A DNA stretch of 64,000 nucleotides from Methanohalobium evestigatum Z-7303 (GTDB lineage: Archaea > Halobacteriota > Methanosarcinia > Methanosarcinales > Methanosarcinaceae): NCBI RefSeq assembly GCF_000196655.1, contig NC_014253.1:806001-870000 (forward strand), in the 5' to 3' direction. The notes beneath the pieces are model-generated. The model was given only the letters and a program-made list of their open reading frames with translations, was not told the DNA's origin and ran no database searches. Numbering within the stretch: position 1 is the stretch's first letter; each line of letters starts with the position of its first letter. The position numbers and the translations under genes are program-made. Below are positions 1 to 64,000 of the stretch, one piece after another.

Positions 1-53
1 AAGGGTGCATTATAGCGAGATTTTATTTGTTTCCTTGGTTGTTTTGATGACAT
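1..53 (-). CDS. rpl24p: Ribosomal protein L24 (uL24), N-terminal part only
   Basis: Only the first 17 codons lie in the window; the gene runs off the left edge. The start ATG (51-53, reverse strand) is preceded by a GAGGTG ribosome binding site that overlaps the end of rpl14p. The visible N-terminus, MSSKQPRKQIKSRYNAP, is basic and matches the start of archaeal L24. Its place directly after rpl14p is the standard archaeal S10/spc order. L24 is a large-subunit assembly protein that binds 23S rRNA. Confidence 0.8.
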   Translation of the reverse strand, partial: MSSKQPRKQIKSRYNAP

Positions 54-63
54 TGATTACACC

Positions 64-462
64 TCAGACTATCATAGATGCAGTTGTTCCAACTTTTGGG
101 AATCGTTCTGCCGCTTCTCTTGCAATCGGTCCTTTAATATCGGTTCCTTTTGGAAATCCTGATATATCTGTGATTACTACTGCATTGTCCTCAAAAGATA
201 CATGAAGACCATCTGGCCGTTTATATTCCTTCTTTTGTCGAACAATTACTGCATACAATATCTGCTTTCTCATTTCAGGAGTACCCTTTTTTACAGATAC
301 TACACACATATCTCCGATTCCTGCTTTAGGATGTCTGCTTTTTACACCTCTGTAATTTTTCACAGAAATGATTTCCACTACTTTCGCACCAGTATTATCC
401 ACACAATTTAAGTTTGCACCAGTATTCAAAGATCTTGGAATTTTTGATCTTCTGGCTCTCAT
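64..462 (-). CDS. rpl14p: Ribosomal protein L14 (uL14)
   Basis: Large-subunit protein of 132 residues, the usual archaeal length, which sits at the subunit interface near the factor-binding site. The central stretch [20 protein letters not shown] is the conserved L14 core, followed by the [16 protein letters not shown] loop. The start codon overlaps the 3' end of rps17p by four bases, so the two genes are translationally coupled. It lies between rps17p and rpl24p as in other archaea. Confidence 0.97.
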
Positions 463-788
463 TGTTGTTCACCCGCTTCAACTACTACAAAAGATTTGGT
501 TTTACTCAGTGGACGACATTCCGCGATTTTTACTACATCACCCTCCTTTGCATCAATGCAGGGTGGATTATGTGCAGAAATCTTTGAGTGTCGTTTTTCA
601 TATCTTTGGTATTTTTTAATCAGCCTTTCATAGTTTCGCTGAATAGTGACTGTTTTATCTCTGTCATCACTTATCACAGTTCCTACAAGGACCTGTCCTC
701 GTACGGATAAATTACCATGAAAAGGACAGTTCGTATCATCACATTCTTTAGATGGTGATTGTACATCCAATCCAATATCCTTGGTCAT
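459..788 (-). CDS. rps17p: Ribosomal protein S17 (uS17)
   Basis: Primary 16S rRNA-binding protein of the small subunit, 109 residues. The core [20 protein letters not shown] and the later [20 protein letters not shown] segment are typical of archaeal S17. The N-terminal extension has two cysteines ([10 protein letters not shown]) that could be part of a metal site, as in several archaeal S17 proteins. It lies ten bases downstream of rnp1 and overlaps rpl14p by four bases. Confidence 0.97.
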
Positions 789-798
789 GAATATTACC

Positions 799-1101
799 TC
801 AATGTATTTTTTTTATGTTCTTGGTTCTACTTTCAGGCTGTGAGAGTAATAATTTCCCATTAACTTTCACATGTTTTACCAAATATTTGTCTCCAAATTC
901 CACCGGAACTTTGAAGACAAAATTTGCGTTTGCCTTTGGAACCATTTTATTGTTATTATCTGTTACTATTATCAACGTGTTTTTTGTTTCATCCCGAACT
1001 ACACCGTTTATGTTATCCAGTAATGGATTTGTAGATTCCACCACATCAACGGGCAGTCCTATCAATTCATGGTATATCAAATTTGAAGGGGTTCTCTCCA
1101 A
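799..1101 (-). CDS. rnp1: Ribonuclease P protein component 1 (Rpp29/Pop4)
   Basis: Protein subunit of RNase P, which removes tRNA 5' leaders. The conserved Rpp29 barrel is visible: [17 protein letters not shown], then [13 protein letters not shown], and a basic C-terminus. I place the start at a TTG at 1101, giving 100 residues. An AAGGAG site at the end of rpl29p sits about seven bases upstream. The longest open frame begins with an ATG at 1167 but would overlap rpl29p by 65 bases, which is unlikely in this compact operon. The gene lies between rpl29p and rps17p, its normal archaeal position. Confidence 0.88.
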
Positions 1102-1102
1102 T

Positions 1103-1306
1103 TTAGATCTCCTTGAATTCACGCTGAATTGTTTTAATCCGTGCAACGGTTCTTTTAAGTTCACCAATTCTTCCAGGGTTTTCTGGCGATCCTCCTGCAG
1201 ATGTTAGAGCTTTTTCATTGGAAAGTTCAGTCTGAAATTTTTCTATTTCATCTTTCCTTTCCTGAGGGCTCATATTCCTGATTTCATTATTACGAAGAAT
1301 TGCCAT
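1103..1306 (-). CDS. rpl29p: Ribosomal protein L29 (uL29)
   Basis: Small helical large-subunit protein (67 residues) located at the peptide exit tunnel. The start [20 protein letters not shown] and the C-terminal [10 protein letters not shown] helix match archaeal L29. The ATG overlaps the stop codon of rps3p (TAATG-type junction), with a GGAGG site inside the end of rps3p. The last codons contain the likely ribosome binding site of rnp1. Confidence 0.95.
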
Positions 1307-2229
1307 TATTTGTCCTCCCTGTGAATTCTTGCCATTGGATGCCAGTAATTGTGACCCTCGTGTTTATGTTGCCAGACACCATTGACTTCTCTTCGTTCTT
1401 CCCATTCATACTGAGAATTTTCTACTTCTGATACTTCTGATTCTGATATTTCTTCTGTTTCAGCCCCTGGTTCTGATTCAACACTTGTTTCTTCTGAGGG
1501 TTCTGCAACTTCTTCTGTTTCAGACTCGGCTTCAGCAACTTCACCAGTTGATTCTTCTTCAACCAGTTCTTGGATACCTGATTCTTCACTTTCTTCCTCT
1601 ACAACTTCAAATTCTTCTTCCATTTCTTCTGGTTCAACTTCTTCCAGTTTGAATGTATCAGGTAACACTGCATCAGGATGTATAATCCTTACCTTACATC
1701 CGATAGTACCAAGCTTTTTAACAGCAGTCGCAAAACCTTCATCCACAATATCATCTACAGGTTTGCCTGCATGTTTGATGTAACCTCTGACCAGCTTTTC
1801 AACTCTGGCTCTTGGACCTGTTAGTTTACCAGACATTATAATTTCACAGCCAAGAGCACCAGCACCCATTATAGCTCTGATTGCGTTATGTCCAGCTTTT
1901 CTAAAGTACCATCCGCGTTCAATTGATGCTGCGAGCCGGGTTGCCATCATCTGAGCGTTTAATTCAGGTGTTTTTACTTCCTGAGCATCAATCTGCGGAT
2001 TGTCCATGTTATACAGTTTATCCACATCACGGGTTAATTTCCGGATGACTTTTCCACCCTTACCAATTACCATACCGGGTTTTTCAGCATATATTGTAAT
2101 CTGGGTGCCCATGGGTGTACGGTTGATTTCCATACCGCCGTAACCCGCTCTGTTAAGCTGTTTTGCAAAATATTCATCAAGAGATGCTTTTACATATCCA
2201 TCAGTGACGAATTTATTCTCAATTGCCAT
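1306..2229 (-). CDS. rps3p: Ribosomal protein S3 (uS3) with acidic C-terminal extension
   Basis: Small-subunit head protein at the mRNA entry site, 307 residues. The KH domain motif [12 protein letters not shown] is at about residues 54-65, and the second S3 domain follows ([20 protein letters not shown]). From about residue 200 an 80-residue, almost entirely Glu/Ser/Val region follows. It ends in an aromatic and histidine-rich tail ([17 protein letters not shown]). The ribosomal core is secure; the function of the extension is unknown. It lies between rpl22p and rpl29p. Confidence 0.96.
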
Positions 2230-2236
2230 TCTTTAA

Positions 2237-2689
2237 TTACACCTCACTCAAAATCATTTCAAGGTTCACCGTCTCGGTGTTTTCAGGTGTTGCACGTCCC
2301 CTTGCTCTCGGACGCATCCCCTGAATTACTCTGCCCTTTTTGGCGGAGATGTGTGCTATTTTCATATTTTCTGGTTCAAGCCCTTTGTATTCTGCATTAT
2401 TCTCCGCGTTTTGGATTACTTTGAGAAATTCTTGTGCTACTTTTACAGGAAAACGCCCTTCAGCCATAGAACCTTTTCTATGTCCACAACTGTCATTGTG
2501 ACTTTTCATAGGTACTGCCTGTTTAAATTGTATCACATTTTCAAGATACTGTTTTGCAGCACTGGCTTTCATTCCTTTAATTTCTCTGGATAATTCGCGT
2601 GAGGTTTTGGGTGATATATGAAGTTCAGAACCCATTGCTTTTGCACTTGTTTCAGGGTCTAATTCTTTGGAGTAATTTGTTCGTGCCAT
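2237..2689 (-). CDS. rpl22p: Ribosomal protein L22 (uL22)
   Basis: Large-subunit protein of 150 residues whose extended loop lines the exit tunnel. Archaeal L22 signatures are present: the N-terminal [20 protein letters not shown], a mid-region [17 protein letters not shown], and the C-terminal [20 protein letters not shown], which includes the basic tunnel loop. It sits seven bases upstream of rps3p and eleven bases downstream of rps19p. Confidence 0.97.
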
Positions 2690-2699
2690 TTATATCACC

Positions 2700-3113
2700 T
2701 TACTTGAGAGGTACAAATTTACTTGAACGGGTTGCACCTACACCTGCACTACCGTGTTTAACGACACCTCTTGACATTGCATATTCTCCTACTCTATGAC
2801 CCAGCATTTCAGGTGCTACATCTATTTTTACAAATCTGGTACCGTTATAAACTTCTATGCTTTTTCCAACCATTTCCGGAAGGATTACCATAGCTCTGTC
2901 ATGCGTTCTAACGGATTCTTCACCATCTCTAAACTGCTGGAGTACCTTTTTCTGGTTTTCTGTAAATCCTCTTCTGATACTACGACGCTGACTTGATGGC
3001 AATAATTCAGCAAATTCCTCTATTGTCAGCTCTTTTAATTCCTCAAGAGTTTTTCCACGAAACTTAAATTCGCCTTTTCGTTTTGGAACTCTTGTTGATG
3101 ATTTTTTAGACAT
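2700..3113 (-). CDS. rps19p: Ribosomal protein S19 (uS19)
   Basis: Small-subunit head protein, 137 residues. The conserved C-terminal half is clear: [20 protein letters not shown], then [20 protein letters not shown] and GEYAMSR. The N-terminal half has the archaeal extension [20 protein letters not shown]. The start ATG follows a GAGG-type site. It lies between rpl2p and rpl22p in the operon. Confidence 0.97.
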
Positions 3114-3136
3114 ACATACGCCTCCTCAAAAATAGA

Positions 3137-3850
3137 TTAACGTTTACCTGTCCTGCGTGATGCAATATGACCTACTTTACGTCCTGCTGGCCTATTCCTG
3201 CCAACTGTGGTTGGTTTTCCGGGATGTTTCCTGTTACCTCCACCAAATGGATGGTCTACCGAGTTCATGGCAACTCCGGAAACTCTTGGATATTTTTGAG
3301 CACTGGATTTTAGTTTATTATACTTCTTACCAGCCTTCAGGAACGGTTTATCAACTCTGCCTCCACCTGCTACAATGCCTATTGTTGCTTTGCACTTTGG
3401 ATTAAACCACTTCAATTCTCCAGAAGGCATTTCTACAATTGCTTTTCCTCTTTCATGGGATACAAGTGTTGCATATGTTCCTGATGAGCGTCCAAAACAG
3501 CCACCATCATTTGGTTTGGATTCAACATTGCAGATTGGAACCCCTTCAGGTATATCGGATAATGGTAATGTGTTACCTGGCTTTATTTCTGCAGAATTCC
3601 CGCAGGCTAATTTTTCACCTACTGAAATACCTTCAGGTACCAGAACCAGACGTTCGTCTCCATTTTCAAATTCTACTTTTGCAATAGGTGCTGAACGTGA
3701 AGGGTCATGAGTGATTTCTGTAACTGTTCCATACAAAGTTTCATTTTCACCGATATTTGGGTGTTTTAATGATGCTTTATATTTATGAGATGGTGCTCGA
3801 TAATTCGGTCCACCACGTCCTCTGTTTTGAGATATTATCCTTTTTGCCAT
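3137..3850 (-). CDS. rpl2p: Ribosomal protein L2 (uL2)
   Basis: Large-subunit core protein that supports the peptidyl transferase centre, 237 residues. Typical segments are the N-terminal [20 protein letters not shown], the central [20 protein letters not shown], and the C-terminal [20 protein letters not shown]. The last contains the histidine conserved at the catalytic-centre face. It lies nine bases downstream of rpl23p and 23 bases upstream of rps19p. Confidence 0.98.
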
Positions 3851-3859
3851 AATATCGCC

Positions 3860-4108
3860 TCATACCAAACCTATTCTGGTTGCGATCTCGTGAGCGGCAT
3901 CTTCACCTTCAAATTTCACTACCGCTTTTTTTGTTCCTTTCATAGTAGTCATTGTATGAACTTTGTTCACTGAAAACCCATACATTTCTTCCAGTTCTTT
4001 CTTAATCTGATGCTTATTAGCTCTGGTATCGACAATGAATTGTAACTTATTGTCTTCCATCAGCATCATTGCTTTTTCAGTGACAAACGGATTTTCTATT
4101 ACACTCAT
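3860..4108 (-). CDS. rpl23p: Ribosomal protein L23 (uL23)
   Basis: Exit-tunnel protein of 82 residues, the normal archaeal size, which forms part of the docking site for SRP and nascent-chain factors. Its sequence begins [20 protein letters not shown] and contains the [20 protein letters not shown] motif typical of the family. The start overlaps the end of rpl4p by four bases. Confidence 0.97.
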
Positions 4109-4866
4109 CTGTACATACCCTCCAGACTGGATATTGCTGATTCTGTCCAGACTGTCAAACGTCCTGCATGTGTACCAGGTGCCAGTAATTCGGCGTTTAA
4201 TGAACCGATGGTTGCCACTTCAACGCCTGGTAAATTCCTTGCAGCTTTTATGACTGAATTATTATCACTTACAACAATAAGAACACTCTTTTTTTGTCTG
4301 TACTTTCTACCTCTGGATTTTCCTTTACCAGCTCTTACGTGCTTGCCTTCTTTTGCACGGAGAACATCTTTATACAGTCCTGCCGTTTTAAAGAAATTAA
4401 CAACATCCTTGGTTTTTGTCAGGTTTTCCAGTTCATCATCTGCAACAACTGGAAGTTCTACATCAAAAACATGCCCCCGCTTTTTCGCCAGTTCAGGGTT
4501 AGTTGTTGCTGCTATGGCTGAACGGATTGCAAGTTTTTTCTCTTTTTTATTAATCTTTTCAGTTCTGTCAGTTTCCGGTTTTGGAGGGTGTGCACGTCTA
4601 CCTCCTACTGACTGAGGTACTCGAGCTGCTCTACTGCTGTTAGCAAGCCTTGGAACCATTGCAACTCCTCTTCCTGAACCCCAAGAAACTGCAGAAGTAT
4701 TCAATCCTGCACGTGCATATGGACCATATGGCTGCAATCTGTTTGCCTGTGATGACAATACCGCTTTTTTAATAAGATCTGGTCTGAGGGATTCATTGAA
4801 GACTTGAGGCAGGTCTATTTCACTTTTAACATTACCTGATAAGTCAATAACATTTACTTTACTCAA
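4105..4866 (-). CDS. rpl4p: Ribosomal protein L4 (uL4)
   Basis: Large-subunit protein of 253 residues with a long tunnel loop. Visible hallmarks are [20 protein letters not shown] near the N-terminus, the basic loop region ([13 protein letters not shown], then [11 protein letters not shown]), and [19 protein letters not shown] before the C-terminal globular part. It lies six bases downstream of rpl3p and overlaps rpl23p. Archaeal and bacterial L4 can autoregulate operons, but no such site was identified here. Confidence 0.97.
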
Positions 4867-4871
4867 TTATT

Positions 4872-5885
4872 TCACCCCTGTTTGGATTGAGTATTCAAAT
4901 GAACAATTTGCGGTTCTTTGGTACTGGATACTTTTGACCTTATAGGGTCTCTGAATCTCACAAGCCTTTTTGATGGTCCCGGAACACTGCCTTTTATAAG
5001 TACATAGTTGCCTCTAACAAGTCCGTAATTCAGGAAACCACCATCAGGATTTATTTCTGAACCTTCATTTGATACTTTAATAATCCTCTTATTGTATTCA
5101 GTTCGCTGATGATATCCCATCTGCCCCATCTGGGGTACTCTCCAGCTAATATGTGCTGGATGCCATGGACCGAGTGTACCAACCTGCCTTGCACTTCCTG
5201 CACGATTGTGTTTATGTTTAGCTATCTGGATGCCCCATCTTTTAACTGGTCCCTGAGTACCTTTTCCGGTTGTAATGGCTGCTATATCTACAATTCCACC
5301 AGGATTGAAAACATCTGTAATACTTATTTTTGTACCAAGTATTGATTTTGCGTATTCGAATTTTTCTTTCATATCACTGCCACTAACACCGGTTTCCATG
5401 ATGTCTGATTTCTTTTTAGGGACTCCTGTTAGATTAGATGGAAGTGTGTAAGTAACCACTCTCAAATCTTTTACAGTGCCATCGTCAATCAAGGATTCCA
5501 TTTTTTCCAGTGATTTTTCTGTGTCATGGTTGTCAGGTGACTTAACCTTTCGCAGGACATCTGCATCAAGGTCAGTTGCCCAAGCTTCTGCTACAGGTTT
5601 TTTACCATATTCAGAATCCTTGTAAGCCCTGATGGATGCAACACCTATATCAGGAGTTTCCACTACTGTTGCAGGAACTGATATTTCTGCACCCTCTGTA
5701 ACACTGTTTTTAGTATCGTCAATCATTATTACATGGGTCATTCCTACCTTGTAGCCTGCAAAATCCTGTAATTTAGGGTTGCCATCAAGGTTTGGCCATG
5801 ATCTAAATTTTGGGATGTGACTCTTCGCTCTTTTACGTGGACTGTACGCGAGCGAACCTCTATTTGGTCGTCCTACATCTGGCAT
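4872..5885 (-). CDS. rpl3p: Ribosomal protein L3 (uL3), first gene of the operon
   Basis: Large-subunit assembly protein of 337 residues near the peptidyl transferase centre. The N-terminus [20 protein letters not shown] is characteristic of archaeal and eukaryotic L3. The [13 protein letters not shown] and [20 protein letters not shown] segments are the conserved W-finger region. The start ATG has a GAGGT site seven bases upstream. It is the first gene of the minus-strand ribosomal operon, and the promoter must lie in the 459-base gap upstream. Confidence 0.97.
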
Positions 5886-6344
5886 TTTTTAACCTCTAAT
5901 TATCTTTTAAATCATAGATTTAATATGCATTTACCATTCAATATCTTAATAGAAAAGCCGTTTAACGGTAAATGTAGAATAGAATCAACCCAGCATCCAG
6001 TGGTATTAAATCCAAACCGGCGACTATCCTCTATGACACTCTACCGAATATGGTCTTCACTGGTATTATTGGGTCATCTATCCCAATGAATTGCGTTCAT
6101 CACCAAAAGGTTTGAACATTCATGTGTTCTTTTACACGCTATTACGCGTAAAAGCAGGCATCTATGATTGGCCTGATGAACACCATATGTAAACCGACTT
6201 TTCTACACTTATATCTTCAACTTCATACAAATGTTTTATTTGATGGGAAGTCGATACTGATATCTAACGTCGTTTGTTAAAAGACGATGTCATATTTAAA
6301 ACCTACGCATAAATAAAAAATTTGCGTTTGCCAAAAACAATGAT
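5886..6344 (-). promoter_or_regulatory. Gap holding the ribosomal operon promoter and leader
   Basis: No protein gene was recognised in this 459-base stretch. A TATA-like element reading TTTAAATAT on the minus strand lies at about 6292-6300. It would give a leader of nearly 400 bases before rpl3p. Two hairpins are visible: 6068-6087 (ATTGGG/CCCAAT, 8-base loop) and 6129-6154 (CTTTTAC/GTAAAAG, extended to ten pairs with one mismatch). The iorB gene ends just beyond, on the same strand. A long leader or a small RNA gene are both possible. Confidence 0.45.
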
Positions 6345-6959
6345 TTACGGTTTTTTAGCACTGGTTTCAATTAATTGGGATATATTTTCCCTTCCCAGTT
6401 CAAATGCCTTTAAATTTATATCCACTGTTTTTGGCGGCACCAGTTCTTTTATACATTCTTCCAATCTGTTTTTACTAATTGGGAGATAACTGGAAACAGC
6501 CCCCACCATTACAACATTCATCGATTGTGGATGACCGGCTTTAATTGCAAGTTCAGAAGCATCCAGTGGATACACTTCATATTTCTTTTTTAGTGTATTT
6601 ATAATCTCTGAGACATCAGGATACTGGTCAGATGATGTCACTGTCACCGGATATACCGGTTTTGTATTTAGAACTACTATACCGTTTTCAGATAGATGAT
6701 TTATATATCGAATTGCTTCCACAGGTTCAAGAGCAAGTAGAACATCCGCACCCTGATCAGGTATCATTGAGCCAAGGTCTGTGCCTATTCTAACATGGTT
6801 TATTACTGAACCCCCTCTCTGTGCCATTCCATGAGTTTCAGCAGCACGTACAGGCAAACCTTCAAGTACAGAAGATTTACCGATAATATCAGATGCCAGT
6901 ATTGTTCCCTGACCTCCTACACCTGCTATCACCAAATCCAGTTTATTATTTTTATTCAT
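6345..6959 (-). CDS. iorB: Indolepyruvate:ferredoxin oxidoreductase, beta subunit
   Basis: Gamma-type subunit of the 2-oxoacid:ferredoxin oxidoreductase family, 204 residues. Together with IorA it converts aryl pyruvates and CoA to aryl-acetyl-CoA, CO2 and reduced ferredoxin. In methanogens the reverse reaction can also make aromatic amino acids from aryl acids. The N-terminus LVIAGVGGQGTILASDIIGK and the AETHGMAQRGGSVINHVRIG motif are diagnostic. Its start overlaps the end of iorA by four bases, so both are co-translated. Confidence 0.93.
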   Translation of the reverse strand: MNKNNKLDLVIAGVGGQGTILASDIIGKSSVLEGLPVRAAETHGMAQRGGSVINHVRIGTDLGSMIPDQGADVLLALEPVEAIRYINHLSENGIVVLNTKPVYPVTVTSSDQYPDVSEIINTLKKKYEVYPLDASELAIKAGHPQSMNVVMVGAVSSYLPISKNRLEECIKELVPPKTVDINLKAFELGRENISQLIETSAKKP

Positions 6960-8773
6960 TTTTCAACCTCCACTATGGCATCGAATTTACAAAGCTGTGC
7001 ACATACTCCACACCCAGTACACATTGAATTAATTCTTGCTTTTTTAAGTGATGCATCAAACTCTATTGCAGGACAGCCGAAATATACACACTGTTTGCAC
7101 CCTGTACATTTTTCTTCATCTATAGTGTAAGGGTTGCGTTTAATTCCTGCACGTCTGGCATCTATAACACACTGTTGCTGTGATATGACAACTGATGTAC
7201 CATCAAATTCTTTTGCCCGTTTAAATACATCTACAGCACTATCATAATCATAAGGGTCAACAACTTCCACAAACTCAGCACCAAGACCTCTGCAGAGTTG
7301 GTCAAACGAGACTTCCAGTGTATCTTCATAGGTTGCAGTTTTTCCCATTCCCGGATTGGGCTGGTGACCTGTCATCGCTGTTACACGGTTATCAAGTATT
7401 GTAACTGTAATATCCGCCTTGTTATAAACAGCATTTAACAGGGAATTTATACCGGTATGCAAAAATGTTGAATCACCTATGGCACAGCAAACAGGTCTTT
7501 TTTCTCCTGATTGATATATACCTGATGCAACGCTTATACTTGCACCCATGCACAGAGTTGTATCAACTGTTCCTCCCTGGACACCCAAGGTATAACAACC
7601 GATGTCATTTGGATATATCGCATCAGAACCAAAGGCTTTTTTCATGGCATAGTAGGATGCCCTATGTGAACAGCCCGGACACATTGCAGGTGGACGGGAG
7701 GGTAGTTTGAGGTTACTTTCCAAGATTGGGGATGGTTCAGAATATGTTAAACCAAACGCCTTAGAAATTGCCTTTTCACATTTATCAATATTAAGTTCTC
7801 CTTCTCTGGGTACATACTCTCCGTTTTTACCGGTTTTACCAAGAATTCTAACATTTATCCCATTGTCTTCTGCAAGTGCTCTGACATGTTCTTCTACAAA
7901 AGGCTCCAGTTCCTCTACTACCAGTAAAGTATCTACATTATCAAACAATTCAAGGATTAAATCATCAGGTAATGGGTAGGTACCGATTTTTAAAACCGAT
8001 GCATTAACACCCAATCTGTCGAGTGCTTCTCTGGCATATACATAAGAAATACCGGACGCTATTACACCGAAACTTGATTTTTCATTAATCATCAGGTTAT
8101 TCCACTCTGAATCTTGTAACTCCTGTTTGATATCTTTCTGGATTTCCAGCAAACGTGGATGACGCATTCTGGCGTGTTTGGGTATCATTACCCACCTTTC
8201 AACAGATTTTTCAAATTCCGGCTGAGGTTTTTCTTTATTGACAGGTAGAAGTTCTATATCCGATTTGCCGTGTGATATTCTTGTAGTCGATCTGAAAATT
8301 ACAGGAATCCCGTGTTTGGATGAAAATTCAAATGCATAAGGTATCATGTCTTTTGCTTCCTGAGGAGTTGAAGGGTCAAGACATGGTATAAGAGAAAACT
8401 GAGAATACCGTCTTGTATCCTGTTCATTTTGGGACGAATGACATGCCGGATCATCTGCCACAATTACAATCATACCACCCTTTACACCCATGTATGCAAG
8501 TGTCATTAAAGGATCTGCGGCAACATTTAACCCCACATGTTTCATGGTTACCACTGAATTTACACCCGACATGGATGCTCCTGCAGCTACTTCCATTGCT
8601 ACTTTTTCATTAACTGACCATTCAACATAAAAATCTCTATCATCCATAGAAGAAAGAGTATCTACTATTTCAGAAGAAGGTGTTCCGGGATAACCTGTTA
8701 TAACCTGTCCTCCTCCTTCTATAATACCCCTGGCAATTGCTACATTACCAAGCATATATTCGCGCATGCTCAT
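6956..8773 (-). CDS. iorA: Indolepyruvate:ferredoxin oxidoreductase, alpha subunit
   Basis: Catalytic subunit of 605 residues. The N-terminal part is the pyrimidine-binding domain (GGQVITGYPGTPSSEIVDTL, then EWSVNEKVAMEVAAGASMSG). The middle holds the thiamine diphosphate site (CPGCSHRASYYAMKK; CAIGDSTFLHTGINSLLNA). The last 60 residues carry two ferredoxin cysteine sets (CTGCKQCVYFGCP and CTGCGVCAQLC), each for a [4Fe-4S] cluster. An AGGAG site precedes the first ATG by ten bases. It is the first gene of the iorAB pair and is divergent from proA. Confidence 0.95.
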   Translation of the reverse strand: MSMREYMLGNVAIARGIIEGGGQVITGYPGTPSSEIVDTLSSMDDRDFYVEWSVNEKVAMEVAAGASMSGVNSVVTMKHVGLNVAADPLMTLAYMGVKGGMIVIVADDPACHSSQNEQDTRRYSQFSLIPCLDPSTPQEAKDMIPYAFEFSSKHGIPVIFRSTTRISHGKSDIELLPVNKEKPQPEFEKSVERWVMIPKHARMRHPRLLEIQKDIKQELQDSEWNNLMINEKSSFGVIASGISYVYAREALDRLGVNASVLKIGTYPLPDDLILELFDNVDTLLVVEELEPFVEEHVRALAEDNGINVRILGKTGKNGEYVPREGELNIDKCEKAISKAFGLTYSEPSPILESNLKLPSRPPAMCPGCSHRASYYAMKKAFGSDAIYPNDIGCYTLGVQGGTVDTTLCMGASISVASGIYQSGEKRPVCCAIGDSTFLHTGINSLLNAVYNKADITVTILDNRVTAMTGHQPNPGMGKTATYEDTLEVSFDQLCRGLGAEFVEVVDPYDYDSAVDVFKRAKEFDGTSVVISQQQCVIDARRAGIKRNPYTIDEEKCTGCKQCVYFGCPAIEFDASLKKARINSMCTGCGVCAQLCKFDAIVEVEK

Positions 8774-9029
8774 TTAAATTAATCTCCTGCTTTTATTATA
8801 TAATTATTAAATTAATTAATTTACCTAAAGCGGCAATATTTTATATTTAGGTTTTGGGATGATGTGGCTATATTATGAAAAGTTTATTAGGACTATATTA
8901 ACAAAATATTCTGCATATTCTCATTTTACCTTATTATCGATAAGTATATGAGCAAAGAATATTCTTGAACATACAAAAAGAGTTCAATAATCAAGTAAGC
9001 ATATTAATTACATCAGGAGATTATCAATC
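8774..9029. promoter_or_regulatory. Divergent promoter region iorA / proA
   Basis: The gap between the two divergent genes is AT-rich. Two symmetric elements are visible. One is TTATCGATAA at 8934-8943, flanked by CTCAT and ATGAG. The other is an imperfect inverted repeat at 8961-8970 and 8982-8991 (ATTCTTGAAC/GTTCAATAAT, 9 of 10 pairs). They lie upstream of proA and could be operators or transcript hairpins. An AGGAG site stands nine bases before the proA start. Confidence 0.4.
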
Positions 9030-10376
9030 ATGGTCTCAGAAATTGAAAATAAAGTGAGGTCTGCCAAAAAATCGTCAGTTAAACTTGCCAGCATAGATAC
9101 AGATACTAAAAACAGGGCGCTTGAAGCAATGGCTGAAGCTCTTGATATCCATCGCAGTTTCATAATTCAGGAAAATTCCAAAGACCAGGAAGATGCGAAA
9201 AAATTAATGGAAGAGGGAAAACTGTCAAAAGCGCTTGTTGAAAGATTAAAAGTTGACAACAATAAAATCGATGGGATGATAGAAGGTATCAAGGACGTCA
9301 TACAACTTAACGACCCGGTGGGCGATACATTAAACTCTATCGAACTCGACGAGGGGCTCGAACTTTATCAGGTAAGTTGTCCGATAGGAGTTATCGGTGT
9401 TATATTTGAATCACGTCCCGATGTTGTTCCACAGGTTATGTCACTGTGCCTTAAAAGTGGAAATGCTACAATCTTTAAAGGTGGAAGTGAAGCATCACAT
9501 TCCAACAGAGCTATATTTGATGTATTAACAGATGCTATAAAACATACTGAAACAGTACCAGAAGATGCTTTCCAGCTTATGGAAACCAGAGAAGAAGTAA
9601 TGGATGTGCTCAAACAAGACCAGTATATCGACCTTCTGATACCCAGAGGTTCTAATACCTTTGTAAAATTCATACAGGACAATACAAGAATACCTGTGCT
9701 TGGCCACTCTGACGGGATATGCCATGCATTTGTGGATTCAAAAGCCAACCTTGATACCGCATATGATGTTTGTTATGATTCAAAAGTACAATATCCTGCA
9801 GTATGCAACGCCATTGAAACATTACTTGTCCACACCGATATTGCTGACGATTTCCTGCCTTATATGGCGGATATGTACAACAAAGCAGGTGTAAAGCTTT
9901 GCTGTGATGAAGAATCCTATGAAATACTGGAAAATCTGGACACTATAAATGAAATTTACAGAGCAACAGAAGAGGACTGGAGAACCGAATATAACGACCT
10001 TATACTTTCTATAAAAGTTGTTGATTCAATCGATAATGCTGTTGACCACATTAACAATTACGGTTCTCATCACACCGATGTAATAATTACAAACGATAAG
10101 GATAACAAAAAACTGTTTTCAAGTCTGGTAGATTCATCAAGCGTAATGATTGATGCATCAACGCGGTTTGCTGACGGGTTTAGGTATGGAAAAGGTGCAG
10201 AAGTAGGAATAAGCACCAATAAAATACATGCCCGCGGTCCGGTAGGCATGGAAGGACTTGTCATCTATAAGTATATCCTTATTGGCAACGGACAAAAAGT
10301 AGATGATTATACAGGACAAAATGCCAGAAAATTTACCCATAATAACCTGGACAAAAGGTATCGCGATGTCCTATAA
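9030..10376 (+). CDS. proA: Glutamate-5-semialdehyde dehydrogenase (gamma-glutamyl phosphate reductase)
   Basis: Second enzyme of proline synthesis: NADPH-dependent reduction of glutamyl 5-phosphate to the semialdehyde in the cytosol. The protein has 448 residues, slightly above the usual length of about 420. Motifs include CPIGVIGVIFESRPDVVPQV, the aldehyde-dehydrogenase-type KSGNATIFKGGSEA, and the catalytic cysteine at about residue 259 in YPAVCNAIETLL. The C-terminal FADGFRYGKGAEVGISTNKI is also typical. It is followed after 28 bases by proB, so the pair forms a proline operon; proC is not in the window. Confidence 0.96.
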   Translation: MVSEIENKVRSAKKSSVKLASIDTDTKNRALEAMAEALDIHRSFIIQENSKDQEDAKKLMEEGKLSKALVERLKVDNNKIDGMIEGIKDVIQLNDPVGDTLNSIELDEGLELYQVSCPIGVIGVIFESRPDVVPQVMSLCLKSGNATIFKGGSEASHSNRAIFDVLTDAIKHTETVPEDAFQLMETREEVMDVLKQDQYIDLLIPRGSNTFVKFIQDNTRIPVLGHSDGICHAFVDSKANLDTAYDVCYDSKVQYPAVCNAIETLLVHTDIADDFLPYMADMYNKAGVKLCCDEESYEILENLDTINEIYRATEEDWRTEYNDLILSIKVVDSIDNAVDHINNYGSHHTDVIITNDKDNKKLFSSLVDSSSVMIDASTRFADGFRYGKGAEVGISTNKIHARGPVGMEGLVIYKYILIGNGQKVDDYTGQNARKFTHNNLDKRYRDVL

Positions 10377-10404
10377 CCTTAAATGATTTTGTAGAAGGGG
10401 ATGC

Positions 10405-11532
10405 TTGTTGGTTAACAGAAAAAAATTATTCAGTGATGTTGAGAAGGTTGTAGTAAAAATTGGTACATCATCCATAAGTAATGATGACGGTACGCTAAAC
10501 CATGACCTCATGGACAGAATTAGCTATCAGGTTTCTGAACTACACAATATGGGAAAAGAGGTTATAATTGTTAGTTCAGGGTCTATAGGGGTAGGTGTAG
10601 GCCAGCTTAATCTTGGTTCCAAACCGCGGGAAATCCCTGTTCGCCAGGCTGCTGCTGCTGTAGGACAGAGTGTCCTTATGCAGGAGTGGATAAAAACTTT
10701 TCAAAAATACAATCTGAATGTTGCCCAGATTTTAATAACCTATGAATCCTTTTCTAACCGTCTTACATATCTGAACTTGAGAAACAGCATCTCTACATTG
10801 CTGAATTATGGTGTTATACCCATCATCAACGAAAACGACAGCACTTCTGTACATGAAATTGAGGCTACCTTTGGAGACAACGACAAATTATCTGCCATGG
10901 TTGCCAGTAAAATGGAAGCCGATTTATTGATTATGCTTTCAGACATCGACGGCTTATATGATAAAAATCCGAAAAGAAATCATAACGCCAGATTGATGAA
11001 AACTGTGGAAGCGATTACACCTGAAATTGAAAGTTATGGCGGAGACCCTACCAGTTTGAAGGGTGTAGGTGGCATGCGGACCAAAATCGAAGCCGCTAAA
11101 ATCTGCAGTATGTCCGGTTGCTATATGGTTATCGCAAATAGCAATATCGATTATGTTGTATCAAGAGTATTTAATGGTGAAGAGATTGGAACACTGTTTC
11201 TTGCCAATCAGGATGTGCATAAAAACAGGATTAGATGGATAATTCTAGCTAAATCCTCAGGAACGATTGATATTGATTCCGGTGCAAAAAAAGCGATTGA
11301 AAATCACATGAGCCTTCTGCCTTCAGGAGTTGTAGATATTACTGGAGAATTTGACAGAGGAGATATTGTAGAACTTAAATGCGATGGAGAAGTATTCGCA
11401 AAGGGCATAACAGACTACACATCAGATGAACTAAAACAGATTAAAGGCAAACATACAGACATGATTGCAGATATTCTTGGGTACAAAAACTACGACCATG
11501 TAATCAAAAAAGAAAACATTGGTCTTTTCTAA
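10405..11532 (+). CDS. proB: Glutamate 5-kinase with PUA domain
   Basis: First committed step of proline synthesis: ATP-dependent phosphorylation of glutamate. The amino acid kinase domain is seen in VVKIGTSSISNDDG and IIVSSGSIGVGVGQL, with the substrate region PIINENDSTSVHEIEATFGDNDKLSA. A C-terminal PUA domain follows from about residue 280 (SGAKKAIENHMSLLPSGVVD), giving the full 375-residue form. No ATG is in frame at the 5' end. Translation probably begins at a TTG (10405 or 10408) behind the GAAGGGG at 10395-10400. The ATG at 10401 is in another frame and soon hits a stop. Confidence 0.94.
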   Translation: MLVNRKKLFSDVEKVVVKIGTSSISNDDGTLNHDLMDRISYQVSELHNMGKEVIIVSSGSIGVGVGQLNLGSKPREIPVRQAAAAVGQSVLMQEWIKTFQKYNLNVAQILITYESFSNRLTYLNLRNSISTLLNYGVIPIINENDSTSVHEIEATFGDNDKLSAMVASKMEADLLIMLSDIDGLYDKNPKRNHNARLMKTVEAITPEIESYGGDPTSLKGVGGMRTKIEAAKICSMSGCYMVIANSNIDYVVSRVFNGEEIGTLFLANQDVHKNRIRWIILAKSSGTIDIDSGAKKAIENHMSLLPSGVVDITGEFDRGDIVELKCDGEVFAKGITDYTSDELKQIKGKHTDMIADILGYKNYDHVIKKENIGLF

Positions 11533-11785
11533 TAGTATATTACTGTAAACATCCCTTTTTATTATTTTTTAAAAAGTTAGCCAGACTATACCAATTTTTA
11601 TGGCTAAATCAAAAAATATATATCTAATTATAATTTATATGTTGAAAAGTGTAAATTATAATCATCATTATGAGAATGATAAGAAAAACTGAAAAAAGAA
11701 GCAGCAGTACAATGTAGTACATTGGATGCTGTTTTTTTTTTAACAATGTCTGTTTGAAGTTTCAAACTTAAAAATGAGGTATAAT
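11533..11785 (+). promoter_or_regulatory. Promoter and leader of the chemotaxis cluster
   Basis: The T-rich stretch at 11553-11575 probably ends the proAB transcript. A TATA-like AAATATATAT lies at about 11613-11623. An 8-bp inverted repeat (ATAATTTA at 11630-11637, TAAATTAT at 11652-11659) sits where transcription would start. A further hairpin at 11664-11680 and a terminator-like hairpin follow, all before the mcp start codon. The leader would be about 140 bases long. Confidence 0.45.
11702..11741 (+). terminator. Hairpin plus T10 run inside the mcp leader
   Basis: CAATGTA (11710-11716) pairs perfectly with TACATTG (11718-11724). The outer arms CAGCA (11702-11706) and TGCTG (11727-11731) pair as well. 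The stem is followed at once by ten T residues (11732-11741). It lies 45 bases upstream of the mcp start and downstream of a TATA-like box, so it could end a short leader RNA. Confidence 0.55.
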
Positions 11786-13903
11786 ATGGGATTGAACGAT
11801 AAATCATTGAAATTTAAAGGAACAGTGTATATAATACTTCCATTGCTTTTGGTATTGGTTGCATCTGGAGCTTTTATAGTTTCTGAAGTATATTCACAGC
11901 AAGAACATATGGCATACAAAGAATCCAGTGAAATGGCTGCAGACCATGCTAATGAAGTTGAAGCTGATATGAGAGAATATTTAACAACCAGCAAACAACT
12001 CTCAAACGTCCTTTCTGAATACGAATCAGGAAACAGAGAAGAAGTAAACAACATGCTTGAAAATACTCTAAATGATAATTCCAAACTTTTAGGTACTTAT
12101 GTAGCATATGAGAACAATGCTTTTGATAATAATGGAAATCTCGATGCAAAAGGTACTACAGATAATGGCAGGTTTGCACCTTATTGGAACCGATTTGGAG
12201 GATCTGTTTCAGTTGAACCTCTGCAAAATATCGACTCATCTAACTGGTATACTGTACCAAAAAACACAGAATCTACATTTGTTTCTGAACCATTGATGTA
12301 TAACGGCAAATTAATGGTTAGTTTTGCATCTCCTATTATGAAAAATGGGGATTTTGTAGGCATATCTGGTGTAGATGTATCACTAAATTATCTTGACGGT
12401 GTTATAAGCGATATAAAGGTCTTTGATTCTGGTTATGCATTTCTGGTCAGTCAGGAAGGAGTCGTTATGACTCATCCGGAAAACAAAGATTGGATTGGTG
12501 AAAAAAACATTAAAGACATTGATGCCGATGGTTTTGACCAGATGGCAAAAGACATCAGTAATGGTAACGAAGGCAGGATAGAAACTGTAGACCCCACTAA
12601 TGATGAACGTTCAACACTTTTCTATAGACCTGTCGAAACCGGTAATTTAGCCGTAGTTGTTTCTGCACCAGAAGATGAAATGCTATCAAGCGCAATAACA
12701 GTGAAAAATGAAATAATAATGATTTTTGCAGCATCCATAGCAATTCTTGGTGGTGTTGCATTTCTTATTGCACGTTCAATAGCAAACCCAATTGAAAAAA
12801 TTGAGGGTGTAGCCGATAAAATCTCAAACGGTGACCTTACTGCAAAAATCGATGACAGTTTGACCCAGAACGATGACGAAATAGGCAGTTTAGCCAAATC
12901 CTTTGATAAGATGTCCAGTAACCTTGCAGATCTGGTAAATAGGATTACTATTGCCGCCGATAATACAGCATCAAAGGCACAGGAGTTATCTGCCTCGTCT
13001 GAACAGATGACATCCACATCCAACCAGATAGCAGACACTGTAACAGAAATCTCAAACGGTGCACAAAACCAGTCCACAAAGATACAGGAAGTATCACGTG
13101 CAATGAACGACATGAACCAGAGCGTACAGGATGTCGCAAGCAATGCACAGAAGGCTTCCGAGGATGTCACTGATGTCAGTGAAAAATCACAGAACGTCGG
13201 TGAAAAATCACATGAGCTGTCTGTCAAGATGAATGAAGTCCAGTCCGCCATGAACGATTCCTCACAGGTCATACAGGACCTTGACGAAAAATCCAAGAAG
13301 ATCGGCGAGATTGTGAGCATGATTACAAACATCGCAGACCAGACAAACCTCCTCGCACTCAACGCAGCCATAGAAGCTGCAAGAGCAGGTGAGCACGGGC
13401 GCGGATTTGCCGTCGTTGCTGATGAGGTCAGGAAACTTGCCGAAGAGTCAAGCAATTCTGCACAGCAGATTGAAGACCTGATTCAGGAAATCCAGGACAG
13501 CACCGGTCAGGCAGTCACCTCCATACAAAACGGCACACAGGAAGTTGAAACCGGTACCGAGACTCTGAACGAGACCGTTGAATCAATATCAACTGTGGTC
13601 GAGAACGTCAATGGTGTCGCAAAGATGGTGCAGGACATCGCTGCTTCTGCACAGGAACAATCCGCTTCTATCGAAGAGGTAACTTCATCTGTGGAAGAAG
13701 TGTCATCGATTGCTGAGGAATCCGCATCCAGCACAGAAGAAGCTTCCGCATCTGTTGAAGAACAGACCTCTTCCATGCAGGAACTCTCGAAAGCCGCACA
13801 GGAACTTACTGAAACCGCAGACAACCTTAAAAAATCAGTGGAGTTTTTCAAACTGGATTCTTCACAAATCCAGGATTCCGAAAGCGGTGAGGGGGTCAAC
13901 TAA
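11786..13903 (+). CDS. mcp: Methyl-accepting chemotaxis protein
   Basis: Membrane chemoreceptor of about 705 residues. A first membrane segment (about residues 12-32) is followed by a 260-residue extracellular dCache-type sensor ([29 protein letters not shown]). Next come a second membrane segment near 295-318, a HAMP domain ([20 protein letters not shown]) and a long signalling coiled coil. The coil carries the conserved tip [21 protein letters not shown] chose the ATG at 11786 because GAGGT stands five bases before it; an in-frame ATG at 11774 lies upstream of that site. The ligand is unknown. It heads the che cluster. Confidence 0.95.
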
Positions 13904-13941
13904 CCCGACCTCCCTTTTTTCAATTTTTGAGGTGAAAACGG

Positions 13942-14445
13942 ATGGAATACGAACAGGAAAACGGTGCTGGTACAGAGGATAAGAACCTGCAGCTTGTTGC
14001 TTTCAACCTCGGTGACGAGGAATTTGGTGTAGACATAATGCAGGTTCAGGAAATTATCAGAATGCAGGAAGTTACACGTATACCTCAAGCTCCTGATTTT
14101 GTTAAAGGTGTTATCAATATACGCGGAAAAATTATTGTTGTTGTCAGTCTGGACAAGTGTCTCGGACTGGAATCAAAAGAAACTGATGAACATTCAAGGA
14201 TTATCGTTGTGGAGGTCGGTGGAAGTGTTGTCGGCATGGTCGTGGATTCTGTTAGTGAAATCCTGAGCATTCAGGAATCCAGTATAGAACCAGCTCCTGA
14301 TATTATCGCTTCCAAAATCAATGCCGATTACCTGAAAGGCGTCGGTAAACTGGAAAACCGCCTGCTTATTCTGCTCGACCTTGAGAAAATACTGACTGAA
14401 GAGCAGGTCAACCAGATTTCACAGTTGAGTGAACAACAGGAATAA
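13942..14445 (+). CDS. cheW: CheW coupling protein
   Basis: Cytosolic adaptor that links receptors to the CheA kinase, 167 residues, one CheW domain. The core reads LVAFNLGDEEFGVDIMQVQE, then GVINIRGKIIVVVSLDKCLG and VVGMVVDSVSEILSI, all standard family motifs. The start ATG follows GAGGTG at a good distance. It lies 38 bases after the receptor gene, which supports a shared transcript and a dedicated receptor-CheW-CheA array. Confidence 0.95.
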   Translation: MEYEQENGAGTEDKNLQLVAFNLGDEEFGVDIMQVQEIIRMQEVTRIPQAPDFVKGVINIRGKIIVVVSLDKCLGLESKETDEHSRIIVVEVGGSVVGMVVDSVSEILSIQESSIEPAPDIIASKINADYLKGVGKLENRLLILLDLEKILTEEQVNQISQLSEQQE

Positions 14446-14499
14446 ACATTGATTATTATTTTAATTAAGTTAACAAAAGTTAAAGAAGGTGAATCATAT

Positions 14500-14856
14500 A
14501 TGGCTAAAGTAATGATTGTAGACGATGCCGCATTTATGCGCATGGTAATAAAGGATATCCTGACAAAAAATGGTCATGAAGTAGTTGCTGAAGCATCTGA
14601 TGGTACAGAATCAGTTGAGAAATATCCAGATTTGAAGCCCGACCTTGTATTCATGGATGTAGTCATGCCAACAATGGAGGGTACTGAAGCTCTCAAAAAG
14701 ATAATGGATATGGATCCTGAAGCAAAAGTCATTATGTGCTCATCTATTGGTCAGCAATCAGTAGTTAAAGAAGCTATAGATATAGGTGCACAGGACTTTA
14801 TTGTAAAACCCTTTGATGCTGATAAAGTAATGGAAGTTGTAAACAGAGTAGTATAA
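14500..14856 (+). CDS. cheY: CheY response regulator
   Basis: Single-domain receiver protein of 118 residues that carries the phosphoryl signal from CheA to the motility switch. The acidic pair DD is at residues 8-9, the phosphoacceptor Asp at about 53 in LVFMDVVMPTMEGTEAL, and the conserved Lys in FIVKPFDADKV. I use the ATG at 14500 (MAKVMIVDDAAFMR), which follows GAAGGTGA. The open frame extends to 14449 but that part has no receiver homology. It is followed after two bases by cheB. Confidence 0.95.
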   Translation: MAKVMIVDDAAFMRMVIKDILTKNGHEVVAEASDGTESVEKYPDLKPDLVFMDVVMPTMEGTEALKKIMDMDPEAKVIMCSSIGQQSVVKEAIDIGAQDFIVKPFDADKVMEVVNRVV

Positions 14857-14858
14857 AC

Positions 14859-15950
14859 ATGACAATTAGAGCACTGGTAGTTGATGATTCTGCATTCATG
14901 CGTAAGGTCATTACAGATATACTAAACAATGACCCAGAAATCACAGTAATAGCAACTTCCAGAAACGGCCAGGAAGCTATAGAAAAAACAGAGAAACTAA
15001 AACCCGATGTCATTACTCTAGATAATCACATGCCGGTTCTCGATGGGCTGCATGCTCTTGGATATATCATGAGTGAATGCCCTACACCTGTTGTAATGTT
15101 AAGTGCTGTTGATGAAAAAGCAGCAGAAACTACACTTACTGCATTTGAATATGGTGCAGTTGATTTCATACAGAAACCATCCGGGTCAATCAGTCTTGAT
15201 ATCGATTCAATGGCAGAGGAAATACGCCATAAGGTTAAATCAGCTACAAAAGTTGATCTGGGCAACCTCGGATTCATGGAAGAACATGTTAAAAAGACGC
15301 TTGAGACTGAAAAAAGTGAAAAAGACGATCTAAAAGTCAAACTGAAATCAAAAACTGAAAAAACTGCATCAAAAAAAGTAGTTGCTATCGGTTCTTCTAC
15401 AGGAGGACCGCGTGCACTTGAAAAATTAATCCCAAAACTACCAGGTAATCTCCCTGTTCCTGTGCTGGTTGTTCAGCATATGCCTGCAGGGTTCACAGAT
15501 TCTTTTGCAAAAAGACTGAACCAGAAATCAAGTCTGGAAGTCCGGGAAGCAAAAGAAGGAGATGTGATAGAAAAAGGGATTGTGTATTTAGCCCCTGGTG
15601 ATTATCACATGGAAATTACAAAGAAGAATATAAGAGGTATTTCAAAAGAAGTCATTTCACTTAACCAAAAACCCAGAGAACATGGTGTGAGACCTTCTGT
15701 CAATGTATTGTTAAGGTCGCTAAAGCCTGTTTATGGTTCAGGTGTCTTGTCTGTGATATTAACCGGTATGGGTAGTGACGGTTCAGAGGGTGTTGCTGAA
15801 CTAAATAAACAAGGCGCCCAATGTATTGCAGAAGCTGAATCCTCCTGCATAATCTACGGAATGCCAAAAGCAATTGTAAACAGTGGACTGGCTGATACTG
15901 TAGCAACAATAGACAACATAGCAAAAAAGGTTGTTGACATGATCGCATAA
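14859..15950 (+). CDS. cheB: CheB protein-glutamate methylesterase/deamidase
   Basis: Adaptation enzyme that removes methyl groups from receptor glutamates, 363 residues. An N-terminal receiver domain has its phosphoacceptor at about Asp55 (PDVITLDNHMPVLDG). A linker of some 45 charged residues leads to the esterase domain. Its catalytic residues are seen in the Ser motif AIGSSTGGPRAL, the His motif VVQHMPAGFTDSFA and the Asp motif LTGMGSDGSEG. It works with the CheR encoded 3 kb downstream. Confidence 0.96.
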   Translation: MTIRALVVDDSAFMRKVITDILNNDPEITVIATSRNGQEAIEKTEKLKPDVITLDNHMPVLDGLHALGYIMSECPTPVVMLSAVDEKAAETTLTAFEYGAVDFIQKPSGSISLDIDSMAEEIRHKVKSATKVDLGNLGFMEEHVKKTLETEKSEKDDLKVKLKSKTEKTASKKVVAIGSSTGGPRALEKLIPKLPGNLPVPVLVVQHMPAGFTDSFAKRLNQKSSLEVREAKEGDVIEKGIVYLAPGDYHMEITKKNIRGISKEVISLNQKPREHGVRPSVNVLLRSLKPVYGSGVLSVILTGMGSDGSEGVAELNKQGAQCIAEAESSCIIYGMPKAIVNSGLADTVATIDNIAKKVVDMIA

Positions 15951-16014
15951 AAGTGTGGGGTTTAGGATATGTATATAATAAAAACGTGTTACAAATTTAC
16001 AGGAGTTATAAAAT

Positions 16015-18087
16015 ATGGACATGTCTGAATATAAACAGGTTTTTCAGGCAGAATCCGATGAACATCTTCAACAGTTGAATGATTCGCTGTTGAAACTGGA
16101 ACAAAATCATGAAGACCTGGAACAAATCAATATAATGTTTCGCTCCGCTCATACCCTTAAAGGTATGGCATCTACAATGGGGTTTAGTTCCATTGCAGAA
16201 TTAACCCATGAAATGGAAAATCTAATGGATGGCATACGCAACAAACAGATAAAACTGGATGATTCTATAATAGATATCCTTTTTGAATGTCTGGACACCA
16301 TCGAATCACTGGTAGAAACCATTGACAGTGAAGATGATGTTGATATTTCTCACTTAAAGAATAACCTTAATAGTATAATAGAAAACGGTGGTTCAGGTCA
16401 GGAAACTCAGGAAGAATCTGAACAGGTAGAAAATGAAAGCGAAGACGAAGAAACTACCAGCGAGACTGATTTTGAGTTAAATATTGATTTTTCAGATGAA
16501 GAAATACAACAAATCCAGGATGCAAATCAAAACGGTCTCAGTGTAATAGGTGCAAAAATTACACTTGATGATTCATGCATGTTAAAATCTGCACGGTCAT
16601 CAATTGTACTCAAAAAAATTTCTGAATATGGAACTATCATAAAAACAGTTCCTTCCATGGATGATTTGGATGAAGAGAATTTTGAAACTGAATTCAATGT
16701 TGTTTTCTCTACCGAAAATAATCAGGACATTATAAAAGAAGAAGTACAAAAAATCTCAGAAATACAAAATGTCACACTTTCAGAGATAAGTCTGGAAAAT
16801 AAAGAACCATCTGAACCGTCCAGTGAAACAGATAATAAAAACGAGCTAGAAACCGAAACTCAACCCAGCAATACACAGGAACAGACACAATCCGGACAAG
16901 ACACAAGCAAACGCTCAAACGAGATGAAAAGCGTTCAAAGTGTACGTATAGATATTGACAGACTTGACAATATGATGAACCTTGTTGGAGAACTTATTAT
17001 TAACAAAATCCGGATTAACCAGTTGACATCTGATTACGATATCAAAGACCTTGACGATACACTGGCTGACCTTGACAGGCTTACAAATGACATCCAGACA
17101 GAAGTAATGGAATCCAGAATGGTCCCAATGGACCATATATTCAGCAGATTCCCCAGAATGGTCAGGGACCTTTCAAAATCTGAAGGTAAAAAAATCGACC
17201 TTAATATTGAAGGTAAAGATATTGAACTTGACCGGACAATACTTGATGAAATCGGAGATCCGCTGGTGCATCTTTTAAGAAATTCAGTTGACCATGGTAT
17301 AGAGGAGCCGGAAAAACGAAGAGAAACAGGAAAAAGTGAAACCGGTCACATCCGACTTTCAGCATCAAGGCAAAGAAACAGTATCCTGATAGAAGTCGAA
17401 GATGATGGAAAAGGGATGAACCCTGATAAACTCAGAGAAACCGCTGTGAAAAAAGGGTTAATGAGCCAATCCGAAGTTGACAGAATGTCTGATGAAGAGG
17501 CAATGAATCTTATTTTTACACCCGGATTCAGCGGAGCGGAAAAAGTCACTGATGTTTCTGGACGCGGTGTAGGAATGGATGCAGTCAAAGCCAAAATAGA
17601 AGAACTTGGAGGCAGTGTCAAAACCGAATCCTTTGAAGGTGAAGGAACAAAAATCCAGCTCCAGCTCCCACTTACAATTGCAATTATACAGTCCATTCTA
17701 GCAAAAGTGTCAGATGAAACCTATGTAATACCACTTACAAACGTTGTCAGGAATGTCAGCATCAAAGAAAGCGATATCAAGACCATAAAAGGCGAGGAAG
17801 CCATCCTGTTAAGAGGGGAAGTACTACCTATTGTGCGGTTACATGATGTACTGAACACTTCTAAAAACAACCAGCAACAGGATGACGATGGAGAACTTAT
17901 TGTAGTTATTGTAGAAAGAATGGGAAAGAAAGTCGGGCTTATTGTTGATGACCTGATAGGAAAACAGGAAGTCATGATAAAAACACTGGACAATAAACTG
18001 CTCAAGAATACCAAAGGATTTGCCGGTGCTACTATTCTTGGTGATGGAAACGTGGCTCTTATACTTGATATATCAACACTTATCTGA
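16015..18087 (+). CDS. cheA: CheA sensor histidine kinase
   Basis: Central kinase of the pathway, 690 residues, with all domains. The Hpt domain carries the phosphorylated His at about 46 (RSAHTLKGMASTMGF). It is followed by an acidic linker with a divergent P2 region, then the dimerisation domain (DIDRLDNMMNLVGELIINKI). The HATPase domain shows LLRNSVDHGIEEPEKR, DDGKGMN and GRGVGMDAVK, and a C-terminal CheW-like domain ends the protein (LPIVRLHDVL). A TATA-like GTATATAATA at about 15970 and an AGGAG site precede it, so an internal promoter is possible. Confidence 0.96.
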   Translation: MDMSEYKQVFQAESDEHLQQLNDSLLKLEQNHEDLEQINIMFRSAHTLKGMASTMGFSSIAELTHEMENLMDGIRNKQIKLDDSIIDILFECLDTIESLVETIDSEDDVDISHLKNNLNSIIENGGSGQETQEESEQVENESEDEETTSETDFELNIDFSDEEIQQIQDANQNGLSVIGAKITLDDSCMLKSARSSIVLKKISEYGTIIKTVPSMDDLDEENFETEFNVVFSTENNQDIIKEEVQKISEIQNVTLSEISLENKEPSEPSSETDNKNELETETQPSNTQEQTQSGQDTSKRSNEMKSVQSVRIDIDRLDNMMNLVGELIINKIRINQLTSDYDIKDLDDTLADLDRLTNDIQTEVMESRMVPMDHIFSRFPRMVRDLSKSEGKKIDLNIEGKDIELDRTILDEIGDPLVHLLRNSVDHGIEEPEKRRETGKSETGHIRLSASRQRNSILIEVEDDGKGMNPDKLRETAVKKGLMSQSEVDRMSDEEAMNLIFTPGFSGAEKVTDVSGRGVGMDAVKAKIEELGGSVKTESFEGEGTKIQLQLPLTIAIIQSILAKVSDETYVIPLTNVVRNVSIKESDIKTIKGEEAILLRGEVLPIVRLHDVLNTSKNNQQQDDDGELIVVIVERMGKKVGLIVDDLIGKQEVMIKTLDNKLLKNTKGFAGATILGDGNVALILDISTLI

Positions 18088-18107
18088 AACATTAATGAGG
18101 TTTAAAT

Positions 18108-18722
18108 ATGGAAGAAATCGACGAAATGACAAAGAGCGCTTTACAGGAAGCAGGAAATATTGGAATGGGAAACCTTGCTACTGCTCTTTCAAAAATGGTT
18201 TCACGTGAAGTGAAAATCAATATACCCACTGTAGAAATGGTATCACTCGACCAGGTTGTAAAAGAGGCTTCAGAAGGTAGCCAAAAAAGTGTAGTTGGTA
18301 TCCATTTAAAAATTACCGGTGATGTCACAGGTGGAACAGTAATATTACTTCCAAAATATTCAGCATTTTCTTTTTCCGACCTGCTGCTTAAAAAACCGGT
18401 AGGTAAAACAAACAAAATCACAAACAAAGAAACCATGAAACTGAAAGAAATGGGGCTTCGCATGTGTAGTACCTATATGAGTTCAGTTAACGAATTCCTG
18501 GGTACTAATCTGGAAGTTAGTAAACCCGAGATAGTAGTTAATATGGATGGTGTGGGTTCATCTGTAAAAGAACAGTTACAAAGCCTTGCTGATGATTTTA
18601 TAATTATCAGGGGAGAATGTACTATTCCCACCACGAATTCTAAAAAACATTTTAACATGCTCTTTGAACCAGAAGCTTCAGACGTCATAATGGCTGCTGT
18701 TATGAAAAAGATGACAGGATAA
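18108..18722 (+). CDS. cheC: CheC-family CheY-P phosphatase (one intact active site)
   Basis: CheC-type protein of 204 residues. The family consensus (D/S)xxxExxNx22P is met once, in SALQEAGNIGMGNLATAL with the Pro 23 residues after the Asn. In the second half the corresponding segment reads MKLKEMGLRMCSTYM. It keeps the Glu but has Leu where the catalytic Asn should be, so only one site looks active. It stands 20 bases after cheA and 40 bases before cheR. CheC normally dephosphorylates CheY-P and may bind CheD, which is absent here. Confidence 0.9.
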   Translation: MEEIDEMTKSALQEAGNIGMGNLATALSKMVSREVKINIPTVEMVSLDQVVKEASEGSQKSVVGIHLKITGDVTGGTVILLPKYSAFSFSDLLLKKPVGKTNKITNKETMKLKEMGLRMCSTYMSSVNEFLGTNLEVSKPEIVVNMDGVGSSVKEQLQSLADDFIIIRGECTIPTTNSKKHFNMLFEPEASDVIMAAVMKKMTG

Positions 18723-18762
18723 CGATTGATATTCACGATTAAAACCAAAGAAGGATTTAGCC

Positions 18763-19584
18763 ATGAACGAAACTGAAGTTGAAGATGAAAATTATTCTTC
18801 ATTAAAGAGCCTTATAAACAAAAATCTTGGGTTTCATTGTGACCAGTATAAAGATACCCATTTTAAACGAAGAATTGCTGTAAGGATGAGGGCGACCAAC
18901 TCTCGGGATTATTCTGAGTACATTAAGGTACTAAAAGACAATCCTGATGAATATAGAAACCTTATGAAAACCCTTACTGTCAATGTAACCAATTTTTTCA
19001 GAAATCCTGATTCATATCAGATTGTGGAAAATGACGTATTACCAGATATAATCAAATCCAAATCGAATTCTTCCAACAAATCCATCCGTATATGGAGTGC
19101 AGGATGCTCTATCGGTGTAGAAGCGTATTCTTTAGCCATAATCCTTCACCAGTTATTGAAGAATGAATTCAAAAAATACCGGATTAATATTATAGGAACT
19201 GATATTGACAACGAGGCTTTATCCAGAGCAAAAGAAGGAAAATACACCGAAACAGAACTTAAAGGTGTAGATGACAAAATAATTGACAAATACTTTGAAA
19301 AAAAAGATGGCTGGTATTTCATATCAGATGAACTAAAAAAGGTTGCAAATTTTAAATGGCATGATTTAATTGCCGGTAAAAAAATGAGCGGTTTTGACCT
19401 CATATTTTGTAGAAATGTTACCATTTATTTTGAAAAAGACCTCCAGGAAAAATTGTACATGAATTTTTACAATGCCTTGAATCAAGGTGGGTACTTTGTA
19501 ATGGGTAAAACAGAAACGCTTGTAGGTGAATCTCAGAATTTGTTCAAACCATACAACTCCAGAGAGCGTATTTATTACAAATGA
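18763..19584 (+). CDS. cheR: CheR protein-glutamate methyltransferase
   Basis: S-adenosylmethionine-dependent methylation of receptor glutamates, the opposing reaction to CheB; 273 residues. The N-terminal helical domain includes KRRIAVRMRATNSRDYSEYI and the conserved VNVTNFFRNPDSY. The SAM-binding domain shows IRIWSAGCSIGVEAYSLAII, IIGTDIDNEALSRAKEG, and FDLIFCRNVTIYF. The C-terminal GGYFVMGKTETLVG is also typical. It lies between the two cheC-type genes. Confidence 0.96.
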   Translation: MNETEVEDENYSSLKSLINKNLGFHCDQYKDTHFKRRIAVRMRATNSRDYSEYIKVLKDNPDEYRNLMKTLTVNVTNFFRNPDSYQIVENDVLPDIIKSKSNSSNKSIRIWSAGCSIGVEAYSLAIILHQLLKNEFKKYRINIIGTDIDNEALSRAKEGKYTETELKGVDDKIIDKYFEKKDGWYFISDELKKVANFKWHDLIAGKKMSGFDLIFCRNVTIYFEKDLQEKLYMNFYNALNQGGYFVMGKTETLVGESQNLFKPYNSRERIYYK

Positions 19585-19642
19585 TGTTTAAAAATACATC
19601 CAAGTGAATAAAAATTAGGACAGGTCCGAGAGTGTTGATAAT

Positions 19643-20272
19643 ATGAATATAAATGAATTATCGAATCTTCAAATAGATGCCATGAAAGAAATTGGAAACA
19701 TTGGTATGGGAAATGCCACCACCTCACTTTCAGAACTTACCGGTAAGAGGGTTCAATTGAACCTGTCCAGTATACAAAAACTTAATCCTTCAGCAATTAT
19801 CCAGAACCTTCCCGAATCAATAACAATGACCTGTATTATGCATACTATAAAAGGTGATATTCAGGGTGTTATATTAAATCTGTTTGAGATTAGTAATGCA
19901 ATGGTTCTAACAAATCTGTTACTTTCAGAAACAGAATATGAATATGACCCGGAGATGAATGAATCTGCATTAAATGAGATAAGTAATATCCTAACGGGTT
20001 CATATTTGACCTCGATATCCAGTTTTTTACAGGTTAATGGTTTGCATTCTGTACCACAGACTGTTACAGGTTCTATGGAAGACATTCTTGATACTGCATC
20101 CAGAGAAATGGGGCATGATATTGAAAACATGCCGAATCTGGAGACCATGTTTATGATACAGTCAGTAGGTCATGAGAGCGGATTGAATACCCTCTACGGT
20201 GATGTATTTTTCCTTATCGAACCTGAATCACTGGACAAATTGATTGAAACTGTTGATAATATGATGACATGA
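19643..20272 (+). CDS. Second CheC-family phosphatase
   Basis: CheC paralogue of 209 residues. Both Glu/Asn pairs are present: DAMKEIGNIGMGNATTSL in the first half and SALNEISNILTGSYLTSI in the second. Only the second has the Pro 23 residues after the Asn; the first has Ser there. This is the complement of the degeneration in the other CheC of the cluster. It lies 58 bases downstream of cheR. Confidence 0.9.
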   Translation: MNINELSNLQIDAMKEIGNIGMGNATTSLSELTGKRVQLNLSSIQKLNPSAIIQNLPESITMTCIMHTIKGDIQGVILNLFEISNAMVLTNLLLSETEYEYDPEMNESALNEISNILTGSYLTSISSFLQVNGLHSVPQTVTGSMEDILDTASREMGHDIENMPNLETMFMIQSVGHESGLNTLYGDVFFLIEPESLDKLIETVDNMMT

Positions 20273-20303
20273 TATTAGCAAAACTGTTCAGGGTAGAAAT
20301 TTA

Positions 20304-20831
20304 ATGTCAAACATCTGGACCAAGTTTATACACAAAAAAGATACAGATGATAAAAACAAAGATAACTCATTCCTTGATGAACTGGAACGTTTTATCGGCA
20401 ACAGTACAAATCACAATCATAATTTCAAAAAAGAGGATGAATTCTCCGAATTGGAAAAAAATGAAAACTATTCAGAAGATGGATACGGTCAAGAACCTAA
20501 TGAGGATATTGAAATTATAAAATGGAGTTCAAAAAGCCACTACGGACATGAACTTCAGGATGAGACATATCCAGATGATGTTGTAAGACTTGTAAAAACA
20601 CAGAATGGTTGTCTTTATCTGAAATATTCTATTGTTTCAGAAGAAGTCGATGATGTACCTGTTGAGTCTGTAAAGGAAGCAGTGTCAATAATTGAAGAGG
20701 ACAATAACACAACAGAAGAAGTGTATCCAGACAACCCTGAACTCAAATGGAACAAAATCAAAGATATTCGACACCAATATGAAGACGTAATGGTAAAAAA
20801 TAAAAAAGATAATGAATTATATATAAATTAA
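20304..20831 (+). CDS. Unknown acidic protein at the end of the che cluster
   Basis: 175 residues, not recognised. The protein is very rich in Asp, Glu, Asn and Lys. It has no signal peptide, no membrane segment and no cysteines. The first 75 residues look disordered (DDKNKDNSFLDELERFIGNS). A more ordered core follows: IEIIKWSSKSHYGHELQDET, VVRLVKTQNGCLYLKYSIVS, and EAVSIIEEDN. It follows the second CheC gene after 31 bases in the same orientation, so a chemotaxis or motility role is possible. It is not CheD or CheF by any motif I can see. Confidence 0.7.
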   Translation: MSNIWTKFIHKKDTDDKNKDNSFLDELERFIGNSTNHNHNFKKEDEFSELEKNENYSEDGYGQEPNEDIEIIKWSSKSHYGHELQDETYPDDVVRLVKTQNGCLYLKYSIVSEEVDDVPVESVKEAVSIIEEDNNTTEEVYPDNPELKWNKIKDIRHQYEDVMVKNKKDNELYIN

Positions 20832-20891
20832 TATAGTTTAAGAGAAATTTTATAAAAGGTAAATAAATAATCTACGGAGGAATTTAAAGTA

Positions 20892-21515
20892 ATGATGGAT
20901 ATAGCTCTCTATTCCCTTGTTGACGATATGGTCAGCAAATCAGGGACAGAAGGTGTTGTTGAATACTGGCTACGTGTCGGTGAAAGTTATGCAGAAAGAA
21001 TGGGAAAAGAAGCATATGTCGGATGGCCAGCTTTCAACGTTGCGATGAAAGAAGGAAGAACATCTCTTACAGTTGAAGGTGCTGTTAATGTTCTGACAGA
21101 TTTGGCGATTACAGACAAGGATGGAGATGTGATTGGATATGTATACGCATTAAAAACCTGTCCTGTAGCACCTACAATGTCCAGATTTATTAAAAAAATT
21201 GGACCAATACACGATTCTGATAATGATGTGGCTGAAAACTACAACTCTCGTATCAGGGATTCGGCAGTTTCCAATTACTGCATAACTCATCAGAAATTCA
21301 GAGAGGTTGCTGCAAACAACATTACGGTATCCAAACAGGGTTTGGAATGTCTCCACCTTGCAAACAAAGGACGTCTTGGTGATGTCAAAATGGTGAAAGA
21401 AAATCTGGACAGAATCAATGTTGATGAAAGACATATTAAAAGTATACTTCGCAGTGCATCATGCGTGTTTGCATTGATTGTTAAAGGAAAAAGTGCAGGA
21501 GACGAAGAAGATTAA
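20892..21515 (+). CDS. Unknown Cys/His protein, paralogue of the next gene (copy 1)
   Basis: 207 residues, soluble, not recognised. The conserved points shared with the next gene are an N-terminal helix (LVDDMVSKSGTEGVVEYW), a CP pair (LKTCPVAPTMSRFIKKIG), a SA(x4)CxxHQ segment (SAVSNYCITHQKFREVAANN), and a C-terminal cysteine (RSASCVFALIV). The Cys and His spacing could bind a metal or cofactor, but this is a guess. A TATA-like AAATTTTATAAAA and a strong GGAGG precede it, so it may have its own promoter after the che cluster. Confidence 0.75.
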   Translation: MMDIALYSLVDDMVSKSGTEGVVEYWLRVGESYAERMGKEAYVGWPAFNVAMKEGRTSLTVEGAVNVLTDLAITDKDGDVIGYVYALKTCPVAPTMSRFIKKIGPIHDSDNDVAENYNSRIRDSAVSNYCITHQKFREVAANNITVSKQGLECLHLANKGRLGDVKMVKENLDRINVDERHIKSILRSASCVFALIVKGKSAGDEED

Positions 21516-21531
21516 ATAAAAGGTGATATTA

Positions 21532-22137
21532 ATGTCTGAAGATATAGAATCCAATCCATTTGTAGATGTTTCAGTGTTCCTGTTTTTTGAAGACATTGCC
21601 GATAAACAGGGTGTAGAGGGTTTTACAAATTATATGGTAAGCCAGGCAGAATCCCTTGCTATGTCTGTCCCTGAAGAAGAATATGATACATGGGAAGATT
21701 TTGCAAATGCTGTGGTTGCAGGAGAATCCGTATTCTCATCATTTGAAAACATAAAACAAATCAGCAAATACGGATTTGTAACTGAAGAATGTCCGTTCTC
21801 CAAAGCTATCAGCGAATATATTAAACGTCTTGGAATAATGAATTCGGTGCATGATGAGGCAAAAGACCATTATAACCATACAATTCAGCCATCTGCAGCT
21901 CATAGCGGATGCATGATGCACCAGACATACCGTCAGGAAGTTGCTAAACGTATTAAAATCGGAGGCAAACCACTAAATTACGCCCAGATTGCTTCAAAAG
22001 CGTATGCTGGAAATGTGGTCACACCACCTGAATCATGGAAAAAAGTACTGCTGGAAAAAGCAGGCATTTCTGAAACACAGGGATTTATGGAAATGCGTGA
22101 GAACGCATGCCTTTTTGCTCTCTATATAGATGAATAA
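21532..22137 (+). CDS. Unknown Cys/His protein, paralogue of the preceding gene (copy 2)
   Basis: About 201 residues. It shares with copy 1 the N-terminal helix (FFEDIADKQGVEGFTNYM), the CP motif (VTEECPFSKAISEYIKRLG), the SA(x4)CxxHQ motif (SAAHSGCMMHQTYRQEVAKR) and the terminal NACLFALYI. Apart from these positions the two are quite different, so the duplication is old. I chose the ATG at 21532 behind AAAGGTGA rather than the in-frame ATG at 21523. The CP context slightly recalls the 2-amino-thiazoline-4-carboxylate hydrolase family; that resemblance is weak. The function is unknown. Confidence 0.75.
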   Translation: MSEDIESNPFVDVSVFLFFEDIADKQGVEGFTNYMVSQAESLAMSVPEEEYDTWEDFANAVVAGESVFSSFENIKQISKYGFVTEECPFSKAISEYIKRLGIMNSVHDEAKDHYNHTIQPSAAHSGCMMHQTYRQEVAKRIKIGGKPLNYAQIASKAYAGNVVTPPESWKKVLLEKAGISETQGFMEMRENACLFALYIDE

Positions 22138-22173
22138 AAGGAAAATGTCATTTCCTTATTCTGTTTTCATTTA

Positions 22174-23226
22174 TTACTCCATATACTTGTTAACCAGCAT
22201 AACAATACTCGACCCGAGCAAACCGAGCAAAAAGATAGCAACTATAAAGCTTGTAGGTGTGAAATCCTGCCATGAATGTACCGAAGCCCATATACCACTT
22301 CTTGTAACAAATGTTGCAAATACCACCAACACAAACGAAAAAATAGCCAGTGCAGGAGCTAATTTTCTGAATTTATTACCATTGTGAATCTGGGTGTGCA
22401 GATAGGCAGTCGAAGTTATCCAGGGTATAAGGGAAGACGTTTCCACAGGGTCCCATGACCAGTACCATGCCCCCCATCCCAGAACTTCATAAGCCCAGAA
22501 TCCTCCGAGCCCAATACCAAGCGTTAAAAACAGCCACGAAACCCTCATCCAGTGGGTAGCTATTTCTGTCCATCGATTATCATCCAGTATGAGACTGGCA
22601 AACGCCGATGCAAAAGGAATTGTAATTGCTGCATAACCAATAAACAGAACAGGAGGGTGTATCGCCATCCAGGGGTTGCGAAGAAGAGGGTTCATACCCT
22701 GTCCGTAAGGAGCCTGGAATGCTGTGACAAACGGATTCCAGTTTGTAAGTTCTATTGTTCCTGAAGGTACGGCATAATACATCGAAAACGGGTTTTTGAG
22801 AACAAGAAGCAGTAAAAAAACCGATGCAATAAAAATCGAGATAGTTACTGTAAGCTCGTACAGTCTGGTACCTGAAAATTGCTTCTTGTGCATTGTATAT
22901 TTTAAAACCAAAAGTATTACCAGTATAAGCCATCCCCACAGAAGGAAAGACCCCTCCTGACCTGCCCAGAGGGCAGATAACCGGTAATACCAGGTAAGGT
23001 CTGCACTCGAGTGCTGATAAACATAACTGTAGGCGGTTTGAACATGGAAAAGGTAGTAGCTGAGCAGGAATACTGCAACTGTAACCGCACCCGCAGCACC
23101 AATCTCAAGTCTACAGGACAGGGTCTTTAAGTAGCCTGAACCTTTAAAATAATACAGAATAGATGTGAGTCCTGCTCCAAGACAAAGTGTAAATGCTGCC
23201 CAGATTAATATCATTCCTATATTCAT
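22174..23226 (-). CDS. ccmF1: Cytochrome c haem lyase CcmF, N-terminal half (CcmF1)
   Basis: Integral membrane protein of 350 residues with about nine hydrophobic segments. It carries the tryptophan-rich WWD haem-handling motif WGAWYWSWDPVETSSLIPW at about residues 250-270, with the conserved AGQEGSFLLWGW and MAIHPPVLFIGY loops upstream. Bacterial CcmF is about 650 residues; this corresponds only to its first half. The second half is encoded by the gene immediately upstream. The product would attach haem to apocytochrome c on the outer face of the membrane. Confidence 0.9.
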   Translation of the reverse strand: MNIGMILIWAAFTLCLGAGLTSILYYFKGSGYLKTLSCRLEIGAAGAVTVAVFLLSYYLFHVQTAYSYVYQHSSADLTWYYRLSALWAGQEGSFLLWGWLILVILLVLKYTMHKKQFSGTRLYELTVTISIFIASVFLLLLVLKNPFSMYYAVPSGTIELTNWNPFVTAFQAPYGQGMNPLLRNPWMAIHPPVLFIGYAAITIPFASAFASLILDDNRWTEIATHWMRVSWLFLTLGIGLGGFWAYEVLGWGAWYWSWDPVETSSLIPWITSTAYLHTQIHNGNKFRKLAPALAIFSFVLVVFATFVTRSGIWASVHSWQDFTPTSFIVAIFLLGLLGSSIVMLVNKYME

Positions 23227-23251
23227 AATTCAAAACATCCAGATTTGTCCA

Positions 23252-24190
23252 TTACTCAGATTTGTTAATTTTTTCTTTATTCTTCAGATAACTTACTGCC
23301 AGAAGTGATAAAACACCAAATGCCATTAAACACAATCCACCCCATACAAAAGTTATGAAAGGTACTGTTCTTGAATAGAGGTTTACTTTACCTGTCTCCA
23401 TATCCACACCTTTAGGAGCAATAAAATACTCTTCCAGCAAATTTCGATGTATATAGGTAGTGGTGTAGGATTGGTCCCATTTTAAATCCCTAATAGATTT
23501 TACATTTCCACTATCAAAATACTCTCCGTTTTTATAGACATCAAATGATACATTAGTTACATAGGATGAACCCGGATGTGATTTGAAGGGTTCTCCTTCA
23601 AATTGGGAGGATATTTTTGTAACACTTACACTGTAATCCTGACCTTCAAAAAAACCTCTGGATTCGGTCGATACAACTGTGGAATCCTCAACGGTCAAAC
23701 CAGTGCTTAAAACCACCCCCAAAATAATCAGAACAAGTCCCAGATGAATAATATGTGCACTGATACTTCGGGCGTTTTTATACGGATTATATTTCCATCC
23801 TGTAACAGAATGTAATATGTTATATAAGATAGCAATAATCGCAAGAACAGAAAACGGAATTATAAAATCAACAGGCAAACTGTTAAATGGTAAAATGACC
23901 GCAAAAATAGCGGATAAAACTACTACAACAGAAACAGTGACAAATAATTTTTTCTCGCTCAGTTTTCCAAGTAACAGATAAATTGAAAGCAGAATTATAA
24001 GCACTCCTGTAGGTAGAGCAGCCCTTATGTTAAAATAATAGGCATCCAGATTCATGCTGTTTCCTGTTAAAAAATCCACCAGAAGTGGTGTTAACATACC
24101 AACGGTTATCAAAGCCGCAAGCAATACAAAAACAAGCAATGCTGCAAGCATGACATTGCTTTTTGTTAATATCTGATTAATTCCGGTCAT
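23252..24190 (-). CDS. ccmF2: Cytochrome c haem lyase CcmF, C-terminal half (CcmF2)
   Basis: 312 residues with membrane segments at about 14-36, 50-70, 76-98, 103-123 and 145-167, and one near the C-terminus. It matches the C-terminal part of CcmF. A haem-ligand type histidine pair lies in ARSISAHIIHLGLVLIILGV, an external beta domain follows, and the closing motif is SRTVPFITFVWGGLCLMAFG. It is transcribed before the N-terminal half, with 25 bases between the genes. Other Ccm genes (A, B, C, E) are not in the window. The presence of the pair implies that the organism makes c-type cytochromes. Confidence 0.82.
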   Translation of the reverse strand: MTGINQILTKSNVMLAALLVFVLLAALITVGMLTPLLVDFLTGNSMNLDAYYFNIRAALPTGVLIILLSIYLLLGKLSEKKLFVTVSVVVVLSAIFAVILPFNSLPVDFIIPFSVLAIIAILYNILHSVTGWKYNPYKNARSISAHIIHLGLVLIILGVVLSTGLTVEDSTVVSTESRGFFEGQDYSVSVTKISSQFEGEPFKSHPGSSYVTNVSFDVYKNGEYFDSGNVKSIRDLKWDQSYTTTYIHRNLLEEYFIAPKGVDMETGKVNLYSRTVPFITFVWGGLCLMAFGVLSLLAVSYLKNKEKINKSE

Positions 24191-24375
24191 GTATATATGT
24201 ACCCTGTTTACTTGCTTTTAGTTAATTATAAAAATAAAAATTTACATTTACCTGATGTTGATGGAACTATACACATATGTAAAATAAAGTTTTGGTCAAA
24301 TAAGTAATTACTACAACAAATAAAACGATTTGAGTTGATAATACGATTGATTTAATAATTACTGCTGTATGGTTA

Positions 24376-24903
24376 ATGCTACCTGCTTATATACCAAGCC
24401 CTGCTGCAAGTTTATTCGGCGGTGGGAAACCACTTGATTTTAACGTTACTCTTAAAGACGGAGAAAGAGTTTTTGGTGATGGTAAGACCTTCAGAGGTCT
24501 ATTTGCAGGTACTATTATTGGACTATTTATAGGGATAGCACAAATGGTACTGGTTTCAGGAGGATACTCTCCATTTGATATACAACTGCCCAAATTTGGA
24601 AGCTCTTTTATTGGCTCAATCCTGGTAATTTTTTCACTTTCATTTGGTTCACTATTGGGTGATCTTTTCATGAGCTTTTTAAAACGAAGACTAAAACTTA
24701 AAAGAGGTGCTCCGCTTCCTGTCATAGATCAGCTCGATTTTGTACTTGGTGCATGGTTACTGGTATATCTGGCATCTCCTGTCTGGTTCATTTCAAATTT
24801 TACATACAAAATAATTCTTATTATACTGATACTTACTCCGCTACTTCATATAGTAACAAACGTAATAGGATATCTGATAGGTGTAAAAAAAGAACCCTGG
24901 TAA
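24376..24903 (+). CDS. carS: CDP-archaeol synthase
   Basis: Membrane enzyme that joins CTP and digeranylgeranylglyceryl phosphate to form CDP-archaeol in archaeal lipid synthesis. The family core is clear: LFGGGKPLDFN, GERVFGDGKTFRGLFAGTII, and RRLKLKRGAPLPVIDQLDFV. The ATG at 24376 gives 175 residues. However, the open frame continues upstream to a stop at 24331, and its last codons read IDLIITAVWL. Those residues resemble the first helix of other CarS proteins, so the true start may be upstream at a rare codon. Confidence 0.93.
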   Translation: MLPAYIPSPAASLFGGGKPLDFNVTLKDGERVFGDGKTFRGLFAGTIIGLFIGIAQMVLVSGGYSPFDIQLPKFGSSFIGSILVIFSLSFGSLLGDLFMSFLKRRLKLKRGAPLPVIDQLDFVLGAWLLVYLASPVWFISNFTYKIILIILILTPLLHIVTNVIGYLIGVKKEPW

Positions 24904-24930
24904 TATAGAATAAAATGAAGGTCAGGTAAT

Positions 24931-25455
24931 ATGAGCAATAATAAAGACCTAATTAAAGCACTCAAAGATTGTGGAGCAATTCAGATTGGTGAATTTATAC
25001 TCTCATCTGGTAAAAAAAGCAATTATTATGTAGATATTAAAAAAGCAAGCACTCGACCGGATACACTTAAACTAATTGGAAAAAAGGCAGCAGAGATAAT
25101 AAAATCTATAGATGTGGATAATGTTGGCGGTGTTGAACTTGGTGGTGTACCCATAGCAACTGCGGTATCACTTGAATCAGGGCTTCCAATGATTATCATA
25201 CGCAAATCTTCCAAAGAATACGGTACAGGTGGGAGACTTGTAGGTCAACTGGAAAAAGGAGAGCGTGTGATACTACTTGAAGATGTTACTACAAGTGGAG
25301 GGTCTGTTAAAGAAGCAGTCTCTAATATACAGAATGAAGGAGGATATATAGATACTGTTATAACGGTTGTTGATAGAGAAGAGGGTGCAGAGGAAAATTT
25401 AAAATCTGCTGGAATCAAACTTATAACATTGATTAAAGCCAGTGACCTTGTTTAA
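24931..25455 (+). CDS. pyrE: Orotate phosphoribosyltransferase
   Basis: Converts orotate and PRPP to orotidine 5'-phosphate in pyrimidine synthesis; 174 residues, the archaeal length. The PRPP-binding loop is VILLEDVTTSGGSVKEAV. The substrate-binding region FILSSGKKSNYYVDIKKAST and the VGGVELGGVPIATAVSL strand are also typical. The start follows GAAGGT. It lies 27 bases downstream of carS in the same direction, so co-transcription is likely although the pathways differ. Confidence 0.94.
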   Translation: MSNNKDLIKALKDCGAIQIGEFILSSGKKSNYYVDIKKASTRPDTLKLIGKKAAEIIKSIDVDNVGGVELGGVPIATAVSLESGLPMIIIRKSSKEYGTGGRLVGQLEKGERVILLEDVTTSGGSVKEAVSNIQNEGGYIDTVITVVDREEGAEENLKSAGIKLITLIKASDLV

Positions 25456-25592
25456 TACAGTAACGTATTTATTGCAGGAATTTTAAAATGTTGCAGGAAA
25501 TATACCTATAAAAATTATCAATCAATAAATCAGAATTAGATATTAATACATAAATCCAGATTATTAAATTTAATTTTAAAGGGGTTTTATAG

Positions 25593-26897
25593 ATGAATAT
25601 ATTAGTTGTTGGTGGTGGCGGAAGAGAACATGTTATTGCACAGACAATAGCAAACAGCAAACATAACCCGTCACTTTATGCTGTAATGTCAAAGAAAAAT
25701 CCAGGAATTGCATCTTTGTGCAATGATTATCTGATAGATGATGAAAATAATATCGACAGAATTGTAGCTTATGCTAAATCCAAAAAAGTAGACATTGTTG
25801 TAATAGGACCTGAGAAACCTCTTGCATCCGGTCTTGCTGATGCACTTGAAAGGGCAAAAATAGGTGTTGTAGGTCCAAAAAAGGATGCCGGTAAAATTGA
25901 ATTTAATAAAGCATGGGCCCGAAATTTTATGAAGAAATACAATATAGAAGGATGTCCCGAATTTAACATATTTGACAATGAAAAAGATGTTAACGAATTT
26001 ATTGAAAAACTGGGAAATGTAGCAGTAAAGCCCATTGGATTGACCGGTGGCAAGGGTGTCAAAGTGATGGGCGACCAGCTTCCAGATATCGATTCTGCAA
26101 AAGAATATGCAAGAACCCTTTTAAAAGACGGTAAAGTGGTAATAGAAGAAAATCTGGTAGGAGAAGAGTTTACAGTTCAAGCGTTTGTTGATGGGAACAA
26201 TCTTGCATTTACACCTCCTATACAGGACCATAAACGAGCGTTTGAAAATGATAGAGGTCCAAATACAGGAGGAATGGGTTCATATAGCAGTGCAGATGAT
26301 GTTTTACCTTTCATGAACAAGGAAGACCTTGAAAAAGCCCAAAAGATTCTCAAAGATACTGTGGACTCTTTGTATAAAGAAACTGGAATACACTACAAAG
26401 GTATTATTTATGGACAATTCATGCTCACAAAAGATGGTCCCAAAGTCATAGAGTATAATGCCCGTTTTGGAGACCCTGAAGCAATGAATGTACTACCACT
26501 TCTTGAAAACGATTTTGTGGATGTATTATCAGCTGTTGTTAACGGCAGTCTGTCTGAAATGAAACTTGGATTCAGTAAAAAAGCGACTGTATGCAAATAT
26601 GCCGTTCCAGAAGGATATCCCTATGAACCGGTCAAAGACAGTGAAATAATTATCGATGATATTGGAGATGCACTGCTATATTATGCAAGTGTATACGAAG
26701 AAAACGGTAAAATTTATACATCCGGTTCAAGAGCCCTTGCTTTTGTAGGAGTTGCCAATACAATATCGGAAGCCGAAAATATCGCTCAGACATCTCTGGA
26801 TAATGTAAAGGGAAAAATTCAAGCAAGGCGTGATATTGGTACAGAGGAGTTTATCCAGAAAAAAATAGACCACATGAAACAGCTCAAAACTGCATGA
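25593..26897 (+). CDS. purD: Phosphoribosylamine-glycine ligase
   Basis: ATP-grasp enzyme of purine synthesis that joins glycine to 5-phosphoribosylamine; 434 residues. Family motifs are [20 protein letters not shown] at the start, [17 protein letters not shown], and the ATP-grasp region [33 protein letters not shown] and [20 protein letters not shown] follow. A clean AAAGGGG site precedes the ATG. It is followed by argF after 18 bases. Confidence 0.97.
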
Positions 26898-26915
26898 TTT
26901 ACAGGGTTGGTATAA

Positions 26916-27827
26916 ATGAAACATTTAATATCAATGGCTGACCTTTCCGATGAAGTCATCCATGAATTACTTGATTCTGCTCAGGATTTGAAAGAAAAAC
27001 GTGCAAGAGATAAAGTAACCGAGCTTTTGAAAAACAAAAGCCTTGCTATGATATTTGAAAAACCGTCAACTCGCACCCGGGTATCCTTTGAAGTAGCTAT
27101 GAGCGACCTTGGTGGGCATGGGCTGTATCTTAATTATAAAGACATCCAGCTTGACCGCGGTGAACCAATATCTGACACCGCTGCTGTACTTTCCAGATAT
27201 GTACATGGGATTGCAGGAAGGGTTAACAGTCATGATACAATCAAGCAAATGGCAAAATATTCCACTGTACCCGTTATAAATGCTCTATCAGACATGGAAC
27301 ATCCGTGCCAGATACTTGCTGATTTGCTCACTATCCAAGAGTACAAAAATAGGACTAAAAACCTGAAATTCGCATGGGTTGGTGACGGAAACAATGTATG
27401 CAACTCTGCAATTCTTGGATGTGCTATTGTAGGTATGGACATTGTTGTTGCATGTCCTGAAGGTTATGAACCAAACAGCTACATTGTAGAGCAGGGTAAG
27501 AAAATAGGAGGAAACGTTACTATCACCCATGACCCTGCTGAAGCCGCAGAAAATGCTGACATATTATACACCGATGTATGGATATCTATGGGTGATGAAG
27601 AAGAACGTGAAAAACGCCTGAACGACCTTGGTGGTTACCAGATTAATTCAAACCTTGTAAACCTTGCAAAACGTGATGTTATTGTTATGCACTGCCTCCC
27701 TGCACACAGAGGTGAAGAAATTACCGAAGATGTGCTCAATGGCTCACACTCGGTGATTTTTGATCAGGCAGAAAACCGGCTCCATGCCCAGAAAGCTCTC
27801 ATTCTGAAATTGATGGGTCAAAAATAA
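26916..27827 (+). CDS. argF: Ornithine carbamoyltransferase
   Basis: Transfers the carbamoyl group to ornithine to form citrulline in arginine synthesis; 303 residues. The carbamoyl phosphate site is [20 protein letters not shown], and the [14 protein letters not shown] motif and ornithine-binding loop [18 protein letters not shown] follow. Together these distinguish it from aspartate carbamoyltransferase. It lies directly after purD and is followed by tRNA-Leu. Confidence 0.97.
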
Positions 27828-27910
27828 ACAAAAGGTTTTTAAATACCATCAATTTTTTAATGGATGGCAAAGTTTAATAAGGAAAAACACTACTATGAGT
27901 ATCCTCAGGC

Positions 27911-27995
27911 GCGGGAGTTGCCGAGCTAGGTCAAAGGCGCTGGATTCAGGGTCCAGTCTCGAAGGAGTACGTGCGTTCGAATCGCACCTCCCGCA
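27911..27995 (+). tRNA. tRNA-Leu (anticodon CAG)
   Basis: A complete class II cloverleaf of 85 bases. The acceptor arm is GCGGGAG/CTCCCGC with discriminator A. The anticodon stem CTGGA/TCCAG encloses the loop TTCAGGG with anticodon CAG. The long variable arm is CTC-GAAG-GAG, and the T arm is GTGCG-TTCGAAT-CGCAC. CCA is not encoded. A TATA-like TTTAATAA at 27873-27880 is at the right distance for its promoter. A run of eight T residues at 28001-28008 would end the transcript. Confidence 0.97.
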
Positions 27996-28019
27996 TCTAC
28001 TTTTTTTTATAATGGTTTA

Positions 28020-28042
28020 AAGGGTGAAGAGAATTCACCCTT
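28020..28042 (-). terminator. Convergent hairpin between tRNA-Leu and sat
   Basis: AAGGGTGAA (28020-28028) pairs perfectly with TTCACCCTT (28034-28042) around a five-base loop. It lies just beyond the sat stop codon and faces the T run behind the tRNA gene. It most likely protects or ends the sat transcript, although no long U run follows it on the minus strand. Confidence 0.5.
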
Positions 28043-28049
28043 ATAGGGA

Positions 28050-29210
28050 TTATTCTACAAATGGATTCTCGTACTTGAGAATTGAATCCGCTACTTCAGG
28101 TCTCATTGAATCGGCTGGCGGACGTTCACCATTTGTTAGCATTTCACGCATTCTTGTTCCACTGAAGTTTACAATCTGTTCTTCAGAATGAGGACATGTC
28201 TTATCATTTGCGATACCTCTGCACTTTTTACAGTAGAAGAACGACTTGAAAAAGATAGGTGTAATTCCAAGTTCCTCCTCATCAAATTCTGAAAATATTT
28301 CATGAGCGGCAAATGGATGGTAGAAAGACCCTACGCCTGCATGGTCTCTGCCTACAATGAAATGTGTGCATCCGAAATTCTTTCTCACAATAGCATGAAA
28401 AATTGCCTCTCTTGGTCCTGCATACCGCATTTCAGTCTGAAAGATTCCAAGCGTTGCTCTATCCTGTGGGAAATAATTCTCAATAAGAGATTCATAAGAA
28501 TCAAGGATAACATTATCTTTAAAATCCCCGCTTTTCTTTCTTCCTATAACCGGGTTTATAAACAAACCATCAACAAGACTTAGTGCGGTTTTTTGTATAA
28601 ATTCATGACCAAGATGTGGAACATTTCGGGTCTGGAAACCTACAACCTTTTCCCAGTCTTTTTCTTTGAACATCGACCTTGTTTCTGCCGGTTTTAATGC
28701 ATACTCATAAAATGGTGTTGATGTTTCATTGAGAAGGTTAATTTTTCCTCCAACCAGCCTGTCGTTTAATTGATAGATTTTTGCAACTCCCGGGTGTGCA
28801 TCATCTGTTGTCCCAAAGACTTGTTCACAATGCACCCTTTTGTTGAATTTATAAACATCATCCACATTCAACAGGGCTACCGGCTGGTTATTGTGTCTGA
28901 GTAAAACTTCATCACCAGGGTTCAAATTACTTGCTTTCTCTTTGGATAAATCAAGTACTATAGGTATCGTCCAAGGTATTCCGCTGGATAACCTTTTGTC
29001 ATAAAGCACGCGTTCATAATCATCAGAGGTTAAAAAACCTTCAAGTGGACTGAATAAACCGCTTGCAATATTTTCCACATCTTTTACAAGTTCTGGACCT
29101 ATTTCAATACTCTGGAAATCATTAGCACGATTGATAATATCTTCTGCTTCTCCATTGGATAGAGTTCTATCTATAAGTTTTCCACCATGAGGTTTTTGTT
29201 GTTCAACCAT
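28050..29210 (-). CDS. sat: Sulfate adenylyltransferase (ATP sulfurylase)
   Basis: Activates sulfate with ATP to adenosine 5'-phosphosulfate (APS). The monofunctional protein has 386 residues. The ATP/sulfate site motifs are QTRNVPHLGHEFIQ and VGRDHAGVGSF. Conserved GLFSPLEGFLTSDDY near the N-terminus and a cysteine set for zinc (CKKCRGIANDKTCPHSEE) near the C-terminus are also present. There is no APS kinase domain. It is 35 bases downstream of the APS/PAPS reductase gene on the same strand, so the two form an operon. Confidence 0.95.
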   Translation of the reverse strand: MVEQQKPHGGKLIDRTLSNGEAEDIINRANDFQSIEIGPELVKDVENIASGLFSPLEGFLTSDDYERVLYDKRLSSGIPWTIPIVLDLSKEKASNLNPGDEVLLRHNNQPVALLNVDDVYKFNKRVHCEQVFGTTDDAHPGVAKIYQLNDRLVGGKINLLNETSTPFYEYALKPAETRSMFKEKDWEKVVGFQTRNVPHLGHEFIQKTALSLVDGLFINPVIGRKKSGDFKDNVILDSYESLIENYFPQDRATLGIFQTEMRYAGPREAIFHAIVRKNFGCTHFIVGRDHAGVGSFYHPFAAHEIFSEFDEEELGITPIFFKSFFYCKKCRGIANDKTCPHSEEQIVNFSGTRMREMLTNGERPPADSMRPEVADSILKYENPFVE

Positions 29211-29245
29211 CCTTAAATCACCTGTTTATGATAAACTTCGTGTAA

Positions 29246-29956
29246 CTATTTTAGATTTCCTGAATGGAGACCGCACTCTTTTTTTGTGGCTTCTCCCCAC
29301 CACCACCGACCTTCACGTTCATGCTGTCCCGGAGTAACGGGTCTTGTACACGGTTCACATCCGATACTAATGTAGCCCTTTTCATGGAGTTTGTTGTAGG
29401 GGACGTCATTCTCGAATATGTACTGCCATACCTGTTTCAGAGTCCAGTTAGCCAGAGGGTTGAATTTCACAAGTTCACCGCCACCAAAAGCGGGGTCGAT
29501 TTGCACCACAGGAAGGTCAGACCGGCTTGGACTCTGGTCTTTTCTCTGGCCTGTGACCCATGCATCCAGACCATCGAGTGCTCGTTTTAGGGGTGCTATT
29601 TTTCTGACGCTGCAGCATTCATTATGCCCATCATTGTAAAAAGAGAACAACCCTTTTTCTTTCACGAGTTTCTCTGTGGATTCACGGTCGGGCATATATA
29701 CATCTATATCAATATTGTAATAGTCGCGTATCTCTTCTATAAACCGGTAGGTCTCTGGATACAGTCGTCCTGTATCAAGAGTAAATACACTTATATCATC
29801 CCTTATTTTTTTAGCCATGTCTATAAGAACTACGTCTTCCGCTCCGCTAAATGATATTGAAATGTTGGGTGTGTATTTATCAAGTGCATGAGAAATGATT
29901 GTTTGAGGGGTTTCAGCATCAAGTTGTTCTGATTCGTTTACCAAACTTTGTGACAT
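29246..29956 (-). CDS. cysH: APS/PAPS reductase, iron-sulfur type
   Basis: Reduces activated sulfate to sulfite; 236 residues from the chosen start. The nucleotide loop [16 protein letters not shown] and the [20 protein letters not shown] strand are typical of the CysH family. The motif [14 protein letters not shown] together with GCEPCTRPV (CC...CxxC) marks the [4Fe-4S] subgroup, which generally uses APS. KKECGLH near the C-terminus holds the catalytic cysteine. I start at the ATG at 29956 ([13 protein letters not shown]) behind an AGGGA; the open frame runs to 30088 without homology. Sat without APS kinase next door supports APS as substrate. Confidence 0.9.
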
Positions 29957-30106
29957 AGTTATAGTCCCTGTTAACATATCTTGTTTTTTATATTCAGATT
30001 TTGATTTGTTAAAAATATCAAAATATTGTATCACTATATATTTGTAACCATGATGGAACAATTCAAAATTTAAGTCATTCGTTAACAACCAAACACTTTA
30101 ATACTT

Positions 30107-30144
30107 GTTTCACAATTGTGAAACTGTAATTAATATTATATAAA
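30107..30144. promoter_or_regulatory. 18-bp perfect palindrome next to a TATA box
   Basis: GTTTCACAATTGTGAAAC at 30107-30124 is a perfect 18-bp palindrome. A TATA-like ATTATATAAA at 30135-30144 follows and would drive the COG1900 gene with a very short leader. The APS/PAPS reductase starts 151 bases away on the other strand, with possible TATA elements near 30036-30046 and 30065-30075. The position fits an operator for a regulator acting on both promoters. Confidence 0.6.
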
Positions 30145-30180
30145 ACTCACACCACATAATAATATATACGGTTGAAAAAT

Positions 30181-31476
30181 ATGTCAGATAAAGAAAGAAC
30201 CTATCAGGAAATACAAAGAAAAATCGACAATGGAAAAGCCGTTGTATTAACTGCTGATGAAATATGTAACCGTGTCCGCTCAGGTGAAAAAATCAATTTT
30301 GAAGATGTAGATGTTGTTACCACCGCAACCAGAGGTATAATGAGCGGAACATACGCTGTTTTTTCATTTAAAGTTGCTGAACCGAATTCATTTATCAAAG
30401 CATCACGAGTTTGGTTGAATAATGTGCCTGCACAAGTAGGTCCGTGTCCCAATGAAAGGCTTGGTGTACTGGATTTGATTGTACATGGAACTGCCCACAG
30501 TAAAACCAACCCCAATTACGGGGGAGGACATCTTTTCAGAGAAATTGTAGAAGGTAAACCTATAACTGTAGAAATTGAAACAGTTGAAGGTCACTGGTTC
30601 AGCACCCATACCAACATAAAAGATATGCAGTACGCCAAATTGTTCGGAACCAGGCACGCGTTTAGGAATTATCTAGCTTTTGTCAATCCTGTAAACGAGT
30701 CACTTCCATCCATTTTCCACGCCGCTGAATTTAGAGGAAATTTAAGTGAAGCTACATTCTGCGGCTGTGGAGAACTAAACCCAATAGAAAACGACCCAGA
30801 TTTGCAGACCATAGGAATTGGAACAAGGGTTATGATAAATGGGAATTATGGATATGTTTCTGGGCTCGGTACCCGCAGCAGTCCAGGAAAACCAAACCTT
30901 GGCGGATTTTCAGATATGCATGAGATGATTCCTGAATATATGGGAGGATTTGTTACATCTGCTGGTCCTGAAATAATAAATACATGGGCTGTACCAATAC
31001 CTGTTATAAATCAGGATATTCTGGACAATATTGTAAAAATCAATAGTGACATTGAACTTAAAGTCGTAGATGTTAGCGGACGTCTACCATTATGCAAGAC
31101 AAACTATGCAGATGTATGGAGCAATGTTGATGAGGAGGTCACCTATCAACCAAGTGAATGCATCGATTGTAGGGTCTGTGAAGTTGAAAGAACCTGTCCA
31201 ATGGGTGCAGTGACCCATAAAAGAGGTGAATCAGCAGCTCACAATCCAATATTATGCTTTAATTGCGGACTGTGTACCACAAACTGTGCAGGAAATGCTT
31301 TCAGTGCTGCACTTGGAAACATCGATTACTGTACTGCCGAAACTGAAAAAGGGATTCCTGTTGTTGTCCGTCAGTCAGATCGGTTGCGTGCATTAAAAGC
31401 TGCAGATGAACTTAAGACAAAAATCATATCTGGAAAATTCAAAATTTCAGAACCGGTTGAATATATAAACCTCTAA
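30181..31476 (+). CDS. COG1900 (DUF39) homocysteine biosynthesis protein fused to a ferredoxin domain
   Basis: About 431 residues. The first 330 residues are the DUF39/COG1900 domain, with GIMSGTYAVFSFKVAEP, HGTAHSKTNPNYGGGHLFRE and ATFCGCGELNPIEN. Cysteines of this domain are implicated in sulfur transfer. The last 100 residues contain two four-cysteine clusters (CIDCRVCEVERTCP and CFNCGLCTTNC) for [4Fe-4S]. In Methanosarcina, proteins of this family are required to form homocysteine from aspartate semialdehyde and sulfide. The ATG at 30181 is preferred; a TTG at 30172 is in frame. It is divergent from the APS reductase. Confidence 0.88.
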   Translation: MSDKERTYQEIQRKIDNGKAVVLTADEICNRVRSGEKINFEDVDVVTTATRGIMSGTYAVFSFKVAEPNSFIKASRVWLNNVPAQVGPCPNERLGVLDLIVHGTAHSKTNPNYGGGHLFREIVEGKPITVEIETVEGHWFSTHTNIKDMQYAKLFGTRHAFRNYLAFVNPVNESLPSIFHAAEFRGNLSEATFCGCGELNPIENDPDLQTIGIGTRVMINGNYGYVSGLGTRSSPGKPNLGGFSDMHEMIPEYMGGFVTSAGPEIINTWAVPIPVINQDILDNIVKINSDIELKVVDVSGRLPLCKTNYADVWSNVDEEVTYQPSECIDCRVCEVERTCPMGAVTHKRGESAAHNPILCFNCGLCTTNCAGNAFSAALGNIDYCTAETEKGIPVVVRQSDRLRALKAADELKTKIISGKFKISEPVEYINL

Positions 31477-31480
31477 TTTT

Positions 31481-32644
31481 TTATTTTAACGCTTTCATAA
31501 ACCTATCAGTAACTTCTACTGGGCTTAATGGTACCGTTTCACATGATACATTTCCAGATTTCAAAATCACATGTATAAACGCCAGTTCTCCTGAATTTTT
31601 GGCTTTTACAAATGCATCCTCAAGCTCATCCTTTGTATGTACTTTGGTGGTATTAATAAACCCTGATGCTCGTGCAAACAGTTCAAGGTCAAAAAATTTT
31701 GCAGTTAAAGTTTCCTGTGAACCGGTAGAACCATAAGCTCCGTTATCAAGAGCTACAACTATTAGGTTTGATGGTTTCGCACGAGCTATTTCAATTAATG
31801 CATTTGGATTCATAAGGATACTTCCATCTCCATCAAGAACTACCACATCTCTTTCCGATTTTAACGCAATGCCCATACCTATTGATGATGCAAGACCCAG
31901 AGAACCAAGCATATAATAATTGAGTTCTCTGTCATTAACAGAATACAGTTCTTTGCAGGGCACTCCAATATTAGCTACCAGTGCTTCATCATCAAGCAGT
32001 GGGGAAATAACGGAAATAGCATCATATCGTACCATTTCGGGCTTAGATATATTGGTTTTAAAATTTATTTCATAGGAACGTTCTTTAAGGTTTTCCGAAT
32101 CCTGTTCAACCCGTGCCGAGCATGTGGAGGGTTCCCATACTCTGGGTGACATCAAAATTATATGAGGACGGCGGTTTTTAAATGAATCAGAAATAGCCCG
32201 GTCAACCAAATATAATTTTTCAACCTCATCTATTATAGTATATTCGATTCCTGCACCTTCCAGAATTGAAGGTAATGATTTGCCAAGCGGTTTTTGGGAT
32301 TCAATACCTTCTTTATAAACACCTCTCCAACTGGCAAGCACAGGAAGTGGTATGTCACAGGCAATATTGAGCGATTCCAGTGCATTAATCATATTTCCAA
32401 GACCACTACTCTGGATTGCCATCATGGGTTTTGCACCCGCCATGTACAGCCCGGCACAAATACCCACTCCATTCTCTTCTCTTGTAAGCGGGATTTCTAC
32501 AAAATTTTTGGATATAAGCGGCAATAGATTTTTTATTCGATCACATGGCAGAGTAGCCAGATAATCAATTCCATTATCCAGCATCATCTGGACAACAATA
32601 TTTTCAGGGTCATCGGATTTGTTCGATGTAGACAAACATACCAC
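31481..32644 (-). CDS. comDE: Sulfopyruvate decarboxylase, fused ComD-ComE
   Basis: Thiamine diphosphate enzyme that converts sulfopyruvate to sulfoacetaldehyde in coenzyme M synthesis. The 387-residue protein joins both subunits. The N-terminal half is the pyrimidine-binding part (YLATLPCDRIKNLLPLI; REENGVGICAGLYMAGAKPM). The C-terminal half holds the cofactor site (VVLDGDGSILMNPNALIEIA, then VVALDNGAYGSTGSQ). It lies three bases downstream of the cysteate synthase reading frame on the same strand. That supports the phosphoserine-sulfite route to coenzyme M. Confidence 0.93.
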   Translation of the reverse strand: MVCLSTSNKSDDPENIVVQMMLDNGIDYLATLPCDRIKNLLPLISKNFVEIPLTREENGVGICAGLYMAGAKPMMAIQSSGLGNMINALESLNIACDIPLPVLASWRGVYKEGIESQKPLGKSLPSILEGAGIEYTIIDEVEKLYLVDRAISDSFKNRRPHIILMSPRVWEPSTCSARVEQDSENLKERSYEINFKTNISKPEMVRYDAISVISPLLDDEALVANIGVPCKELYSVNDRELNYYMLGSLGLASSIGMGIALKSERDVVVLDGDGSILMNPNALIEIARAKPSNLIVVALDNGAYGSTGSQETLTAKFFDLELFARASGFINTTKVHTKDELEDAFVKAKNSGELAFIHVILKSGNVSCETVPLSPVEVTDRFMKALK

Positions 32645-32647
32645 CTT

Positions 32648-33900
32648 TTATTTACCAAGAACATCCTCCAGAGGTATTTCCGGACTCTTTGCACTGGCTA
32701 CTGGCTCAATGTTTGAAAGTGTATAATCCTCTTTTAGCCGTTCAACACCGCCTCCTGCTATATTAAGGAGTATTACATCATCCTTATCCACATTTTCAGT
32801 ATCTATTGATTTAATAAGCGACGCCACTGCTACTGCTGAAGGCGGGAGTATATCTATACCTTCAAAAGACTCAAACAGTGCTTTTGCTTCTTTTGCTTCA
32901 TTATTGGTAATTCCATACATTAGACCGTCAGTATCTTCAAGTGCATCAAACACTCCACCATTTACAGAATATGGAGGCGCCCTGTTTGAAAGTACATCAG
33001 CAAAAATGTCACTGATACTTTTTTTGGGTTCCGGCATATCGATTTCCGGTATGATTTTACGCTGACATGCATTCCATGCATTAACCATTGGTGCAAACGG
33101 AAGATTCTGACTTAGATGGAGTTTTGAAATGTGGTCACCAAAACGACCATCTTCACGCAGGCGAAGCGCTGCTTCCCATGCTGCTATTGCCCCAGTTCCG
33201 CTTCCTATTGCCTGGAAGTAATGGTCAGGAATCTGTTTGATGGTTACTGCTGCGTCCAGCATGACAGTACCCATACCATCACGTCTGGCTATATTTCTTG
33301 CTCCCCCTCTGGCATTATTCCCGGGGTTTTGGCTATTCTGTCTGCCAGATGGATTGCATCAGTATAATCATTTCCTTCTTCCATTTTTATCAAATGAATA
33401 GAATCAGATGGTTCTTCCGGAATCCACATCCGTGACATACCATTTGGTGGTACTACTATATAGACATCAACACCAGTCAAAGCCGATACATGTGCAAAAG
33501 CACGACCCGTGTTGCCAGCTGACGCAAGTACAAGTGATGAATGGTCTGATTCAATCAAACGTTGTATTGTTGGGTGTGCCTCCAGTTCTTTGAAACTGCA
33601 TGTTTTTATCAGTGCATTGCGTTCAGGCCAATATCCACTAAAACTAATATATAGATTGGATAATTCTAATTCATTTGCCAGTTCTTCACTTTTGTAGGTT
33701 ATTGGTGCAGCTTCCGTCATTAACAGATTCTGTACTGGCAACCATTCGTTGTATTTCCCAATTCCAGGTGCATTTTTTAAATCCAGTTCCTTTGATTGGT
33801 ACTCAGCCCGAACAAAAGAATCGTCATCATCACATTTCAGTCTATAATCTCCAAGATAATTTCGTCCGCACTGTAAACATTTTAAGTTATAGTTTCCCAT
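32648..33900 (-). pseudogene. Cysteate synthase, interrupted by one frameshift
   Basis: A threonine synthase-like PLP enzyme that makes cysteate from O-phosphoserine and sulfite for coenzyme M. The N-terminal half reads from MGNYNLKCLQCGRNYLGD through the PLP lysine segment TCSFKELEAHP and SAGNTGRAFAHVSAL. It then stops prematurely after GIMPEGEQEI. The C-terminal half continues in another frame from GMGTVMLDAAVTIKQIPDHY to the end. One additional G in the minus-strand run GGGGG (33303-33307) restores a single protein of about 417 residues. A TTTTTAAATA box about 28 bases before the ATG at 33900 suggests a leaderless transcript. It is either a broken gene, a recoded gene or a sequencing error. 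Confidence 0.85.
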
Positions 33901-33989
33901 TGAAAAAACCAATATATTGTTTTATTTAAAAAGATATTCCAAGCTTTGGGAGTTATTCATTCTATTATAATTTTACGTTTTTAGTAGAT

Positions 33990-34451
33990 TTATTTTCCGG
34001 TATAGAAAGTATTAGGAGTGCTGTTTGTATTTTCAAGGATTTTACTTGTACCTTCTGGATAGATAATAACTAACCTGTCAACATTGGTACCAAGATTACG
34101 GGAATCATGGAGATAATATTCACTACTTTGTCTTGAAACATTGCTCAATATTAAACGTGCATGATTTTTACCGATTTCAACAACCCTAAAATCTTCAAAT
34201 TCACTGAACATATCATTAAATGTAGGTTCAAGGTTGCGGCTACCAAGGACAAAAACATACATCTGTGCAAATAAATCCAGTTCATAGTTTATTCTGGCTT
34301 GTGCATCATTATCATCAAATTCAATTACCATCTGCTCTATGTCAATATACTGATGTTTATTATCAACGGTCTGGGCAAATGCTGGATATCCAAGAGTTGT
34401 ACATGACAGCAGAATTATAAATATTGCCAGTATTATAGATTTCATAACCAT
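33990..34451 (-). CDS. Unknown secreted protein
   Basis: About 153 residues from the ATG at 34451; the function is not recognised. A signal peptide is clear (MVMKSIILAIFIILLSC followed by a small-residue cleavage region). The mature part is mixed alpha/beta and acidic (MVIEFDDNDAQARINYELDL; HARLILSNVSRQSSEYYLHD). It ends in a Ser/Thr/Asn-rich tail. The open frame extends to 34526 but the added residues lack a signal sequence. It lies upstream of the cysteate synthase gene on the same strand and is divergent from lonB. Confidence 0.65.
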   Translation of the reverse strand: MVMKSIILAIFIILLSCTTLGYPAFAQTVDNKHQYIDIEQMVIEFDDNDAQARINYELDLFAQMYVFVLGSRNLEPTFNDMFSEFEDFRVVEIGKNHARLILSNVSRQSSEYYLHDSRNLGTNVDRLVIIYPEGTSKILENTNSTPNTFYTGK

Positions 34452-34726
34452 CTTATTGAATGCATTACAGTTTAATATCTCTTTTTCAATACTATCTATT
34501 AAACCAGTTACCAAAATCTTTATCAATATTACGTATAGTATATTGTATAAATAATTACCTAAAAACCAGTTTTATAGATTTAATATAAGGTAAGAATAAT
34601 TTCCTTTTTAAGATAAAAAGTAAAAGACAAAGATTACATAAACCTGTGCATAAATAATATAAACGTAGCAGGTATAAAGTTAATCAGTCAATCATAATTT
34701 AACATTATCAACTATGTGAGTTAACC

Positions 34727-36676
34727 ATGGATAACGAGAACGAAAATACTGCCAACGAAAATACCAAAGTTTATGATGCTGATTTTGATACAACTGAATC
34801 CGTTAATGTACCAGAACAACTAATAGACCAGGTTATCGGGCAGGACCATGCTGTAGAGGTGGTGAAAAAAGCTGCTGAACAGCGACGCCATGTCATGATG
34901 ATTGGTAGTCCCGGTACTGGTAAATCATTGCTTGCAAAAGCAATGGCTGAACTTCTGCCAAAAGAAGAACTAAAAGATGTACTGGTATATCCCAATACCG
35001 AAGACCCAAATAATCCTAAAGTGCGAGAGGTCCCTGCCGGAAAAGGGAGGGAAATCGTACAGGCACATAAAATGGAAGCCCGCAAAAGAAGCCAGTCACG
35101 CAATATGCTGATGTTGCTTCTTATCTTTGGTATTGTCATGTATTCCTTCTATGTAGGACAACTACTGTGGGGTATTATTGCTGCTATCTTGCTTCTGGTT
35201 TTGACTCGCCAGTTCATGCCAAAAGACGACCTCATGGTTCCAAAACTTATAGTTTCAAACTATGAAAAGGAACATGCACCATACATTGACGCCACAGGAA
35301 CACACGCAGGTGCACTCCTTGGAGATGTGAGGCACGACCCGTTCCAGTCAGGTGGAATGGAAACACCTGCACACGACAGGGTTGAAAGTGGAGACATTCA
35401 TAAATCCCACAAAGGAGTATTGTTTATTGATGAAATCAATACACTAAATATCGAAACCCAGCAGAATATGCTTACCGCATTACAGGAGAAAGAATATCCG
35501 ATTACCGGTCAATCCGAACGCAGTTCAGGAGCACTTGTAAAATCCGACCCTGTACCATGTGATTTTATAATGGTTGCCGCCGGTAACCTCGATGCTGTTG
35601 AAAATATGCATCCTGCACTAAGGTCACGTCTGAAAGGATATGGATATGAACTCTACATGCGTGACACAATGGAGGATACACCTGAGAACAGAAAAGACCT
35701 TGTGAGGTTTGTAGCCCAAGAAGTCAAGCGTGATGGACATATCCCGCACTTCAATAAATCTGCTGTAGATGAAATCATTCGAGAATCCAGAAGGAGAGCA
35801 GGTCGAAAAGGACACCTTACTCTAAAACTTAGAGATCTTGGCGGTCTTATTAGAGTGGCAGGAGACATTGCAAAAGCCGAAGGCTCTGAATACGCAACAG
35901 AGGAACATGTAATATCTGCCAAACGAATGGCTCGTTCTATTGAACAGCAGGTAGCAGATAATTACCTTGAACAAAAGAAACAATACCAGCTGTTTTCCAA
36001 AGAGGGCGAACAGGTCGGAAGAGTCAACGGACTTGCTGTCATGGGAGGTGACTCAGGAGTCGTACTTCCAATCATTGCTGAAGTTACACCTTCGCTCTCG
36101 AATTCAGAAGGAAGTGTCATAGCCACCGGTATGCTCAAAGATATAGCCAAAGAAGCTGTACAAAACGTATCCGCAGTTATCAAAAACATTACCGGAAAAG
36201 ATATTGCAAACAGAGATATACACATCCAATTTGTGGGTACTTACGAAGGTGTTGAAGGTGACAGTGCATCTATTTCAGTGGCAACCGCTGTAATATCTGC
36301 AATCGAACAGGTACCTGTTAACCAGACAGTTGCAATGACAGGTTCACTCTCTGTAAGAGGAGATGTTCTGCCTGTCGGAGGTGTTACCTACAAGATTGAA
36401 GCCGCTGCTCAAGCAGGAATACAAAAAATCATTATTCCAAAAGCCAATGAAGCTGATGTTCTTATCGAAGACCAGTATAAGGATCAGGTAGAAATAATCC
36501 CTGTATCAACAATTACCGAAGTTATCGAACACAGTCTGGTTGGAAATGAAAAGAAAAACATCGTTGACAAACTCAAAAAGGTAAGCAATGTAAAATGGAA
36601 CTTTGATATGCCTGAAGTAGTTCCAGCATCTATTGAGAATATGAAAAAATCCGGAACAGGAAGTAAAAATGCGTGA
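34727..36676 (+). CDS. lonB: Membrane-bound archaeal Lon protease (LonB)
   Basis: ATP-dependent protease of 649 residues that degrades misfolded proteins at the membrane. The AAA+ domain has Walker A GSPGTGKS at about 60-67 and Walker B GVLFIDEINTLN. Two membrane segments (about 127-163) are inserted between them, as in all archaeal LonB. The C-terminal protease domain contains the Ser513 (EGDSASISVATA) and Lys556 (GGVTYKIEAAAQAG) dyad. The end overlaps tldD by eight bases. A TATA-like ATAATATAAA lies at about 34650. Confidence 0.96.
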   Translation: MDNENENTANENTKVYDADFDTTESVNVPEQLIDQVIGQDHAVEVVKKAAEQRRHVMMIGSPGTGKSLLAKAMAELLPKEELKDVLVYPNTEDPNNPKVREVPAGKGREIVQAHKMEARKRSQSRNMLMLLLIFGIVMYSFYVGQLLWGIIAAILLLVLTRQFMPKDDLMVPKLIVSNYEKEHAPYIDATGTHAGALLGDVRHDPFQSGGMETPAHDRVESGDIHKSHKGVLFIDEINTLNIETQQNMLTALQEKEYPITGQSERSSGALVKSDPVPCDFIMVAAGNLDAVENMHPALRSRLKGYGYELYMRDTMEDTPENRKDLVRFVAQEVKRDGHIPHFNKSAVDEIIRESRRRAGRKGHLTLKLRDLGGLIRVAGDIAKAEGSEYATEEHVISAKRMARSIEQQVADNYLEQKKQYQLFSKEGEQVGRVNGLAVMGGDSGVVLPIIAEVTPSLSNSEGSVIATGMLKDIAKEAVQNVSAVIKNITGKDIANRDIHIQFVGTYEGVEGDSASISVATAVISAIEQVPVNQTVAMTGSLSVRGDVLPVGGVTYKIEAAAQAGIQKIIIPKANEADVLIEDQYKDQVEIIPVSTITEVIEHSLVGNEKKNIVDKLKKVSNVKWNFDMPEVVPASIENMKKSGTGSKNA

Positions 36677-38000
36677 TGTGGATTTTTATGATGCAAGAGT
36701 GGTAGAAGGTACTACCACTTCTATTTTCCTTGATAATGGTAAAGTTGAAGACATTTCTGTTGATTTCTCAAGAGGTGCAGGTGTAAGAGCCCTCTGCGGT
36801 GGTTCTTGGGGTTTTACATCCGTTGACGGAAATTTTGACCTTGATAAAACCATTGATTCTGCTGCAAAACTTGCAAAGACGATGGACAATAAAACTCCGA
36901 AAGAAAAAATTAACCTAAAGTCTTCACCAGAACCAGAGGTTAAAAACACACCAAATGTCAAAAAAGACCCAAGGGATATACCCATTGAAGAAAAAGTACA
37001 AATCCTAAAAGATATTGATGAAAGTGCAAATATAGAAGGTGTCAGTAATACTACAGCAATATATACCGAATCCATTGTTAAATTCGAATATACCAATTCT
37101 GAAGGTCTGGATTGTGAACATGAACTGACAAGAACTGGTTTTGCCGTCAGTGCTGTTGCATCTGGAAACGGAGAATATCAGGTTGGAAGAGAAAGCAGAT
37201 TTGATGTTAGCGGGTTTGAATTATTCGATGAAAATGATGCATTGGCACTTGGTGAATCAGCAGGACATACTGCTGTTGACCTTCTCAGTGCAAAAAAACC
37301 AAAAGGTGGTAATATGCCAGTCATACTAAATCCTGAACTGGCAGGTGTATTTGTTCATGAGGCGGTAGGTCATGCTTCAGAGGCAGACCTTGTACTTGAA
37401 GGTAATTCTGTCTTTGAAAACCATATTGGTGAACAAATTGCATCCTCACTCGTCGATGTTATAGATGACCCTACACTTCATAAATACGGATATTACCCCT
37501 TTGATGCTGAAGGAGTCCAATCTTCAAAAACAGAAATTATAAAAGATGGAGTACTCAATTCCTATCTCCACTCCAGAGAAACCGCCGCAAAACTCGGAGG
37601 TACACCTGGGAATAGTAGAGCCCAGGGATATTCAGAACCGGTTGTCAGGATGAGCAATACCTATATCGACAACGGTGAATCGAAATTTGAAGAAATGCTT
37701 GAAGAGATAGGCAACGGTATATATCTTATCGGGTCCAGGGGCGGACAGGTAAACCCCGGTGAAGGCATATTCCAGTTCAACGCTGAAAAAGGATACCTTG
37801 TTGAGAACGGTGAAATAAGTTCTTTGCTTCGTGATGTTTCGCTTTCTGGTAATACTCTTGAAATACTGAAAAACGTTACAATGGTTGGAAACGACCTCGA
37901 AATGAATTCTGGAAGATGCGGAAAGAAAGGACAATTGATGCCGGTAAGTGATGGTTCACCTCATATATTAGTTTCTAATGCACTGGTAGGAGGAGCCTAA
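36669..38000 (+). CDS. tldD: TldD-family metalloprotease
   Basis: 443 residues; the catalytic subunit of the TldD/TldE heterodimer, which trims unfolded peptides. The zinc motif HEAVGH (from about residue 230, in VFVHEAVGHASEAD) is present, as is the later GNSRAQGYSEPVVRMSNTYI region. The gene overlaps lonB by eight bases and is followed after 13 bases by tldE. This arrangement links it to protein quality control or peptide maturation. Confidence 0.94.
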   Translation: MRDVDFYDARVVEGTTTSIFLDNGKVEDISVDFSRGAGVRALCGGSWGFTSVDGNFDLDKTIDSAAKLAKTMDNKTPKEKINLKSSPEPEVKNTPNVKKDPRDIPIEEKVQILKDIDESANIEGVSNTTAIYTESIVKFEYTNSEGLDCEHELTRTGFAVSAVASGNGEYQVGRESRFDVSGFELFDENDALALGESAGHTAVDLLSAKKPKGGNMPVILNPELAGVFVHEAVGHASEADLVLEGNSVFENHIGEQIASSLVDVIDDPTLHKYGYYPFDAEGVQSSKTEIIKDGVLNSYLHSRETAAKLGGTPGNSRAQGYSEPVVRMSNTYIDNGESKFEEMLEEIGNGIYLIGSRGGQVNPGEGIFQFNAEKGYLVENGEISSLLRDVSLSGNTLEILKNVTMVGNDLEMNSGRCGKKGQLMPVSDGSPHILVSNALVGGA

Positions 38001-38013
38001 CATAAACAACCAA

Positions 38014-39324
38014 ATGTATGAAATGGCAAATAAAGCTCTTAAACTTGCAGAAGATAAGGGTGCCGAAGAAGTTGAAGTCTACGTTCTGGACAATCATTCA
38101 ACATCTGCTGATGTTCGTAAAAATATAGTAGATAGTTCAAATGAGAATTATACAAAAGGTATCGGTATTCGCACCATAATAAATGGTGCTGTTGGATTTG
38201 CAAGTACAAATTTGTATAATCGTCTTGAAGATACAGTTAATATAGCTATTTCATCTGCAAGAGTAAGAGAAAAAGACCCTGAATGGGTTTCATTGCCGTC
38301 AAACACACAATATCCCACAATCCGTAACACCTTCGATGATAAACTGATGCTACTGGAACTTGAAGACTGTATAGACCTGACAACTCAGATGATTGAAGGT
38401 GTCACATCAATATCTGATGTTATGGCTACTTCGGGATCTTTTTCACGTTTTCACGATAAAAGATTGATAATGAACAGCAATGGCATTGAAACCGAAGAGG
38501 AAGGAACCGGTGTATCAGGATTTATAGATGTCATTACAACAACCGATAATAAAGCCACTGCATATGATTTCAAGATATCACGCAACCTTGACATAGATTT
38601 TTATGAAATAGGTAAAAATGCAGCAGAGCTTGCTCAAAAATCTCGAAATGGTATCACTATTGAACCACACAAAACAGATGTAATCCTGCACCCGTTCGCA
38701 TTTGCAGATATTCTGGAAAGTACTTTAGCATCTGCAATCGATGCCGATAATGTACATAAAGGTCGTTCAAGCCTTAAAGGAAAACTAAATGAAGATATCG
38801 CCACACCTGACCTTTCTATTGTTGATGATGGCACCCTTGATGGAGGTATTGAAACCGCTCTGACAGATGATGAAGGTATGCCGTCCCAGAAAAACACTGT
38901 TATTGACAAAGGTGTTTTTAAATCATATCTCTATGATAGTTACCGTGCAGGTAAGGATAATGTAGAAAGCACTGGTAATGCCATAAGGCAATCCTACACA
39001 GATACGCCCGGTATAGGTCTAAGGAATTTTATTATAAATTATCCACAAAGTGATGTGATTTCTGAAACTGATGAGGGTGTATATATCAACACCGTGATTG
39101 GAGCACATACTGCCAATTCAATTTCAGGTGACTTTTCAGTTGAAGCCAGAAACGCGTTTACAATCAAAAATGGAGAACTTGATAAACCCATAAATTCACT
39201 TATGATATCAGGCAACGTTTTTGAATTGTTGAAAAACATTACTGGTGCAGGATATGATGTCCGCAGTGTTGGTGGGTTAGTAACTCCATCAATAAGAATT
39301 ACTGATATGAATGTCATCGGATAA
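38014..39324 (+). CDS. tldE: TldE/PmbA-family protein
   Basis: 436 residues; the partner subunit of TldD. It has the TldD/PmbA fold motifs (MANKALKLAEDKGAEEVEVY, KGIGIRTIINGAVGFASTN) but no HExxxH zinc motif, as expected of TldE. The C-terminal SGNVFELLKNITGAGYD segment is typical. It lies 13 bases downstream of tldD and nine bases upstream of a radical SAM gene, all in one direction. Confidence 0.93.
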   Translation: MYEMANKALKLAEDKGAEEVEVYVLDNHSTSADVRKNIVDSSNENYTKGIGIRTIINGAVGFASTNLYNRLEDTVNIAISSARVREKDPEWVSLPSNTQYPTIRNTFDDKLMLLELEDCIDLTTQMIEGVTSISDVMATSGSFSRFHDKRLIMNSNGIETEEEGTGVSGFIDVITTTDNKATAYDFKISRNLDIDFYEIGKNAAELAQKSRNGITIEPHKTDVILHPFAFADILESTLASAIDADNVHKGRSSLKGKLNEDIATPDLSIVDDGTLDGGIETALTDDEGMPSQKNTVIDKGVFKSYLYDSYRAGKDNVESTGNAIRQSYTDTPGIGLRNFIINYPQSDVISETDEGVYINTVIGAHTANSISGDFSVEARNAFTIKNGELDKPINSLMISGNVFELLKNITGAGYDVRSVGGLVTPSIRITDMNVIG

Positions 39325-39332
39325 ATTACAAT

Positions 39333-40370
39333 ATGGAAATTCCGAAATTTTTGAATCATTACTTCAAAATAGAAAATAACAATTTTCCAGCAGGTTTCAG
39401 GATTGCACAAAAAGTTCCAGTTAAATTTGATTCTGATACATCCATTGATAATTTATGGGCTATACATTCAAAGGCGATGGATAATTACTGGCAACTGTAT
39501 AACAAAACATTACAGGACATCCAAAATTTTACAGATTATCCATCGGTTCATCCATCACTTATGGACCTTAAAGTCGAAATTGCATACAGGATTATTGAAA
39601 AATGTATCTTTTGCGGATGGATATGCAGAGTAAACCGTAAAAACAAGGAGCTTGGATATTGCCGAATTGGTTCTGTCTCAAGATGTGCATCCGAATTTTT
39701 ACATCGGGGAGAAGAACCAGAAATTGTACCCTCTCATACTATCTTTTTCACAGGATGTGTGTTTTCCTGTGTATACTGTCAGAACTGCGATATCTCAACC
39801 AGACCCGAGAGTGGAATTGAAATCAACCCTCTCCACCTTGCAAAAATCATCGATGCAAGACGCAGAGAAGGTTCAAAGAATGTAAATTTTGTAACTCCTA
39901 CACCTCATCTTCATACTGTTTTAAAAACCATCAACAACATATCAGAAAATCTCCCTGTTATATGGAACTCCAACATGTACCATTCTGAAGAAGCCAGTGA
40001 ATTGCTGGAAGGTATTATAGATATGTTTCTTGCAGATTTTCGATACGGTAATAACAGATGTGCAAAGAAATATTCAAACATAAACAATTACACAGAAATC
40101 GTTAAAAGAAACTTTAAAAAAGCATATCAGCATTCTGATATAATAATCCGGCATCTTGTATTACCTGGACATATTGAATGCTGTACAAAACCCGTAATCG
40201 AATGGACAGTTGAGAACATAACACATGTTAGATTTAATCTTATGTTCCAGTATACACCCTTTTACAAATCTTGTGAATATCCAGAGATTAACCGTAAGCT
40301 TGGATTGGATGAACAAGAAAAAGCCATAGAAATAGCCAAGAATTACGGAATAGAGGATTTACTGGTTTGA
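39333..40370 (+). CDS. Radical SAM protein, pyruvate formate-lyase activase-like
   Basis: 345 residues. The radical SAM cysteines are in FFTGCVFSCVYCQNCDIS (CxxxCxxC). An additional cysteine cluster precedes them (CIFCGWICRVNRKNKELGYC), as in the COG1313 group. The conserved NFVTPTPHLHTVLKTI segment follows. The substrate is unknown. Its position directly after lonB-tldD-tldE suggests an operon, perhaps with a role in protein or peptide modification, but this is inference. Confidence 0.85.
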   Translation: MEIPKFLNHYFKIENNNFPAGFRIAQKVPVKFDSDTSIDNLWAIHSKAMDNYWQLYNKTLQDIQNFTDYPSVHPSLMDLKVEIAYRIIEKCIFCGWICRVNRKNKELGYCRIGSVSRCASEFLHRGEEPEIVPSHTIFFTGCVFSCVYCQNCDISTRPESGIEINPLHLAKIIDARRREGSKNVNFVTPTPHLHTVLKTINNISENLPVIWNSNMYHSEEASELLEGIIDMFLADFRYGNNRCAKKYSNINNYTEIVKRNFKKAYQHSDIIIRHLVLPGHIECCTKPVIEWTVENITHVRFNLMFQYTPFYKSCEYPEINRKLGLDEQEKAIEIAKNYGIEDLLV

Positions 40371-40412
40371 TTTTAAAAATAGATATAACATGAAAAACCA
40401 GATGAAAATAAT

Positions 40413-42122
40413 TCAAGAAGAATTATTATGATTCCTGCTTCTTTGTTTCAGGTAAATATCTTCTATACGTTCTATTGTGTCTGACTCTTCAGGTGATTTA
40501 TCATCCCTGACATTTACAAGTCTTGGAAATCGGAGCGCATAACCTGATTCGTAATTGTTGCTTTTCTGGATTTCTTCAAATCCAATTTCAAAAACGATTT
40601 CAGGTTTGAATTCTATTTTTCGCCCTTTTTCACTAACTATCAAATCTGAGAAAAGACTGGTAAGTTCTTCCAGTTTTTCATCGGTGATACCTGTTGCCAC
40701 TTTCCCTATAGGCAAATATTGACCCCTATCCCTGTCATAGCAAGCGATAGCATATGAACCGATGAGATTGGCTCTTCTTCCATAACCCCATTCTCCCCCT
40801 ATAACAACAAGGTCAAGTGTCTCCATTATGGGTTTTTTCTTTAGCCAGTTTTTCCCACGTTTACCGGGTGAATACGGTGATTCAGGGTTTTTAATCATGA
40901 TACCTTCATGACCTGCTGATAGTGCATTATTGTATACCCTGTTAGCCTCTTCAACATCACTGGTTAGGATTTGTTTATCCACTTTAATTGATTTAGTGTT
41001 TTCAACAATGTTTCCAAGTATCTCTCTTCTGTATTTAAGCGGCAGGTCGATATAACTTTCACCATCAAGATACATAAGATCAAACATATTCAAAATAATA
41101 GGAATTTCTTTGGATGTAGACAATACGTCATATTTTCGTCTAAAACGCCTCAAAATATCCTGAAAAGCACGTGGACGTCCATCTTCGTCTATTGCCACCG
41201 CTTCACCATCAATAATTGCAGTATCGGCATTCAACTGGTTCTTGACAGATTCAACAATATCGGGAAGAGAATTGGTAACGTTTTCAAGTTTCCTTGAGAA
41301 TATGTTTACCTCTTCCTTGTCCTTGTGTATCTGAACTCTTGCTCCATCGAATTTCCACTCGATTGCTGCAGTACCCATCTCATTAAACGCAGTTTCAATG
41401 CTTGGCGTAACCTGTGCAAGCATCATCCTGACAGGACGGTTTACCTGTATATCAAGTTTTGAAACTTCCTCTTCACCTCCCTGCTGAGCAGCTACTGCCA
41501 CTGCACCCAAATCATTTGTCAGCATAAAACTGCGTTCCAGCTTTTCTACTGGAACATTGAAAGCCTTCGATATTGCATCACGAACTATACCCTCTCCAAC
41601 TCCTATCCTTAACTCTTCGACTGCGAGTCTTGAAAGATACCTTGCCTCTTCAGGAGAAGATGCATTGAACAGATATTGAAGGTTTTTTACTTTCTGGTTC
41701 TGTGAACCTTTACCTGATACATTGGCTATACGTTTGAGCCGGTCTGAAACTTCAAGTATTGTAATCTGAGGCGTTGGTTCTTCAACAAAAGACGAAAAAG
41801 TAACCTGGTTCCTGGACAATTTTGACAGTGCCCTTACTGCGGTTTCTCCTATATCACCTGTATCACGGATTATGTTTTCAATATCATCAACTGATAAACC
41901 AGATGCTTTGGAAAGTGCTGTATAGAGAAGACTTTCACCGATACCAAGTTCCTGAGAACTCCATGAAGGAAATATCTGACCCATTATAAAATGTGTCACC
42001 ACTGGTAACTCATCCGTATCTACTTTAGCCAGTAAATCTGCTACCTGGTCTGTCATCTCAAGGGAACTGGTAATTTTTTCTATATTCTTGCAGGCATCTG
42101 CGAATTGTTTGAAACTTGTCAT
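40413..42122 (-). CDS. lig: ATP-dependent DNA ligase
   Basis: Joins DNA nicks during replication and repair; 569 residues, the usual archaeal length. The nucleotidyl-accepting Lys is at about 257 in the motif I sequence [14 protein letters not shown]. Later motifs include [38 protein letters not shown] and NWLKKKP. The N-terminal 220 residues are the helical DNA-binding domain, and the oligonucleotide-binding domain follows the catalytic core. It is convergent with the radical SAM gene. Confidence 0.97.
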
Positions 42123-42177
42123 ATTGATACTAAATTTTTCATGGGTTTGGTGATATAAATTTTTGGCTGATTAATAT

Positions 42178-43173
42178 TTAATCCCTGTAAATGGAAACTA
42201 TGTCACTTAAAACCGCACTGGCTGTCTCGATAGAACCTGCTCCTCTGCCTGTTACAGTAACCGTACCTGAAAGGTCGGTCTGGATGGATGCTACATTCAA
42301 AGTACCTCCTACTGCCAGTGGACTGTCTTCAGGCACCAGCCTTGGAGCTACTCTTATCAGGTTGTCCTTAACTTCACCAATAAGTTTGATTACATAACCG
42401 TTATTCTGTGCAAGTAAAAGGGATTCTGGTGTTATCTTTGTAATGCCTGTAACATCTACGTCTTTATAAGAGAGACACATACCAAATACTGAGTTTGCCA
42501 GTATTACCAGTTTGCATGCAGAATCTATACCATCTACATCATAACTGGGGTCAGTTTCCGCAATCCCGAGTTCCTGAGATTCTGCAAGCATCTGTTCATA
42601 AGGTGCATTTTCCTCCATCATACGTGTCAGAATATAGTTACAGGTTCCATTCAGGATGCCTTCTACACTGATTACATCATTACCTGCAAGTACATCTTTT
42701 ATAAGATTGATTATTGGCATCGCACCTCCGACAGTTGCCTCGAATCTGAAATTTGAACCTGAATTTCTGGACGCTTCCATTAGCTCATTGTATTTCAATG
42801 CCAGTGGTCCTTTATTTGATGTTACAACATCTTTGCCACTGTTGAAAGCTGACAACATATTTTTAAGACCAATGCCACCTGTATTAATATCTGTAGAAGT
42901 AGTCTCAATTACAAGGTCATGGTCAACTGATTCTATAATTTCAAGACTGGACTTATCTTCCAGTGCAACTGTACCCTTTTCACGTTTGCGAGCTAAAGCA
43001 GAAGATAAATCAATACCATCAGTATTAATTTCAGAACCCTTGGAATCAGAAATTGCTATAATTTTGATATCAAGACCGACGTTTTTTAGATAATCTTGTT
43101 TTTTCAACAATACTTCTGCTACTCCCTGTCCGACTGCTCCAAATCCGCTGATAGATGCACGTATCGTTTTCAT
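42178..43173 (-). CDS. hom: Homoserine dehydrogenase
   Basis: Reduces aspartate semialdehyde to homoserine for threonine and related pathways; 331 residues. The N-terminal nucleotide fold is [20 protein letters not shown]. The catalytic region is seen in [35 protein letters not shown] and [13 protein letters not shown], and the substrate-site segment is [20 protein letters not shown]. It has no C-terminal ACT domain. A separate ACT protein is encoded 23 bases upstream on the same strand and may supply the regulation. Confidence 0.96.
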
Positions 43174-43196
43174 TGCATCACTAACCTTTATGTAAA

Positions 43197-43697
43197 TTAA
43201 GTTTCAATAGGCTCTACTACAAGCAGGTCTTTTTCTTTAGCGACCTCTTTCAGCAGGGAAATTGAATCATTCAATTCTTCTTTACCTACTGCATCAATTT
43301 TTAAAAAAGCCGAAGATGTCTGGTCTATTTTGGGCATGGATAATGTTAAATCCACTACTTCAGCATAGCCTGTTCTGTCTACTGTATCTATGGTATCTTG
43401 AATGTCATTGTGTACAATATGCCCTATCAGAACTACTGCACCACGCTCAACAAAACGCTGTTCTCCAACTTTTGCTACACCTATTCCTCGCTCTTTAAGT
43501 TGTGATTTTAGTTCATCAAGTTTTTCTGGGTCGATATCAATTACACATTGTACAGGAATCTTACTGCGGCGATTTTTTTCTTTTTCATGATGATGAACCA
43601 CAGATATGAGATTTCCCTTTAAGTCCGATATGGGCTGCAGTGCCTGGAGCAATTGACCAGGTCTATCCTGTAATTCAATATCCATTGAAACTCTCAT
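43197..43697 (-). CDS. ACT-domain amino acid-binding protein
   Basis: 166 residues with a clear ACT domain at the N-terminus ([20 protein letters not shown], then [20 protein letters not shown]). A second regulatory-type fold is in the C-terminal half. ACT domains bind amino acids. In many methanogens such a gene precedes homoserine dehydrogenase, so the protein may control the threonine branch. It lies 23 bases upstream of hom in the same direction. Confidence 0.88.
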
Positions 43698-43758
43698 TTA
43701 TACCCTCTTGGTTTTAACTATGATAAAGATAATTTCATAACTAATATTTTTTCGCTTT

Positions 43759-44565
43759 TCATTCATTGTTGTCATTCAATTCATCAACAATTCGTACTAC
43801 ATTACCACGACCCTTTTTAAATTTTTCAACATATCCCCTTTCTTCAAGATCAGATATCATAAGACTTATTTTTGCTTCTGAGTATTTCAATCTATTCCGG
43901 AGGTCTTTTTGAGTAATTCGACCTCCACTTTTTTTTACAACATCAAATACTTTTTGTAAATCATCAGGCAATGAATCCTCATCCATTAATAATTGTTCTG
44001 ACTCTTGAAAATCTGCAGATGGTGGTAGTTCATTTACAGTACCATTTTGTCCACTATAAAACCTTTTAAAGACTATAAAAGATAAAGCAGCCAGTGAGAA
44101 AACAATTACTGGTATCAGATATATTATCAGATGGTTATCATCTTCTTTACCATCAATAAGCTTTGAATCATTTTCAAAACTTTCTGAAATCTGTGATGAT
44201 TCAGTATCATTAAGAAGATTTGTATCATATACCGGTGTGAGCAACAAATCCAGTGAATAATTGCCTCCACTTTTAATGGTTATATTTTCCTGTGTCCTAT
44301 AAGAAATTGTGCCGTTTTGATAGGATTTTGCTGTTATTTGATAATCACCAGGGGATAAACTAAATGTATATACGCCATACTCTGCCACAATCGACTGCTT
44401 AGGAGTAGAGTTTACAGTAACAATTGCATTTTCAACAGGTTCAAACGTTTCCCAGTTGTAAATTTCACCATGTACCGTTGCAGTGGTTTCTGCATTAACT
44501 GGAATGATTAAAATCAGCACCAATATTATGCAGAATGTTAGTTTAAATATATTTTTAAGGCACAC
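43759..44565 (-). CDS. Membrane-anchored winged-helix regulator with external domain
   Basis: 268 residues. An N-terminal signal or anchor segment (FKLTFCIILVLILIIPVNA) is followed by a carboxypeptidase-regulatory-like beta sandwich (ATVHGEIYNWETFEPVENAI; YTFSLSPGDYQITAKSYQNG). A membrane segment at about 145-168 leads to a cytosolic winged helix-turn-helix (QKVFDVVKKSGGRITQKDLR, then SEAKISLMISDLEERGYVEK). This arrangement suits a one-component sensor that binds DNA from the membrane. It is divergent from the secreted-protein cluster at 44761-47554. A TATA-like element about 25 bases before the ATG suggests a leaderless transcript. Confidence 0.8.
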   Translation of the reverse strand: MCLKNIFKLTFCIILVLILIIPVNAETTATVHGEIYNWETFEPVENAIVTVNSTPKQSIVAEYGVYTFSLSPGDYQITAKSYQNGTISYRTQENITIKSGGNYSLDLLLTPVYDTNLLNDTESSQISESFENDSKLIDGKEDDNHLIIYLIPVIVFSLAALSFIVFKRFYSGQNGTVNELPPSADFQESEQLLMDEDSLPDDLQKVFDVVKKSGGRITQKDLRNRLKYSEAKISLMISDLEERGYVEKFKKGRGNVVRIVDELNDNNE

Positions 44566-44760
44566 ATCAGTATGTTTAACATTTTTTCATATATATTTTA
44601 TCATAAAATTATCCAAAGGTTCATAAAGTTTTGTAAAGGTAATGAAGTGTTTATAAAGCTTTGATTAAGATTTAAACTGACCTATATATTTCATAAACTA
44701 AAGTATATTTAAATTTTCGAAAAAAGCAATGGTTGTATTGTAATAATGGAGGTGTAAAAG
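44566..44760. promoter_or_regulatory. Divergent promoter region of the envelope cluster
   Basis: For the plus strand, TATATTTAAA at 44704-44713 is a good TATA element and GGAGGTG stands about seven bases before the 44761 start. For the minus strand, an AAAATATATATGA-type element at about 44587-44599 lies 25 bases from the regulator start. No perfect palindrome was seen. Confidence 0.45.
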
Positions 44761-46311
44761 ATGAAATTGAATACAAAGAAAATCCTTACATGCTTAACAG
44801 TTATACTACTAATTATAAGTACTATACCTATAACTGTATCCGCTTCAGAAGATAGAGGAAGAGATACAGATGACAAAAGACCAGAAATAGCAAAAAACAA
44901 ATCACTAAATGAAAGTGAAAAAGAAAATCAGGAAGAGGAATTAGAAGAACGTGAAGAAAAAATCGAAAGAAAACAGGAAAGAATAGAAGAAAAAATTGAA
45001 AATAAAACCGAAAAACGTGAAGAAAAGTTGGAAAAAAAGCGGGAAAGAATTGAAAACAAAAACGAAAAACTGGAAGAGAAATTAGAAGAACGTAAAGAAA
45101 AAATTGAAAGAAAGCATGAAAGGGTTGAAGAAAGGATTAAAAAAAGGAAAGAACAGCTTGAAAATGCAAGAAACAATTATGCAAAAGCAAAATCTAATTT
45201 TCATTCTATAAACAAAAAAGTTTCCGGCAATAAATTGAATCCAAATTCTGAAAAAGTGATAAATGCCACTAAAAACTACCTGAACAGCACTCTGGATTAT
45301 ATGATAGAACATCTTGAAAATAAAAAGACCAATATTAATGCATCAAATGCAAATTTTACAGATAAAAGTATTGAAGATTTAAATGAATATATAAACGAGT
45401 TAAAACAAAAAAGGGTTGAATTAAAATCCGCAGAAACCAGAGAAGAAATTTCAGAAATATCCGATGAGATTCGCGAAATATGGAGAGATGCTCAGACAAA
45501 TTCAAATTCTATAGCAATAAAAACAGTCAATGAGCGTATTAATGAACACCTTGAAAAATCAAAGTCCATATCATTACGGATTGAAAAAGAAATCAAACAA
45601 CTGGAAGCAGAAGGTAAAAACGTTAGCGACGTAGAAAAACTGCTTAACGGATACAAAGAAAAAATCAGTAATATAAAAGAACATCAGAGTAATGCTGAAA
45701 AGATATACAGTAACGCGACTGATGAAAAAAGCATAAAAGATGCAAAATTAAAGCTTCAAAAAGCAATCAGTGAGCTTAAAGAAGCAAATATCATATTAAA
45801 AGAAATTTTTAAACAAATAAAGGATTACAGAAACGATTCCATAAAGCTTGATGGTCAAAAAGATGTTAATGCTTCAGGTGATGGTACTGCAGTTTTATCA
45901 GGAAATCTTGACATCAATATATCCACCGCAGATGCAAAAATGGTAATTAAAGACTTTTCAGGTGATGCAAAAGTAAACATTACCGGTAATTATTCTAAAG
46001 TTAACAGGAACAAAAATAAGCCTGAAGGTCTGAAAGACAACCGAGCTTTGGTATATCACGGTTTGATCGGTAATATAAACGTATCAGGTTCAAGCCTTAC
46101 CGTGATGGTCAACGGCGAAAATATTGAACTTAATGCTGATGGTGTGGGAAGTATAGTTTTTTCAGAAGGTGATTTTGGCATTGAGAACAGTTCAAACAAT
46201 TTGAAAGTTGGTTTGGACGAGGACATCAAAAATACCACCAGTAGCAACACCAGTTCACAGTACAATAATACTACTGACAATACCAGTGTAAGTACAGTGG
46301 GGGATGAATAA
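44761..46311 (+). CDS. Secreted protein with long charged helix and beta domain
   Basis: 516 residues, not recognised as a named family. A signal peptide (CLTVILLIISTIPITVSASE) is followed by about 90 residues of almost pure Glu/Lys/Arg repeats (EKIERKQERIEEKIENKTEK and similar), then more coiled coil to about residue 370. The last 150 residues form a beta-rich domain (GDGTAVLSGNLDINISTADA; GNINVSGSSLTVMVNGENIE) with an Asn/Thr/Ser-rich end. It is the first of three exported proteins in a row, divergent from a membrane-bound regulator. A surface role is likely. Confidence 0.75.
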   Translation: MKLNTKKILTCLTVILLIISTIPITVSASEDRGRDTDDKRPEIAKNKSLNESEKENQEEELEEREEKIERKQERIEEKIENKTEKREEKLEKKRERIENKNEKLEEKLEERKEKIERKHERVEERIKKRKEQLENARNNYAKAKSNFHSINKKVSGNKLNPNSEKVINATKNYLNSTLDYMIEHLENKKTNINASNANFTDKSIEDLNEYINELKQKRVELKSAETREEISEISDEIREIWRDAQTNSNSIAIKTVNERINEHLEKSKSISLRIEKEIKQLEAEGKNVSDVEKLLNGYKEKISNIKEHQSNAEKIYSNATDEKSIKDAKLKLQKAISELKEANIILKEIFKQIKDYRNDSIKLDGQKDVNASGDGTAVLSGNLDINISTADAKMVIKDFSGDAKVNITGNYSKVNRNKNKPEGLKDNRALVYHGLIGNINVSGSSLTVMVNGENIELNADGVGSIVFSEGDFGIENSSNNLKVGLDEDIKNTTSSNTSSQYNNTTDNTSVSTVGDE

Positions 46312-46313
46312 AC

Positions 46314-46571
46314 ATGAGCAGGACAAACCATCTCATTGTATTAATATTGCTCATTCCAGGCATTATGCTTTCAGGATGCATCAATTCAGATTCATCTCCA
46401 GACAGCGATAATCAACAAACAACTACTGACAATACGAGTTCAATACTTGCCAAAAACAATGCCATCCTGACAGATACAGAAATAGAATCACTGGAAAATG
46501 AAACAAAAGAACTTGACAGATTGATAGAAAGCATGGACACAGATGAAAACATAACATTTGAAGGTATTTAA
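46314..46571 (+). CDS. Small lipoprotein
   Basis: 85 residues. The N-terminus has a hydrophobic segment and a lipobox (GIMLSGCINS), so the Cys at about residue 21 would be lipid-modified after export. A Ser/Thr/Asp/Gln linker follows, then a short acidic helix (TDTEIESLENETKELDRLIE). It begins two bases after the preceding gene and ends 20 bases before the next, so it belongs to the same operon. The function is unknown. Confidence 0.75.
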   Translation: MSRTNHLIVLILLIPGIMLSGCINSDSSPDSDNQQTTTDNTSSILAKNNAILTDTEIESLENETKELDRLIESMDTDENITFEGI

Positions 46572-46591
46572 AAATCTTTAAGGTGATACAG

Positions 46592-47554
46592 ATGAAAGTA
46601 AAATATGCAAAAGCACTGACTATAGCCAGTATAATGATACTAATGTTTACCATGAGTGCAACTGCACAGGATGAAGATTTACCAGATCCGGGAATTACAC
46701 CTGATAGTCCTTTTTACGGAATCGATAAAGCAATGGAATCCATACAGGGTGTATTTAACTCAGGGAACGAACAAAAATCAAGATATGGATTGAACATTGC
46801 TGAAGAAAGAATTGCAGAAGCAAAAGCAATGGCTGAGAAAGGAAACTACCAGCTTTCCGAGGAAATGTCAAATGAATATGAAAAACAGATAGAAAATACA
46901 ATCGAAACTGGAAACTCTATTTCCGATTCAGCTCAAAGAGGAGATATTCAGGGGATAATTGCAAATGCAACAACAAGACATCAACTAATACTTGAGAAAG
47001 TAAGAAATGATTTGCCAAAGACTGCACAGGAAGCAATAAACAATTCACTGAAAGCGTCTTCAAGGGGTAGAGAAAAATCTTTGAAATCACTGGGCGATAC
47101 CAATCCTGCAAAAGCTGCAAAAATAAGATTTGAATTTGCAAATAACAGAATAAATTCAATAAAAGGAAATGCCAGTAAAGAAAAACTGGTAAATGAACGA
47201 GTTAGGGAATATGCAAATGAAATGAATAATACGCAAGAATTGATAAAAAAATCAAATACTGAAAATATGAATGTAACAGCACTTGAAGAAAAAGTTGCAA
47301 ACGCTACTTCAAAACACCTAACCGTCCTAAAAAATGTCCATGACAAAGTACCCGAACCTGCAAAAGACGCCATAAAACATGCCATGAATGTATCTGTAAG
47401 AGGGCATAAAAAAGCTCTTGAAAATCTGCAGGACAAAAATCCTGAAAAAGCTGAAATGATTAAAAAGAACATACCAGATTTTGCAAAAAGCAAAAACACC
47501 ACTGAAAACACAAGTAACAAAACCAGTCCTGATATGGACAAAAACAACAGCTAA
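46592..47554 (+). CDS. DUF5667-type secreted helical protein
   Basis: About 320 residues from the ATG at 46592, which follows AAGGTGA. A signal peptide ends near TMSATAQDED. The mature protein starts with the PGITPDSPFYGIDKAMESIQ segment typical of DUF5667 proteins. It then shows two similar halves: TTRHQLILEKVRNDLPKTAQ in the first and TSKHLTVLKNVHDKVPEPAK in the second. Each is followed by an A(x3)A and RG(x2)K(x2)L pattern (SSRGREKSLKSLGDTNPAKA; SVRGHKKALENLQDKNPEKA). It is the third gene of the exported cluster, and its role is unknown. Confidence 0.75.
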   Translation: MKVKYAKALTIASIMILMFTMSATAQDEDLPDPGITPDSPFYGIDKAMESIQGVFNSGNEQKSRYGLNIAEERIAEAKAMAEKGNYQLSEEMSNEYEKQIENTIETGNSISDSAQRGDIQGIIANATTRHQLILEKVRNDLPKTAQEAINNSLKASSRGREKSLKSLGDTNPAKAAKIRFEFANNRINSIKGNASKEKLVNERVREYANEMNNTQELIKKSNTENMNVTALEEKVANATSKHLTVLKNVHDKVPEPAKDAIKHAMNVSVRGHKKALENLQDKNPEKAEMIKKNIPDFAKSKNTTENTSNKTSPDMDKNNS

Positions 47555-47897
47555 AAAACAACCTTCCGGAAACACCGGTAATAAAAGTCAGAATAATAGA
47601 GGTGATGTCATCACGAACCGCTAATACAACAAATCTAAACTCATATTTTTTTACAAAAAACAATAAACTGATTGGCACATAAGGTATATATATTTGAAAA
47701 ACAATTTATATTACAGTTAAACCATTATTTTTAATTCTAATTAAACTTAAATGAATAACATCATGTAGCACAACTTTTAATAAGAATACGATAGTTTAAC
47801 ATATTGAAAGTGTTTACTACTTGACACAGACACAACTTTTCAATAATAAATTTTAATCAAAATATTAACATGTAAACTTAAAACCTATGGGGTAAAC
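47555..47897 (+). promoter_or_regulatory. Gap upstream of htpX
   Basis: No gene is evident. A short CCGG(x5)CCGG hairpin just after the DUF5667 gene may mark its 3' end. A GTGATG-T-CATCAC palindrome occurs at about 47602. The rest is AT-rich. A TATA-like AATAAATTTTA at about 47843-47853 and a GGGG site just before the ATG probably serve htpX. Confidence 0.35.
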
Positions 47898-48758
47898 ATG
47901 AGAAAAGAAACATTTAAAACCACACTGCTACTGGCATCCCTAACCGGACTCCTTATAGTAATTGGAGGAGCAATCGGTGGACGTGGTGGCCTCATATTTG
48001 CATTTTTTATAGCCGTTATAATGAATTTTGCAAGTTACTGGTACAGCGACAAAATTGTTCTTAAAATGTACCGTGCAAAGGAAGTAAACGAATCCGAATA
48101 TCCTCAACTGTACAGTATCGTAAGAAATCTTGCAACAAAAGCTAACCTTCCGATGCCAAAAGTATACGTTGTAGAAACTTCCATGCCCAATGCATTTGCA
48201 ACCGGGAGAAACCCAGAAAATTCAGCAGTTGCTGCAACTACCGGTATAATGAACCTGTTGACACCTGAAGAACTTGAAGGTGTATTTGCCCATGAGATGG
48301 CACATGTAAAACACCGTGATACACTTGTAAGTACTATAGCAGCCACAATTGCCGGTGCCATCACAATGCTTGCCTATATGGCTCAATGGGCTGCGATATT
48401 CGGTGGCTTAGGCAGAGATGATGAAGGCGGCAACAATATTATAGGCTACCTTGCACTTGCTATCCTTGCTCCAATTGCAGCCACTATAATCCAACTGGCA
48501 ATATCCCGTTCCCGTGAATTTGCAGCGGATGCCGAAGGTGCAAAAATCACCAATAAACCATGGGCACTTGCAAATGCATTATCAAAATTGGAACAGGGTG
48601 CTGCAAACTATAAACCAAGAAAAGATGAAGTAAAAGCTTCAGAGAACACTGCACATATGTTTATCGTCAACCCGCTTAAAGGTAAAACTTTAGCCAGTCT
48701 GTTCAGAACCCATCCAGTTACAGAAGAAAGAATCAAACGCCTTAAATCAATGTATTAA
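47898..48758 (+). CDS. htpX: HtpX-family membrane zinc metalloprotease
   Basis: 286 residues. Two N-terminal membrane segments (about 9-55) are followed by the M48 zinc motif [16 protein letters not shown]. More hydrophobic segments come next, then the third zinc ligand region [14 protein letters not shown]. The C-terminal [18 protein letters not shown] is also a family mark. HtpX degrades damaged membrane proteins. It lies alone, downstream of the exported-protein cluster. Confidence 0.95.
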
Positions 48759-48843
48759 AACATTGTTACTCATCTGGTCAAATATGTCCAGATAATTTTT
48801 TATCTGTTTTTAAAATTAAAAAGGGATTTGTTTTCGTTTTCAG

Positions 48844-49062
48844 TTAGAGGAGATACATATGCTGGTCAAATGAACAGTTTTTGTTTTCTTTTATTATAGT
48901 TAATTTTTCATCTTTGAACTTATCAAAATCAGAATAATAATCTTCATCTTTTTTAATTAAAACCAGAGATCTTTCAGCACGGATATTTTCGACAATTTTT
49001 ATTATTTGGGGTGGAATTTTGGACTCTTTAATAGCTTCATTTAAATATTTAGTTTTGATTTT
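48844..49062 (-). pseudogene. Degenerate open frame, unknown
   Basis: A 72-codon stretch is open between stops but lacks a usable start codon near its 5' end. The translation looks protein-like: KYLNEAIKESKIPPQIIKIV, then RAERSLVLIKKDEDYYSDFD. An ATG slightly upstream (at about 49066) is one frame away, so a frameshift may have removed the start. No family was recognised. It lies next to the transposon remnant, which fits a decaying region. Confidence 0.4.
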
Positions 49063-49093
49063 TCATCTTAACTACAACACACAAAAATATCTC

Positions 49094-49460
49094 TTATAGC
49101 CCTGAAATTACATACCTGACGTACTCCAACGGATAAATCCGTTGGGTTCTGTGGTCGCCATCCATCTTGACGTTGCCACTTGCGGGGCGCCAGTACTCCC
49201 GTACGATGCATCTCTGTCTGCACCGCATCGTTTGTGCTTGACACAAGGCATTGTTTGATGGAACCTGATGATACACAAACAACCGACTTAACAATGTCTT
49301 ACATCAGGCAGCTTGCTCAAAGCAACTGTACACTGAAAGCATTGCTGTATCTATAATACTATATATACTATATAAAATAAAAAAGTTATGGTTGACAAAT
49401 CAATAATCAACGGGGTTGTTTCATCCAACGGTTAGAAACCGTTGGCTTTCACGTACCCCT
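49094..49460 (-). mobile_element. IS200/IS605 (TnpB-type) remnant with paired terminal hairpins
   Basis: Two hairpins with the same stem mark the ends. One is CCAACGGA-taaa-TCCGTTGG at 49126-49145, the other CCAACGGTT-aga-AACCGTTGG at 49425-49445. Between them the minus strand holds a 59-codon open piece (49108-49287). It reads CVKHKRCGADRDASYGS, which resembles the end of the TnpB zinc finger (CG...DRD.NAS). No full transposase is present. The element could be a decayed insertion sequence or a non-autonomous derivative. Boundaries are approximate. Confidence 0.6.
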
Positions 49461-49607
49461 GTTGCCCCACTTTCGTAAAAATAACTCCAATTAGGATTTT
49501 TTAATCCGTTGTAATGGTAAAACATCAGACTGAAATACGATAAAATTTCAGGTAAAAGAGGATATTATGGCCCTTTTTTGGCTTATATATACCTGCAAAA
49601 CAGAACC

Positions 49608-49740
49608 ATGTACAACGAAATGCTTCTGAAAAATAGGATATGCTTGAGTGTATGACGAAGCTGAAATCGAATACATGGATAGATTTCAAAATCTTGAAAA
49701 GGAAGCTGTTGAAAATAAAAGAGGACTGTGGAACAATTGA
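49608..49740 (+). pseudogene. Fragment of a thermonuclease (SNase)-like gene
   Basis: Two frames together give MYNEMLLKNRICLSV and then VYDEAEIEYMDRFQNLEKEA with the ending NKRGLWNN. This is the typical C-terminus of staphylococcal nuclease-like proteins (N..L...G.A.VY....Y...F..LE..A...+GLW). A frameshift at about 49648 separates the parts, and the catalytic N-terminal region is missing. It is a remnant without function. Confidence 0.6.
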
Positions 49741-49869
49741 ATGAATTTAATTAATAATGGATAATCAATAATGGTTATAAAGCCGTTGAAAATTTTAACG
49801 CCATTATAGTATTTAACACTGGAAAAATAAAAGCATCATTTATTATATATATTTACAATTTCATAGTAA

Positions 49870-50056
49870 GGGATAGACAGTAGACGTAGATAACGAGGGA
49901 AAATCTACGCTTGTCTGAAAGTAGTGGACGAGCATTTCAATGATTGAGTGGGGTTCAACCATCGGGGAGATGTGGTTAAAGTAGTCAAAGTGGCCTTATC
50001 TACCCAATCTGTGTAATTTGGGGGAAGTTATACAGGTTGGGTGGCTAATCACCATT
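49870..50056 (+). ncRNA. Candidate structured non-coding RNA
   Basis: A TATA-like TTATATATATT at about 49841-49853 precedes this stretch at normal archaeal promoter distance. A first hairpin pairs 49882-49891 with 49903-49916. A second pairs 50000-50016 with 50028-50044 over 17 base pairs, including three G-U pairs, around an 11-base loop. A closing helix pairs 49970-49978 with 50046-50055. The G-U pairs exist only if the plus strand is transcribed. No protein frame covers the segment and no known RNA family was recognised. Confidence 0.45.
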
Positions 50057-50368
50057 TCATATGTCTGATGTATTACAAATCTACACTCTCAAATCTAAAT
50101 TATCTATATATTATATAGTTGTTCTGGTTTTTTGATTTTGAATAATAGAATTTAAAAAATAGTTTATATGTAGTCCAATTAAAAATCATATTACTTATTT
50201 TTCACCCTGCATCCAGAACTTATTCTACATAGCAAGCATATTGTAAACCGGAACTTCATCAGTCCATGAAACAGCATTACTCGTTGTAATTACGATTGGC
50301 ATTATTATAAATATGCTTACAAAAAGTATAAACGAAAGAGTACTCTATATAAAGTTAAAAAGGAGAAA
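50057..50368. other. Gap downstream of the AIM24-family gene
   Basis: AT-rich and without a supported gene. The minus strand has a short frame at 50225-50302 whose translation starts hydrophobically (MPIVITTSNAVSWTDEVPVY). It could be the remains of an exported protein's signal region, but it is too short to call. Confidence 0.3.
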
Positions 50369-51070
50369 TTATCTTTCACCTTGTTGCTGGAACGTAGATG
50401 CTGCCAGTATTCTGTCTGCAAGTCGAGATAACGGGAGACTCTGAAGATATACTGTACCTGGACCTTTTAACGATGCCAGAAAAACCCCTTCACCTCCAAA
50501 GAGTGCATTTTTAAATCCACCTATAAACTGGATATTGTAGTCTATACTATCAGTAAAAGCAGCAAGACATCCAGTATCTACTCTTAAATGCTCCCCATCA
50601 GCAAGCTCCTTTTTAATTATTGTACCTCCAGCATGTACAAATGCCATACCGTCACCAGAAAGTTTTTGCAAAATAAAACCTTCTCCACCAAAAAAACCAG
50701 AACCTAATCTTTTTGTTAATGCTACATCTATGTCGATACCCTTCGCCGCACAAAGGAAAGCATCTTTCTGGCACAGAATATTGCCATCAAATTTTGCAAG
50801 GTCGATAGGTATGATTTTCCCAGGATAAGGTGCTCCAAAAGCAACAAAGCCTTTATCCTTACCCTCATAAACAAAACTTGTTATAAAGAAACTTTCACCT
50901 GTAAGCATACGTTTTAAACCGCTGAACAGTCCTCCTCCTGTTGAGGTTTGCATTTTAATGCCAGGTCCCATATATGCCATCGCTCCTACTTCCGCCCTCA
51001 CCGATTCTTCTGGGTCCAATTCTACCTCAACAATTTGCATATCGTCGCCTATTATATTATAATCGATCAT
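50369..51070 (-). CDS. AIM24-family protein (TIGR00266 type)
   Basis: 233 residues of beta-rich sequence without signal peptide. The family pattern is visible in [40 protein letters not shown], and [21 protein letters not shown] repeated [20 protein letters not shown] element lies near the C-terminus. The biochemical role is not known; eukaryotic relatives act in mitochondrial inner membrane organisation. It stands alone between the degenerate region and the divergent thymidylate synthase. Confidence 0.88.
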
Positions 51071-51266
51071 ATCTGCGATAATTATACCTCCAATATTCTA
51101 TAGTACAACACAAATAAAAATAAAATCTATGTTCTACCCTTTCTGGATATATAAAAAGTTTAGATTAAATAATTATCTATAACAGAAATACTGAAAAAAG
51201 ATGAGGGTTTTTTATATAAAGACAGAAAAATGGGTTCATAGTCCAGCTGGATTCAAGGAGACAACA

Positions 51267-51920
51267 ATGACTGTAGATACATCTATAGGGAGGGTCATAA
51301 AGGCTCGCACAATAAGTGATGCATGGTACAGGGGTATTAATACTATCTGGAATCAGGGCAGTGTGATAACTGATGAAAGGGATAGTCAGATTTTGGAATA
51401 CATGAATCTGATGATAACTATCGATGACCCGTATACCAAACAAATCCCTGAAGATTTTTCCTGGAACAGAGAACGTCTGGATGAATATTCAAAACAGCTT
51501 ATTAGCGGGGATAATACCCAGAACTTTGAATATACCTATGGACAGCGTCTTAGAAACTGGAATGATGAAATTGACCAGATATCCTATGTTATTGACAAAT
51601 TGACAGAAAGTTCGTCCACAAGAAGAGCGACTGCTGTAACATGGGTGCCTCCTATAGATACCAAAGTAGATGAAGTTCCCTGTATGATAATAGATGATTT
51701 TAAAATCCGGAATGGAAAACTACATTTAACCACATTATTTCGAAGCCATGATTTTGCGGGAGCATATCCAGCAAACCTTTACGGATTATCAGGTTTACTC
51801 AGATATGTAGCTGAGAAATCCGGAGTATCCACTGGAAAAATAACCACTATTAGTGTTTCTGCACATATATATGAGCATGACTGGGATAAAATAGAAGATA
51901 TCATAAAAGGGGTTTATTAA
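51267..51920 (+). CDS. thyA: Thymidylate synthase, archaeal type
   Basis: About 217 residues. It carries the catalytic cysteine context VDEVPCMIIDDFKIRNGKLH and the nucleotide-binding LFRSHDFAGAYPANLYGLSG, both of the thymidylate synthase/dCMP hydroxymethylase family in its short archaeal form. Methanogens may use a pterin other than folate. I start at the ATG at 51267, which has AAGGAG six bases upstream; the open frame begins at 51201. The stop codon overlaps the aroA start (TAATG). Confidence 0.88.
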   Translation: MTVDTSIGRVIKARTISDAWYRGINTIWNQGSVITDERDSQILEYMNLMITIDDPYTKQIPEDFSWNRERLDEYSKQLISGDNTQNFEYTYGQRLRNWNDEIDQISYVIDKLTESSSTRRATAVTWVPPIDTKVDEVPCMIIDDFKIRNGKLHLTTLFRSHDFAGAYPANLYGLSGLLRYVAEKSGVSTGKITTISVSAHIYEHDWDKIEDIIKGVY

Positions 51921-53203
51921 TGAAAGTAGGAGTCGATAATTCTAAATTGCATGGTGAACTGTATGCACCACCATCCAAAAGTTACACTCATAGAGCAATA
52001 ACTATAGGGTCACTGTCACATCAATCAACAATCCATAGACCTCTACTTTCTGCAGATACAGAAGCAACTATAAGAGCATGTGAAATGTTTGGTGCCAATA
52101 TCGAAAAAAAGAACAATAAACTGGAGATTAATGGTATTGATGGTGCACCGCATGTTCCTGAGGATGTGATTGATGTTGAAAATTCTGGTACAACACTTCG
52201 TTTCATGACAGCATTAGCTACACTCACAGATGGAGTTACTGTTTTAACAGGTGACCGTTCGGTACGTACAAGACCAAATGGTCCATTGCTTGAAGTGCTG
52301 CAAAATCTTGGGGTAGATGTATTCTCAACACGGAATAACGGACGTGCACCTCTTGTTGTCAAAGGTGGACTCAAAGGCGCCATCACAAAAATTGACGGTT
52401 CTATTAGTTCCCAGTTTGTATCTGCTCTTTTAATCGCCTGTCCTCTTACAAACAATAGTACTACCCTTTCAATAAAAGGAGAACTAAAATCAAAACCATA
52501 TGTTGATATAACCACTGAAATTATAGAAAAAGCTGGATGCGAAATTTTTGTTGACAAAAACCACAATACCAAATTTATAATTCCTGCAAAACAAAAATAT
52601 GACCTCAAGGAGTACACTGTTCCGGGCGACTTTTCATCCGCATCTTATCTGCTGGCAGCAGCTGCTATGACAGGTTCCAAAGTTACAGTTAAAAACCTGT
52701 TCCCATCCAAACAGGGTGATGTGAAAATTATCGATATATTGGAACAAATGGGAGCAAATATTCACTGGGACAAAGATAAAGGTGATGTTAGTGTGAATGG
52801 AGGCGACCTGAATGGAATAACTGTTGACTTGGGAGCATCTCCTGACCTGTTTCCAACAATTGCTGTTCTTGGTACTGTTGCCAAAGGAACCACGGTTATA
52901 AGAAATGCAGAACATGTCCGCTACAAAGAAACTGATAGAATACATGCTATGGCAAATGAACTCCAGAAAATGGGCATTAAAGTCAAAGAAGAAAAAGACA
53001 GACTTACAGTTAATGGAGGTAACCTCAAAAAAGCCAATGTTTATGGTTGGCACGACCATAGAATTGTTATGGCATTAACAATTGCAGGATTGATTGCAGG
53101 TGATACTACTGTTGACACTGCTGAGTCAGTATTTATATCGTATCCTAATTTCTTTGAAGACATGCGAAAAATCGGGGCAAATATAAAAATTGTTAATGAG
53201 TAA
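51920..53203 (+). CDS. aroA: 3-phosphoshikimate 1-carboxyvinyltransferase (EPSP synthase)
   Basis: Sixth step of the shikimate pathway: joins phosphoenolpyruvate and shikimate 3-phosphate; 427 residues. Motifs are LYAPPSKSYTHRAITIGSLS, VENSGTTLRFMTALATLTDG with GDRSVRTRPNGPLLEVL, and the C-terminal RYKETDRIHAMANELQKMG. A further conserved piece is YGWHDHRIVMALTIAGLIAG. The start overlaps the stop of the thymidylate synthase gene. It is convergent with the mcr operon. Confidence 0.97.
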   Translation: MKVGVDNSKLHGELYAPPSKSYTHRAITIGSLSHQSTIHRPLLSADTEATIRACEMFGANIEKKNNKLEINGIDGAPHVPEDVIDVENSGTTLRFMTALATLTDGVTVLTGDRSVRTRPNGPLLEVLQNLGVDVFSTRNNGRAPLVVKGGLKGAITKIDGSISSQFVSALLIACPLTNNSTTLSIKGELKSKPYVDITTEIIEKAGCEIFVDKNHNTKFIIPAKQKYDLKEYTVPGDFSSASYLLAAAAMTGSKVTVKNLFPSKQGDVKIIDILEQMGANIHWDKDKGDVSVNGGDLNGITVDLGASPDLFPTIAVLGTVAKGTTVIRNAEHVRYKETDRIHAMANELQKMGIKVKEEKDRLTVNGGNLKKANVYGWHDHRIVMALTIAGLIAGDTTVDTAESVFISYPNFFEDMRKIGANIKIVNE

Positions 53204-53258
53204 TAAGAAAGCTCTGTTCCCAATTGTGCTGATTAATCAGCCATTTTATTTTTGAGTT

Positions 53259-53296
53259 AAAAAAAAGAAAGAGATAGACGTTTTCAAACGTCTACC
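53259..53296 (-). terminator. Terminator of the mcr operon
   Basis: TAGACGTTT (53275-53283) pairs perfectly with AAACGTCTA (53286-53294). On the minus strand the hairpin comes 14 bases after the mcrA stop codon. It is followed by a T-rich run (complement of 53260-53273), so it fits an intrinsic-type terminator for the highly expressed mcr transcript. Confidence 0.7.
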
Positions 53297-53309
53297 TTAA
53301 AGTTTTTGT

Positions 53310-55031
53310 TTATTCTGCCGGTATGATGAGTGACCTTTCACCAGCAGGTTTGAACTCTCTGAGTGCACCTCTACCGAATTCTCTTCTTGGTTCTTTGAAG
53401 TCGAATGGGAGAAGGTCATCGGCAAATGCAATCTTAATTAGTGGGTTTGTTGCAAATGCGTCACCACGTCCTGCATGTGCACCGGATGTGATTGCTGCAT
53501 ATCCGCCCTGATGTCCTACGTTCATTGCGTAGTTTGGATAGTTTGGACCACGGAGTTCAAGTGGCAGACCTTCATCGGACTGGTAGGAGAATACGTTTGC
53601 TGCTCCACACTGATCCTGGAGATCGAATCCAAAGAACCCGAGACGTCCGTGTGCCTCTTTATGCAGATACATGCTAAGATACCATGCGGAAAGACCTGCA
53701 TTGGAGTTACCGGTTGCAATGGAAGTTGCTGAACCTGCTGCTGCTGAGAGTACTGTTGCTCTCTGTGAACCACCGAAGTGGTCTTCAAGTGCAGTTGGGT
53801 ATTTCTCGTAGTTCTCAAGTCCGTAGAGGGTGGATTCTGTTGCGATATCTTTAACAACATCCATAGTTGCTGGTGCTTTGTTGTCAGCTCCTGGTTTTCC
53901 AGCATTGTTGTATTTGTCGTTTATGTATTCAATATCGTAATAGAGGTTGTCATCCAGAATGTTGTTGGTGTATGCTGCTGTTGCATACTGGGTGAAACCT
54001 ACACCACCAGACATGTATGATCCAAGCCAGATCTGGTCATAGAGCATACATCCTGCACCGACAACTTCCAGTGCTGTCTTTGCCGGATCATCTGGATATG
54101 CACGGCTGGTCTGGATGATATCAGCCATGTGTCCGAATGGAATACCACCTGGTTCATTTTCAGCACGGGCTCTTCTTGCCGGGAGCATTTCTCCCATGTT
54201 GATAACAGATGCATGTTTTGCAGCGTATGAAAGGTCAGCTACTGCTGCTTCACCTGCACACATGTGGTATGCATTAATGAAAGACATACCAAGCTGCATT
54301 GCCATCCATCTACGTGTCTGACCACCGTCTGTTGTCCTGCTTACAACTGTTGGAATGTGTGCAACCTGCCAAGTGGTCTTACCGATAGATTCTTTGAGCT
54401 GTTGTGCCTGGTCTTCTGGGAATTCTTTATCTATGTCAATGAGGAACTGGTCATCAATTTCATCAGCAAGGTCGTCGTCACCGGTGAAGATTTTTACATA
54501 ACAATCTTCAGTGAGCCCTGGATGAGTTTCAACCATATGTTCCTGAACGACTGCACCACCAGGAATTGCATGGTTTAAGACTTCGAGGTAGTGGTTGATA
54601 GTTTCAGGTGTTACTTCAATACCGAGCCTTTTTTCCAGTGTTTCGTGAGCACTGTCCATACCTACAATACAGGTTCTTCTGATGTCGTCCCACATCTGTT
54701 GCATTGCAGCGTTGTTGACATAGTGAAGGTCATCCATTTCGGTGAGCATATCTGTACCGGACAGATAGGATGGTGTCAGTGCCCTCTGACCAAGCTGAAC
54801 TCCTCCTGCATGAAGATCAGGGTTGTATCCTACAAGACCTCTCTTTTTGGATAACTCCTGACCAGCTTTCAGCATTTCCATCTTTCTGGGGCTCTGAGCA
54901 ACACCCATTCTTTGGTACTCTGTCTTTTTATCTGTTATTTCACCGCCGCTCTGCTTGTTATCTCCGAATTCCTGGGTGAATTTTCTTTCTAATTCTTTCT
55001 TAAACCTTCTTTCTTTGTCTTTATCCACCAT
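53310..55031 (-). CDS. mcrA: Methyl-coenzyme M reductase, alpha subunit
   Basis: Catalytic subunit of the methane-forming enzyme: methyl-CoM + CoB gives methane and the heterodisulfide, with cofactor F430. The protein has 573 residues. The F430-ligand Gln is at about 163 ([11 protein letters not shown]) and an active-site Tyr at 349 ([12 protein letters not shown]). Positions that are modified in known enzymes are His273 (AKHASVI), Arg287 ([14 protein letters not shown]), Gln423 (FGGSQRA), Gly468 (thioglycine) and Cys475 ([12 protein letters not shown]). It is the last gene of the operon, behind mcrG. Confidence 0.99.
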
Positions 55032-55045
55032 TTATATCACCTCGT

Positions 55046-55816
55046 TTATTTTGGCTGGAATCCATATTCAGTTCTCTGTTCCCATATTCTGTGTACCCAT
55101 TCAACTACTTCATCATCATCTCTGAATGGTACATTGTCTGCTCTGTATATGGTAGTCCTTTTGGCTGCCTCATCTTCAGACATTGGTTTACCAAGGTCGA
55201 CCTTCTTGTCAATCGGTCTTGCCTGCTGGTCTTTGTCCATAACAATGGTGCCGTTTTCGAGTCTGCGTCTGTCAAGCATATCGAACATTACACCATCTTC
55301 CTGGAGACGTAGTGAGTGCCCGTGTACAGTTGCTCCTCTAAGTCCTGCAAGACCTGGGCAGGTCATTTCGGTTTCAAGCTGTACTTTTGTCATTTTTTCC
55401 ATATCCCTTTCACGGGCTTCAACCAGCTGACGACCGGAAAGTGTACCTGGATCTACCGCTCTGAAATTAATTGCTGCATGGTAGGTTCTGAAGTATGGTG
55501 TAGCAGGTGCATTGTACATTGAATCTACCCACTGAGCATATCTTATACGGTCTCCTGCTTTTGCACCTTCTGTTGGTTCTACGATTTCCCTGATTGAACA
55601 CTCTGGTTCTCCCATTTCTTCCAGTGGTGGATGGGTACTTGGGTAATCACTTCCAGGTGAACGATGTCCTAATATTAGGGTCAAGTCTTCATCTGATATT
55701 TCTCGAAGTTTTTCGAGATCATTTGACATGTGTTTAGATCTGTTTTTTGCAACAGATGTTTTACCAGGATGATACTGTTTCTCAATTTCTGCCATATTAT
55801 CACTCCTTTTATTCAA
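55046..55816 (-). CDS. mcrG: Methyl-coenzyme M reductase, gamma subunit
   Basis: 256 residues; one of three subunits of the (alpha-beta-gamma)2 enzyme, contributing to the coenzyme M and F430 pockets. Family segments are YHPGKTSVAKNRSKHMSNDL, LTLILGHRSPGSDYPSTHPP, and DRIRYAQWVDSMYNAPATPY. CPGLAGLRGATVHGHSLRLQ follows. The first ATG of the open frame lies just inside mcrC, and a second ATG (MAEIEKQYHPGK) seven codons later follows GGAGTG and may be the true start. It ends 14 bases before mcrA. Confidence 0.98.
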   Translation of the reverse strand: MNKRSDNMAEIEKQYHPGKTSVAKNRSKHMSNDLEKLREISDEDLTLILGHRSPGSDYPSTHPPLEEMGEPECSIREIVEPTEGAKAGDRIRYAQWVDSMYNAPATPYFRTYHAAINFRAVDPGTLSGRQLVEARERDMEKMTKVQLETEMTCPGLAGLRGATVHGHSLRLQEDGVMFDMLDRRRLENGTIVMDKDQQARPIDKKVDLGKPMSEDEAAKRTTIYRADNVPFRDDDEVVEWVHRIWEQRTEYGFQPK

Positions 55817-56423
55817 TGGATTTTAATGTATTTTTAACATCTTTAACAAGTTCATTTAATTTATCTCTGGAACAGGCTTCTCCTCGTGTAACTCCTGTTA
55901 CAATTTCCATAACCGTCCCTTTTGTGAGAATATCTTCATCTTTAGGTTTAACATATCTGGTTTTTATTCCCGCTTCTGCCAAGTCTTCAAAATCTACCAG
56001 TGCCTGACTGACAACAATTGCAGGTATTTCCACATTTTCAAGGATTTTCCTTATTTTTTTTATTATATGTTGAGCCACATTACCTACATGGATAACTGCA
56101 AGTTTATGCCTTGCAATTTGGTCTGTTTCTTCGGGCTCAATTCCAAAACTGCCAGATATCAGACCAGATTCCGGCTGACCGGTACCCCCGCTCAGCACCA
56201 GCACACTGACCTGTATGCCAGCCTGACGCATCCCGTAGGTAAGTTCACAGACGGGTTTTGTGATATGCCTTCTGCCGGGGCCCATTGCAACTGCTATTAC
56301 ATCAGGACGGGCAGCTTCAGAAAGTGTTCCTTCTTGGGCAAGACCTCCACCTCTACATTGCCCCATCCCGTGTCTGCAATCTACTACTTGTGTTTCCCGA
56401 CCGAATATTGGCATATCAATCAT
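55809..56423 (-). CDS. mcrC: Methyl-coenzyme M reductase operon protein C
   Basis: 204 residues; a conserved accessory protein associated with activation or assembly of the reductase rather than a subunit of the mature enzyme. Its start IFGRETQVVDCRHGMGQCRG and the VIAVAMGPGRRHITKPVCEL segment are characteristic, with several conserved cysteines. It overlaps mcrD by four bases and mcrG by up to eight bases. Confidence 0.96.
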   Translation of the reverse strand: MIDMPIFGRETQVVDCRHGMGQCRGGGLAQEGTLSEAARPDVIAVAMGPGRRHITKPVCELTYGMRQAGIQVSVLVLSGGTGQPESGLISGSFGIEPEETDQIARHKLAVIHVGNVAQHIIKKIRKILENVEIPAIVVSQALVDFEDLAEAGIKTRYVKPKDEDILTKGTVMEIVTGVTRGEACSRDKLNELVKDVKNTLKSIE

Positions 56424-56926
56424 TCCTCATCTTCGTTTTCAGGTTTGTTCAACACAAAAACCTGGCTTTCTTCACTCGCTTTGGGATCAGACAAGCCGCG
56501 CCTTTTTGGATCAGCATTGGGTCCCCGTTTGGCATAATCGGTTACTGTCGATTCTTTGGGTATGAAATACCCTTCTCTAAGTTCGTATTTACAGGGCAAT
56601 ACCTTTTCAGCTATAGTCTCTATCTCTTCTTCAACATCCTCATCTGTGATTTCCAGACGTATCCGTCCTACACTTATAGATAATTCAATCGCTGTATCGC
56701 CTATCTGTATAACCTTTCTGTGAGGATGCTCTACATCCTGACCTGTTGCTGGTCCTGAAGGTACCGTCAGGGGAAGACGTGGTCCATGAATAAACGCTCT
56801 TATAATTCCATCCACTTCACTCAATTCTTCCAAGAGATTTTGAGTCGTTTCTGGTTTTAACAATCTTGTAGGGAATAATTCTATCTGCAAATATTCTTCA
56901 TCTGGCTCTGAAGCGGTTTCAACCAT
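56420..56926 (-). CDS. mcrD: Methyl-coenzyme M reductase operon protein D
   Basis: 168 residues; an accessory protein thought to assist F430 insertion or chaperone the apoenzyme. Recognised by LQIELFPTRLLKPETTQNLL, GIIRAFIHGPRLPLTVPSGP and the later YELREGYFIPKESTVTDYAK. It is the second gene of the operon, 33 bases after mcrB, and its end overlaps mcrC. Confidence 0.95.
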   Translation of the reverse strand: MVETASEPDEEYLQIELFPTRLLKPETTQNLLEELSEVDGIIRAFIHGPRLPLTVPSGPATGQDVEHPHRKVIQIGDTAIELSISVGRIRLEITDEDVEEEIETIAEKVLPCKYELREGYFIPKESTVTDYAKRGPNADPKRRGLSDPKASEESQVFVLNKPENEDEE

Positions 56927-56959
56927 TATATTACTTCCTGTATAAACCTAAAGATTTAC

Positions 56960-58264
56960 TTAAAGTGCTTTTGCTACTGCATCAATTGGTTCTCTGAAAG
57001 TTTCTATTGAACCAAAGACATCTCCTATAAGTGAGGAAGTTGCTTCAGGTGTGAACATCTGAGTACCTGCATCAAGTGATGCTGATGCTGCAACACATGG
57101 AATTGCAAATCCTCTTGAGTGTCTGGTTACAATGTGGTTACCATTGAAGATACCAGGTCCACCTCCTCCATAGATGGAGTGACTAAAGAACGAGAAACCT
57201 ACTGAAGTACCCTGTACTCTACCATAGTCACATCCGGGTAGTCCTGTTTCTTTTTCAATTATGTCGTTGAAGTAGAGCAAGGTTGAAGATACGTTCTGTG
57301 GGCTTCTACCTGCACCACAGTTTACCATTGAAGCAGCGAGTTGACCTGCAGCTGCATATGCATTCCACATTGGTACGTCGTTTGCTTTGTAGAATGAATA
57401 TCCTGATGGTGCTGTTTTATCAACAGATATTACATTGTCTTCAAGTGCTCTGTTGACGGTTGAATCAATAACAGTACCTATAGTACCGTCTTTACCGTTA
57501 TCTTTTATAATATCATAGACAAGGTTGTTTGCATTAAGTCCCTGATAAGCAAGTCCAAGTAACTGCTGCCTTTCAAATTCTCCTACTGCGTTACCCATTT
57601 CATACATGGCTACCTGTTCGTAGATGGATGAAAGACATGCAGCATTCATTGCTTTCTTGTTGGTAATTGCTACTATGTGGTTTGTCATGATGTTTCTCAA
57701 GGAGTAGCCAAGACCTTCATTCTGCTGAGGTATCTTGAGAATAGATGCTATGTTTCCTCCTGAGAGGTCTACTGTTTGTGGATAACTACCCCATACAGCT
57801 GCTTTTACGATAGGTGCTACGAACATATCAGTGTTGAATTTGTCTATAATGGACTGTACAGTTGCTGCTGCACCTACTGTAGTTGCTGATGCATAGTCAG
57901 CTCCTGCCTGAAGCCTTTCATCTGGTACTTGGATAAGTAGCTGTTTACCACCATAAAGTGATTCAACATTGGTATCGTCATTTGGGTCTACTCTTACAAG
58001 TTCCTCAACGGAATCACGGATGCTGTCTGCGTTTCCGACAAGGTCATAATCGAGTTCATATCCAGGTATATGTCGGCCTTTTCCGCCCATTTTACCTGTT
58101 GAAAGTGCTTTTTGAATACCATTAAGATTGATTGCTACTGATTTCTTGGTATCGTCGATGATTTTCTTGATTGCATCGTTCTTTGTTGGTGCAATGTCCA
58201 TTAAGTCAACATTGCTTTCTAACAATTTTCCTCTGTCATTGTAGAGATCTATATTATCAGCCAC
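56960..58264 (-). CDS. mcrB: Methyl-coenzyme M reductase, beta subunit
   Basis: 434 residues from a GTG start at 58264 ([20 protein letters not shown]), which has GGAGGT directly upstream; the open frame extends to 58318 without homology. Other family segments are [40 protein letters not shown], and [20 protein letters not shown]. The last contains the Tyr that contacts coenzyme M. It is the first gene of the operon. Confidence 0.98.
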
Positions 58265-58535
58265 GATTCTACCTCCATTTTGGTTTTTGGAAATAACTAT
58301 TTCGGGATTTGAATGCACAACATCGGTTGTTGAATAATCACATGGAATTATTGATTATGTTGTACATAATCCCGAAGTTATTTCACTACTTGTCTATAAA
58401 CCAATTAGGTTTAAAGCTTTTGCATTTATCGGGACGATTTCATACATATTAACACTATTGATAATTATAAACTCCCGATTTTTAATTAACAACAACCCAT
58501 TAATCATGACTATAATCCTCATATTTATATATTAC
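58265..58535 (-). promoter_or_regulatory. mcr operon promoter and structured 5' leader
   Basis: The minus strand has a TATA element (ATATAAATAT) at about 58521-58530, which predicts a leader of some 230 bases. Immediately before the ribosome binding site, 58291-58309 pairs with 58368-58383 over 16 base pairs with a three-base bulge. Inside this, an 11-bp helix with one G-U pair (minus-strand RNA) and a smaller hairpin extend the stem. A second helix pairs 58428-58434 with 58473-58479. The motif TCGGGA recurs in both. Confidence 0.65.
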
Positions 58536-58723
58536 ACCATTATAAAAGAAAATCAAAAATTTAAAATTGAACAATTATATTGATTTTTAATGATTTTTAT
58601 AACCAAAGGGTCACAAAGCTAACAAAAACCGGATTTTTAAATAATATTTGGATAATACAAAAATATATTAAATAATACTAACAAAGCTTAAATAAAACTT
58701 CTAATTGAGTAACCACTGATAAT

Positions 58724-59950
58724 ATGGGAATTGTTGCTGATATTGGTGGAAACCCAGGCATTGATTGTAATGGTTTTTGTAAATATTGTTATTTTAACAA
58801 GGTTAAAGACGAAAATATCCCGGTTTTTGGATGTAAACATTGCTTTCCTTTTAAGAAAGGATGTGATTACTGTATACGCAGTGTTAAAGAATCTTATCCC
58901 GGCTTTAAACCAGTACAAATTGTACTACAGGAAGTATCCCAGAACCTATACTTCAATCCCTACACCGATAAGATTACAATCAGCGGCGGTGGAGATGTTA
59001 GCTGTTATCCTGAACTTAAAGAGCTTGTTAATTCACTTTCTAAATTTGAAAAACCCATTCATCTTGGATATACCAGCGGAAAGGGGTTCAACAATAAAGA
59101 TGATGCAGACTTTTTAATTGATAAAGGCGTAAATGAAGTCACATTTACTGTTTTTGCAACAGACCCAAAACTAAGAAACGAATACATGAGAGACCCAGAA
59201 CCAGAAGTATCACTGGAAGTACTTGAAAAATTCTGTAAAGACTGTGAAGTTTATGCTGCACTCGTACTTATACCGGGAATTAATGACGGTGATGTACTTG
59301 ATAAAACATTAAATGATCTTGAAGATATGGGTGCAGATGGCGCAATAATCATGAGGTTTGCAAACAGTAGCAAAGAAGGATTAATCCTTGAAAATCATCC
59401 CATACTGGATGGTATTACCACCCATAGTATCGATGAGTTTAAAGAGATTGTCAGAGATGCTGCATCAAAACACAATCTAAAAATTACAGGAACTCCGCTT
59501 GAAGACCCTTATATCGGCTCACCGTTTGCAATCAGAAACAGTGAAAAATTTATGTCAAATCTTCCAGAAGTTAAAAAAGAAGCCACTGTTATTACAAGCA
59601 GTGCTGCTGCCCCACGTTTGCAGGAAATATTTGATAATTTGGGAGGGAAAGTTAATGTTGTCAATGTTGATAAGGACATTGGATGCCTTATGACGATAAA
59701 TGACCTGCAAAACCTTGACCTTTCCCAGATAAAAGAAACAGTATTAATACCCGGAAGAGCTTTTATGCATGACCCCGAAGTTAAAAAGGTTTTATCAAAT
59801 GATGGGGTGGATAGACTTGTAAGAAGAGGACCTGATTGCCTGACTGTCGATGGTGAAATGTCTATCAGCATGACTCCTGATGAAGTGCTGGAATTAGAAC
59901 TGGAAAATCTTACAGAACTGGTTAATCATATTAATGCTATCGGATTATAA
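58724..59950 (+). CDS. mmp10: Methanogenesis marker protein 10, McrA arginine C-methyltransferase
   Basis: Radical SAM enzyme of 408 residues that methylates the active-site Arg of McrA at carbon 5. The N-terminal cysteines read [17 protein letters not shown] (CxxxCxxC), with more cysteines behind ([16 protein letters not shown]). Segments [20 protein letters not shown] and [16 protein letters not shown] follow, and a separate C-terminal domain completes the protein. It is divergent from mcrB, so the modifying enzyme and its target share an intergenic region. A TATA-like AATATATTAAAT lies at about 58663-58675. Confidence 0.95.
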
Positions 59951-62900
59951 TTACATGAAATCCGATAATCCTATCTGTTTTGATTTATCATTTTCAAACA
60001 ATGACTTAATTTCATATCCTATAATTTCAATTCGCTGTTTTGTATATTCTGAAACATTGTAATCATTGGCTACCTTGCTGGATATATCAAGGTATTTTTT
60101 GACCGCTCCTTCATGAACTGTTAGGATAACTTTACCTCCGCACCTTGTACAGTTACCGGACAATGGCGGACGCCTGAACTTTTCACCGCATTTCACACAT
60201 CTGGTTCCCTGACGAGAGAAAGCTCTAAGGTTTCCAATCAGGTCTGGCAAAAAATGTGACATGAGTACTCTTTCGGCAACATCCGATGCATCCACTGCAC
60301 GTATCTTATCAGCAAGCTCCAGTTGAGACTCTACTTTTTCAAGCATACTTCCAAAAGTTTTGTAGGCACTTATCTTGGGACCTGCTGCAATATCTGTTGT
60401 ATCATGAGTATAAAGGAAATTATCATACTGCTGAGGAGTACCCAATCTGTTGTTAACAATATCCATAGTGTCTTCAAAATCTTTGGGATTGGTGAAATTC
60501 AATGTTGATTCATAGAATTCTAACGGATATCTGGGGCATACATCAATATTATGAGCTTCTTTATCTACTTCATTTGGGTCTATTCGTGTTGTTAAAACAA
60601 GGGGTGCGTCCATTTTACCTCCCCGTTTATCTGGAAGGTACTCTGGTGAGAAGTTAATAAGTCCATCCATAAGAAGCATAACACAGTCTTCATCACCATC
60701 ACAGTTCCGTCGCTTAGCTGCATGGAAGAATGGATGAGCAAATCCCACTGATGCTTTGGTAAACCCTACAAGTCTTCCAAGAACACCTGCAGATGTATGA
60801 GGAGCAAGCCCCATCAAAAGCACCCCTACAATATCATCGATTGTTTTTGCATTATAATAGGGTTCAAGCCCATAATATTTTACAAGTAAATCATCTATAT
60901 ACTGGGCGGTTTTTAGGAGATAATCAGCAGCATCATAGGGAACAACCAAATCCTGTACCTTCAAACATACAATCTGGTCATCTTTAGTAAAAGGTTTTCC
61001 ATATATATCCTCAGTATATCCAAGTTCACGTAACTGATACGCTGTAACTCCCAATTCATCTGGACGTATATGGGTTAAAGGAATATCAGACATATCATAC
61101 CTTACTGTTGCATCCTTGAAGGTATAGAGGTTATATTTAGCTCGAAGAACACCCTTTTCAATGGGTTCTGGGGTCATATTTTTGGACATCAGCCTTTTGA
61201 CACCCTTGAATGATTCAAAATTATCACGTTCTCCAAGATTTTCAAAGGCTTTCTGGTAAATACTTTTAAAATCTATATTTTTTGTTTTTACAGAACTTGC
61301 TTTTGCCCCACATTTAGGACAAACTCCATCATTTGCTTTTATATCACACCAAGGGCAGGACATTTTAGGAAAAGTAAATTCACCGCAGTCACATCTGCAT
61401 TCATAGGTTTCTATCCCACAGGATTGACATTCCCGTATTCCGATTTCAACTTTAATCTCACCTACTTTACTATTCATTGTAGCTTTATAATTACTGGCAT
61501 CATCGAGTTGACGGGTATTCCCACCTGAATCGCCTATAGGAAATAATACATTAGGAACAGGTGACATTTTTCTTCGGTTTGACTTCTCTGGTCGTCCCAT
61601 CCTTGCACCCACCCGTGTAAGTGAACGATCCCTTACGACCACACCGCTTACATTATTTACAGCATACTGTGCATCCTCATCATCAAAGTCTATATCATCC
61701 CATTTTAACTCCAAATTTGAATTCAGACCCAGACAACGGATAAATGGGAGGGGTTCTGATATTAAAATCATACCATCTCTTACTTTGTGGAACAAAAGCA
61801 GTTTTTCAAGTATTAATTTGATTCCATTATCATCCGCATTATTGTAAGGAATTTGCAGCACACTATTATCATCGGATAGATTTCCATGTTCTGATACAAA
61901 TCTGGCAAGATTTTCAAATTCCTGTGGTGTTATATCATGCCATAAATAGGTGAATTTCGGATGCAGTGGTACATTATACTGGTCACATACCCTTAAGGCA
62001 TCATCCTGTGTAAGGTCTTCAAGTTCTTCATCTGTACATGTATCAGAAACCGTGTTCCTGTATTCCTGAATCCACCATTCAAAACAATAGGGAGAAGGAA
62101 CAAGCGGATGATTGTTTTCCAAAAAATCTCCGTAATTTATCAACATTTCACCGATATCTATGATATGTTCAACCTGTGGATATAATTCATAGGCATCATT
62201 TACATCATCAATCCGGAGGACATCTCCCGATTTTAGCCGGACAGTAGGTCCTTCGATAAAATCCACCGGTGCCATACCCATTGCTTTTCCGGGTATTTCC
62301 ACCTTTAACTGGGTACCAGCCACAATGAATTTATCCATGATTACCATACTTGCAGGGTTAATTCCCGCAGAAGCGAATGAGGTATTCCGCGACCTTCCAT
62401 ACCTTAAACGGAACCCTCCCGGACGGGATGGATGTGAAAAAACAGGTCTCCCAGCTATTAGGTCTCGGAGATATTTATCTTTGGGTTTGGGCTTTTTTTC
62501 ACTTTTTTTATTATCACCACTTTCTTCTGTACCGCCGCCATCATCTTTTTTTTCACTTTTTTCACCCGACATCAGAGTATCAAGCCATTCCCACCCATCG
62601 ATATCATACTTTTTCACATATTTTTGTATCTTGGGAGCTTTAAGTGCAATTCCTTCTGCAAGTACAAGCCCTACCCCTCCACGAATACGGTTGGTTCCTA
62701 CTCTCTCAAGGTCTCTATAGCCCTCTACTTCCGCCTGCTCAGTCGGTTCTCCGTCAAGACATATGGGACAGTTTTCCACAATTAAACGTATCTCTTCTTC
62801 TGAAGGCATATATTGAAGCCCAGCAACCCGGCGATAGAGTGTGATTTCTTCAACATATCTCTCAACCTCTTCTTTACGGGGTTTATATCGGTCGATATTC

Positions 62901-63409
62901 AGTCCTCTGCGAACATAATCCCCCACAAGAACAGAAAGAGCCTGTGCTGTTCCACCTGCACTCCGAACAGGACCTGCATAAAAAATGCTTATGTATTCAG
63001 TTCCATCGTCATTTTTTGCCAGATTGACACTATCAATACCTTCAATAGGTGCAGCAACCACTCCTTCTGTAAGCATGGCAACCGCTACACGGATTGCAGA
63101 TTCTACTGAATCCTTTTTTGATTCAAAATTGCCAACATAACCTTCTGCCACTTCTTTACCAAGAGACAGTGCAGCTTCTTCCCTTGATTTATCATTCTCA
63201 AGCTCACGTATGCGTTCTGCTACTCCGGACACCCCAATAAGATTTTCAACTCTGTCAGCAAGGTCTTTGGCGACTGGTATTTCAACGTTAGAGCTTGGGT
63301 CTTTACCATGTGAGCGTGCTTTACCAGCTATTTGTATTTCATAATTCAATTTATTTTCAAGGTTGTTGAAATATTCCATCATTGATTCACTTGCCACAAA
63401 TTCTGTCAT
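59951..63409 (-). CDS. polC: DNA polymerase D, large subunit DP2
   Basis: Catalytic subunit of the archaeal D-family replicative polymerase; 1152 residues, with no intein. The N-terminal region shows [20 protein letters not shown] and [21 protein letters not shown] Lys/Glu/Asp linker at about 275-305 precedes ISHPSRPGG-like [20 protein letters not shown]. The active-site acidic motif is [20 protein letters not shown]. Zinc clusters are [16 protein letters not shown] with [17 protein letters not shown], and [20 protein letters not shown] near the end. The small subunit is not in the window. Confidence 0.97.
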
Positions 63410-63471
63410 GTTGAACCTTTGTCCCGGATTGATATGATTAAATAATAGAGTCTAAATCTATCAAATTTGTA

Positions 63472-64000
63472 TTATTGCTTTTTTGCAATTATAGTTATCC
63501 AATTGTTCTCAGGCTTAGTATATGTTTCTACAGATGTAAAACCTGTTTTTACAAGTATCTCTTTATGTTCTTTTGGATTATGATAATGCATATCCAATGT
63601 ATTGACATATTCCATATTACGCTCATCAAAATTTCCGTTTTTATAGACCTCATTAACTATAAGAAGAACACCTTCAGGTTTCAGAACTCGATAAATTTCC
63701 TTTAAATCATTTTCCAGATCAGGCCAGAAATAATATGTTTCAAATGCTGTTACAAGGTCAAACGTGTTATCAGAATAAGGTATAGATGATACTGTACCAT
63801 ATTTTATTTCAACATGATTATTTTTCACAAGTTCATTATTCACTTCCTGTGCCATACTGACCATTTCTTCAGAATAATCAATACCATGTACTTTACCATA
63901 AGGACAAAAGTCAGCCAGTATCTGTATAGCTTTTCCTCCACCACACCCCACATCAAGTACGAGATAATCAGGGTTGATAGATATATGTTCAAGTCCCCAT
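63472..64000 (-). CDS. SAM-dependent methyltransferase, C-terminal part
   Basis: The reading frame is open to the right edge, so the start lies outside the window; 175 residues are visible. The class I methyltransferase motifs are LVLDVGCGGGKAIQILADF, HGIDYSEEMVSMAQEVNNEL, and DLVTAFETYYFWPDLENDLK. The segment RVLKPEGVLLIVNEVYKNG is typical of the UbiE/Methyltransf_11 group. The substrate is unknown. It is transcribed toward polC, 62 bases away. Confidence 0.85.
   Translation of the reverse strand, partial: WGLEHISINPDYLVLDVGCGGGKAIQILADFCPYGKVHGIDYSEEMVSMAQEVNNELVKNNHVEIKYGTVSSIPYSDNTFDLVTAFETYYFWPDLENDLKEIYRVLKPEGVLLIVNEVYKNGNFDERNMEYVNTLDMHYHNPKEHKEILVKTGFTSVETYTKPENNWITIIAKKQ

Follow-up and report, generated by a model that had tools for sequence, protein, structure and literature searches.

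Positions 49868-50053 on the plus strand of the window, the 64,000-bp stretch of the Methanohalobium evestigatum Z-7303 chromosome that we analysed (bases 806001-870000 of 2,242,317; the genome, G000, comprises 2,406,232 bp in 2 contigs), hold one member of what is almost certainly a real family of structured RNA genes. On balance we favour, by a modest degree, the reading that this member is a stand-alone gene for a trans-acting small RNA (sRNA), one of about 11 siblings, most of which would be fired together from a promoter carrying a palindromic operator. A first-pass annotation had noticed a possible structured RNA at this place, and its observation was right but understated, as it missed the 11-copy family under a common palindrome. 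Mechanisms have been worked out for few archaeal sRNAs, and a covarying family of 11 copies that appear to be co-regulated is uncommon and lends itself readily to tests; a single probe would suffice to detect the family, and a single operator to define its regulator.

Two covariance models were used, R1, built from 16 copies, and R2, to which the distant pair of copies L055/L052 was added. BLAST found 10 copies in the M. evestigatum genome and 7 in a sister genome of the same genus (G029), which served for copy counts and site comparison, while the search with R1 returned 11 and 9 copies, respectively, dispersed over the genomes and each about 185 nt long. The window copy, with a modelled core of 186 nt, scores 185 bits against R1; the orthologous pair L055/L052 was detected with an E-value of about 1e-7 and scored above 100 bits after its inclusion in R2. 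Searches of 238 genomes of the class with the covariance models gave no convincing match outside the genus, the weak and isolated hits being in G040 (E = 0.009) and G116 (E = 0.03). A search of 84,980 species for the exact 18-base pattern of hairpin 2 gave 16 stretches, 4 of them from Methanohalobium; none of the remaining 12 contained a copy by the covariance model, although the hairpin alone reached E = 0.009 in one of these (L105). Viral contigs contained no exact match to the hairpin 2 pattern and a BLAST search of plasmids gave no match to the RNA. As far as these genome searches reach, the family appears to be restricted to the genus Methanohalobium. The window had no match among the 4227 families of Rfam release 15 in a covariance search at gathering thresholds, as the initial claim of a new RNA had implied, and a permissive search of 49700-50200 returned PK-repBA alone, at chance level (E = 0.3). 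Papers that pair Methanohalobium with small RNA or transcriptomics, judged by title and abstract, do not concern this RNA, which belongs to a previously uncatalogued family that no described family matches.

Our analysis bears out the initial description, in which a TATA element (49839-49855) precedes about 185 nt that form three hairpins. Hairpin P1 (49874-49917) has double changes in 3 of its 10 pairs and carries the loop AACGAGGGAAA in the window copy, where the family consensus is AAUGAGGGAAAA. In L052 and L055 the P1 stem GUAGAG/CUCUAC is replaced by AUGGAG/CUCCAU and the loop, AAUGAGGGGAAAA, is unchanged; conservation of the loop over a changing stem suggests that the loop is the functional part. 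The linker GUAGUGGACGAG(C) at 49922-49933 consists mostly of invariant columns in alignment A1. Hairpin P2 (49926-49977) has the invariant loop GUGGGG(G)U and a core (49940-49962) in which 95% of the cells are paired and 2 pairs show double changes; its extension, a weaker G-U-rich stem (GC(G/A)..UUU / GGG..UGU), was seen in single-sequence folds only. The long 3' hairpin P3 (50000-50044) is predicted to form an uninterrupted helix of 20 pairs in the window copy (50000-50019 with 50025-50044) and has 6 double-change pairs among copies. The count of four G-U pairs in this helix given by the first-pass annotation was exact and its count of 17 pairs was too low. The same annotation had suggested two competing folds involving UCUACCC, a switch that our data do not support; the consensus fold places UCUACCC in the long 3' helix of all well-conserved copies, and GGGGAGAU serves in the main to lengthen hairpin 2. 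The invariant segments of the RNA also include AGUGGACGAGCG...GUUGAGUGGGG.

The fold energy of the window copy alone (z-score of -2.8 against shuffled sequence) is unconvincing by itself, and it is the multi-copy family with its compensatory changes that makes the structure more than chance. In alignment A3, which comprises 19 copies and 31 base pairs over the three hairpins, 94.5% of the base-pair cells are standard, compared to 34-45% when the partners were slid by 1-3 columns. Double compensatory changes were found in 11 pairs, where shuffled alignments had a mean of 4.9 and 0 of 500 reached 11; the covariation score was 0.248 versus 0.177 in shuffles (0 of 500 reaching it). A3 was fitted to the model and so leans towards structure, but the result was similar in an ungapped alignment of the arms made by hand, with double changes in 6 of 13 pairs of the long helix and a paired fraction that 0 of 2000 shuffles reached. 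The G-U pairs identify the plus strand as the RNA strand, as had been proposed, since 551 of 583 cells are standard on this strand versus 496 on the complement; the plus strand also folds more stably in 17 of the 19 copies. Thus, the compensatory changes, which fall on one strand and are found in relatives, define an evolutionarily conserved structured RNA.

Downstream of the modelled core, boxes AAATCTACACTC and TATATAGTT..TTCTGGTTTTTT (50078-50133, plus strand) are present in about 10 of 17 copies and absent from the others, and may represent a 3' extension or a terminator. The CACUC(AA) box (50078-50092) is complementary to the P2 loop sequence UUGAGUG(GGG) (49946-49954), and a pseudoknot or an antisense contact between the two is possible on base complementarity; as the P2 loop is invariant, this contact gives no covariation signal.

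Most copies are preceded by a conserved block of approximately 80 bp that consists of a palindrome (consensus GCGTTgAAAATTttAACGC), a TATA-like element (consensus CTTTATAATATTTAACGC) and a proximal TATA element, TTTATTATATATATTTA. In the window the palindrome reads CCGTTGAAAATTTTAACGC and lies at 49783-49801; GCGTTGAAAATTTTAACGC is the candidate binding sequence for a regulator. Directly behind it on the plus strand, at 49803-49819, is ATTATAGTATTTAACAC, which combines the distal TATA-like element itself (49803-49815) with a third AACGC-type half site and is found in most copies. The same spacing from palindrome to TATA is found at a protein gene at 2115154. The proximal TATA element (49839-49855, plus strand) is conserved in the aligned copies and, if used, is expected to place the transcription start at about 49866-49874; use of the second TATA-like element, behind the palindrome, would place it at about 49838. 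By inspection, the distant pair L052/L055 has neither the palindrome nor the TATTATATATATTT element; the distal TATA-like element is not conserved in this pair.

Allowing up to 3 mismatches, the palindrome occurs at 9 places in the genome, of which 7 are upstream of copies of the RNA, 1 is upstream of a different RNA (in locus L087) and 1 precedes a protein gene, whereas the reversed pattern, used as a control over the whole genome, occurs at 0 places. The palindrome is probably the operator of a transcription regulator, and most of the 11 homologous copies have this upstream DNA in common, as sibling sRNAs would. The second RNA, at L087:5700-5980 on the minus strand (G000:C1:669751-670031) with an ortholog in L088, is about 188 nt long and predicted to be very stable (-68 to -72 kcal/mol), has the palindrome and TATA block upstream and displays the G-rich loops GAGGAGUGGGGG and CAAGCGGGGGCU; outside the genus, it gave short A+T-rich matches alone. 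Thus, at least two types of RNA appear to share one control site. The copy of the palindrome at G000:C1:2115154-2115172 (L089) is perfect and stands in front of the protein gene, whose product presumably resembles a pyrimidine dimer DNA glycosylase.

Comparison with the sister genome revealed 7 copies at corresponding places in both genomes (site pairs L017-L027, L022-L031, L023-L032, L024-L030, L019 or L020 with L029, L025-L050 and L055-L052), with aligned flanks that are mostly 90-95% identical. In the majority of orthologous pairs, conservation is higher in the RNA than in one or both intergenic flanks, as in L093/L094, where the values are 97.6% and, downstream, 52%. The closest relative of the window copy is L026, which matches over 604 bp at 82% and is located elsewhere. 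Segments common to copies vary in length from 0.2 to 1.25 kb. The description of the surrounding 1.6 kb as decayed is correct in part; the stretch also holds, at 49116-49480, a degenerate sequence similar to the 3' end of an IS605-type tnpB, with the hairpin end CAACGGATTTATCCGTTG, and at the matching site of the sister genome 1.55 kb (48823 to 50373) are missing, RNA copy included. A tnpB-like fragment with this hairpin end recurs near loci L022 and L029. Of the AIM24 gene at 50369-51070 of the window, the sister genome retains the two ends around a large internal deletion.

In 8 of the 10 copies found by BLAST (the window, L018-L020 and L022-L025), the RNA and the first gene downstream of it lie on opposite strands, and the flanking genes are unrelated, with products that include an M48 peptidase, AIM24, radical SAM and PLD-like proteins, a response regulator, URO-D, an aldolase and a histidine kinase. 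The earlier proposal of a stand-alone RNA, made from the orientation of the next gene in the window, therefore extends to a family with a common upstream region and unrelated, mostly convergent neighbours. With its predicted own promoter, its intergenic position and its apparent separation from the transcripts of its neighbours, the gene has, by sequence, the features of a stand-alone archaeal sRNA.

A recurrent neighbour is DUF1699 (PF08004), which we take to be the family of the Methanosarcina regulator MreA. The genome has 9 DUF1699 loci, 4 of which are within 160 bp of a copy of the RNA, and a single segmental duplication may have given rise to three of these four copies. At its 5' end (49863-49874, plus strand) the RNA carries the 12-mer ATAGTAAGGGAT, which is also found just before DUF1699 start codons. 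The 7 occurrences of this 12-mer in the genome are in 2 RNA copies, 3 DUF1699 leaders, 1 apparent DUF1699 pseudogene and 1 coding sequence, compared to 0 occurrences of the reversed 12-mer, and none of the DUF1699 leaders that we read from other genera showed it. Few RNA copies have the exact 12-mer, which has drifted in the rest, and it could thus be an initiator or reflect common ancestry with a DUF1699 leader, instead of being a binding site. Pairing predicted between the RNA and DUF1699 leaders was no better than with 56 control leaders (rank 32-56 of 56), which indicates that any link between the RNA and DUF1699 would operate through common sequence, that is, mimicry, and not through antisense pairing. 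An apparent decayed DUF1699 gene at G000:C1:1822882 retains the ATAGTAAGGGAT leader and is present in G029 too. MreA is a global regulator in Methanosarcina acetivorans (PMC12918732), and if the DUF1699 link is true and the family assignment holds, control at the level of RNA would be tied to the regulation of methanogenesis.

We consider it probable that the RNA is a trans-acting regulatory sRNA, and several readings of its origin and function have to be weighed against each other. The dispersed, multi-copy nature of the unit, its palindromic parts and its location next to a tnpB remnant where genes are sparse would suit a non-autonomous mobile repeat (MITE-like) that mimics an RNA gene, but the compensatory changes are specific to the RNA strand, seven copies occupy corresponding sites in two species, the upstream palindrome is at one end only and an inverted-repeat scan found no terminal inverted repeats that pair the ends of the unit. 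The spread of copies as variable-length segments without defined ends or terminal repeats likewise argues against a transposon, and we regard this reading as very improbable. It is just as improbable that the RNA is a cis-acting leader, riboswitch or 3' element of neighbouring genes; the proximity of four copies to DUF1699 genes would be consistent with such a role, yet the neighbours of the copies are unrelated and usually on the opposite strand, which speaks against a leader or riboswitch. An AUG stands in a conserved context within hairpin 2 in most copies and could open a short ORF (M[IV]EWG...), or make the RNA a dual-function mRNA, but differences in the length of the G-runs shift the frame between copies after 5 codons, so that it is not kept, leaving hardly any likelihood for a coding role. 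H/ACA and C/D guide RNAs were rejected, as alignment inspection showed no conserved ACA, C (RUGAUGA) or D (CUGA) boxes and Rfam gave no match. An IS200/IS605 omega RNA was also rejected; no copy is joined to tnpB, and the closest tnpB remnants lie apart from the copies and are not the same from one copy to the next.

Two readings keep the RNA as a functional product and differ in what it does. It could be the structural RNA subunit of an undescribed ribonucleoprotein, with either a housekeeping role or one particular to the genus, that is multi-copy for dosage, which would be consistent with a long, well-folded RNA strongly conserved over 11 copies and with the same upstream region in front of the second, different RNA (L087/L088). 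However, the family is confined to one genus, there are considerable differences among its copies, the sister genome has no copy at the site of one of them, and the operator-like palindrome suggests regulated, not constant, expression, making this role unlikely. The main rival, a possible but not a favoured one, is a trans-acting sRNA that base-pairs via its conserved loops with pyrimidine-rich mRNA stretches, like sRNA154 of Methanosarcina mazei. The invariance of the loops over covarying stems is what such an sRNA would display, and sRNA154 itself acts through two stem-loops (review PMC5867862); on the other hand, the conserved loops of the new RNA are purine-rich and resemble ribosome-binding sites instead of pairing with them, and the DUF1699 leaders were poor duplex partners. 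The purine-rich character of the invariant unpaired segments and their similarity to ribosome-binding sites lead us to prefer, tentatively and with rather limited confidence, a decoy mechanism to antisense pairing with mRNAs.

On our reading, the RNA genes would be transcribed, a single regulator would bind the palindrome and switch the set of copies on or off, and the RNA would act in trans. In the decoy mechanism, the invariant purine-rich loops (AAUGAGGGAAAA and GUGGGGU), the GGACGAG linker and the 5' AUAGUAAGGGAU would mimic ribosome-binding-site sequence and not its complement. The RNAs would be abundant decoys that titrate a factor recognising ribosome-binding-site-like leaders, with the DUF1699 mRNAs as the leading candidates for such leaders, and the many copies would raise the dose of decoy, as do the sibling csrB RNAs in bacteria. 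A complete genus-specific circuit of about 11 siblings and the second RNA, under one palindrome-binding regulator and serving as decoys for the factor of the DUF1699 leaders, would be an archaeal counterpart of CsrB/CsrA made from unrelated parts; this remains a speculative picture to which we give little credence as a whole.

CsrB-type decoys bind and titrate the RNA-binding regulator CsrA. By analogy, the new family would resemble the bacterial sibling CsrB-type sRNAs (PMC6262261) in its duplicated genes, its purine-rich (GGA) hairpin loops and its decoy logic, but it is archaeal, has no homology to them, comprises about 11 copies that are mostly under a common palindrome, and its titration is putative. 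In the same archaeal family, sRNA154 of M. mazei is presumably single-copy, unlike the new RNA with its approximately 11 copies. Like sRNA154 and sRNA162 (PMC5867862), the new RNA is predicted to be a stand-alone intergenic RNA with conserved-loop hairpins and regulated expression; sRNA154 is conserved across Methanosarcina, whereas the new family has no match in Methanosarcinaceae genomes outside Methanohalobium. Candidate weak partial relatives, L056 (G000:C1:661804-661963) and L054 (G029:C65:8466-8617), contain GUAGGGACGAGCGGG...GAGUGGGGUU...GGGGGAGUGUGGUU, and their G-rich block, located directly 3' of the stop codon of a gene, is kept in both genomes.
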